From: Bdellovibrionota bacterium | Lineage (GTDB): Bacteria; Bdellovibrionota; Bdellovibrionia; Bdellovibrionales; JAMPXM01 | Length of the DNA: 38,354 nucleotides | Direction: 5' to 3' | Assembly (NCBI GenBank): GCA_963170185.1 | Contig: CAUJGS010000043.1 | Location: forward strand, 1 to 38,354 | Shown here: piece by piece, positions 1 through 38,354 of the stretch | How positions within the stretch are numbered: the stretch's first letter is position 1 | Layout: each line of letters starts with the position of its first letter | Program-made: the position numbers and the translations under genes | Notes under the pieces: model-generated | Told to the model about the DNA's origin: nothing | Databases searched by the model: none | Seen by the model: the letters and a program-made list of their open reading frames with translations, nothing else

Positions 1-2319
1 ACTCATAGCGAGACTTGCTAGCATGGGGCTCAAAACCAAACCAAATAGCGGGTACAAAACCCCAGCCGCAACAGGAACACCGAGGACGTTGTAGAAAAAC
101 GCGAAGAAGAGGTTTTGCCGGATATTTCTCATCGTGAGTTCAGAGAGTCGATGAGCTCGAACAAGGCCCGAGATTTCGCCTTTAACCAAAGTCACTCCAG
201 CACTCTCAATCGCGACGTCCGTTCCACTTCCCATCGCGATTCCAACATCGGCTTGCGCAAGAGCCGGAGCGTCGTTGACACCGTCGCCAGCCATGGCCAC
301 GACTTTTCCTTTTGCTTGAAAACCACGAATTGCCGCATTCTTCCCTTCCGGCAAAATCTCGGCTTCCACCTGATCAATTTCAATCTCACGCGCCACAGCC
401 AGTGCCGTATGCCGACTGTCACCAGTCAACATCACGACCTCAACGCCATGGTCATGGAAATACTTGATCGCCTCTTTCGCTGTTTTCTTGATCGGATCTC
501 TCACCGTGATCACGCCTGCGGGACGCCCATCTATCCCTACCAGCATCGCCCCGTGCCCTGTCGCTTGCGACTTTGCCGCGATTTCAGAAAGTTCACGTGT
601 ATCTACGCCATTTGATTCCAGGAGTTTTCGATTTCCCACCAAGACTTTACGTCCTTCGACAACACCTAAGACACCCTGCCCAGTAACTGACGTGAAGTCC
701 GAAACGGGCGAGATGGCTAGACCGCGTGCAATCGCTCCATCCACGATGGCCGATGCCAGCGGATGTTCGCTAAGTTTTTCCAACGAAGCGGCAAGGCTTG
801 AAACCAAGCTCTCTTGAAAACCTTCAACGACTACGACTTCCGAGAGCCGCGGCTTTCCCTCGGTAAGAGTCCCCGTCTTGTCCACCACGAGTGTGGTGAT
901 CTTCTCGAGCGCTTCAAGCGCTTCCGCGTTCTTCACGAGAACGCCATGGGTAGCGCCCTTACCCATCCCGACCATGATCGACATGGGTGTTGCAAGCCCC
1001 AGCGCACATGGGCACGCGATGATCAAAACCGCGACAGCGTTCACAACTGCATGAATGAGTTTTGGCTCTGGACCAAAGAACCACCAAGCAACCGCCGATA
1101 ACAGACTCACCACCACAACTATCGGAACAAACACTCCTGCGATTTGGTCAGCGAGCTTTTGAATCGGAGCCCGACTCCGCTGCGCTTTTGATACCATCTT
1201 CACGATTTGTGAGAGCAAGGTATCTTCCCCAACCTTGGTAGCTTCCATCACAAAGCTTCCAGTGCCATTGACTGTCGCCCCTGTAACAGCACTCCCTTGC
1301 AGTTTTTCAACCGACACCGGCTCACCGGTGATCATGCTCTCATCGACAAGACTTTTTCCTTCAAGCACTCGGCCATCTACGGGGACTTTCTCGCCAGGCC
1401 GTACACGCAACCGATCTCCCAACAGAATCTCGTCGACCGAAACATCTTGCTCAGATCCGTCTTCTAAAACCCGTCTAGCGGTTTTCGCTTGAAGGCCCAA
1501 GAGAGCGCGGATGGCATTTCCGGTTTGGTTTCGGGCACGAAGCTCAAGAACTTGTCCAAGTAGTACCAAGGTGATGATCACCGCTGCTGATTCGTAGTAC
1601 ACAGCGACCATATCTCCATGCATCACGTAGTCTTTCGGGAAAATCTCAGGAAAGAACGTCGCTACGACACTATAGAGATACGCAACGCTTGTCCCCAGTC
1701 CGATCAGCGTGAACATATTGAGGTTCATTGTTTTGAGCGAGTTCCATGCGGCCTTAAAAAATGGCCAACCACCCCACAAAACAACAGGCGTTGCTAAAAG
1801 GAACTGGCTCCCCAGAAACAACCACGAAGGCAGTGCATGCTGCACGGGCTGCCCCGGAATCAGATCAGACATGGCAAGAAAGAAAAGCGGGACCGTAAAC
1901 ACGAGGCTCCACTTAAACCGCTTTGTCATGTCGATCAGTTCCGGATTTTCGACTTCGTCTAAGCTAATCTCTTCTGGTTCGAGCGCCATTCCACAAAGCG
2001 GGCAACTTCCTGGCCCCTTCTGCCGAACTTCGGGATGCATCGGGCAAATGAATGTACGCGCTTGGTCGGCTTCGGACACCTCTTCTGGTGCCTCGCTCTT
2101 GTGAAGATACGCATGAGGATCATTGTCGAACTTCGTCTTACACTTCGGATTACAGAAGAAGTACTCATGCCCCTCAAAAGTCGACTTCCCACCCTTTGCA
2201 GTTTTTGGATCTATGCGCATTCCGCACACGGGATCCGTCACCAGGTCTTGGCCTGAGGGCTTGTTAGTCGGTTTGCCGGTTTTCGAACAGCAGCTATGAT
2301 TGGTATGGTCGTGTTTCAT
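1..2319 (-). CDS. copA: Copper-translocating P1B-type ATPase CopA, 3' end cut by window
   Basis: This inner-membrane ATPase exports Cu(I) from the cytoplasm. I translated the open frame from the ATG to the window edge: 773 codons with no stop, so only a short C-terminal tail is missing. The N-terminus is His/Cys-rich, followed by a YHS domain (about residues 28-73, DPVCGM and a later CNPKC) and a heavy-metal-binding domain (about 89-115, CPMHPEV and [10 protein letters not shown]). The core has the TGEP actuator motif, the Cu(I)-type CPC metal site (C436-P-C438), the DKTGT phosphorylation site (D480), an HP motif (SEHPLAS) and GDGVNDAP. It has no classical GMTCxxC N-terminal HMA domain, which is common in the YHS subgroup. 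It diverges from cueR across a CueR-type operator and so should be copper-induced. The family call is secure; copper is favoured over silver or another monovalent metal by the CPC site and the CueR neighbour. Confidence 0.96.
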
Positions 2320-2325
2320 AAAGAC

Positions 2326-2356
2326 ATCATCCACCTTCCAACGGTTGGAAGGTCAA
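2326..2356 (-). promoter_or_regulatory. copA promoter, MerR-type with 19-nt spacer
   Basis: Read on the minus strand, a TTGACC -35 is followed by exactly 19 nt and then GATGAT as -10. The over-long 19-nt spacer holds most of the palindromic operator, as in promoters that MerR/CueR proteins activate by underwinding the DNA. The -10 ends 6 nt before the copA ATG, so transcription is expected to begin at or next to the start codon. Confidence 0.75.
2333..2353. promoter_or_regulatory. CueR operator (perfect palindrome)
   Basis: Two perfect 10-nt arms, ACCTTCCAAC and GTTGGAAGGT, flank a single central G. This contains the known CueR pattern ACCTTCC-N7-GGAAGGT. It lies between divergent copA and cueR, inside the copA promoter spacer and just upstream of a possible cueR -35. 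Confidence 0.88.
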
Positions 2357-2388
2357 TTGACATTCTCGCCGCTTGGATGATTCATAAT
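2357..2388 (+). promoter_or_regulatory. Possible cueR promoter
   Basis: A TTGACA hexamer is followed after 20 nt by CATAAT (5 of 6 to the -10 consensus). The spacer is longer than usual, so this is tentative. If used, transcription would start about at the cueR ATG, giving a leaderless message. No convincing ribosome binding site precedes that ATG, which agrees with this reading. Confidence 0.4.
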
Positions 2389-2394
2389 AGACCT

Positions 2395-2787
2395 ATGAAA
2401 ATCGGTGAGGCTGCAAAAGAATCCGGCGTGAACGCGAAACTCATTCGCCACTACGAGTCAATAGGGATCATCCCAAAGGCCGCACGAAGCGAGGCCGGAT
2501 ACCGCAAGTACTCGGAGGCCGATGTTCACATCTTGAAGTTCGTTAAACGTTCGCGAGCCCTTGGTTTCTCCATGAAGGAGATCAAAAAGCTCGTCGGTTT
2601 GTGGCGAAACAAATCACGCGCAAGCCTCGAGGTAAAAAACCTGGCACTTAAGCACGTCGAGGAAATGGAGAATAAAATCCAAGAGCTTCAGGACATGGTT
2701 CGAACACTTCGGCATTTGGCAAAAAACTGCCATGGCGACTCGCGGCCAGATTGCCCCATTCTGGAAGATCTTGCGACGTCACGCTAG
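2395..2787 (+). CDS. cueR: CueR-like copper-responsive MerR-family regulator
   Basis: This 130-residue cytoplasmic regulator should sense Cu(I) and activate the divergent copA promoter. The N-terminal winged helix (about residues 1-70: KIGEAAKESGV, IRHYESIGI, GYRKY) is followed by a dimerisation helix and a metal loop with C112 and C120 in CHGDSRPDC, the C-x7-C spacing of CueR. Ser77 occupies the position linked to monovalent-ion selectivity, where divalent sensors such as ZntR and MerR have Cys. The chosen ATG begins the conserved 'MKIGEAA' sequence; an upstream in-frame ATG would add 33 residues running through the operator and promoter, so I rejected it. Its last 9 nt overlap the 3' end of the convergent MerT-like gene. 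Confidence 0.93.
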   Translation: MKIGEAAKESGVNAKLIRHYESIGIIPKAARSEAGYRKYSEADVHILKFVKRSRALGFSMKEIKKLVGLWRNKSRASLEVKNLALKHVEEMENKIQELQDMVRTLRHLAKNCHGDSRPDCPILEDLATSR

Positions 2788-3144
2788 AACGTAAGCGAAA
2801 ACGAAACCCACGACATAGACAGTGACACTCACAAAGTAGAGGTTTCGGCTAAATCTTCGACCACTTATACAAGCCTGCCTAAGCTTCGGATCGACCGGGC
2901 ATGGCGCATTTCGATTGAGCCACAATAGTAGGCCATTTCCAGCCAACATCACACCGGCTAAGAGAAACACCGCCAGCTTGTTTTCCGAAACCCAGATCAG
3001 ACCAGGGACACTGGAAGCCAGTCCCGCCACAACAGCTCCTAGTCCTAGACTTACCAACAAAGCCGGAAGAGCGCAGCAAACCAATGTTCCCATCGAACCA
3101 AAGAGCGAGAGAAAAGTGACAAGCTGTGATCGCCGCTCGATCAT
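2779..3144 (-). CDS. MerT-like heavy-metal transport membrane protein
   Basis: This 121-residue predicted inner-membrane protein has three hydrophobic segments (about residues 9-42, 54-76 and 98-120). A vicinal pair C23-C24 lies in the first segment and a second pair, C82 and C92, lies in the loop before the third. That layout matches mercuric transporter MerT (Cys24-Cys25 in TM1, two loop cysteines), although overall similarity by eye is low. Its ATG overlaps the stop of the periplasmic HMA protein by 4 nt (ATGA), like a MerP/MerT pair passing metal from periplasm to membrane. No MerA or MerR accompanies it, so the metal may not be mercury; copper is plausible from context. Last gene of the operon headed by the outer-membrane protein. 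Confidence 0.68.
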   Translation of the reverse strand: MIERRSQLVTFLSLFGSMGTLVCCALPALLVSLGLGAVVAGLASSVPGLIWVSENKLAVFLLAGVMLAGNGLLLWLNRNAPCPVDPKLRQACISGRRFSRNLYFVSVTVYVVGFVFAYVLA

Positions 3145-3449
3145 GGTTTTGCCGATTCACCAGCAGAGAAGTTTGCTTCGTAACCAGCATCCTTTAACAA
3201 CTGAGTGATCTTCGCCTCCGAAAGAGTCTTTCCGTCTTTGAATTTCAGCATCACGAATTTCTTTTCAAGACTGACCTGAATATCGGCGACCTCGTCTTGT
3301 GAACGAAACTTCTTCTCAATCCCTTGGGCACAAAAAGAACACACCATCCCTTTCACCCCCACCTTCATTTCTTGACCTGCCATCGCAGGCAGCGAAATGA
3401 GCACTCCAACCAAACCGAACGTCGCAGCCTTGATCATCGTTTTGATCAT
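3141..3449 (-). CDS. Periplasmic heavy-metal-associated (HMA/MerP-like) protein
   Basis: This 102-residue protein has a signal peptide (cleavage expected after AMA, about residue 24) and a single HMA ferredoxin-like domain with GMVCSFC (C37, C40), the usual M-x-C-x-x-C soft-metal site. The region EVADIQVSLEKKFVMLKF and the terminal KDAGYEA match the fold's conserved strands and last helix. It probably captures a monovalent or soft metal in the periplasm and passes it to the overlapping MerT-like protein. A strong AGGAGG sits just upstream of the ATG, only a few bases after the stop of the outer-membrane protein gene, so the three genes form one operon. It could equally be a periplasmic copper chaperone. 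Confidence 0.85.
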   Translation of the reverse strand: MIKTMIKAATFGLVGVLISLPAMAGQEMKVGVKGMVCSFCAQGIEKKFRSQDEVADIQVSLEKKFVMLKFKDGKTLSEAKITQLLKDAGYEANFSAGESAKP

Positions 3450-3460
3450 AAAACCTCCTC

Positions 3461-4138
3461 CTAAAAATGAACCATGTAGTTAAAAACCCATCCACCATTC
3501 AGACGGGTTCCTATTTCCCAAAGCGTGTTTCGTACGTAAAACCGCAATATCTGCGTAAGCTCGACTTCCTCACCGCCTAACCCGCTACCTGATCCGCGTC
3601 CGACGTAGCGTTCGGCTTGCAAGATGAGCCACACATTGAGTTCGTCGTATTCCGCCAAAAACGGCGCTGTTCCCACGCGGAACTTCATGTACCCGTAGCT
3701 CTCGTTTGGAATCGCAAGATTTCGACGGTTATCGCGATGGAGATACATTTGATCAAATAGGACGTAGTACCGACGACTTTCCCAATCCATACCAAGACCG
3801 GCCATTCGCACCGTCTGATTCTCATTCTTGAAAACTTCAGAACCGATCCCGCCGCTGAGATAGATATTAGCCTGCGAGTCCTCGTTGTTCCAACGTTTGG
3901 CGAGCCAGTTCAGTCTCGGAATATAGAACTCGGAATCCGAACTCTTTAAGTACGTTGTCGCGACCGCAAGCTGTGACGTGAAGGAATGCACAAGAGACAC
4001 TTCCGTCATGTCGGAAGAGTTGAACGACATCAGGCCCCAAGCACCTTTGTACGGAACCGGATGAGCTTCAGATCGCGCGCCAAATCCCACCACCACAAGT
4101 GCACCAAAAAGAAGCGCTGTAAACCGTCTCAACACCAT
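3461..4138 (-). CDS. Predicted outer-membrane beta-barrel protein, first gene of ECF-controlled operon
   Basis: This 225-residue protein is not a family I recognise. It has a signal peptide (about residues 1-25, ending SEA) and then many short amphipathic stretches rich in aromatic and alternating residues, with a terminal phenylalanine (YMVHF), as in small outer-membrane barrels. I chose the second ATG, 12 nt inside the longest frame, because GGGGGA lies 5 nt upstream of it and the first ATG would be only about 10 nt after the predicted -10 element. It leads the operon with the HMA and MerT-like genes, so a role in metal passage or sensing at the outer membrane is inferred. Two His/Pro residues just after the signal (HPVPYKG) are notable but untested. 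Confidence 0.7.
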   Translation of the reverse strand: MVLRRFTALLFGALVVVGFGARSEAHPVPYKGAWGLMSFNSSDMTEVSLVHSFTSQLAVATTYLKSSDSEFYIPRLNWLAKRWNNEDSQANIYLSGGIGSEVFKNENQTVRMAGLGMDWESRRYYVLFDQMYLHRDNRRNLAIPNESYGYMKFRVGTAPFLAEYDELNVWLILQAERYVGRGSGSGLGGEEVELTQILRFYVRNTLWEIGTRLNGGWVFNYMVHF

Positions 4139-4160
4139 CAGATCCCCCATTTACAAAGAG

Positions 4161-4190
4161 GAATACGAACAGGGCCGTTTTTTTGTGACA
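4161..4190 (-). promoter_or_regulatory. ECF-type promoter for the outer-membrane/HMA/MerT-like operon
   Basis: On the minus strand TGTCACAA is followed by 15 nt and CGTATTC, then CTCTTTG. The same two blocks with the same spacing precede the divergent sigma factor gene on the plus strand. This fits an ECF-sigma -35/-10 pair. The leader to the chosen start codon would be about 15-17 nt. Confidence 0.75.
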
Positions 4191-4212
4191 TCGAAAATAA
4201 TTTGTCACAAAA
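4181..4212. repeat. Perfect inverted repeat in the divergent sigma/operon promoter region
   Basis: Arms TTTTGTGACA and TGTCACAAAA match perfectly over 10 bp around a 12-nt AT-rich centre. Each arm contains the -35 block of one of the two divergent promoters, so the symmetry is explained by back-to-back copies of the same promoter element. A dimeric regulator binding here as well cannot be excluded. Confidence 0.9.
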
Positions 4213-4232
4213 CAATCCGACCGCTCGTATTC
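4203..4232 (+). promoter_or_regulatory. ECF-type promoter for the sigma factor operon
   Basis: TGTCACAA, 15 nt, CGTATTC, then A and CTCTTTG: the same element as the mirror copy upstream of the minus-strand operon. Transcription should start near 4239, shortly before the ribosome binding site GAGAGAGGA of the sigma gene. The match predicts positive autoregulation. Confidence 0.75.
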
Positions 4233-4249
4233 ACTCTTTGAGAGAGGAC

Positions 4250-4828
4250 ATGACTACTCACCGCCCCCAAACGGGACTCGACTCTCAATCCGACGAAGAA
4301 CTGATGGACCTCTATCGGCGTGGGGACTCTATGGCCAAAACAGCCTTTCAGTTGATTTTCGAGCGCTATGGCGGCCGAGTTCTTATGTTTCTCTCCCGAC
4401 GGGTTCCAAATAGCCGCTTGGCAGAGGACCTCACTCAAGAGGTCTTCTTCAAACTTCATCGGTCAAAACACCTCTACAACTCGACCCTGCCGTTTTCACC
4501 GTGGCTGTTTTCGATCGCTCGGTCTGTGATGCTAGATCACCTTAAGCGCCGAGATCTTGAAGACCCTGTCGGCGATGCCTCGAACTTCGATAAATTTCCG
4601 ACGACCACTGAATCACAACCAGCGACAGGACTGAACTCAGAGCCAAGCCTTGCTCTCGGCCGGCTTCCAGAAGCTCAGAGCGAGGCCATTCGGCTAAGAG
4701 TTTACGAGAACGAAACATTTGATGAAATCGCACTTAGGCTTTCGACCTCGCCAGACAACGCAAGACAGCTATTTAGTCGCGGGATCAAAAAACTTCGATC
4801 CCTCTTAAAAAACAAGGAGGATCTATGA
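4250..4828 (+). CDS. ECF (RpoE-type) RNA polymerase sigma factor
   Basis: This 192-residue protein has the two-domain layout of extracytoplasmic-function sigma factors. Region sigma2 spans about residues 20-100 (RYGGRVLMFLSRRV, LAEDLTQEVFFKLHR, PWLFSIARSVMLDHLKRR) and sigma4 about 135-190 (LPEAQSEAIRLRVYENETFDEIALRLSTS and the recognition helix up to KKLRSLL). It should direct RNA polymerase to the TGTCACAA/CGTATTC promoters on both sides of the divergent region. The ATG was chosen because a purine-rich GAGAGAGGA precedes it and the protein then begins as normal ECF factors do; longer in-frame starts run back through the promoter. The stop overlaps the start of the membrane protein downstream by ATGA, the usual arrangement of a sigma and its anti-sigma. 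Its linkage to metal genes suggests metal or envelope stress as the signal. Confidence 0.93.
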   Translation: MTTHRPQTGLDSQSDEELMDLYRRGDSMAKTAFQLIFERYGGRVLMFLSRRVPNSRLAEDLTQEVFFKLHRSKHLYNSTLPFSPWLFSIARSVMLDHLKRRDLEDPVGDASNFDKFPTTTESQPATGLNSEPSLALGRLPEAQSEAIRLRVYENETFDEIALRLSTSPDNARQLFSRGIKKLRSLLKNKEDL

Positions 4829-5352
4829 ACTTCGGAAACAAAGATGAGTGGCTAAATGAACTCGTTGAGTTCTCCAAACTTCCCAAGAGCGAAGCTCCGG
4901 CGCGTGTTCTTAAGGGACTTCAAACGCGTCTCTTCCCGAATCCCTGGGTCGTATTCGGAAAGATCGCGATCCTGCACGGGCTTGTCGGCTTCTTTTCGCT
5001 CGCGATCTGTGAACAGTTTGGACTCAATCCCTTTCAAACTACGCAGTCACTGACCGTTTGGTTCATGAGCCTTGCCGGCCATAATCTCTGCATGGTGCTT
5101 TGTGGGATGTTCTTTATGGCAACGACGTATCTTCTCGCCAATGTCGTGCTCACGCTCGAGGAGCTTGAGAGCATCAAACGCCATGAATGGCTACAAACGG
5201 GCGTGGTATGCCTAACATCACTCGCCGCGTTTGCGTTCTTCGGAGCCGAGCTCGTCGGCACATTCGTTCTTCTATGGCTAGTCGGTGCCGTCTCCGGCGG
5301 GTTGCTCTCGATCGAAGTCAGCTATCGGCTACGAAGAGAGCTTGCGGCTTAA
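4825..5352 (+). CDS. Multi-pass membrane protein, probable anti-sigma factor
   Basis: This 175-residue protein is not a family I recognise. The first 40 residues are hydrophilic and cytoplasmic-like (NKDEWLNELVEFSKLP), as expected for a sigma-binding region, followed by about four membrane spans (roughly residues 41-61, 77-109, 122-141 and 142-165) and a basic C-terminus. It is translationally coupled to the ECF sigma gene, hence the anti-sigma proposal. It lacks the classical zinc-binding HX3CX2C soluble motif, but H86, C89 and C93 lie together inside a hydrophobic span, with H51, C62 and C129 also in or next to spans. These could form a metal- or redox-sensing site within the membrane. Function is inferred from position and topology only. 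Confidence 0.6.
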   Translation: MNFGNKDEWLNELVEFSKLPKSEAPARVLKGLQTRLFPNPWVVFGKIAILHGLVGFFSLAICEQFGLNPFQTTQSLTVWFMSLAGHNLCMVLCGMFFMATTYLLANVVLTLEELESIKRHEWLQTGVVCLTSLAAFAFFGAELVGTFVLLWLVGAVSGGLLSIEVSYRLRRELAA

Positions 5353-5451
5353 GACGGCAAGTCTACGGCCGGATAAGATTCGACATAAGACTGCCTTGCA
5401 TGACGACACTCCCCTGCTTCATGACATAGATGCCATCACTTCTCCTCAAGA

Positions 5452-6192
5452 CTACGGTACTACAATAGTGTAACGACCATTCACAACATTCATCTGCGGC
5501 GGGATGCGGCGGTCCTCAAAATAGACATAGCCTTCACGAAGTTCTCGCCAAAAACTGAAGTCATTGAACCGGAGATATCGAAACAATACCAAACGGTCCA
5601 ACCGAAATGGAAATATGTGTACAGACACACTGTCTTGACCGTTTTTTATAGCTGCTTCCACAAGTGCGTAGATCTCCTCTACTCCAGAGTCCGTCATCGC
5701 AAGACATCCTATCGACACACAGTCTCCGTGAATCATGAGAAAACTACCCGTTCTTCCGTGATGGCGGTCGTATCGATTCGGAAATCCAATATTCATCGAG
5801 AGATGGTAGGAACTATTCGGATTAAAACTACCGGCACCGAGCTTATAAAACCCTTCTGGGGTTTTCCTATCACCCGTTCGCTTTTTTGGCCCGAGACCAC
5901 CGGAAAAGTAGCAGATCGGATATGAACGAAAGAGCTCAAACTTTTCGCCACGTTTTAGCCAAACCTCCATAATCGACTCGTCTTTAAAGACGCGAAGAAA
6001 CGCGGCATCTCCCCACTTCCACCCCCGAGATTCAAGAGCTGGCTCTAGCCGTGTTCGAACCCGCTCCACTGCTTCTCGAGACCGCGTCGAAGTCGGAATC
6101 GCCGAACGTGTGTCCGCACAGGCCACATGGGGCACAGATCCAAGTGCTCCAAGAGAAACTCCCAATACTAGGCAATTAAATAAAGCTCGCAT
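5452..6192 (-). CDS. YafK-like murein L,D-transpeptidase family protein
   Basis: This 246-residue periplasmic YkuD-domain enzyme acts on peptidoglycan cross-links or on lipoprotein attachment. A signal peptide ends near residue 26 (HVACA). The catalytic domain shows GDRKTPEGFY (about 107-116) and the active-site block HGDCVSIGCLAM with H155 and C163. Length and motif arrangement match E. coli YafK (DpaA/LdtF), which releases Braun lipoprotein from peptidoglycan, better than the cross-linking LdtD group, but the reaction cannot be decided from sequence alone. GGAGGG stands 7 nt before the ATG. It is divergent from the response regulator gene and convergent with the anti-sigma candidate, with 99 nt between their stops in which I see no convincing terminator. 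Confidence 0.88.
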   Translation of the reverse strand: MRALFNCLVLGVSLGALGSVPHVACADTRSAIPTSTRSREAVERVRTRLEPALESRGWKWGDAAFLRVFKDESIMEVWLKRGEKFELFRSYPICYFSGGLGPKKRTGDRKTPEGFYKLGAGSFNPNSSYHLSMNIGFPNRYDRHHGRTGSFLMIHGDCVSIGCLAMTDSGVEEIYALVEAAIKNGQDSVSVHIFPFRLDRLVLFRYLRFNDFSFWRELREGYVYFEDRRIPPQMNVVNGRYTIVVP

Positions 6193-6264
6193 GTCTCATC
6201 CCTCCGACCTCCAGGGTGAGACCTCCTCGTTCCTAAACACAGACACGGACTTGTAAAATCCGAA

Positions 6265-6292
6265 TTGTGTCTTTTTACATTTTCATTACAAT
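6265..6292 (+). promoter_or_regulatory. Possible promoter of the two-component operon
   Basis: TTGTGT, 16 nt, TACAAT (5 of 6 to consensus). The predicted transcript start, about 6299, lies after an upstream in-frame ATG and before the ATG preceded by GAGAG, which supports the later start codon for the response regulator. The -35 match is weak. Confidence 0.35.
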
Positions 6293-6329
6293 GACAAAGA
6301 CCCTAGCCTGCTACGCTCGAGAGAGTTGC

Positions 6330-7040
6330 ATGACGAAAAGTAAGCACATTCTCATTGTCGAAGACGAACCCGCTATCCGGGATGGCTTGCAGAACCTTTT
6401 TGCCTTTCACGGCTATCAAGTATCGGTTTGCCTAGACGGCAATTCGGGTCTTAAGTCCGCCACCCAAGATCCGGTCGACCTTGTGATCTTGGATGTGATG
6501 CTACCAGGAAAAGACGGCTTTCAAGTTTGCCAAGAAATCCGAGAAAAGAAACCACGCCTTCCCATCATCATGCTGACCGCAAGGACTTCGGAAGATGACA
6601 TCGTAAATGGGCTTAAACTAGGAGCCGACGACTACATTCCAAAGCCGTTTTCTCTTCGCATCCTTCTAACTCGTGTCGAAAATCTCTTAAAACGAGACTC
6701 TCGTGGGTCAGAGGAAAAGAATCTGCTCGCCGGCCCTTGGAAAATCTCCGGAAAAAATCTCACTGCCACTCATCAGTTCAACGGCAAGTCCATTGAACTC
6801 ACACCGCGAGAAGTAGAAATCCTAGATTTCCTAGCGAGCCTAAACCACGACAGCAAAACGCGCGAAGAGCTTCTCTCCCAGGTTTGGGGGTACCGAGACG
6901 CGGCCGACTTGGAAACCAGAACGGTCGATATTCATATTGCAAAACTTCGAAAAAAACTCGAGATCGACGCCAAAGCACCGGAAATCATTCTCACCATACG
7001 TGGGCGAGGCTATCGCCTGGTAAAAGCGCATGAAGAATGA
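6330..7040 (+). CDS. OmpR/PhoB-family response regulator
   Basis: This 236-residue DNA-binding response regulator has a receiver domain with the acidic pair E11-D12, phospho-acceptor D55 (LVILDVMLPGKDGF), a conserved Thr in MLTAR and a conserved Lys in PKPFS. A C-terminal winged helix follows (about residues 135-235; LTPREVEIL, VDIHIAKLRKKL, IRGRGYRLV). The start was chosen at the ATG with GAGAG just upstream; two in-frame upstream starts would add 13-21 residues before the receiver and lie at or before the predicted transcript start. It overlaps its kinase gene by 11 nt. Family members bind 7-bp direct repeats at about 11-bp period. Such a repeat lies ahead of the porin gene downstream, making that operon the likely target. 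Confidence 0.93.
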   Translation: MTKSKHILIVEDEPAIRDGLQNLFAFHGYQVSVCLDGNSGLKSATQDPVDLVILDVMLPGKDGFQVCQEIREKKPRLPIIMLTARTSEDDIVNGLKLGADDYIPKPFSLRILLTRVENLLKRDSRGSEEKNLLAGPWKISGKNLTATHQFNGKSIELTPREVEILDFLASLNHDSKTREELLSQVWGYRDAADLETRTVDIHIAKLRKKLEIDAKAPEIILTIRGRGYRLVKAHEE

Positions 7041-8829
7041 ACGGCGGCTGCTACGCATCGGCGCCTATATCGGAGTTCTCGCCACGGTTCTTGTCGGCGT
7101 TTTAGTCGTCGTCGTTTTGCACAATCAAATTCGCCGAGGCCTAAACGAACGACAAGTCGAATCGGCGAGAAAACAAGTCAGCTCGTCCCTTGAAGAGTTT
7201 CGTCAGATCCTTGAGCAAGAATCCAGACGCCCATTCACCGAATACAGTCACTCCAACTTCCGAGGCGTCTCGGCACAAAGCTTCGTCCAGTTCTCCAATA
7301 TCTCCTCACTTCAACCCAGTGTTCGCATCCCAGGCCTTGTCGGGTACTTTCAGATCGCCGAGAAACAAAAACTCGAACTACCATTTTTCCCCGAAGGGCT
7401 TCCGACAGACCGGCAAGATCGCGAGAGACGACGGGATCTCGCCCGCAAAGTCTTATCCACGATCTTTAAAACACAACCGCTTAGCGCAAGCGAAGACTTA
7501 AGAACTCGCTTTAGCCAGCTCTTTCGAGGTGTTTGGCTCCCAAATATCAACACGTCCGAGATCGTTCCCCTAAAAGCGATTCCAACAAAGGCCGTTTCTC
7601 CTAAGGTCTTGTCGAAATCCGCACCACCCATTGAAACCTTGGAAGCTCTTCGCTCCCAAAGCCTGAACCTCGCTTCAACATCGCAGGCGTTTCCGATTCA
7701 GGCCTTTCTCCTGGAAAACGGCTACCTCGTCTTCTACCGCAGCGTGCTTCATAACGGACGAACGCTGACACAGGGCTTTGTCGTCGATCAAAAGTCCTTC
7801 TTCGGCTCTCTCTTTGGTGAACTCACAAAAGACGCCTCTAAACAATTGACCCTTGTCGTTGAAAACCAAGATCTCGGCATTTTCCCAACGACTCTTCAAG
7901 GCTCCTACCCACTCTTCCAAGTCGACGAGCTTCTTCCCATTCAAGGTCTCTCGCTTCTTGTTTCAGGAAAAGACGCAAAGCTCGATGCCACGCAAATCAC
8001 GATACTCGCACTCGTGGCCCTCGTCGTTCTCGTGATCATCGGTGCCGTCATTCTCATGTACAAAACGGCGATCCGCCAGCTTGAACTCTCTGAACGGCAA
8101 GCGGCGTTTGTTTCTTCGGTTAGTCACGAGCTACGCACACCCATCACCGCAATTCGCATGCATGGCGAAATCTTAAAAGCCGGATGGTCAAAAGATGAAG
8201 CGGCAAAAGAAAGCTCTTACGATTACATTCTAAAAGAATCCGAACGACTCTCCAGGCTGATCGAAAACGTCCTTCGCTACGCGAGAATTGGACGCGACAG
8301 CGACCCACTCAATATCGAGCGCGTGAGCCTTCCCGAGCTTCGTACGCTCATCACCGAGAAAGTCGCGCCACTTGTCACACAGAACCAGTTCTCGTTTGAG
8401 CTTATTGATAACCTAGGGTCACGGCAACATGGGCAGACGGATTCCAGTGCCATCGACATCGATCGCGACGCTCTCACGCAAATTCTAATTAACCTCGTCG
8501 ACAACGGAGTGAAGTTCTCACGCACCTCTGCCAAAAAGAAAATCACTCTCACTCTTGAGAACTCCGATCAGAGCATAAAAATAGGTGTGCGTGATTTCGG
8601 GCCCGGAATTTCACCAGGAATTTCTCAGACAAACCCGCACAAGGTCTTTGAACTCTTCTTTCGAGCCGAAGACGAAATGACCAGAACCACTCCCGGAACT
8701 GGCTTAGGTTTAGCGCTTGTGAAGTCCCTTTCGGACCGCATGGGCCTTAGGGTCTGGTTCGAAAACCGCTCACCAGGCTGTGAATTCCTTCTCCAAATTC
8801 CCGTTTCAAAGAGTGTCGAATCTTCATGA
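7030..8829 (+). CDS. Membrane sensor histidine kinase with large periplasmic domain
   Basis: This 599-residue partner kinase of the overlapping response regulator has a TM1 at about residues 9-31 and TM2 at about 321-345, enclosing a periplasmic region of nearly 290 residues that I cannot assign to a known sensor fold. Then come a HisKA domain (SSVSHELRTPITA, phospho-acceptor H366) and HATPase_c with N box (NLVDNGVKF, about 486-494), G1 (DFGPGIS) and G2 (GTGLGLAL). No HAMP domain is obvious between TM2 and HisKA; the linker is only about 20 residues. The signal is unknown. The downstream porin/imelysin operon suggests iron or another nutrient, by inference only. Confidence 0.93.
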   Translation: MKNERRLLRIGAYIGVLATVLVGVLVVVVLHNQIRRGLNERQVESARKQVSSSLEEFRQILEQESRRPFTEYSHSNFRGVSAQSFVQFSNISSLQPSVRIPGLVGYFQIAEKQKLELPFFPEGLPTDRQDRERRRDLARKVLSTIFKTQPLSASEDLRTRFSQLFRGVWLPNINTSEIVPLKAIPTKAVSPKVLSKSAPPIETLEALRSQSLNLASTSQAFPIQAFLLENGYLVFYRSVLHNGRTLTQGFVVDQKSFFGSLFGELTKDASKQLTLVVENQDLGIFPTTLQGSYPLFQVDELLPIQGLSLLVSGKDAKLDATQITILALVALVVLVIIGAVILMYKTAIRQLELSERQAAFVSSVSHELRTPITAIRMHGEILKAGWSKDEAAKESSYDYILKESERLSRLIENVLRYARIGRDSDPLNIERVSLPELRTLITEKVAPLVTQNQFSFELIDNLGSRQHGQTDSSAIDIDRDALTQILINLVDNGVKFSRTSAKKKITLTLENSDQSIKIGVRDFGPGISPGISQTNPHKVFELFFRAEDEMTRTTPGTGLGLALVKSLSDRMGLRVWFENRSPGCEFLLQIPVSKSVESS

Positions 8830-8854
8830 AATGAGACAGGTTTTCTCAATTTCA
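8827..8854. repeat. Imperfect inverted repeat at the end of the kinase gene
   Basis: Arms TGAAATGAGA and TCTC-A-ATTTCA pair over 10 bp with one bulged A around a 7-nt centre. It begins in the kinase stop codon. No U-run follows, so it is a poor intrinsic terminator; it may be an operator or an mRNA 3' hairpin. The left arm and centre (AAATGAGACAGGTTT) recur in reverse orientation at 14525-14539. Confidence 0.55.
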
Positions 8855-8861
8855 GTCGACA

Positions 8862-8879
8862 CTCTCAAGATCCTCTCAA
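8862..8879 (+). promoter_or_regulatory. PhoB/OmpR-type direct-repeat box ahead of the porin operon
   Basis: Two identical heptamers CTCTCAA are separated by 4 nt (GATC), giving an 11-bp period. This is the 7-4-7 architecture of boxes bound by PhoB-like response regulators, and CTCTCAA matches 5 of 7 positions of the E. coli Pho heptamer CTGTCAT. A weak -10-like CAACAT lies 11 nt downstream. The likely binder is the response regulator encoded immediately upstream. Confidence 0.5.
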
Positions 8880-8950
8880 CTTGATTGCAACAACATCTCG
8901 TCTTCCATGCCGCGTTGAGATTTCACCTGGCCGGTGAGATCACGTCTCGC

Positions 8951-10246
8951 GTGAAAAACTCTACCTCTATTCTCAATCAAATTTCGATCTTGCTGACATC
9001 CATCGTTCTTGCTGCTCCGGTCGCTCAGGCGCAAGACGACACCTCAACGGTGTCCACCACCACATCGAACGCCATCGAAATCGAACTCGAGGTTTATGGC
9101 GCATTTCATATCAGGCAGTTTGATTATTTCAAAAATGCCCTAGATATGAATCCGCGCCAACGACGCGAAGTCGATCTCGAGCGCATGGTTTTTGAACCCG
9201 TTTTCAAGCTCGGACGCGAATGGAAGATCGAGACAGAAGTTGAAATCGAGCGCGGCGGAGTTGGAACAAGCATGGAGCTTGACGGCTTTGAAGAGTTCGG
9301 CGAGTTCGAAACCGAACTCGAACAAGGCGGCGAAGTAAAACTCGACAAGCTTGAGATCGAATGGGAGCCTTCCAAAGTACTCTCCTTCAAAACGGGACTC
9401 ATCACGGTCCCTGTCGGAATGATCTCGCAAAAACACAAGCCTACTGAATACTTCTCGGTGACGAGAAACCGTTCGGAAGCTCGTATTTTGCCATCGACAT
9501 GGCGCTCGGTCGGACTTGGCATGAGCGGAGCCTTCAGTGTCGGATCAGAAACTAAGGTTCTTCATCAAACTGTTCTTGTACAGGGTCTGAACTCGGAATT
9601 CTTTCGCAAATACAACTGGATTCAAGACGGTGCCGGTCGCAAGTTTGAAACCACTTACGCAGATAACCTCGCACTCGCGACACGATGGGATCTTGCAAGC
9701 GAAGATCGCACACGCGCTGTTGGTGTTTCGCTCTACTACGGCGACAGTTCGCAAAACCGGCAGAAAGTAGACAAACTCACTGTCGAGGCCAATGTTTTAA
9801 TCTGGGATGTGCACGTTTTTTGGGAGTCCCCGACCTGGACAGTTCGCGCGCTCTACCTTCGCGGATATCTGCAAAACTCAGAAGAAGTCTCCACACAAAA
9901 CGCGACACTCGGCGGAGCCGCAAATCCTGGCGCCTTTGCGGCTCTCGGAAAAGAAGCGGAGCTTTATTTCTTAGAAGCCGCTTACAATATCGGAAATACG
10001 ATCAATCGCTTCGATCTCTTCGCCCGCTTCGACAGCTTTGATCCGATGAAGGAAGTCGCCGGAAACATCAACCGCGATCCACGTTTTCGCGAGACTTCTT
10101 GGACCACGGGGCTAGCCTACAAACCAAGACCCGAACTCGTCGCCAAACTTCAATATAGCCAAATTCGATCTGGCCTAGATGCGCTTCCGACTGCCCATGA
10201 AATCATGGCTGGCATCGGCTTCGCGTTCTCGTCGGAAAAACAGTAG
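8951..10246 (+). CDS. Porin-like outer-membrane beta-barrel protein
   Basis: This 431-residue protein starts at a GTG chosen because it gives a clean signal peptide (KNSTSILNQISILL to VAQA); a TTG 66 nt upstream would add an unlikely N-terminal extension, and the ribosome binding site (GGTGAG, about 11 nt away) is weak. The mature chain is a barrel with repeated amphipathic strands, acidic turns (about residues 80-125) and a segment like phosphate-selective/OprP-type or imelysin-linked porins (GLITVPVGMISQKHKPTEYFSV, with LPSTWRSVGLGMSG following); it ends in an aromatic-rich final strand (EIMAGIGFAFSS). It heads an operon with imelysin and di-heme proteins, so it may admit iron or an iron complex. 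Substrate unknown. Confidence 0.8.
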   Translation: MKNSTSILNQISILLTSIVLAAPVAQAQDDTSTVSTTTSNAIEIELEVYGAFHIRQFDYFKNALDMNPRQRREVDLERMVFEPVFKLGREWKIETEVEIERGGVGTSMELDGFEEFGEFETELEQGGEVKLDKLEIEWEPSKVLSFKTGLITVPVGMISQKHKPTEYFSVTRNRSEARILPSTWRSVGLGMSGAFSVGSETKVLHQTVLVQGLNSEFFRKYNWIQDGAGRKFETTYADNLALATRWDLASEDRTRAVGVSLYYGDSSQNRQKVDKLTVEANVLIWDVHVFWESPTWTVRALYLRGYLQNSEEVSTQNATLGGAANPGAFAALGKEAELYFLEAAYNIGNTINRFDLFARFDSFDPMKEVAGNINRDPRFRETSWTTGLAYKPRPELVAKLQYSQIRSGLDALPTAHEIMAGIGFAFSSEKQ

Positions 10247-10264
10247 ATTCAAAAGGAGAAAGAG

Positions 10265-11413
10265 ATGAACCAAACACTTCACAACACATTCCGCTTCGCA
10301 CTGGGTGGCGTGTTGGCAATCGGCCTCACGGCCTGTGGCATGAAAGACCAAGAAAAGTCCGGCGCTCAACAGGTTGCGGACAAAACGCAAGCCGACCTCG
10401 AAACCAAAGTCATTCAGAGCATCACAGAAAACGTCGTCGTCGCGACATACGTGCATCTTCGCGATGAAACCAAGGAGTTGGCTCGATTGGCCAAGGTGCT
10501 CGTTGCCAATCCCACCGATGAAAATCTGAAAGCCGTGCAGACGAAGTGGAAAGAGGCACGCGTTCCTTGGGAGTCCACTGAAGGCTTTCTTTTTGGTCCC
10601 GTTGATAGTCTCGGAGTCGATCCAGCGATCGACTCATGGCCGCTATCGAAAGTCGATCTCGACTTAATATTGAAGGAACGACCAAACATCACCGCTGACT
10701 TCGTGCGAGGTCTCGGTACAGATGTTCAGGGCTTTCACACAGCGGAATACTTGATTTTCGGTGACGGCGAAGTAACGAACACAAAACCCGTATCCGAAAT
10801 GACAGAGGCGCAATTCAACTATCTGATCGCCGTAACAGCTGTCCTTGCGGAACAAACCGAAAAGCTTCACCAGTCTTGGACTGTTCGACATGACCCTTCT
10901 GTGGCTTCTTCCAAGCCCTATAGCCACTATGTCTTAAACCCCAGCCTCGATAACGACTTCTACCCATCACGCAAAGCCGTGCTTCAGGAGTTCGTCCAAG
11001 GCTTGATCAAAATCGCCGTTGAAGTCGGAAAAGGCAAAATCTCGGATCCTCTTGGCGGCGATCTCGCATCAGCCGATCCGTCTTTGGTCGAATCGCAATT
11101 CAGCTGGAATTCGTTGATCGACTTCCAAAACAATATGATGTCGATCCGAAACATTTATCTCGGTGGCTACCGCACAAAAGGGCTTGGCCTTAGTGACTTG
11201 GTCGTTTTGAAGAACCCTGCCCTTGACGGGAAAATCAAAGCGCAGATCGACGCTTCAGAAAAGGCCATCGGCGAGATCGCAGGTTCGCAAAACGTGTCGT
11301 TCACTCAAGCCATTAAAACAGCTGACGGACGCCAACGCTCTTTGATCGCGATCGAAAAAATCGCGGAACTCGAGGCGACGCTGACCAACGAACTCTTGCC
11401 GCTCTTCCAATAA
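10265..11413 (+). CDS. Imelysin-family (M75-like) lipoprotein
   Basis: This 382-residue predicted lipoprotein has a lipobox at LTAC (C24), followed by the all-helical imelysin domain with the signature GxHxxE (GFHTAE, H158 and E161). Other conserved stretches include WPLSKVDLD and the C-terminal NIYLGGYRTK region. Members such as ICMP and EfeO bind or handle iron in the periplasm; the old name 'insulin-cleaving metallopeptidase' need not describe the real role. A good AAGGAG precedes the ATG, 18 nt after the porin stop. With the porin and the di-heme protein it fits a periplasmic iron-acquisition set. Confidence 0.9.
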   Translation: MNQTLHNTFRFALGGVLAIGLTACGMKDQEKSGAQQVADKTQADLETKVIQSITENVVVATYVHLRDETKELARLAKVLVANPTDENLKAVQTKWKEARVPWESTEGFLFGPVDSLGVDPAIDSWPLSKVDLDLILKERPNITADFVRGLGTDVQGFHTAEYLIFGDGEVTNTKPVSEMTEAQFNYLIAVTAVLAEQTEKLHQSWTVRHDPSVASSKPYSHYVLNPSLDNDFYPSRKAVLQEFVQGLIKIAVEVGKGKISDPLGGDLASADPSLVESQFSWNSLIDFQNNMMSIRNIYLGGYRTKGLGLSDLVVLKNPALDGKIKAQIDASEKAIGEIAGSQNVSFTQAIKTADGRQRSLIAIEKIAELEATLTNELLPLFQ

Positions 11414-11426
11414 CGAGGACGAAGCC

Positions 11427-12881
11427 ATGAAATTAAAGAGTCTTGCTTACCTGCTTCTGATTGTCGGTTCGGCCTGTTCGAAGCCGAACGCGGAACCAGC
11501 GCGACCTTCGACTGAGAAGACCGCAGGGTACCCCGCATACGCGTGGGTGACTAATCTCGCAGGGCCAGCGACGAGCGAAGACTCTTCGTCCTCACTTTCA
11601 TTCAACGTTCCGGTTCCAGTTCTCTCAAAAGAAGAACTGGAACTGCATCTCGGCGGCGACATCGACTTCAATCGTCAGTTCAACGGCGAACAAGGTCTTG
11701 GACCCGCCTTCAACGCAAGTTCCTGTGTCGCCTGCCATGCACGTGATGGCCGAGGTGCTCTACCTGTTTTAAACGCCGAAGACCGAAGTGTTCGCTTTGG
11801 GCCCAACGAATCTCTTCTTCTTCGTATCAGCCTTGAAACCGAAAACGGGCCGATCGTGGTGCCTGGATTTAGCGAACAGGTGCATCAACGGGGGATCTAC
11901 AGCCTCAGACAAGACATGCCGGGTATCGGGCAAACCGACATCGAAATGCACTTTGAGTACTCGACTTTCACGTATCCCGATGGATCGAGCGTCGAGCTAA
12001 GAAAGCCCGTTTTTCAGTTCGTAGGGGCGTACGACGAAATGGCGGACAGAGATTCGATCTTAAAAGATCCCCGTATTCGCGTGAGTCCAAGAATTGGACC
12101 TCCCATTATCGGACTCGGCCTTTTGGACGCCATCGACGATAAACAGTTGATTCAAATGGCAGATCCTGATGATCGAAATGGCGACGGGATTCGCGGCAAA
12201 GTGAACTTCATCGATGGACGTGTTGGTCGTCACGGTTGGAAAGCCAACAACCCCGATGTCCGCACTCAGGTGGCCGCGGCTCTTAATCACGATATGGGGC
12301 TCACGAACTCCCTCTTCCCATTTGAGAACATCTTAAACACACCACTCTTTACAAACTGGACCGCACGCCTCTCGATCGACCCTTCAAAGTTCGCACCCGA
12401 AATCACCGATGCCCATCTTGATCGGTTGAGCTTTTACACGTCGACCCTTGCCGTTCCAAAACGTCGCAAGGTTTTGGATCTCGACGTCCTGCAAGGCGCT
12501 CGTCAGTTCGAAGTCGTCGGCTGCACAGGTTGCCACACGCCGATGCTAAAAACAGGAACATCCGGGACGATCGAACATTTCAAAAATCAAACGATCTACC
12601 CCTTTAGCGATGGTCTTCTTCACGACATGGGAGAAGAACTTGCCGATCACCGTCAAGATCACGAGGCCAGCGGTCGCCAATGGCGAACGCGCCCTCTTTG
12701 GGGAATCGGACTCACTCAAACAATCAACCCACGCGCTGGCTTTTTACACGACGGACGAGCGCGCACGCTTGAAGAAGCCATCTTGCATCATGGCGGCGAA
12801 GCAGCTGCATCAAGGCAGAAATTTTCAAACCTTCCGAAATCTGCAAGACAGGAACTCATCAGCTTCTTAAGGTCGCTCTAG
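11427..12881 (+). CDS. Di-heme c-type cytochrome oxidoreductase (DHOR/DUF1111 family) lipoprotein
   Basis: This 484-residue predicted lipoprotein has a lipobox VGSAC (C17). Two haem c attachment motifs are present: CVACH (C100, C103, H104) and CTGCH (C366, C369, H370), the spacing typical of the di-haem oxidoreductase family once annotated 'thiol oxidoreductase'. Family landmarks such as PRIGPPIIGLGLLDAI, DRNGDGIRGKVNFIDGRVGRHGWKA and the terminal FLHDGRARTLEEAILHHGGEA are clear. It lies 13 nt after the imelysin gene, an association known in many bacteria. It probably oxidises or reduces a metal or small molecule in the periplasm during iron uptake; the substrate is not established. Confidence 0.93.
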   Translation: MKLKSLAYLLLIVGSACSKPNAEPARPSTEKTAGYPAYAWVTNLAGPATSEDSSSSLSFNVPVPVLSKEELELHLGGDIDFNRQFNGEQGLGPAFNASSCVACHARDGRGALPVLNAEDRSVRFGPNESLLLRISLETENGPIVVPGFSEQVHQRGIYSLRQDMPGIGQTDIEMHFEYSTFTYPDGSSVELRKPVFQFVGAYDEMADRDSILKDPRIRVSPRIGPPIIGLGLLDAIDDKQLIQMADPDDRNGDGIRGKVNFIDGRVGRHGWKANNPDVRTQVAAALNHDMGLTNSLFPFENILNTPLFTNWTARLSIDPSKFAPEITDAHLDRLSFYTSTLAVPKRRKVLDLDVLQGARQFEVVGCTGCHTPMLKTGTSGTIEHFKNQTIYPFSDGLLHDMGEELADHRQDHEASGRQWRTRPLWGIGLTQTINPRAGFLHDGRARTLEEAILHHGGEAAASRQKFSNLPKSARQELISFLRSL

Positions 12882-14435
12882 ATGATTCATCACGTGTATG
12901 ACCTCCTTGTAGCCGGCCGCGCTTTCTTACGCAGTACTCTGTTAGTCGCCACCTCGTTCTTTGTCGTGTTGGCATTTGAGTCGGCACGAGCCCACGATGA
13001 GAAGCCTGTCTGGGCACTTAATCGAGCAGAACAAGACGAACTTCGAAAGACCCTGGCGGAGTCGCAAAAGGCACTGGTTCAAGCACTTTCCGAAGCTACC
13101 GAGTATCGCGTTTCAGAAACACGAGGCTTTTTCCACGATTCAGAGAAAGAACTGGCGAATATCCCTCGCTCCATTTTAAACCGCGTCCTGCAGCATAGCC
13201 TTGAGCTTGAAACCGCCCAAATGCAGTCTTATCTGTTTTGTGAGGCCGGCTGCTCGCATAGCGCTAAACAAGACGGCCTCACAGAAAGCGAACTCAAGCT
13301 TACGCGCGGTCTTTGGCCAAAGATCCGCTCAAGCTTTGCTCTGCTATTTAAAGAAATTCCGCACGGCGCTTGGCTTCGCACGATTCACTTCTTGAAATAC
13401 AGCCGCTCCATTGGAGCAAAGTACCATTACCAAAAATCAGCCTACGGTCGCTTTGCACTGCTTGCTGGTGCAACTGCGTTTACCGGCGCTTTTGTTGTAA
13501 CCGAAATCGCCGAGTCGATGTTCATGGGACCACTTCACATCGTTTGCCAAGCAAACTACCTCTGGTCGCTAGCATTTGCCTCGACCATCGCCAGCCTTTC
13601 GCGAGATGTGAAAGCGGCACTCGGGTTTAATGCCAAAAACGAATCGTTCCTAAAGCGACTATTTGCCACCTACGGCCGCTACTCGCTCTTACGTCGTGAG
13701 CGCGCTCTTGAAGAGCGTATTCTTATTCAATCGGCATTAAAGGTTGCGGCCGCGGAAACGGATATTTCCTCGCAAGCAAAGCTCACTCGACGCGAAGCTC
13801 AGATTCAAAGTCTCACTCCGATTCTTGAAGCTGAACTCGAATCCCCGATTCGCCGCAGTCTTGCCATGGACACTCTTCTCTGGGCGGAACTCGTCCACCC
13901 ATCGTCGGAAAAAGAACGCTCAGGCACAAAATTCTTCGAAGCCTGGGGTCGTGAGTTCGAAGATCTCGGCCGAAAGTCACAAGAGGAAGTTCGGCTTTGG
14001 TGGCGGGATCTTCACGCCTCGCTTAGAACGTTGTTAAGAATCCAAGCTTTTCAGGCTCAGTCCGAACACACCTTGGGTGAAAAACAAAAGGCGACTCTTC
14101 GCCAGCTTGGAACACTGGACCGAAGCCTTCGCCTTTGGGATACGACTGTGATTCTCGCTTTGAAAACTCCCGGAAGCTGGAATCACGAAAGCCGCGAATG
14201 GTTGAGAAGCGTTACTGGCGAATGGCTTTCGCTTCTGCTCTCAGTTAAGGAAAGCGACGCCAAGTCTTTTCAACTTCGTCAGAAGTATCTCGAAGATCTG
14301 ATGAAAATCGCCAACCGATCCGGCGGTCTAAAACCAGTCGGTGCGGACGGCCTCCCTGCCACAGATCGCTTAGCCCGGGCTGTAGAAGTTCGCGAAATCA
14401 GGCTCTGTGAAGGGTCTTTCGTACCCGTTCGTTGA
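12882..14435 (+). CDS. Unrecognised 517-residue membrane-associated protein of the imelysin/di-heme operon
   Basis: I do not recognise this family. The ATG follows directly on the TAG of the di-heme gene. The N-terminus has a hydrophobic signal or anchor (about residues 17-36, LRSTLLVATSFFVVLAF), then a long helical region rich in Glu/Arg/Leu. A central hydrophobic stretch (about 195-245, FALLAGATAFTGAFVVTEIA and LWSLAFASTIASL) could be one or two membrane spans, and the C-terminal half is helical and charged. Six or so cysteines are scattered (for example C119, C123 near FCEAGCSH), without a CxxCH haem site. Its fixed place as last gene of the operon suggests a partner of the imelysin and di-heme proteins. 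Confidence 0.75.
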   Translation: MIHHVYDLLVAGRAFLRSTLLVATSFFVVLAFESARAHDEKPVWALNRAEQDELRKTLAESQKALVQALSEATEYRVSETRGFFHDSEKELANIPRSILNRVLQHSLELETAQMQSYLFCEAGCSHSAKQDGLTESELKLTRGLWPKIRSSFALLFKEIPHGAWLRTIHFLKYSRSIGAKYHYQKSAYGRFALLAGATAFTGAFVVTEIAESMFMGPLHIVCQANYLWSLAFASTIASLSRDVKAALGFNAKNESFLKRLFATYGRYSLLRRERALEERILIQSALKVAAAETDISSQAKLTRREAQIQSLTPILEAELESPIRRSLAMDTLLWAELVHPSSEKERSGTKFFEAWGREFEDLGRKSQEEVRLWWRDLHASLRTLLRIQAFQAQSEHTLGEKQKATLRQLGTLDRSLRLWDTTVILALKTPGSWNHESREWLRSVTGEWLSLLLSVKESDAKSFQLRQKYLEDLMKIANRSGGLKPVGADGLPATDRLARAVEVREIRLCEGSFVPVR

Positions 14436-14439
14436 AACA

Positions 14440-14455
14440 GGCGGCAGATGCCGCC
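14440..14455 (+). terminator. GC-rich hairpin after the operon
   Basis: GGCGGC-AGAT-GCCGCC forms a perfect 6-bp stem with a 4-nt loop, 4 nt after the TGA of the last operon gene. No U-run follows, so it may be an mRNA-stabilising 3' hairpin or an inefficient terminator. Confidence 0.4.
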
Positions 14456-14524
14456 CGTGGTCAATTTCCATTTCCTCATCAGTTCTTGAAATTCCCCTCA
14501 TTGTCTGAAAAAAGCCGGGTCTAG

Positions 14525-14539
14525 AAACCTGTCTCATTT
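14525..14539 (-). repeat. Inverted copy of the 15-mer found after the kinase gene
   Basis: The plus strand reads AAACCTGTCTCATTT, the exact reverse complement of AAATGAGACAGGTTT at 8829-8843. It lies 15 nt upstream of the next start codon, within the probable promoter/leader of the small secreted protein gene. It may be a shared operator half-site; chance recurrence is possible. Confidence 0.45.
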
Positions 14540-14554
14540 GCCTAGGGGGAAGCG

Positions 14555-15109
14555 ATGAATGCGTGGTTTTTCAAATCGACAGTGATGGCAACGAGCTTAT
14601 TGCTAGGTCTTGCGGCAGGCCTAACGCCGGAGTCCACTCAAGCCGCAGGCGCACGCGGCCGCAAAGCTCTTGCCGAATCTTACGCTCTTCCAACGCCAAA
14701 ACGTCTAACGACCTTCAAACATCCAGTGATCTATGCGAGCCCAGATGTCTACGTAAAGCGTGTGGCTGGCAAAACCGTCGTTCGGCAAACTTTGATTATT
14801 AAATGGGGCCTTCACGTCTTTGAAGTGGCCGAAGGCCTTTATCAGTGCACGGGAACAGCAGCGACCGGACATAGCTGTGAGTGGGTCGACCACACGCGTG
14901 TTGCGACATTCTCGTCTTGCGACATCAGTGGCGTAGCGTCTGGCGTGAAGCCAACATGTGTCGGTAAGCTTTCAGGAAACTCTGGACCGACGGAAGACAT
15001 CGCTTTTGATTCAGCTCCAGATTCAACATCTGAACCCACACGCTATGTTCCGGACGAGTGGGCGGAGTTTCCAGATCGTCATCACGACCCGGAAAATCCG
15101 ATTCCATAA
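14555..15109 (+). CDS. Secreted protein of unknown function, 184 residues
   Basis: I do not recognise this protein. A signal peptide covers about residues 1-31 (TVMATSLLLGLAAG to STQAA). The mature part contains a basic, beta-rich segment (KRLTTFKHPVIYASPDVYVKR) and four cysteines (in YQCTG, HSCEW, SSCDI and PTCVG) that could make two disulphides, then an acidic, proline-rich tail ending DPENPIP. The ribosome binding site GGGGGAAG is strong. It is convergent with the subtilase gene, with 6 nt between the two stops. A small disulphide-stabilised partner of that protease would fit the location but nothing in the sequence proves it. Confidence 0.7.
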   Translation: MNAWFFKSTVMATSLLLGLAAGLTPESTQAAGARGRKALAESYALPTPKRLTTFKHPVIYASPDVYVKRVAGKTVVRQTLIIKWGLHVFEVAEGLYQCTGTAATGHSCEWVDHTRVATFSSCDISGVASGVKPTCVGKLSGNSGPTEDIAFDSAPDSTSEPTRYVPDEWAEFPDRHHDPENPIP

Positions 15110-15115
15110 CCGATT

Positions 15116-16369
15116 TTATAGACAGATTGAGGGTGCCGCGAAGCTTGTTCCCGGTATCCTGGTCAGCTGGCCTTCCGAACCATCACCTTTTGGATCGAAA
15201 CGTAAACGTCCGCTGCTATCAGCTTCAAAGAAGATGCGTGGCGGGCCGTCTTTGCGTTTTAGGGCGTACGTACCAAGCGACTTAAATAAATTCGCTGTTG
15301 GCAGATTCACCGTTGGCAATGCGACGAGGTCAGCCACCTTATAGAGGCCGGGGTCGATAACATTGAGTGCGGCGTTCGGGACGAGGCCTCCATGACCAGC
15401 CGCGCGCGTGATCCAGGCAAGGAAGTCGGCCTCAACCGGAATAACTTGCGAGGCAACAGACTTTCCGTGATAAGCCGCAGCCAAAGCCGGCCCTCCTGTA
15501 ACTTGCCCACGAAGAAAGTCCGCCTTTTGATCGCCATCGATATCGATTCCGTCTTGCACCCGTTTTGGTACAACGACACCAAGAGCCCAGTGACGAACCA
15601 AAGCATTGTTCGCTGAGGTATGAAGCTTATGACCTTTATGGTCGAGTGAGCCGACGGTCAGCACCCCAGGCATCATCGAAAACAGATTCACGAAGCTTGG
15701 TCCAAAGTTTCCGCCCGCGACCACAACCGGAACTCCAGCTTTTTCCAAACGTGCGAAGATCTCGTGTAGTTCTTGAATCTTGAGGTCCGGCCGGTCGGTC
15801 CAAAGTTTTTCGAAAATTCGACCCATGTATGTCTCGATATTCGAGGCGTCGATCTCAGGGAAACTTGCATCGTCCGGAAAGAGGTCCGCTTTAAATGCCG
15901 ACAAGCGGAGCGGGTTTTCTTGCGAAATATTGATGCGCGAATAACGCTTTCTTCCGGATTCAATATCCTTCACCAGCGGCTCCAAAAACTCCGCGAGCTC
16001 AGGTAAAGAAAGGCTTCCCTCCATATTCATACGTTCTGTTTTGTGTCCCGACTGACGAGCAAGAGCCTCGACCAGTTCGCCATGGAAAAGCTCGGGAATT
16101 CCATCACCGTCGATATCGACAATGCGACCCTTTGGGTTGAGAAGAATCTCCTCTTCGCTAAATGCCGACGGATCGGTCGGGCTTTCGGAAGTCGGGAAGT
16201 TATCGACGATAAGAACCGGCTCTTTTGACCGACAAGCGGCCTGCAAACGCTCTTCACCACTCGCATGAGCTTGACCAAACGGCATCATTGAAACCGCCGT
16301 CAAACACAGTGTGAGTCCAGAGATCCCTTTAAGAGCCAAGCTTCGTCCAATACGAGTGTTTGCAAGCAT
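15116..16369 (-). CDS. Secreted subtilisin-like (S8) serine protease, abrupt C-terminus
   Basis: This 417-residue protein has a signal peptide (about residues 11-36, ending AHA) and an S8 fold. The triad candidates are D56 (VLIVDNFP), H96 (LFHGELVE) and S409 (GTSFAAP); VVVAGGNFG supplies the oxyanion Asn. Two calcium-loop-like D-x-D-x-D segments (DIDGDGIPE, DIDGDQKAD) are inserted. The chain stops only eight residues after the catalytic Ser (PSICL), whereas subtilases normally continue with the rest of the GTSxAAP helix and another helix or more. It is therefore either 3'-truncated or an unusual short form. The ATG with GGGAGG 5 nt upstream was chosen over a TTG 18 nt earlier. No prodomain is obvious. 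Confidence 0.82.
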   Translation of the reverse strand: MLANTRIGRSLALKGISGLTLCLTAVSMMPFGQAHASGEERLQAACRSKEPVLIVDNFPTSESPTDPSAFSEEEILLNPKGRIVDIDGDGIPELFHGELVEALARQSGHKTERMNMEGSLSLPELAEFLEPLVKDIESGRKRYSRINISQENPLRLSAFKADLFPDDASFPEIDASNIETYMGRIFEKLWTDRPDLKIQELHEIFARLEKAGVPVVVAGGNFGPSFVNLFSMMPGVLTVGSLDHKGHKLHTSANNALVRHWALGVVVPKRVQDGIDIDGDQKADFLRGQVTGGPALAAAYHGKSVASQVIPVEADFLAWITRAAGHGGLVPNAALNVIDPGLYKVADLVALPTVNLPTANLFKSLGTYALKRKDGPPRIFFEADSSGRLRFDPKGDGSEGQLTRIPGTSFAAPSICL

Positions 16370-16546
16370 CTGAGCCTCCCTTTTCAAGGAGAGTCATATC
16401 GCGAATCAGAGCCAAAGCCTGACTTATAGTTTTTTTGGATAAGACCAAGATTCGCTTATAAGCCAATTCCAATTCAGGTGCCGTAGAGTGTCCGATCAGG
16501 AAAATCCTCCAAAAGATTTTTCCAAACCTGAAGGCGAGGACCAATA

Positions 16547-16571
16547 GGTGGAGCCCCAGCGAGGCTCCGCC
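16547..16571 (-). terminator. Hairpin downstream of the peroxiredoxin gene
   Basis: GGTGGAGCC and GGCTCCGCC form a 9-bp stem with one imperfect pair and a 7-nt loop, 5 nt beyond the bcp stop. It is well placed to end bcp transcription but is not followed by a U-run on the minus strand. The rest of the 16370-16576 gap holds only AT-rich sequence with CTTATAAG-like motifs, probably the subtilase promoter region. Confidence 0.45.
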
Positions 16572-16576
16572 CATAA

Positions 16577-17038
16577 CTACTTCGCGATTTCTTGTAAGTC
16601 GCGAAGAAGAGCTTCTTCGTGACCTTGAGGATTTACCTTCTCGTAGATCTTCGTCAAAACACCAGATGGATTCACCAGGAATGTCGTGCGATCCCAGTAC
16701 ATCGTGCCTTTGTACTCGGTCTGGCCAACTCCAAGGGCTGTTAAAAGTGTCGTTTTAGGGTCTGCCAATAGTTCGACCGCAAACGAGTACTTGTTGCAGA
16801 AGTCTTTGTGCGACTGGACGTCATCCGCGCTCAAGCCCACGACATTCACACCCAGTTTTTCGAACTGGCTCTTTGTGGCCGTGAATGACTTCCCTTGAAT
16901 CGTGCAGCCCGGAGTGTCGTCTTTGGGGTAAACATAGAGCACCAGGTACTTGCCCGCATAATCCGCCAAAGTTCGAGTTTTGCCGTCTTGGTTGTCCAGT
17001 TTGAAGTCTGGAAACTTATCACCCGTACGTACTTTCAC
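16577..17038 (-). CDS. bcp: Peroxiredoxin Bcp/PrxQ (thiol peroxidase)
   Basis: This 153-residue cytosolic peroxidase reduces H2O2 and organic hydroperoxides using thioredoxin-type reductants. The peroxidatic cysteine is C45 in DDTPGCTIQ. The resolving Cys found five residues later in E. coli Bcp is absent (Lys instead). A second Cys, C81 in KDFCNKY, sits where the alpha3-type PrxQ enzymes carry theirs, so an atypical two-Cys mechanism is likely. Length and motifs otherwise match the family. The start is a GTG preceded by GGGGGAGG; the first residues (KVRTGDKFPDF) match the family N-terminus. Divergent from terC. Confidence 0.94.
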   Translation of the reverse strand: MKVRTGDKFPDFKLDNQDGKTRTLADYAGKYLVLYVYPKDDTPGCTIQGKSFTATKSQFEKLGVNVVGLSADDVQSHKDFCNKYSFAVELLADPKTTLLTALGVGQTEYKGTMYWDRTTFLVNPSGVLTKIYEKVNPQGHEEALLRDLQEIAK

Positions 17039-17170
17039 TTTTCCTCCCCCTTGTTTTCAGTCAATCGGTTGGAAAGCATCCCGGATTTCATGCGGGAACT
17101 CAAGGAACCCGTCTGGTCTGTTCAGATTTTCCTTGTCGCGTAATCGGCGATCACAATAGCCTCTTAACAT

Positions 17171-17872
17171 ATGGATATAAATCTGCTTGCGACCTTCGCC
17201 CTTCTCGTCGGCCTGGAAGTTGTCCTTGGTATCGATAATATTCTTTTAATATCCATTCTAACGGATCGACTCCCGCAAGAACTTCGGTCAAAAGCCCGAG
17301 TTCTTGGTTTGGGATTAGCCCTGGCCCTTCGCTGCCTGCTTTTGCTGGGTGCGTCCTACATCGTCAAACTCAGCGATCCTGTCTTCATGGGACTTAGCTA
17401 CAAGAGCATGATCTTACTCGCGGGCGGCGGCTTCTTGCTCTACAAAGCGATCAAGGAAATCCACCACGTCGTTGAGGGCTCACACGGAGCCGAGGCTAGC
17501 GACGGCAAAGCCGCAAGCTTTTCTGGAATCATCATGCAGATCATTCTTCTAGATCTGGTGTTTTCAATTGATTCCGTCATCACTGCGGTCGGCCTCACCG
17601 ACAATCTCTGGGTGATCTATTCTTCGGTCATTGTCTCGTTTTGCCTTGTATTGATCTTCTCGCGCCCGATTGCGGAGTTTGTTCAAAAACACGCGACTCT
17701 CAAAATTCTCGCGCTCTCTTTCTTGATCACAATCGGCGTCACGCTTGGGGTTGAAGGCCTCGGACACGAGGTACCGAAGGCCTACATTTATCTTCCGATG
17801 GCATTTGGTTTGATGGTGGAGCTTCTTCAGCTCCGCTTTAGTTACAACCAAGGGCGAAAGAAAGTGACATAA
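17171..17872 (+). CDS. terC: TerC-family integral membrane protein (probable metal efflux)
   Basis: This 233-residue protein has about seven hydrophobic spans and the two family signatures with acidic residues in membrane segments: GLEVVLGIDNILLISI near the N-terminus and LLDLVFSIDSVITAVG in the middle. TerC/Alx/MeeF proteins export manganese, in some cases to supply exported metalloenzymes, and affect tellurite resistance; the exact ion here is not known. The ATG lacks a good Shine-Dalgarno sequence. I looked in the 132-nt divergent gap for a yybP-ykoY manganese riboswitch and did not see one. Convergent with the CoA-transferase gene, with 10 nt between stops. Confidence 0.92.
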   Translation: MDINLLATFALLVGLEVVLGIDNILLISILTDRLPQELRSKARVLGLGLALALRCLLLLGASYIVKLSDPVFMGLSYKSMILLAGGGFLLYKAIKEIHHVVEGSHGAEASDGKAASFSGIIMQIILLDLVFSIDSVITAVGLTDNLWVIYSSVIVSFCLVLIFSRPIAEFVQKHATLKILALSFLITIGVTLGVEGLGHEVPKAYIYLPMAFGLMVELLQLRFSYNQGRKKVT

Positions 17873-17882
17873 AGAAGCTGGC

Positions 17883-19187
17883 TTAACGAAGCTCTTCTTC
17901 CCACGCCAGTTTAAGGCGTTCGCGATCTTCCGGATGCGCCAAGGATATCAAAGCCTCGGCCCGACGACGAAGCGTCAGACCAACTAGATTTTTGGCGCCA
18001 TACTCGGTAACGACCCAATGGATATGCGACCGCGTGGTCGTGACGCCGGCTCGAGCTTTAAGACTCGAAACGATGCGGCTGTATCCTTTCTCGCTTCGCG
18101 AAGAAAACGCCATGATAGGTTTTCCGCCGGCGCTCAAAGCCGCTCCCCGCATAAAGTCCATCTGCCCACCAACGCCGCTGATAATACGACTGCCAATAGA
18201 ATCCGCGCACACCTGCCCGGTGAGATCGATTTCGACACATGAATTGATCGCCACAACCTTCGGATTCCGCGCGATCACATTGGGTTGATTCACGTAGCTG
18301 GCTTCAAGCTGCACGACACTTGGATTGTCGTCGATGTAGTCATAAAGCGCCCGTGAACCTGTAACGAAAGTCGAAACCGTTTTTCCCGGATGTACGACCT
18401 TTTGCGAATTGTCGACAGCTCCAGACTTGATGAGCTCGAGGGCGTGATCACTCCACATCTCAGAGTGAATGCCGAGATTCTTGTGATGCTTCAAAGCGGC
18501 CATACATGCATCGGGGATCGCGCCAATTCCCGCCTGTAGCGTCGAACCATCTTCCACAATCGAAGCCACATTTTCGCCAATTCTCTTTGCCACTTCGTTT
18601 TGCGGGCGCGACGGCACCTCCGGCAAAGCCTCATCCACCTCGATAAACTGCGAAACCTTGGAGATATGAATCAAACCATCGCCGTGAACGCGAGGCATCT
18701 TCGGATTGATCTGAGCCACGACATACTTCGCCGACTCAACAGCGGCACGCGCGCAATCCACGCTCGTTCCAAGCGAACAGTAACCATGTCGATCCGGAGG
18801 AGAGAGATGAACAAATGCGACATCCAGCGGATATCTTCTCAAGCGAAACAGCGAGGGCGTTTCGCTTAGAAAAATCGGCAGATAGTCGACCGAATCGTAG
18901 TTCAGGTAGCGCCTTAAGTTCTTGCCGACAAAGAGATTCACTATTCGCACGGCTTTCGCCAGCGCTTCTGATAAATCGGGCGGCGTTTCAGTATGCAAGT
19001 GAACAATCTCACACGGCGGCAATGAAGAAGCCTGGTCGACCAGATTTCGCAACAAGACCAGCGGTGTTGCGGCGCCAGCATGAACGAAAATTCTCAATGG
19101 CTCCCCAATTGCTCGCGAGCTTGAACTGTAGAGGGAGTGAAATGGCTGAAGGTCGATCTTTACGTATTGTTTCGGATTATTGGTCAT
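17883..19187 (-). CDS. Acetyl-CoA hydrolase/4-hydroxybutyrate CoA-transferase family enzyme
   Basis: This 434-residue family-I CoA-transferase moves CoA between acyl-CoA and a free acid such as acetate, 4-hydroxybutyrate, propionate or succinate, through a glutamyl-CoA thioester. The catalytic Glu is probably E243 in GIHSEMWSDHALEL. Other family marks are DRHGYCSLGTSVD, LQAGIGAIPDA, GVGGQMDFMRGA with a Gly-rich CoA loop, and VVTEYGAKNLVGLT near the C-terminus. Length is normal. Its substrate cannot be told from sequence. It diverges from a small secreted protein gene across 89 nt. Confidence 0.9.
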   Translation of the reverse strand: MTNNPKQYVKIDLQPFHSLYSSSSRAIGEPLRIFVHAGAATPLVLLRNLVDQASSLPPCEIVHLHTETPPDLSEALAKAVRIVNLFVGKNLRRYLNYDSVDYLPIFLSETPSLFRLRRYPLDVAFVHLSPPDRHGYCSLGTSVDCARAAVESAKYVVAQINPKMPRVHGDGLIHISKVSQFIEVDEALPEVPSRPQNEVAKRIGENVASIVEDGSTLQAGIGAIPDACMAALKHHKNLGIHSEMWSDHALELIKSGAVDNSQKVVHPGKTVSTFVTGSRALYDYIDDNPSVVQLEASYVNQPNVIARNPKVVAINSCVEIDLTGQVCADSIGSRIISGVGGQMDFMRGAALSAGGKPIMAFSSRSEKGYSRIVSSLKARAGVTTTRSHIHWVVTEYGAKNLVGLTLRRRAEALISLAHPEDRERLKLAWEEELR

Positions 19188-19276
19188 AAATTCTCGATCA
19201 AAACACTCGAGACGGACAATGACAATAGAGAGAAACTTCGCTAGGTCTCTTCGTATCGCACAAACGGAGGGTTAAA

Positions 19277-19780
19277 ATGTCTCAACCGACTGTCATTCGT
19301 ACGATCGCTATCAACTTGCTAGCCACGGGCCTTGTCACGGCGCTCTTGCCTGTTTCGGCACCAGCCTCGGAGTCAAGCTTCACGTCTTCAAACCTTACAC
19401 TGACCTGCAGCATGGTGGAGGGTTTTACCCAAGCTCAGTTTGCGGGCTCGGTGGTGATTTCAGACCACGCGACGGCCGACTCAAAAGAGGTTCTTGCAAG
19501 TGCTGATTTCGACTTCTCGACAAGCCGCAAGGTTATCGAAGGACCAGACGAGGCTCCAGTCGTTCGCGAAATCAAAGAACAGTTTGCGGCGGTAAACGCG
19601 AGCGCGGTCACTGAGTACATCCCCGCCGGACAGCTCTTTGTTCACGAGGCTCTCGCGGTCGAAGTCATCGCTGAAAACACCAATGGCACAAAAACCGTCT
19701 TGCGCGCGATCCCGCAAGCACCGGGTTTAAACGCCACGCTTCTACACGACGGGCTCCCTTACCGAGCCCGCTGCGAGTAA
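19277..19780 (+). CDS. Secreted protein of unknown function, 167 residues
   Basis: I do not recognise this family. A signal peptide (about residues 8-31, ending APAS) precedes a beta-rich, mildly acidic domain. Only two cysteines remain in the mature chain, one near the start (LTCSMVEG) and one at the penultimate position (ARCE), so a single disulphide tying the ends together is likely. GGAGGG lies 5 nt upstream of the ATG, a strong start. One base separates its stop from that of the convergent macroglobulin gene. Confidence 0.7.
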   Translation: MSQPTVIRTIAINLLATGLVTALLPVSAPASESSFTSSNLTLTCSMVEGFTQAQFAGSVVISDHATADSKEVLASADFDFSTSRKVIEGPDEAPVVREIKEQFAAVNASAVTEYIPAGQLFVHEALAVEVIAENTNGTKTVLRAIPQAPGLNATLLHDGLPYRARCE

Positions 19781-19781
19781 T

Positions 19782-22700
19782 TTAAGGTTTTGCCGCGCCA
19801 AGAACCTTCATCTTGGCGCCGGTCGAATACGCATTGAATTCCGGTGCGTAAATCGACTGGATCGTTGCCGGACCTATTCGGAAATTTCCAGCCATGTTTG
19901 CACGCAAGCGATAACGGAACGTGTACTCTCCGACCGGCAAATAGGAGAAGAAGAAGTTCGTTCCGCTATCTCTAACCTCTTCAAACCAGGAAATTCCTAA
20001 ATCATAGCGATAGCCCGAGCGAACATTTTCCGGCTCAAGACCCGCCGCGCGTGGGTCACGCAAGTGAACATACTCGGCCGCGTGTTTAAGACGAATGGAC
20101 ACCTGAACTTCAATCTGATCACCGACTCGAATCTGTTCACCTTCGCCAAGAGGCTTCAGTGTCCATTCCTTTCCGTCGTTCTCTCGCTTGAAATACCGTC
20201 TTGATATCTGAAAAAAATCACCGCGATCTTCTTTCGGAAGTTCGTCCGTCGAAAAATGCCAAACGGCCGAAGCAAACGCGAAGCCGGGGGTCGTCTTGGA
20301 AACCTTGATCCGGGAGTTCTGCTTAGCCGAAACTTTCTCTCCCTCAATTACGATCTGATTTTTTCTTCCCGTGTACTTATCCGGCTCGAAGACAAACGAC
20401 GTCTTTTGGGAACCGAGATCGACTTCGACCTCTTCTCGAACCCCGAGAGCCGCCGTCTTATCCAGGAAATGAGCTAGCGAATAAATAGATTCCGCTGTCG
20501 CGCGCGTCGACTTCCAATGATTAAGCTTCTTATTTAAGAAGAGCCACTGAACGAGACCATCAAGCTTCTGATTCGCCGGTTCTAGCTCGAGAAGCGCTCG
20601 AATACTGAATGCATGAGTTTCGATCGTGTCGTTGTACCAAAGCCACGAACGGTCTTCCTGAGCCCAGAACGTGCCCTGCTCGTCGTTGGATTTGGCCGAG
20701 TCCATAACCGAATCCCAGACGAGTTTCGCTTCGGCGTCTCGCTTAAGACGTTTGAGCGTTAACGCCAAGTACCCTTTTAGCAAGGGAGAATGGCGTTGCC
20801 ATTTGCCAAAGCTATAGTCCAAAAGCCGTTTTCGATAGGCGTCGTCAAACAATCCGCGCGACCAAGATGCGTCGGGGTACTGACTGACAGCGAAATTCAC
20901 CAAAGTGATGAACTCATGACAGCAGTCGTCTCGCATCATCTGCTCGAGATCCGAGTCGAGCCAGCCTTTCACATAAGTCCAGGCTTTCACGACAACATCC
21001 TTCGGCACATCGACTTGAAACTCCAACGCTCGACCGAAACCAAGAAGCATGTAGAGCGTCATGTACTTATCGGCCGGGCCGCCTTGAAACCAAGGAAAAC
21101 CACCGGAAGGAAGCTGCATCTTCTTTAACTTCGCAAGCGCGCTTTCGCGCTCGGCCGTGGCGACTCGGCTATCTAAGACGTTTACAAGATCGTCGTTCTC
21201 GCGACTGGATCCGCCTTGGGCCTCTTGCAACCAAGGGCTCTCTTCCAAAGTCATTCGGCGATTGGCATCGACATCGTCAAAGCGTTCCAGGCGTTCTTTA
21301 CGCTTCGACATCTCAAGAGCCATCTTCTGAATCGACGGATACTTTTTAAACAGCGAGGTCACAATTCCGGTGGAAAGGAATCGGTTCAGCGTCTGTTCCG
21401 TACACTCATAGGGGTACTTGATGAGATACGGGAGCGCTCGAAGAACGCCGTAAAACAATTGTCCATCGACCGTCACAACCATCTTCTCGTTGATCAAGGT
21501 CGGGTCGTTTGCTTTAGCGAGGTCTTCGAATGTCATGGTCTTGCTGGACTTGTTTTTAAGAGTCACAAAGCGAGACTGCGCAAGATGCATACGACTAGGA
21601 AGAACAGGGAACGGCTTGCGTTCGCCATCGCTATAAGTCACGCCTTTTTGCTTTGCCGTCGCGATCACCTTAAACGCATACTGCCCGACCGACCTCGGAG
21701 TTTTAAGAACAAAGGTCGCAGTCGTGGTTCCACTTTTGTCGACCCGGAACGTGCGCTTTACATCTTTTGCCTGCAACCCGAAGCTTTGCAGAGCCGATTT
21801 TCCTGTAAGCGGATTCTCGATTTCAAATACGAGATCTCCACTGAGAGGAACCTGGCCGGCGTTATTGATCGCGACTTTGACTTCGGCCTCATCGCCTTCC
21901 CTCAAAAACCGTGGAGCATAAGTACGCACCATGAGTTCTTTGACGGACTTCGTCTCCTGAGAGACGGTCCCGCCCCGAATGTCCTTCGTGATAGCGTGTG
22001 CGTAAACCTGCCAGGAGGTCACTGAGTCCGGCACCTGAAATTCAAAACCCACGGCCCCATTTGCGTCGGTCACCAAGTGCGGCTGAAAAAACGCGGTCTC
22101 GGAGAATTCGCTTCGGATCTGAACAGACGAGGCCTGATCAGCGGCACTTGGACCGCCTCCCGTCGCATCACTCATCTTCGTCTTTTTTAACTCTTTTGCC
22201 GCAAAGCTCTTAGATTGTGCCACATTGGAATCTTCTCTGAGTTCAGATCTCGCCGCCGACATCGGCGCCGCAGCCGATTCCATATCGGCCGAATACCCCA
22301 AATTCGCTCGGCGCCCCGGAACCATGCGACCTCTTCGGCCAGGGCCTCCGATGCCGTAATTGTCGTAAAAGCCGAGTGCATCGGCTGTTGGAGGCGATGG
22401 ACGATGCTTGGTCACAAAACTACCTCGACTAGCCTGCCCGTAGACTGTGCTCAAACTCCAAAGCGGACTTAGCGCCCCAAATCTCGTTGGGTACAACGAA
22501 GAGATCGTTCGGTACTGATGAGCCCCAAACAGATCAAGACTTCGATCATACATGTAGGCGAGCACCTCGGCTTCGCCTTTGCCAAGCGGCTTATTTTTTT
22601 TATCTGCCACCGTGATTCGAAACGTCTCTTTTGAGCCCGGGCGAATCTGATCGCGGAAGGTGGTGTACTTGATCTCTAGTTCACGATCCGTCCATGGAAC

Positions 22701-25700
22701 CGTGAGATTCACTTCCTGCTTCATCACTTGGTGATCACGAAGACCTTTGACCAAGACAGTCAGTCCGCCACGATCCGTTTTGGTGATAGGAACTTTGATC
22801 AGCGCCGACCCTTTTCCCACCTCGATTTCATCTCGCTTAACGCGAACACCCTCTCGATACATTTCCATCGTGAGGCGTTGTGATTTTAAACCGCTGAACA
22901 CAAGGATCTTCGCCGTCTCACCCACTTCGTAAGACGCTTTGTCCGAAAGCAGTAGGATTGGGAACTGAAGCTTCGGATTCTTCTCCTCCGCAACAAGAAT
23001 ATGACGTGAAACGGAAACCGGAGTTCCGAGTTCGTCTTTGCATTCGAACGTGATTTTATAAACGCCGGACTCTTTAAAGCCGTCGAGGTTCAATTTGGCG
23101 ACGCCGCTCGCGTCCGTTTTTATATTCTCCGCTCGAACGACTTCACCGTCTGGCCAACCTGTGGCAATGACTTCCCACCGTGCATCTGTCTCCCACCGCG
23201 AACGAACTTCGTCATCTGCGTGTTTTCCTCGCTTTGGGTCCGCCAATGGGTCTCGATCCGAAAAAAGCCGTGCGTCTCGCGAGAGTTCGGCCGGCAAAGG
23301 AGTGTCGTTCGGTTGACGCAAGCGATGAACCTTGTAGCTTCCGGACACCGCCTTGGGTTTACCACTGAGACTTGCAACCGATATCTTGGCTTCGACTTTC
23401 TCATGAACCACAGAAAAGCGACTCTCGATATCGATCTGAGCTTCCAGGTTTTGAAATCCTATTCGGAAAGACTTCTCCCCAGAACGCGTCTCGCCACCTT
23501 CATCCGTTACGCCGGCTTCAATCGAAAAGTTATAGCTGAGATCTTTCGCACGTTTTGGATCAGAACTCATGCGTTCGTCGGCCGCTGGGGTGAATGTGAT
23601 TTCAAATGTACCATCGGCTCGCATCGCCGATTCACCTGTCGCAATTGTCTGCGGTGGGGCTGGCGGAAACCACCATGACCAGCCGTAGTACGACCACCAA
23701 AGTGGAGCACGTGGAGAACGCGTCACTCGCCATCTGACGGATCCACTGCTAACCGGAAGACCGAAGTAATACTTGGCCTCGCCCTTGATCGTCGCTGGCT
23801 TATTTAAACGAAGAGGCGTAACCGAGTCCGTGATCGTCGTTTCAAACGTCGGACGTTTATACTCTTCAACACGAATCTGTGAACGCCCCGAATAACCGCC
23901 AGTGACCTCCACGGTCCAAGATCCCAAAGGACGTCCGGTCGGAATCGTGAACTCGCCAGAGGATGTGCCGAACTGATTGGATTTTAGAACCTTCGTCGCA
24001 ACGACTTGGTAGTTCGGATCTCTTAGCTGCACATTGACCGCTTCGCCCTCTTTCACAGCCTGGTAGCCGGCTTTATAGGGCTCACCATGATACGACACGA
24101 CTTTGAAGAAGACCTTTTGGTCCGGCCGATAGATCGAACGATCTGTGTAGACCAAGGACTCACGACGATCTGGACTCCTATAGGAGTCACGAAAGTAAAC
24201 ACCTTCCATTAGGTAGGACTCGTGAGAGTCCTTTTTGGCATACAAGAAGTAGTTCCAATACTCCGTATTCAAGCGCACCGGTTCCGAGAAAGACACATAG
24301 CCATGAGCATCGGCCTTTTTTGTTTCGACAAGCTCAGGCGAGCGATCCCAACGGTAGCGGTAAAGACGCACTTCCGATTGCGACGCCGGGTTTCCCGAGT
24401 CTCCATAAAGAACTCGAGACTCCAACCCCTTTTTCTCGCCACCGACCACACTCAACACGACATTCGTGTTGATGTGTCGAACTTGAAAAATCACGTTATC
24501 GGAACTCGAAAAATCCGCCCGACTACTGGACTCGATGACGTAAGCTCCAGGACCAGGTAGTTTTGGTGCAATCAGCTTTCGATGAAACGAATAATCCGGC
24601 GTCGGCTCCAGAGCCACGTCCCAGTCGGCGATCGGTTTTTCGGTACCTTTACGAAGAAACTCCAAATACTCATAGGACAAGATCGGATCGCCACCCGAAA
24701 ACTTCCGTTTAAAAGCCTGCTCAAGACTAACCCTGTAGGCACGGAAATAGATCCGCTTCATGTTTTTAAAGTTTACGACCAGCGAATTCTTTGGAGACTT
24801 CGCACCTTGAAAGTCGACCCCCATCGCCATGATTCGGTACTCTGGACGCTCGATTTCGTGAACGATCGACTCACACGTCTTGCCGCCGTAAGAGGATGGG
24901 TGCTTTTGATACCCACTAAGAGCCACTTCGCGAGCATCAACGCGCGCACCAGGCATCCCGCTCTGTAAAATCATATCGGCCAATAAGGCCTGTCCACGCG
25001 CCCACCAAGGCTGGTTTTGATTGCGTTCCTGAAACGCTTTTAGTCGCAACCGAATATTGTCGCGGTCTAGCGCCTCTGTTTGAATGCCATGAAACGTGTC
25101 ATAGAGCACATAACGTGCTTCCATCGCCGCTTCGAGATGCCCCGAACGAATGTGAAACTCGCGAAGTTCGCCAAGCCAGGACGCAATTCGTACCAACGGA
25201 TGGACCTTGTCGTCGGCGGCGGGAATTCTCTTTGTGAAACCTTCGGTGGTTTTGTCGAGTTTCACCAGGTAGGAGTTCGCCGATTGCTCGGGGTTCCAGT
25301 ATTGTGAGTTACGAAGATGCTCGACCGCCATATAGGTGACCGCGTCGCGAAGCGACGGGCGCACTCCCATCGGAAACGAGTTCTTCACAAAATGATCGCC
25401 ATAAATCGCCGGTGGCGATTTATCTAAAACGGCCTGATTCTCAGCGGAAGAAAGAATCGTATCGAAAGACTTACCGATTTCACTTCCGATTTGTTCCGTC
25501 GTCCAAGCCTTGAGATCGACCTTGTCCTGACCGACAGTTTTCTCGCGACCTCGTATTTCCCAGCTATACATCTGGTAGTAGCTCATCAGCGCGTGAGCAT
25601 AGTAGAGATCAACTAAAACTCGGCCTTCCGGGCGTTTAGGCCAGGCCTCCGATTTTAGCTCGCGAACGGCGGTTTCATAGCCGTGCAGCCCAATTCGGAG

Positions 25701-25931
25701 CTTGGCGGCTCGAATTAAAACCTCCGCCCGCAGATAATCATCCGCTTGAACAGAAGAAGTCTTGGAAACTTCAATGAGCTTATCTAGGGCAGCTTGCAGC
25801 TTTTGTTCATCAGCTAGACGATCGACTTCCTTGAACGTCGCTTTAAGGTCAGCTTGCGAACTCGCATCCTGAATGCCGAGTCCAATAACCGTTGAAGAAA
25901 TCAAGACGAGAACGAGCAGAGCCTTTTTCAT
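19782..25931 (-). CDS. Alpha-2-macroglobulin family protein with thioester
   Basis: This 2049-residue periplasmic or surface protein belongs to the bacterial alpha-2-macroglobulins, which trap attacking proteases after bait cleavage. It has a signal peptide (about residues 1-25, without a lipobox Cys) and a helical, repeat-like N-terminal region (about 30-330). The MG domains follow, with an MG2-type stretch YTDRSIYRPDQKVFFKVVSY near 610-640. A flexible Gly/Arg/Ala/Ser-rich segment at about 1180-1260 probably serves as bait. The A2M domain (TDANGAVGFEFQVPDSVTSW) is followed by the thioester CTEQ (C1510 to Q1513) and an alpha-toroid complement-like domain. The N-terminal region makes it longer than E. 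coli YfhM. No PBP1C gene is next to it. The ribosome binding site AGGTGAG is good. Confidence 0.94.
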   Translation of the reverse strand: MKKALLVLVLISSTVIGLGIQDASSQADLKATFKEVDRLADEQKLQAALDKLIEVSKTSSVQADDYLRAEVLIRAAKLRIGLHGYETAVRELKSEAWPKRPEGRVLVDLYYAHALMSYYQMYSWEIRGREKTVGQDKVDLKAWTTEQIGSEIGKSFDTILSSAENQAVLDKSPPAIYGDHFVKNSFPMGVRPSLRDAVTYMAVEHLRNSQYWNPEQSANSYLVKLDKTTEGFTKRIPAADDKVHPLVRIASWLGELREFHIRSGHLEAAMEARYVLYDTFHGIQTEALDRDNIRLRLKAFQERNQNQPWWARGQALLADMILQSGMPGARVDAREVALSGYQKHPSSYGGKTCESIVHEIERPEYRIMAMGVDFQGAKSPKNSLVVNFKNMKRIYFRAYRVSLEQAFKRKFSGGDPILSYEYLEFLRKGTEKPIADWDVALEPTPDYSFHRKLIAPKLPGPGAYVIESSSRADFSSSDNVIFQVRHINTNVVLSVVGGEKKGLESRVLYGDSGNPASQSEVRLYRYRWDRSPELVETKKADAHGYVSFSEPVRLNTEYWNYFLYAKKDSHESYLMEGVYFRDSYRSPDRRESLVYTDRSIYRPDQKVFFKVVSYHGEPYKAGYQAVKEGEAVNVQLRDPNYQVVATKVLKSNQFGTSSGEFTIPTGRPLGSWTVEVTGGYSGRSQIRVEEYKRPTFETTITDSVTPLRLNKPATIKGEAKYYFGLPVSSGSVRWRVTRSPRAPLWWSYYGWSWWFPPAPPQTIATGESAMRADGTFEITFTPAADERMSSDPKRAKDLSYNFSIEAGVTDEGGETRSGEKSFRIGFQNLEAQIDIESRFSVVHEKVEAKISVASLSGKPKAVSGSYKVHRLRQPNDTPLPAELSRDARLFSDRDPLADPKRGKHADDEVRSRWETDARWEVIATGWPDGEVVRAENIKTDASGVAKLNLDGFKESGVYKITFECKDELGTPVSVSRHILVAEEKNPKLQFPILLLSDKASYEVGETAKILVFSGLKSQRLTMEMYREGVRVKRDEIEVGKGSALIKVPITKTDRGGLTVLVKGLRDHQVMKQEVNLTVPWTDRELEIKYTTFRDQIRPGSKETFRITVADKKNKPLGKGEAEVLAYMYDRSLDLFGAHQYRTISSLYPTRFGALSPLWSLSTVYGQASRGSFVTKHRPSPPTADALGFYDNYGIGGPGRRGRMVPGRRANLGYSADMESAAAPMSAARSELREDSNVAQSKSFAAKELKKTKMSDATGGGPSAADQASSVQIRSEFSETAFFQPHLVTDANGAVGFEFQVPDSVTSWQVYAHAITKDIRGGTVSQETKSVKELMVRTYAPRFLREGDEAEVKVAINNAGQVPLSGDLVFEIENPLTGKSALQSFGLQAKDVKRTFRVDKSGTTTATFVLKTPRSVGQYAFKVIATAKQKGVTYSDGERKPFPVLPSRMHLAQSRFVTLKNKSSKTMTFEDLAKANDPTLINEKMVVTVDGQLFYGVLRALPYLIKYPYECTEQTLNRFLSTGIVTSLFKKYPSIQKMALEMSKRKERLERFDDVDANRRMTLEESPWLQEAQGGSSRENDDLVNVLDSRVATAERESALAKLKKMQLPSGGFPWFQGGPADKYMTLYMLLGFGRALEFQVDVPKDVVVKAWTYVKGWLDSDLEQMMRDDCCHEFITLVNFAVSQYPDASWSRGLFDDAYRKRLLDYSFGKWQRHSPLLKGYLALTLKRLKRDAEAKLVWDSVMDSAKSNDEQGTFWAQEDRSWLWYNDTIETHAFSIRALLELEPANQKLDGLVQWLFLNKKLNHWKSTRATAESIYSLAHFLDKTAALGVREEVEVDLGSQKTSFVFEPDKYTGRKNQIVIEGEKVSAKQNSRIKVSKTTPGFAFASAVWHFSTDELPKEDRGDFFQISRRYFKRENDGKEWTLKPLGEGEQIRVGDQIEVQVSIRLKHAAEYVHLRDPRAAGLEPENVRSGYRYDLGISWFEEVRDSGTNFFFSYLPVGEYTFRYRLRANMAGNFRIGPATIQSIYAPEFNAYSTGAKMKVLGAAKP

Positions 25932-25972
25932 GACTCACCTTTCCGCAGAATTACTTGGTCTAGATCTATGGT

Positions 25973-26644
25973 TCAGTTCAGAGCTTTTCTCAGTCTGGCG
26001 AAGTGGCTTTCCAAAGCGGCATCGAACTCGGAAACCTCTTTAATCACACTTTTCGCGAAGGCTTTCGTCGGCTCTACAAACTGATCGTGCATTGGCTTTA
26101 CCTGCTTGGCAAACTGACTTCTCACACCTTCTTCAGTTCTGCCTCTTTCGATGACATCGCGCCGAAGTCGACGCTCGAAACGAAGCTCCTCGGGTGTGTC
26201 AAAAAACACCAACTCATCAAACAGCGAACGAAGCCGCGGAGGATGATAGATCAAGATCCCGTCGACCAATATGATCTGACATGGAGCCATCGCATCCGCG
26301 ATTTTGGATCGCGAATGAGTGACGAAGTCATAGCGGGGAACTTGAATGGTTTTTCCGGCTTTCAGCATCGCCAAATGATCGGCCAGAAGATCAAAATCCA
26401 GACTCGATGGGTGGTCGAAGTTCACCGAACCTCCATCGAAGTCAAATCGTGCCGATTGGTCGATGTAATAAGAGTCTTGATAGAGAATCTCGCAGACGGT
26501 TCGTCCGGCCAGAGTATTCAACTTGTCCCGCAGCGCTTGAGCGAAATAAGTCTTCCCTGAGCCACTTCCGCCCGCCACTCCGACCGCGACCACTTGCGAC
26601 GGGCTTTCGCCCTTACTTGGTTTGGTAGAGTCGGTCACCCGCAT
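25973..26644 (-). CDS. udk: Uridine kinase
   Basis: This 223-residue cytosolic kinase phosphorylates uridine (and cytidine) to the monophosphate with ATP or GTP. The Walker A loop is GVAGGSGSGKT (residues 22-32), followed by the substrate region LYQDSYYID, FDHPSSLDFDLL and the lid RRLRRDVIERGRT, all typical of Udk. The N-terminus overlaps the upp gene by 32 nt in another frame, so the two are cotranscribed. In this operon it feeds nucleoside-derived uridine into UMP alongside Upp. An Asp/Ser-rich 17-residue lead before the P-loop is somewhat longer than usual. Confidence 0.94.
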   Translation of the reverse strand: MRVTDSTKPSKGESPSQVVAVGVAGGSGSGKTYFAQALRDKLNTLAGRTVCEILYQDSYYIDQSARFDFDGGSVNFDHPSSLDFDLLADHLAMLKAGKTIQVPRYDFVTHSRSKIADAMAPCQIILVDGILIYHPPRLRSLFDELVFFDTPEELRFERRLRRDVIERGRTEEGVRSQFAKQVKPMHDQFVEPTKAFAKSVIKEVSEFDAALESHFARLRKALN

Positions 26645-27257
26645 CTCCCAATCCCGGAACCAAGTAGCCTTGCTCGTTCATCTCTTTTTCGACACAGACG
26701 GCGTAGATCTTCACGTCGGGATGAGCCTCGGTGATTTTTTGAATGGCGAACTCGCTGATAAGAATCGAAAGAATTCGAATATCACCGACCTCATAGCTCT
26801 TTAGACGCTCGATCGCCGCGATCGCCGTTTCAGCGGTCGCAACCAACGGGTCACAAAGAATCGCGCGCTTGCCCTGGATATCGGTCGGCATTTTGAAATA
26901 ATACTCGACCGTGCTGTGAAGGAATTTATCACGGTAAAGACCGATGAACCCTGTCGATGCAAATGGAATCATCGAGAGCACGGCATCCAGCATCCCGTTT
27001 CCAGCTCGCATGATGGAAACCACCACTGGTGCATTCGTGATGCGCTCGACTTTGGTTTTCGCAATCGGGGTTTCGATTTCGACTTCTCGCATCTCTTTCC
27101 AGTCCCGCATCACCTCGTGAGCCAGGATTCGGCTGATCTCTTTCACAAGATCGCGAAACTCGGCGGACGACGTATTTTTGTCGCGCAAGTAGCCGAGTTT
27201 ATGCTTAAGCAACGGATGATCGATCAGTTCCAAGTTCTGAGAATACTTTTGTTTCAT
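26613..27257 (-). CDS. upp: Uracil phosphoribosyltransferase
   Basis: This 214-residue enzyme makes UMP from uracil and PRPP. It shows MRAGNGMLDAVLSMIP, GFIGLYRD and the uracil-binding C-terminal GYLVPGLGDAGDRLYQTK that defines the family. The PRPP loop reads CDPLVATAETA where most bacterial Upp proteins have a DPMLATGGS/NS-like sequence, so the loop is a variant. In the URC pathway of Lachancea kluyveri the same activity (URC6) is the entry step, which fits the position here directly after URC4. Confidence 0.92.
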   Translation of the reverse strand: MKQKYSQNLELIDHPLLKHKLGYLRDKNTSSAEFRDLVKEISRILAHEVMRDWKEMREVEIETPIAKTKVERITNAPVVVSIMRAGNGMLDAVLSMIPFASTGFIGLYRDKFLHSTVEYYFKMPTDIQGKRAILCDPLVATAETAIAAIERLKSYEVGDIRILSILISEFAIQKITEAHPDVKIYAVCVEKEMNEQGYLVPGLGDAGDRLYQTK

Positions 27258-27280
27258 GGCTTCCTACTTCAGTTTTCCAA

Positions 27281-28507
27281 TTAAAAAACGGTTCCGTCGC
27301 TCTCGATCCGAATCGGCGGGTCAGAAGAGGGACGTTTTTCTTTCGCCGCAAAACGACCGGCCCACCACGTTCCCCCCTCAAGCACCTTCGCCAAGGGAAA
27401 CTCCGCCGGAGTTTTTCCCATCGCTTTTTGCACCTCGCGACCGATGACATCTAAGAAATAGATCGTCAGAGCTCGCCACTCGATGACGAGTTCCGACTCT
27501 GGCCGCCAAGTTTTTTGAAGCTCGCTTGGGTCTTTTAGGCGAATCAGATCGCGATCAACCAAGAGCCCGCCATTTCGATACTCGGCTAGTCCCGTTAATT
27601 GTTCGACACCCGTCACCGTGAGTCCCGCATCCTGAAGTGGCTCGATCAAAGAGTATGTCAGCCACTGAGAAAGCTTATGTAACGGAATCAAAGTTCCAAG
27701 ACGAGCATGCTCCCAGACATCGCCGAGGTTGCGATGACCGTAGGGGCCTTTCGCCGTCAAACGTCCCGGCCAAATGACACCAAGCCCCTCCAACACAACG
27801 GCCAAGATGCCGGTCGCTGGAATCGTTTTTCCATGACGCTCAAGAAGTGTATCGACCATGGCGCCCGGTCTCGGCGTCGGAAAGACCGCGCGATTCTCGA
27901 CGGCCCTCGCAAGAGCATTTAAAAGCCCCAATCGGCCCTCGACTCCCACCATCGGGTTTCCATCGGAAACCTGGAAGTGTTTTTCTAAATCTGAAACCGT
28001 AAGACTCTTAAGCCCGGACGCATCAGCCTTCAACGAACGGCGATCGCCACTCATCGCGCCGGCTTCAAACATGTGAAGACTTGCAATGCCAAGCCCCTCG
28101 GAGCGACCGATGGTAACACCGGTGCCCGCCTCTTTATAAAGCCACTTTGCACCGGCACCCGCATCCAGCAAAACAGAGGTCACGACGAGGTCGACTTCCG
28201 CACGCGCTTGCTCCAACGAATCGCCACCGAAGTCCTTTCTCAGTTTTTCTTTAAACTGAGTCACTCGATCGATACCGCCTGCCCGAAAATGACCGCGACG
28301 AGAATGAAACGGGATCTTCCCATCGGGATAGTTTTTTGCGATCACCGCCATCACGTATTGAACCACGTCGGGGAGCAGATCGTCTTGAATCAAAAAATGA
28401 CCGCGACCAGCCTTCGCGTCCTCGTAGACGAGCTTTGCTCGATCGCGAATCGCCTGTGGCGTGAAGATGTAGTCGAGATCGTTTTGAGAAAGTGCGATTT
28501 CACTCAT
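27281..28507 (-). CDS. URC4: URC4/Urg3-family (DUF1688) protein of uracil catabolism
   Basis: This 408-residue protein matches the DUF1688/URC4 family by several stretches I recognise: the N-terminal FTPQAIRDRAKLVYE, PFHSRRGHFRAGGIDR, GLGIASLHMFEAGAMSG and VFPTPRPGAMVDTLLERHGK, with the C-terminal LAKVLEGGTWWAGRFAAKEKR. URC4 is required for breakdown of uracil by the URC pathway in yeast, acting after URC1; its exact chemistry is not well settled. The gene overlaps URC1 by 8 nt and is followed by upp after 23 nt, so the operon order itself supports the pathway call. Confidence 0.9.
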   Translation of the reverse strand: MSEIALSQNDLDYIFTPQAIRDRAKLVYEDAKAGRGHFLIQDDLLPDVVQYVMAVIAKNYPDGKIPFHSRRGHFRAGGIDRVTQFKEKLRKDFGGDSLEQARAEVDLVVTSVLLDAGAGAKWLYKEAGTGVTIGRSEGLGIASLHMFEAGAMSGDRRSLKADASGLKSLTVSDLEKHFQVSDGNPMVGVEGRLGLLNALARAVENRAVFPTPRPGAMVDTLLERHGKTIPATGILAVVLEGLGVIWPGRLTAKGPYGHRNLGDVWEHARLGTLIPLHKLSQWLTYSLIEPLQDAGLTVTGVEQLTGLAEYRNGGLLVDRDLIRLKDPSELQKTWRPESELVIEWRALTIYFLDVIGREVQKAMGKTPAEFPLAKVLEGGTWWAGRFAAKEKRPSSDPPIRIESDGTVF

Positions 28508-29780
28508 CGATCTTCCGACCTTTCACACTCTCCAAAGCCGATCCTTGCTTTGCTCCGTCTTTGGAGAAATATCCGGCGGCTTTCTTCGCCTCCATCTCGA
28601 CTTGCGCATCTTTTGGAATCAACTCGTCAGGGATCGAGATGCGATTCACGACCTCGATGCCGCTTTTCACAATCGCGTCGTACTTCATGTTCGACATCGA
28701 ATGCAGGTTGTGAATCTTGGTGATGCCGAAGAAGTGAAGACAATCCGGCATGAACTCCTGAAAGCGTGCGTCCTCTGTTCCCGCAACGCATTCCGTGCGA
28801 TGGAAATAGGTCGCCGCCGAATCTCCGCCTTTTTGCCGCTTACGTGCATTGTAGACCAAGAACTTCGTGACCTCTCCTAGAGCGCGGCCTTCTTTGCGGT
28901 AGTAGGCGATGAGACCAACTCCTCCGCGTTGCGCCGTGCGAGCCGCGTCTTCGATGCCATACATCAAGTAAGGACGGCACGTGCAAATATCCGAACCGAA
29001 AACATCCGAACCGTTGCACTCGTCGTGAACACGGCAAGTCAGTTCGACCTTGGGGTTTGCCAGGTCTTTTGGATCGCCGAAGATATAAACCGTCGTGCTG
29101 CCAATGGGTGGCAACCAAACTTTCAAGTCTTGCCGGGTGATAAATTCCGGATACATCCCGCCGGTTTCTTGGAAGAGAATTCGGCGAAGCTCACCTTCAT
29201 CGACACCAAGCCGTGCCGCCATTCCCGGAAGATACCAAACAGGCTCAATCGCGACTTTCGTGACTTTGATATCACCGGTATCGAGAACGATCTTACCATC
29301 TTTTTTTAGACGACCCTTCGCAATCGCCTCTGCGACTTCGGGAATCTGCAAATGAGCCTGAGTCACTGCAATCGATGGACGAATGTCATACCCTTGCTCA
29401 AAAAGCGGTTTGAAACCGATTTGCGGATCAAGCCCCCAAGGATCAAGAGAGACGATCTTCGTCGGATCCATCCACTGCGAGTAAGGTCCGATCTGTACCG
29501 GGCTTTGTGTGTTCTCTAAATCAGGGCGATGCTGCGGAGGAAATTTGCCACTGGCAATCGAAAGCGCACGGTAAACGGTGTAGCTTCCGCTGTGTGCACC
29601 GATCGCATTTCTGGCGCGCGGGTTCGTGAGGCTTGCCACGACAGGTCCCCGCTCCATTGCGGTCTTCGCGCCCCAGTTGATACTGAGTGTCTCTTTGAAC
29701 TTCAAATTGCTATGTGATGCCAAAATTAAGTGGCGATTAACGGGCTTTCCATTGGTCGCACTTGAAGACTGTTTTTCCAT
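28500..29780 (-). CDS. URC1: GTP cyclohydrolase II-like URC1 protein of uracil catabolism
   Basis: This 426-residue protein has a GTP cyclohydrolase II domain in its C-terminal half. Zinc ligands C255, C266 and C268 (C-x10-C-x-C) match the enzyme family spacing, and YYRKEGRALGE corresponds to the catalytic YHRQEGRNIG block. The N-terminal extension of about 200 residues (PRARNAIGAHSGSYTVYRAL, WGLDPQIGF) is the hallmark of URC1 rather than of RibA, which is about half this size. URC1 is thought to open the pyrimidine ring of a uridine nucleotide, in parallel with GTP ring opening. No riboflavin gene is nearby, supporting this assignment. Lies between mmsA and URC4. Confidence 0.9.
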   Translation of the reverse strand: MEKQSSSATNGKPVNRHLILASHSNLKFKETLSINWGAKTAMERGPVVASLTNPRARNAIGAHSGSYTVYRALSIASGKFPPQHRPDLENTQSPVQIGPYSQWMDPTKIVSLDPWGLDPQIGFKPLFEQGYDIRPSIAVTQAHLQIPEVAEAIAKGRLKKDGKIVLDTGDIKVTKVAIEPVWYLPGMAARLGVDEGELRRILFQETGGMYPEFITRQDLKVWLPPIGSTTVYIFGDPKDLANPKVELTCRVHDECNGSDVFGSDICTCRPYLMYGIEDAARTAQRGGVGLIAYYRKEGRALGEVTKFLVYNARKRQKGGDSAATYFHRTECVAGTEDARFQEFMPDCLHFFGITKIHNLHSMSNMKYDAIVKSGIEVVNRISIPDELIPKDAQVEMEAKKAAGYFSKDGAKQGSALESVKGRKIDE

Positions 29781-29815
29781 ACTACGTAAAACCCCTTTTT
29801 ACCCCGATTATACTT

Positions 29816-31303
29816 TTACGACATCCATGTCGAGTCCGTCTGGCGCTCCCACTTCGTCGTGACCTTTTTGATATTGCTCCAAAAATCCAAACTCTGATGA
29901 CCCGTGATGTCTCCGTGACCAAACTTCGAAGCGTTGATCCCACCAAACGAAAATGGCTCACGCGGAACAGGCACGCCGACATTGATCCCCACCATCCCCG
30001 TCGAAGCTTCACGCGCCACACGATCCGCCAGAGGACCGCTTGACGTAAATACGCTACAAGCGTTTCCGTACTCCACGCTGTTTTCGATCTTCATTGCCGA
30101 GGTTAAATCGGGAACACGAACGATGCTTAAGATCGGCCCAAAGAGTTCGATTTCCGCAGCCTCGGTGCCCGGCTGGATTCTATCGAGGACCGTCGGTCCC
30201 AACCAGTTCCCACCTTCTTTACCTTTTGGAGCTTTCGCTTTCCGACCATCGAGTAGTACCTTGGCTCCCGCTTTCTCAGCGCGATCAATGGCACCGCGAA
30301 GAAAATCGACTTGCGCCTTCGTAATCAAAGCCCCCATATCTTTTCCAAGCTCCAATGAACCCGCTCTACGAACGATACGCTCGATGTGCGGGTCAACACC
30401 CTTCGCATCGCCGACAGCCAGAAGCACAGACGCCGCCATACAGCGTTGACCAGCGCAGCCCGTGAAAGAGTCCGAAATGCCGACGCCCGTGAGTTCCGGG
30501 TTGGCATCCGGCAAGAGCACAATATGGTTTTTTGCTCCACCCAAAGCCAAAACGCGCTTTCCTAAAGCTGTGCCTCTTGTATAAACGAGTTTTGCTACTT
30601 TCGTGGAACCGACAAAACCAATCGCCTTCACCAGCGGATGATCGATCACCGCCTCGACCACTTTCGCTCCACCTTGAACGACGACAAAGAGACCTTTTGG
30701 AAGACCCGCTTCCAACAATGCGTTTGCTATGCGAATAGCCGTTAGAGGTGTCTTATCAGAGGGCTTCCAGACATAGGCATTTCCCAACGCCAATGCGATC
30801 GGTATGGTCCACATCGGAACCATGGCCGGGAAATTAAACGGCGTGATGTTGGCGACCACACCCAATGGTTCGCGACGGTACTCGCACGTCACTCCCCGAG
30901 AAATCTCGAGTCGGCCTCCGAGATCGAGATTCTGAATCGAGATTGCGAACTCTAGAACTTCGATACCCTTCATGAGCCCGGCTTTGCCTTCTTCGAAGGT
31001 TTTGCCGCTCTCCGCACTTTTTAGCGCAGAAATCTCGTCGAGATCACGAATCAGGATTTCGCGAAATTTAAACAGCACCTTCGCCCGCTCTTTTGCCGGC
31101 AGACGGCCCCACTCTTTTTGCGCTTCACTGGCAAGACGAATGGCCTTGTCGACCTGATCATGGCTTGCGATCGTGCACGAACCGATTTTGCCGCCAGTGT
31201 GAGGCGAGTGGACATCGAAACTTCCATCTGTTCCCGGAACCCATTCCCCACCAATCAAGGCGTGACCAACGAGGTTGCTAACATTTGTAGATTCGATCGA
31301 CAT
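29816..31303 (-). CDS. mmsA: CoA-acylating methylmalonate/malonate-semialdehyde dehydrogenase
   Basis: This 495-residue NAD-dependent aldehyde dehydrogenase converts methylmalonate or malonate semialdehyde plus CoA into propionyl- or acetyl-CoA and CO2. Seen motifs: NITPFNFPAMVPMWTIPIAL, the nucleotide-binding GFVGSTKVAK, and the catalytic cysteine C288 in GCAGQRCMA, the GQRCMA form typical of MmsA/IolA. AAGGAAGG precedes the ATG. As the first gene of the URC operon it probably consumes malonate semialdehyde, the three-carbon product left when the pyrimidine ring is broken, taking it to acetyl-CoA. Valine or inositol breakdown genes, other usual contexts, are absent from the window. Confidence 0.94.
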   Translation of the reverse strand: MSIESTNVSNLVGHALIGGEWVPGTDGSFDVHSPHTGGKIGSCTIASHDQVDKAIRLASEAQKEWGRLPAKERAKVLFKFREILIRDLDEISALKSAESGKTFEEGKAGLMKGIEVLEFAISIQNLDLGGRLEISRGVTCEYRREPLGVVANITPFNFPAMVPMWTIPIALALGNAYVWKPSDKTPLTAIRIANALLEAGLPKGLFVVVQGGAKVVEAVIDHPLVKAIGFVGSTKVAKLVYTRGTALGKRVLALGGAKNHIVLLPDANPELTGVGISDSFTGCAGQRCMAASVLLAVGDAKGVDPHIERIVRRAGSLELGKDMGALITKAQVDFLRGAIDRAEKAGAKVLLDGRKAKAPKGKEGGNWLGPTVLDRIQPGTEAAEIELFGPILSIVRVPDLTSAMKIENSVEYGNACSVFTSSGPLADRVAREASTGMVGINVGVPVPREPFSFGGINASKFGHGDITGHQSLDFWSNIKKVTTKWERQTDSTWMS

Positions 31304-31314
31304 CGCAGACCTTC

Positions 31315-31337
31315 CTTAAAAAACCATCTTAAAAAAC
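31315..31337. repeat. Short direct repeat upstream of mmsA
   Basis: CTTAAAAAAC occurs twice at a 13-nt period, between the divergent mmsA and EcsC genes and 12 nt from the mmsA start. It gives T-tracts on the mmsA strand and may be part of the leader or promoter. The rest of the 164-nt gap shows nothing I can assign. Confidence 0.45.
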
Positions 31338-31467
31338 ACCTAAGACGAGAGCGAAAGCAAAACGATAGGCAAAGTTCTGTCGGCAGGGAACTGTCTCGCA
31401 CACACCTAACGCACCGCGCTCGCTCGCCACTAGCGAGGCCCTAGGCAAATCGCTAAACTGCTAGGTG

Positions 31468-32238
31468 ATGAAAGACGCAACTCCCGTGGCTCAAGCGACA
31501 TCCACCGAGTCCCATTTTCCGTGGCTTCACAAAGCCACACCCGACGAGCAAGCCTTCGTTCGCGAAGCGCTGAGCTTCTTCGAAAATCCCGGCGCTGTTC
31601 ATCAGGGCTTGGCGTTTCTAGGGCGTCCGATCGAAGCAATGAGCGAAAAACTTCCGGATCGCGCGAAAAAGATTATCGAAATGAGCACGGATCGCGCTCT
31701 TAATATGGCGCTCAAGTCGGCTCTCAAACTTGAGAAATCTCCCAAGCTCCCTCACCGTCCACTGGCCGCGGCTATCGGTGGCATAGGTGGTTTTTTCGGC
31801 TGGGCCGGCCTTGCCGCCGACCTCCCGCTTACGACGGTGTTGATATTGCGTGGAATCGCCGATCAAGCCAAACAACATGGCTTTGATCTCGGCTCACGCG
31901 AAACACAGCTTGAATGCCTATCGGTTTTTGGAATGGGTGCGAGAGAATCTAGCTCCGACGACGCCATGAATTCCTCTTATTTTGCAAGTCGTGCCGCGAT
32001 TACCAAAGTCCTAGCCGACAGCTCGGCCGCGGCTTTGCAAAAACTTGTCGCTCAAATCGCGCTTCGCTTTAAAATGCGTGTTTCACAAAAAGCCCTAGCC
32101 GAAGCGATTCCTTTGGCTGGCGCTGTCGGCGGCGCGGGTATCAATTATCTCTTTATGGACTTTTTTATTAAAACAGCCGACTATCACTTCGGCATTCGCG
32201 CGCTTGAGAAAAAATACGACGACCAAGCAGCAACTTAA
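31468..32238 (+). CDS. EcsC-family protein
   Basis: This 256-residue protein belongs to the EcsC family. It has two glycine-rich amphipathic or hydrophobic stretches, AAAIGGIGGFFGWAGLAADLP followed by TTVLILRGIADQAKQHG (about residues 98-140) and AIPLAGAVGGAGINYLFMDFF (about 213-235), with GMGARESSSDDAMNSSYFASRA between. EcsC was first named from the B. subtilis ecs transporter locus but its biochemical role is unknown; many members are free-standing, as here. A GTG immediately before the ATG could serve as an alternative start, adding one residue. It precedes the ABC-F gene by 17 nt and may share its transcript. Confidence 0.85.
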   Translation: MKDATPVAQATSTESHFPWLHKATPDEQAFVREALSFFENPGAVHQGLAFLGRPIEAMSEKLPDRAKKIIEMSTDRALNMALKSALKLEKSPKLPHRPLAAAIGGIGGFFGWAGLAADLPLTTVLILRGIADQAKQHGFDLGSRETQLECLSVFGMGARESSSDDAMNSSYFASRAAITKVLADSSAAALQKLVAQIALRFKMRVSQKALAEAIPLAGAVGGAGINYLFMDFFIKTADYHFGIRALEKKYDDQAAT

Positions 32239-32255
32239 ATCGGAACGATTCTCCA

Positions 32256-34124
32256 ATGGCTCAACCCGCAAACCTTCTTCAACTGCAAAACGGCAACAAG
32301 AGTTTTGGTCTAAAAACGCTGTTTGATAATGCGCGGGTTTCGATCAACGAAGGCGAACACATTGGCGTGATCGGTCCAAACGGCGCGGGCAAAACGACGC
32401 TGTTTAAAATCCTCGTCGGACTCGACACGCTCGACCAAGGTGAAATCATTCGATCCAACAAACTGCGGATCGGGTATCTCGAACAAGAGGCGCATGAGCC
32501 TATCAACAAGTCGGCCGAAGAGTATCTCGAAGAAACCGCGACCAAACCTCTTTGGGAATTAAAGGCACTTGGGAAATCTCTGGGTCTTACCGATTATCAC
32601 TTTACGCAGACCTTTCATCAGCTAAGCGGCGGCTATCGCATGCGGATGAAGCTGCTTGCATTGATCGGCCGCGAACCGAACCTGATGCTTCTTGATGAAC
32701 CGACGAACTTCCTTGATCTCGAAAGCGTCATGGCTCTTGAAAACTTCCTGCAAAGTTACGAGGGAGCCTTTCTTTTGATTTCGCACGATCGCGAGTTCTT
32801 GCGACGCACGACGGATCACACCTTGGAAGTGGAACAAGGCGAAATCACCAAGTTCCCTGGAAATATCGACGACTACTTCGAGCAAAAGGCCATGCTGCGC
32901 GAAGTTCTAGAAGCGCAAGCCGCTCATCAAGAGGCGAAACGAAAACGTATCGAAGACTTCGTCGCACGCTTTGGCGCAAAGGCCACCAAAGCCAAGCAGG
33001 CACAAAGTCGCCTAAAAGCCCTCGACAAGATGGAGAAGATCGAAATTCGCGATCTTCCCGTTCGCGCAAAAATTCGAATCCCCGAACCGATTCATACCGG
33101 AAAAGAATCACTTCGCCTAGAGAACGCAGAGCTCGGATATGGCTCGAATTCCATTCTTAGAGGCGTGAATCTTCGCCTGGAGCGAGGCTCGCATCTCGGG
33201 GTCGTTGGTTTTAACGGCGTGGGAAAGTCGACCTTACTGAAATCTCTTGGCGGTCGCATTCCGCTTCTTCAGGGCAAGCGCGAGCTTGGGCATCAGGTGT
33301 CGCTTTCCTATTTCGCCCAACACGTGGCCGAGGAGCTTCGTCCAGAGGCAACCGTGCTGGATTGCCTGGTTGAGGCCGCACATCCCGATATCAAACATCA
33401 AGAGATCCTCAATCTCGCGGGCTCCTTGCTTTTCGGTGGCGACGACGTACACAAGCCCGTGAGCGTTCTTTCCGGTGGAGAAAAATCGCGCGTGGCTCTT
33501 GGCCAGATTCTTTTGAAACGAAGCCCTTTGTTGCTTTTGGACGAACCGACAAACCACCTCGACTTCGACACCGTCGAAGCCATGACCGAAGCCCTTCGCG
33601 ATTACGCAGGAACAGTAATCGTCGTGAGTCACGATCGCGGCTTCATCGGTCGCATCGCCAACAAGATCCTCGAGATTCGCGACGGAAAAGTTGAACTCTA
33701 CCCTGGAACATACGACGACTATCTCTGGAGCCTCGAACGTGGCGCTCTGAAAGAGCTCTTGCGAAATACGAAAACGACATCCTCGGTGTCCACACTTCAA
33801 ACTGGGACCTCTGACGAGACCGACAATCATCAGATCGCAGCGAGCAAACCGCCAAGCCTCAAAGATCAAACCAGACGTTACCAGGCGGAAGCTAAGGAGC
33901 TACAAAAACAGATTGCGAAATCTGAAACCAATTTGGCCAAACTGCTGACGCAGCAAGATGAACTCCACGCCTCCTTGTCCGCGAACAACGCCAAGGAAAC
34001 CGCCGAGAAGCTTGGCAAGCTCTACGAGGACATCCAAACAACAGAAAACAAGCTTCTTGAGATGATGGAAAAACTCGCGGAAGCCGAAGACTACTTGCGA
34101 GACCGCGACCCGGCGAACTCGTAA
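32256..34124 (+). CDS. ABC-F family ATPase (ribosome-associated type)
   Basis: This 622-residue soluble protein has two ABC domains and no membrane spans, the ABC-F plan. Domain 1 has GPNGAGKTT, signature LSGGYRMRM and LLLDEPTNFLDLES; domain 2 has GFNGVGKST, LSGGEKSRV and LLLDEPTNHLDFD. Between them lies the charged P-site tRNA interaction linker (about residues 220-270, KAKQAQSRLKALDKME). A C-terminal coiled coil of about 75 residues (LKDQTRRYQAEAKELQKQI onwards) resembles those of Uup and YheS. Such proteins resolve stalled ribosomes or assist DNA-linked processes; the subfamily cannot be fixed by eye, though the short Arg/Met signature fits YheS. Its 3' end overlaps the convergent lipoprotein gene by 34 nt. 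Confidence 0.93.
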   Translation: MAQPANLLQLQNGNKSFGLKTLFDNARVSINEGEHIGVIGPNGAGKTTLFKILVGLDTLDQGEIIRSNKLRIGYLEQEAHEPINKSAEEYLEETATKPLWELKALGKSLGLTDYHFTQTFHQLSGGYRMRMKLLALIGREPNLMLLDEPTNFLDLESVMALENFLQSYEGAFLLISHDREFLRRTTDHTLEVEQGEITKFPGNIDDYFEQKAMLREVLEAQAAHQEAKRKRIEDFVARFGAKATKAKQAQSRLKALDKMEKIEIRDLPVRAKIRIPEPIHTGKESLRLENAELGYGSNSILRGVNLRLERGSHLGVVGFNGVGKSTLLKSLGGRIPLLQGKRELGHQVSLSYFAQHVAEELRPEATVLDCLVEAAHPDIKHQEILNLAGSLLFGGDDVHKPVSVLSGGEKSRVALGQILLKRSPLLLLDEPTNHLDFDTVEAMTEALRDYAGTVIVVSHDRGFIGRIANKILEIRDGKVELYPGTYDDYLWSLERGALKELLRNTKTTSSVSTLQTGTSDETDNHQIAASKPPSLKDQTRRYQAEAKELQKQIAKSETNLAKLLTQQDELHASLSANNAKETAEKLGKLYEDIQTTENKLLEMMEKLAEAEDYLRDRDPANS

Positions 34125-35587
34125 GATTCAAACTGATAAGCAATCGTCAGCCCCGAGACGACCGTCGACGCCGACACCGGATACTGCCGACTTCCCATTC
34201 TTGCCGACAAAGCATCTTGCCATATTTCCGTCACTTCAAACTGCGATCTCGTGAAGAGCTTCACAAACCAATTCGTGCGCCAGTTATAGTTGTAGCCAAG
34301 CTCCGTTTGCGAGGAAAAACCCGTGCGTGTCGCCGTTTGATTGGCTCCATTTTGCCGCCACGAGACCTGCGACCAAAGAAAGGTTGGAATGATGTCGAGA
34401 TACACGTAATGGCGACCATTCAAATAGCCGACTTCCAAACCATACCCACCGGAAATCAACCACCGTACAAACTCCGGATCGCTTTCAACCAGCACGCCGT
34501 TTGGGATCGGAAGATCCGCGGCCTTCACGTGCTTGCGAGAAAATCGCAAAACCGGAACCGCGCTGAGTTCCCACTTCGATGAAAACTCTCGGCGCCGGTC
34601 TGGACTGCTTGAGAAGTTCAGCGAGCTTATATAGGTCACCCCTTGCGAAAACCAATCGTTCGAGTTCACAGGTTGTAACTGATAACTAAGCCCTGTCGAC
34701 GCGAGTTCCACTTCCAAACGTTCAGAAACCAAATCGACACCGACCGTGTTGGGAATCAGCCTCGTCCACCAGGTGTTTTTCAGTTTGGTACCAAACCCCG
34801 GAATACGGCGACTCAGCTCGGCCTCTTGAAAGGTCCACTTAGGCCCGGGGACCTTCGCGCCGGAAATCGTATTGAGCGCCGTTGATTCCAGCGTGTAGGA
34901 ATCCCCTTTTTTCTCGATTTTCGATTCGACGATCACCTCGGCGTCGAGTTGCCGATAGAGATTGCGACTTTGACCAGGATCACCAGAGTGAACATCGTAA
35001 AAATAATCGCTATCCAAAAAAATCGGCAGCGTCTCGCGATAGGGCTTCATCACGGGCGTACCGGCATAGCCGGGATAAGCCGAGGTTCCGGATTGTGTCG
35101 GAAGCTTTAAAGCCAACCACTCTCCGCCGAGATCTGAAACCTCCTGTGAATCCGCTTTGGGCGGAGCCACGGCAATACGGAATCGTTCGGCATTCGGGAG
35201 CTTCGCGCCGGGCTCCTTATAGTCCTGCGCGTCCCAAGCTGTACCGGTTGCAAGGTCGATCAACCAAGAAAACGGTGCATAAGCGAAAAACACGAACCCA
35301 CTAAAAAAGCTTCGCGACCAGCGGTAGCGTGTTTCGATTTGCACATCTCGGCGTCTATCACCTTCGATCAAAGTGATCTTGGGTTTTCGCCCGCGTGAGA
35401 CCTCGAAGTAACCCGGAGCCACACCCTTGATCTCGCCGTCGACCTCGACTCGTGTCGTCTGCTGGTCGGTCTTGGGTAAGACATAGATATACTGACTGTA
35501 TTGCGAGCGCGAAACAGACGTACACCCTGCGCCTAAAGCAAGGAACAAAACAGCTAGAATGCCGGTAACGATTTTGGGCCGTCTCAT
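34091..35587 (-). CDS. Unrecognised lipoprotein with PEGA-like start and barrel-like C-terminus
   Basis: This 498-residue protein is not a family I recognise. A lipobox LGAGC (C22) marks a lipoprotein. A PEGA-like segment follows (about residues 40-85, TRVEVDGEIKGVAPGYFEV), then a stretch with FFAYAPFSWLIDLATGTAWD, as in lipoproteins of cell-surface complexes. The last 200 residues or so alternate polar and aromatic residues in strand-length runs (HYVYLDIIPTFLWSQVSW, TELGYNYNWRTNWFVKL), which suggests a beta-barrel or other outer-membrane-associated sheet. A lipid anchor fused to a barrel-like region is unusual. The last 34 nt overlap the convergent ABC-F gene. Confidence 0.75.
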   Translation of the reverse strand: MRRPKIVTGILAVLFLALGAGCTSVSRSQYSQYIYVLPKTDQQTTRVEVDGEIKGVAPGYFEVSRGRKPKITLIEGDRRRDVQIETRYRWSRSFFSGFVFFAYAPFSWLIDLATGTAWDAQDYKEPGAKLPNAERFRIAVAPPKADSQEVSDLGGEWLALKLPTQSGTSAYPGYAGTPVMKPYRETLPIFLDSDYFYDVHSGDPGQSRNLYRQLDAEVIVESKIEKKGDSYTLESTALNTISGAKVPGPKWTFQEAELSRRIPGFGTKLKNTWWTRLIPNTVGVDLVSERLEVELASTGLSYQLQPVNSNDWFSQGVTYISSLNFSSSPDRRREFSSKWELSAVPVLRFSRKHVKAADLPIPNGVLVESDPEFVRWLISGGYGLEVGYLNGRHYVYLDIIPTFLWSQVSWRQNGANQTATRTGFSSQTELGYNYNWRTNWFVKLFTRSQFEVTEIWQDALSARMGSRQYPVSASTVVSGLTIAYQFESYEFAGSRSRK

Positions 35588-35665
35588 GAATCTCTTTCCG
35601 ACGATTTAACTTCAAACCGCGACAGATCGTCAAACGACCATCGGCAAACACTCTCCATATAGGTC

Positions 35666-35691
35666 ACAATATTGCTCTACAATATTGCTCT
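35666..35691. repeat. Perfect 13-bp tandem repeat with palindromic cores
   Basis: ACAATATTGCTCT occurs twice, head to tail with no gap. Each unit contains the 8-bp palindrome CAATATTG, so two identical palindromes stand 13 bp apart. It lies in the 193-nt intergenic region between divergent lipoprotein genes and is a likely operator or a recent small duplication. Confidence 0.75.
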
Positions 35692-35699
35692 AGTACTAG
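35690..35699. promoter_or_regulatory. Perfect 10-bp palindrome between divergent lipoprotein genes
   Basis: CTAGTACTAG is exactly self-complementary and overlaps the end of the tandem repeat by two bases. It may belong to the same regulator site. Confidence 0.4.
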
Positions 35700-35709
35700 A
35701 CGGAAAAAG

Positions 35710-35729
35710 ATAGATCCAGGGAGATCTAT
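35710..35729. promoter_or_regulatory. Inverted repeat upstream of the 272-residue lipoprotein gene
   Basis: ATAGATC and GATCTAT are perfect 7-bp arms around CAGGGA, about 50 nt before the chosen start codon. It could be an operator or a leader hairpin. Confidence 0.45.
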
Positions 35730-35780
35730 GCTGATCCGTGCAAACTGGCAAAAAAGGTCGATTTGACCGAAGGACACCCC

Positions 35781-36599
35781 GTGCGACAGTTTTTCATGCG
35801 TGTAAAACACTTGGTCACTTGCTTGGTCACTGCGAAACCATCACTTCGGTCGGTTTCCATGCTGGCATTGGTCGCGTTGTTCGCAGTGGCTTGTGAACCC
35901 AAACATGAACAAACCGATCAGGTGCAAATCAAGGTTACCGAAGGAAATGCCAGTCTTGAACGCATGGAGGAGATCGATCGCACTCTTCGCGCTGGCGGCA
36001 TCATCATCAAACACCCCGCGCTTTCAAGCCACGTCATCAATCGCAAAACTCACGAAGAGCTGCAGGATCTCAGGAAGTCCGTATTCGAGTATGTGCAGCA
36101 TGCGGAATCGGTCATGAAAATCGCCTCGCGACCCGATGTTCGCTTCTCCGACAAGGAACGCATCAGCGAGTCGCTTGCCGGTGCGAATCGCCTCTTAAGC
36201 CTGATTGACGCCGAGCTTGGTCAGGTGACTCCGCCAAAAAAAGAACGTCTCACGTCCGAACTTTGGGCGAACTGGCGTACATGCCAAAAATGGAGTCGAG
36301 AAAATCCGGGTCTCTACGGCATCCGCATGCGTCCCGACCTGATGGAGACCAGCACCCGCGCCCCTGGGCCAGACATTCTCGACACCGGGAGCTTAAAGCC
36401 GGTCCTCGCGCGCATGGGGCGCCAACGTCGTCTTCGAATCAACAAGATGGCGCAGCGCCACGCGGAGTGTTTGAAACTCGAAATCCAAATGGAGCATGTC
36501 TTTAATCGACAAGACCAGCCACGAAGTCTTGAACTGCTGAATCTCAAGGCGAATATCGAGAAACTTGTCACTGAAACAGCCCCTCCATCTGAGCCTTGA
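35781..36599 (+). CDS. Putative lipoprotein of unknown function
   Basis: This 272-residue protein is not recognised. I chose the GTG start because GAAGGA lies 6 nt upstream; an ATG five codons later or another near the hydrophobic core (SMLALVALFAVAC) are alternatives. The hydrophobic stretch ends at C38 in AVAC, a weak lipobox, giving a mature protein starting CEPKHEQ. The mature part is helical and highly charged (ERMEEIDRTLRAGG, HEELQDLRKSVFEYVQHAESVMKI) with a basic stretch RMGRQRRLRINKMAQRHAEC. It precedes the SpecificRecomb-family gene by 58 nt on the same strand, so the two may be cotranscribed. Confidence 0.68.
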   Translation: MRQFFMRVKHLVTCLVTAKPSLRSVSMLALVALFAVACEPKHEQTDQVQIKVTEGNASLERMEEIDRTLRAGGIIIKHPALSSHVINRKTHEELQDLRKSVFEYVQHAESVMKIASRPDVRFSDKERISESLAGANRLLSLIDAELGQVTPPKKERLTSELWANWRTCQKWSRENPGLYGIRMRPDLMETSTRAPGPDILDTGSLKPVLARMGRQRRLRINKMAQRHAECLKLEIQMEHVFNRQDQPRSLELLNLKANIEKLVTETAPPSEP

Positions 36600-36657
36600 C
36601 CAGGGCGTTGACCAGAGCCTTGAGTTTCCTCGTCCGCTAGTTCAAACTGGCGGGCAT

Positions 36658-38354
36658 ATGCGGATCGAAATCTGGCAAGGACCGACACGAAAAGATCTCG
36701 ACGTTCTTCTTAACTCCATTCCTTCTCCGCAGATCGCATTGTGGCGACGCATGGACTGGATGCGAGAACTCTGCAACTGGGTGTTTTCCGAATCCCCACT
36801 CAAAGGCACCGAGCTTAAATTTGAAACTGGGCTTCCGCAAGCACGTCGTATCAAGTGGCTCTTGCATGTTCTCGACAGAAACCCCGCGTGGCGTACAAAA
36901 TTCCAAACGCTGCTTCGAAGCGTCGTTCGCGAGACAAGCATCTTTGAAGCGCTGGTCTCGATGGGGCTTCACCAACAGTCGGGGCTTGTTTCGGAATTCG
37001 CCGAACGCCTTCAGCGCCGCATCCTCCCTCGACCTCCAGAAGACCGGAACATCGAAGTTCTCATGAGCCAAGCGTTTGACGAAGAGTCCGACGCCATCGC
37101 CATTTCCCGGGTCGAACCGGCGACCTTTCAAAAGTTATCCAACTTGGTGCTCGAGGATGACCCGAGCGCTCTGGACTCTTGGAAAGAGGACCTCTTCACA
37201 TCGACCTCCCATCTGGCCCTTCAAATTGCGGCACTTGGCTCGCACCAATCGCTGCGAGAACGCGAAAGTGATCAGTCAAAAGGCCCCACAGCCTTTGTTC
37301 GCTTGCAACTACTGACTCTTGAGTGGCTTCAAACTTCATCGCCGGAAACACGCGACAAACTCTACCGCGAAGTCACGGCCACCGCGGAAGAGTGCCTGGG
37401 ATCACTGCGCTCCGTTTATGATCACATGGACGAGCACGGGGTCAGTGTTGATCTCGTCTACCACCTCGAGCGCACCAAAGCGCTGATCACTCGGTTTTTG
37501 TCGGTCTTTAAGCTTTTTGAACAAAACGAAATTCAACTTGAGGCCGTGCAAAACCTCATGGCGCTACTCATTTACGATAGTGTGCACGGAAACAGTATTC
37601 GCGCGTTGATCGACGACAACACGGCCTTGATCGCAAAAAAGATCGCCGAAAACAGCGCCGAAACTGGCGAACACTACATTGCGAAGTCCGCCGGCGACGA
37701 AGCCGCTCTCTTTCGAAGCGCCCTAGGCGGCGGTGCGATGACGGCGGTGACCACGATCTTCAAGTACCTGATCGCGGCCATTCCTAGCTCACCCTTCTTC
37801 CACGGTTTTTTTGCGTCACTCAACTACTCGGCAAGTTTCTTGGCGATTCACTTCCAAGGCTTCAGCCTCGCCACAAAACAGCCGGCGATGACCGCCGCCG
37901 CTTTGGCCAATCAGATTCAGTCTTTCGACAATCCGGTGGATCAAGCGAATCACGAACCAAGCGAAATCGCCATGCAGCCGATCATCAACGAGATCCTCGC
38001 GGTGTTTCGTTCGCAGTCGCTGGCGGTTATGGGAAACATCATCGCCGTCATTCCAGGTGTCTTTCTCTTGTGTGGAAGTTTTGGCCTGATGTCGGGCTCG
38101 CCCTTTCTCACGCTCGCGAAAGCCGAAAAAACACTGCATAGCTTCTCGCTTCTCGGACCGACACCATTTTACGCCGCATTCACCGGCGTTTTGCTGTTCA
38201 CTTCGAGTATGATATCTGGATGGTTTTATCACTGGGTGATGTTCCGCCGACTGCCGCAAGGAATGGCGCGAAGCTCGACAATGACAACCCTTCTTGGGCT
38301 CGAACGAGCGCGGAAGTTTTCCTACTGGTTTAGAAAAAACTCGGCGGCCTTGGC
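36658..38354 (+). CDS. SpecificRecomb-family ('site-specific recombinase Gcr') membrane protein, 3' end cut by window
   Basis: I translated this open frame from the ATG to the window edge: about 565 codons with no stop. The N-terminal half is soluble and helical (WQGPTRKDLDVLLNSIPSP, MDWMRELCNWVF). The C-terminal half carries the family block around ASLNYSASFLAIHFQ and GFSLATKQPAMTAAALA, then several membrane spans (SLAVMGNIIAVIPGVFLLCG, FYAAFTGVLLFTSSMISGWF). Proteins like this are labelled 'site-specific recombinase' from an early gonococcal report, but the predicted membrane topology and absence of a tyrosine or serine recombinase catalytic set argue against that activity. A GGCGGG just upstream may be the ribosome binding site. 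The true role is unknown. Confidence 0.85.
   Translation, partial: MRIEIWQGPTRKDLDVLLNSIPSPQIALWRRMDWMRELCNWVFSESPLKGTELKFETGLPQARRIKWLLHVLDRNPAWRTKFQTLLRSVVRETSIFEALVSMGLHQQSGLVSEFAERLQRRILPRPPEDRNIEVLMSQAFDEESDAIAISRVEPATFQKLSNLVLEDDPSALDSWKEDLFTSTSHLALQIAALGSHQSLRERESDQSKGPTAFVRLQLLTLEWLQTSSPETRDKLYREVTATAEECLGSLRSVYDHMDEHGVSVDLVYHLERTKALITRFLSVFKLFEQNEIQLEAVQNLMALLIYDSVHGNSIRALIDDNTALIAKKIAENSAETGEHYIAKSAGDEAALFRSALGGGAMTAVTTIFKYLIAAIPSSPFFHGFFASLNYSASFLAIHFQGFSLATKQPAMTAAALANQIQSFDNPVDQANHEPSEIAMQPIINEILAVFRSQSLAVMGNIIAVIPGVFLLCGSFGLMSGSPFLTLAKAEKTLHSFSLLGPTPFYAAFTGVLLFTSSMISGWFYHWVMFRRLPQGMARSSTMTTLLGLERARKFSYWFRKNSAAL

Follow-up and report, generated by a model that had tools for sequence, protein, structure and literature searches.

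Between an ECF sigma factor gene and a divergently transcribed operon of metal-protein type, a 38,354-nucleotide stretch of Bdellovibrionota DNA (the window, meaning the whole stretch analysed) carries one bipartite sequence twice. This arrangement raises the question of whether the two copies are promoters read by the sigma factor itself and, if so, which genes and which signal they would link. The original prediction took the sequence to be the recognition site of the ECF factor and the MerT/HMA/barrel operon to be its partner regulon.

The paired element and the genes around it

The sequence TGTCACAA-N15-CGTATTC occurs in two mismatch-free copies pointing apart, at 4161-4190 on the minus strand and at 4203-4232 on the plus strand. 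Read as ECF-type promoters, the plus-strand copy, which precedes the sigma/anti-sigma operon, consists of a -35 box TGTCACA (4203-4209), a spacer N16 and a -10 box CGTATTC (4226-4232), and the minus-strand copy, which precedes the operon for an outer-membrane-type, an HMA and a MerT-like protein (OMP-HMA-MerT), of TGTCACA (4190-4184), N16 and CGTATTC (4167-4161). The exact double occurrence and the lack of a third copy, both claimed beforehand, were borne out: the window holds no other site with three or fewer mismatches, and a search of the whole 3.54-Mb assembly, as had been proposed, returned two exact copies of TGTCACA-N16-CGTATTC, both at 4161-4232. Four sites with two mismatches elsewhere in the assembly compare with two for reversed-pattern controls, which is chance level, and the pair comprises all the sites found in this genome. 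The heptamer CTCTTTG, originally said to follow both copies, does so immediately on the minus strand (4154-4160), but on the plus strand one additional A separates it from CGTATTC (4234-4240). As it is not shared by the elements of relatives and is offset by one base between the strands, CTCTTTG is excluded from the element, which is then TGTCACA-N16-CGTAWT.

The plus-strand operon begins with a 192-aa sigma factor (4250-4828; Pfam, NCBIfam) that has regions 2 and 4 without region 3, as is characteristic of ECF (group IV) factors, and contains no cysteine; Pfam places Sigma70_r2 at residues 36-102 (1e-14) and r4_2 at residues 135-182 (9.5e-10). Overlapping it by 4 bp is the gene of a 175-aa candidate anti-sigma factor with four predicted transmembrane (TM) helices (4825-5352, plus strand). 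On the minus strand, the conserved first gene of the divergent operon (3461-4138) encodes an outer-membrane-type protein without a Pfam family; its likely start is the ATG at 4138 behind GGGGGAT, the longest open reading frame starting at 4150, and it appears beta-rich only in a very low-confidence, unusable model (pLDDT 31.8). It is followed by a secreted, MerP/CopZ-like HMA-domain protein (3141-3449, minus strand) with a signal peptide and the CxxC-bearing motif GMVCSFC, which matches Pfam HMA (PF00403; 8.1e-06, 26.6 bits against a cut-off of 24.8) and stays under the cut-offs of the NCBIfam CopZ/MerP models. The third gene (2779-3144, minus strand) encodes a small membrane protein whose cysteines include CC and C...C pairs and which is syntenic in relatives; it matches no Pfam or NCBIfam model, the MerT family model included, and the label MerT-like denotes a resemblance in cysteine pairs and operon context only.

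Beyond this operon lie CueR (plus strand) and then a CopA-type ATPase (minus strand), with a CueR-type (MerR-family) dyad, ACCTTCCAACGGTTGGAAGGT, at 2333-2353 between their starts (about 2395 and about 2319, respectively). Because CueR and CopA share this classical dyad directly beside the ECF locus, the locus seems to combine a copper circuit of CueR type with a parallel one of ECF type. Elsewhere in the window (8885-12881), a response regulator/kinase pair is followed by consecutive genes for an outer-membrane-type protein, an imelysin (Peptidase_M75) and a di-haem oxidoreductase, which resemble a metal or iron uptake operon.

Promoter conservation and the CGTA/CCTA split

Relatives of the locus belong to the Bdellovibrionota, the nearest named contigs being Bdellovibrio-type MAGs. 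Across approximately 38 loci, the sigma/anti-sigma pair mostly adjoins either an OMP-HMA-MerT operon, often with a cupredoxin gene, or an OEP-CusB-CusA operon. Among the 33 loci outside the Bdellovibrio clade, the element stands upstream of the sigma gene in 30, compared with a mean of 0.04 in dinucleotide shuffles, as would be expected of an autoregulated sigma gene, and the partner operon, whose first gene is OMP or CusC, also lies behind it in related loci. The spacer is 16 bp nearly throughout, with a few of 15 or 17 bp. In the 141 genomes of the order, TGTCACA-N16-CGTAWT occurs at about 80 sites versus about 9 for reversed-pattern controls; for a version with CCTA in the -10 box the counts are about 44 versus about 4. 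Conservation in relatives and both kinds of control thus refute a chance match, to which we assign practically no probability, in agreement with the earlier claim that the repeat is not accidental.

The two TGTCACA boxes also form an inverted repeat, and with a CueR gene nearby the palindrome TTGTGACA...TGTCACAA could be read as the operator of a dimeric regulator (CRP/FNR-like, or CueR itself) rather than as two promoters. However, the gap between the boxes ranges from 12 bp (in the window, the shortest) to 84 bp among 19 divergent loci, and CueR has its own, separate dyad. Moreover, in loci L071 and L073 both operons are co-directional and each has its own copy of the element; in these loci, as at the trans targets described below, the copies are single and oriented, with CGTA or CCTA always about 16 bp downstream. 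The operator reading, very improbable in our estimation, was rejected on the variable gap and the co-directional loci. Loci with a single promoter also exist and carry the same element. Judged by these arrangements, the element is a directional promoter unit. Of the mirror image originally described, the two copies facing apart are real, and their layout is a by-product of divergent transcription, since the co-directional loci carry the same unit.

The motif, with either -10 box, is found in 53 of the 68 genomes of the order that encode the putative anti-sigma factor and in 10 of the 73 that do not (Fisher p=3e-15), and in the phylum outside the order in 49/109 versus 9/85 (p=9e-8); both p-values overstate significance because the genomes are related by descent and not independent. 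The exceptions within the order comprise 15 of the 68 positive genomes, in which no exact motif occurs, and 10 genomes that have the motif but no detected anti-sigma gene; at least G091 and G109 among the co-occurrence exceptions have diverged sigma or anti-sigma genes.

A different -10 box, CCTAWT in place of CGTA, characterises the Bdellovibrio-like genomes (genus g11 together with G036 and, in G041, the second locus). The sigma factors of the CCTA loci form one clade with a support of 100/100, L084 being a long branch, and G041 encodes both sigma paralogues, each with its own -10 box. No other sequence evidence argues as strongly for recognition of the element by the sigma factor as this joint change of -10 box and sigma clade, including the pairing in G041. 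We infer binding of the sigma factor to the element from these patterns, and the idea that the motif is an ECF recognition sequence gains support from the conserved promoters, the co-occurrence with the sigma/anti-sigma pair and the clade-linked -10 box.

Where a divergent promoter is present in the CCTA clade, it abuts the sigma start. In addition, TGTCACAA-N15-CCTA lies inside the sigma gene, in the linker, about 200 bp before the anti-sigma gene (L156:3154-3182, L079, L080, L081, L082, L084, L141 and L145). There 8/8 sequences retain TGTCACAA, split into codons as NTG-TCA-CAA, and CCT has an A after it in every case despite variation (I, N, S, T) in the residue encoded next. These codon-level signs of DNA constraint in the linker suggest an internal CCTA promoter for the anti-sigma gene alone. 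In G014, an anti-sigma copy (L062) stands beside CusCBA with no adjacent sigma gene and with CCTA promoters in both directions; as the sigma gene of this genome sits at another locus (L081), one sigma factor may serve two anti-sigma factors.

Copper genes behind the promoter

The sites outside the sigma locus were inspected individually, and family matches were determined for representatives. Of the CGTA trans sites, nine lie ahead of a small secreted protein (AHGEDKPGPNGG...), a CusA-type RND pump or both; a multicopper oxidase and a Cys-rich metallothionein-like protein each follow one further site. The CCTA sites stand before CopA ATPases, multicopper oxidases, CusA pumps, the small secreted protein (AHGEDKPGPNGG...), a TRASH/YHS-type protein and OMP-HMA-MerT. 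Four of the sites read (L116, L117, L119, L149) have no evident target, and sites within genes in L126, L127 and L134 were taken as chance. The regulon in relatives would thus be broader than that of the window, encompassing CusCBA, CopA and multicopper oxidase, and the view of the MerT/HMA/barrel operon as partner regulon is strengthened by the conserved partner-operon promoters together with the trans sites at copper genes.

Two of the small secreted proteins deserve separate description. One, of 140-160 aa with the pattern AHGED.PGPNGG.I.MPG.FHTE (L123:3051-3476, L121:2941-3372, L148:2544-3035), has no Pfam family and recurs ahead of CusA-type RND pumps, with the sigma promoter in front of it; it is probably a new periplasmic copper protein. 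The other is Cys-rich and metallothionein-like (CCTETENCCKKDCC...; L050:6685-7023, minus strand) and lies behind a sigma-type promoter.

The sigma factor could read these promoters in response to a metal other than copper (Ag, Hg, Cd) or to a different stress, envelope or redox, with the copper genes as one output. CusA-type pumps can also transport Ag. The operon further resembles MerT/MerP mercury transport in combining a secreted HMA protein with a small Cys-pair membrane protein, and the SigF-NrsF system, related in kind, responds to Cr and Cd (PMC3511200). In contrast to MerT/MerP, however, the first gene here is barrel-type, a cupredoxin is a frequent partner and the promoter is of ECF type; no merA was seen beside OMP-HMA-MerT operons. 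Since the targets across the phylum are recurrently of copper-specific types (multicopper oxidase, CopA, cupredoxin, CusCBA), copper is favoured and a different signal is unlikely. Copper as the signal is thus deduced from gene content, and the metal is most likely copper rather than mercury.

The four-helix membrane protein and the proposed circuit

Of 141 genomes of the order, 68 encode relatives of the 4-TM protein, and in the phylum 167 of 291 do; no plasmid-borne relatives of this protein or of the outer-membrane-type protein were found. Among 36 relatives, C62, C89 and C93 are invariant and H51 and G85 nearly so. Hydropathy and an AlphaFold2 model of moderate confidence (pLDDT 71.6, about four TM helices) place C62 at the distal end of TM1, with C89/C93 in the first half of TM2; with a cytoplasmic N-terminus, the three cysteines would therefore lie near the periplasmic side. 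The protein has no PDB fold match at E<=0.001, no PDB sequence match and no Pfam match. On these grounds, and because the G014 copy has no neighbouring sigma gene, it could be a co-regulated membrane copper protein, the sigma factor being controlled otherwise. Its gene, however, overlaps the sigma gene in nearly all loci, whichever promoter clade they belong to and including those with no metal operon next to them, which makes that alternative quite unlikely and, by gene order, marks the protein as a candidate anti-sigma factor. A Cu(I)-thiolate site that triggers sigma release would be the simplest reading of the three invariant cysteines. In L063 (G043), an internal stop breaks the anti-sigma gene and a truncated sigma gene stands at the contig end; in L045, the anti-sigma gene has as its neighbour a gene (5241-7298, minus strand) that joins an FTR1 iron permease to a cytochrome c domain.

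We propose, as very probable, that the sigma factor from 4250-4828 uses both elements as its promoters and that the circuit would run as follows: (i) the membrane protein from the overlapping gene would keep the sigma factor inactive; (ii) when envelope copper rises, the anti-sigma factor would let the sigma factor go, probably via Cu(I) at C62/C89/C93; (iii) RNA polymerase carrying the sigma factor would start at the TGTCACA-N16-CGTAWT promoters and transcribe both the sigma operon and, in the opposite direction, the OMP-HMA-MerT operon. More tentatively, at slightly under an even chance, we hypothesise that the 4-TM protein represents a new anti-sigma family that is itself a membrane-embedded Cu(I) receptor, in which C62, C89 and C93 bind periplasmic Cu(I) and a conformational change releases the sigma factor without proteolysis; it would govern the copper regulon of most Bdellovibrionota, and Bdellovibrio would have rewired the system by changing the -10 specificity and by gaining, within the sigma gene, a sigma-dependent promoter from which only the anti-sigma factor is expressed.

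The system closest in logic is SigF-NrsF of Caulobacter, in which an ECF gene is likewise followed by a gene for a multi-TM protein with conserved cysteines, there an anti-sigma factor, the response is to metals (Cr/Cd) and the spacer is N16 (PMC3511200). It differs in anti-sigma family, promoter (GTAACC-N16-CGAA) and regulon (DUF2282/DUF692): NrsF is a DUF1109 protein with six TM helices and two key cysteines (PMC3511200), whereas DUF1109 matches 0/36 members of the present family, which has about four TM helices, and homology to NrsF was rejected. ECF41 factors, with the promoter TGTCACA-N16-CGTC and a fused C-terminal regulatory domain, share the -35 box and the 16-bp spacer (PMC3426412), but their -10 box is CGTC instead of CGTA or CCTA, their targets are COE-type instead of copper genes, and they have no separate anti-sigma factor. 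ECF41 membership was rejected, as the sigma factor ends directly after region 4 and has no SnoaL-type Pfam match. CorE of Myxococcus xanthus is also a copper-linked ECF factor over a multicopper oxidase and a copper ATPase, but senses copper through its own Cys-rich C-terminus, with no anti-sigma factor found (PMC3107203); the window's sigma factor, paired with a membrane-protein gene, has zero cysteines and is not CorE-like. SigAb of Acinetobacter is copper-induced, with operon-encoded anti-sigma activity, but AabA/AabB are described by an RpoE/RseA-like model and metal genes are mostly indirect targets, whereas here they carry the promoter (PMC12153292). Within the phylum, Bd0743 (206 aa) and Bd0881 (162 aa) of Bdellovibrio bacteriovorus HD100 are also group IV sigma factors; they reportedly have no anti-sigma gene downstream (PMC3464611), and in this they differ from the G004 pair, a 190-aa sigma relative with an overlapping anti-sigma gene.

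In summary, the elements, their conservation and their ties to the sigma/anti-sigma pair and to copper-handling genes can be read directly from the genomes, and they support the view that Bdellovibrionota share a conserved, sigma-controlled copper regulon of ECF type, with the 4-TM protein as candidate for a new anti-sigma family. The literature search yielded no description of this system; the main ECF classification lay beyond its scope, and an existing ECF group number is possible. The patterns point to a copper-response system that is widespread in Bdellovibrionota and apparently undescribed. Described copper-responsive ECF systems are few (CorE, PMC3107203; SigAb, PMC12153292), and in the literature found no ECF factor directly controls CusCBA, CopA and multicopper oxidases via a Cys-bearing membrane anti-sigma factor. 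How ECF factors recognise the -10 box could be studied on the natural CGTA/CCTA split between the sister sigma clades. If the proposal is true, its promoter code is predicted and checkable by one reporter assay, and it would constitute a main copper-response circuit of a whole phylum, predatory bacteria included. Copper tolerance is also relevant to the suggestion that Bdellovibrio could serve as a living antibiotic.
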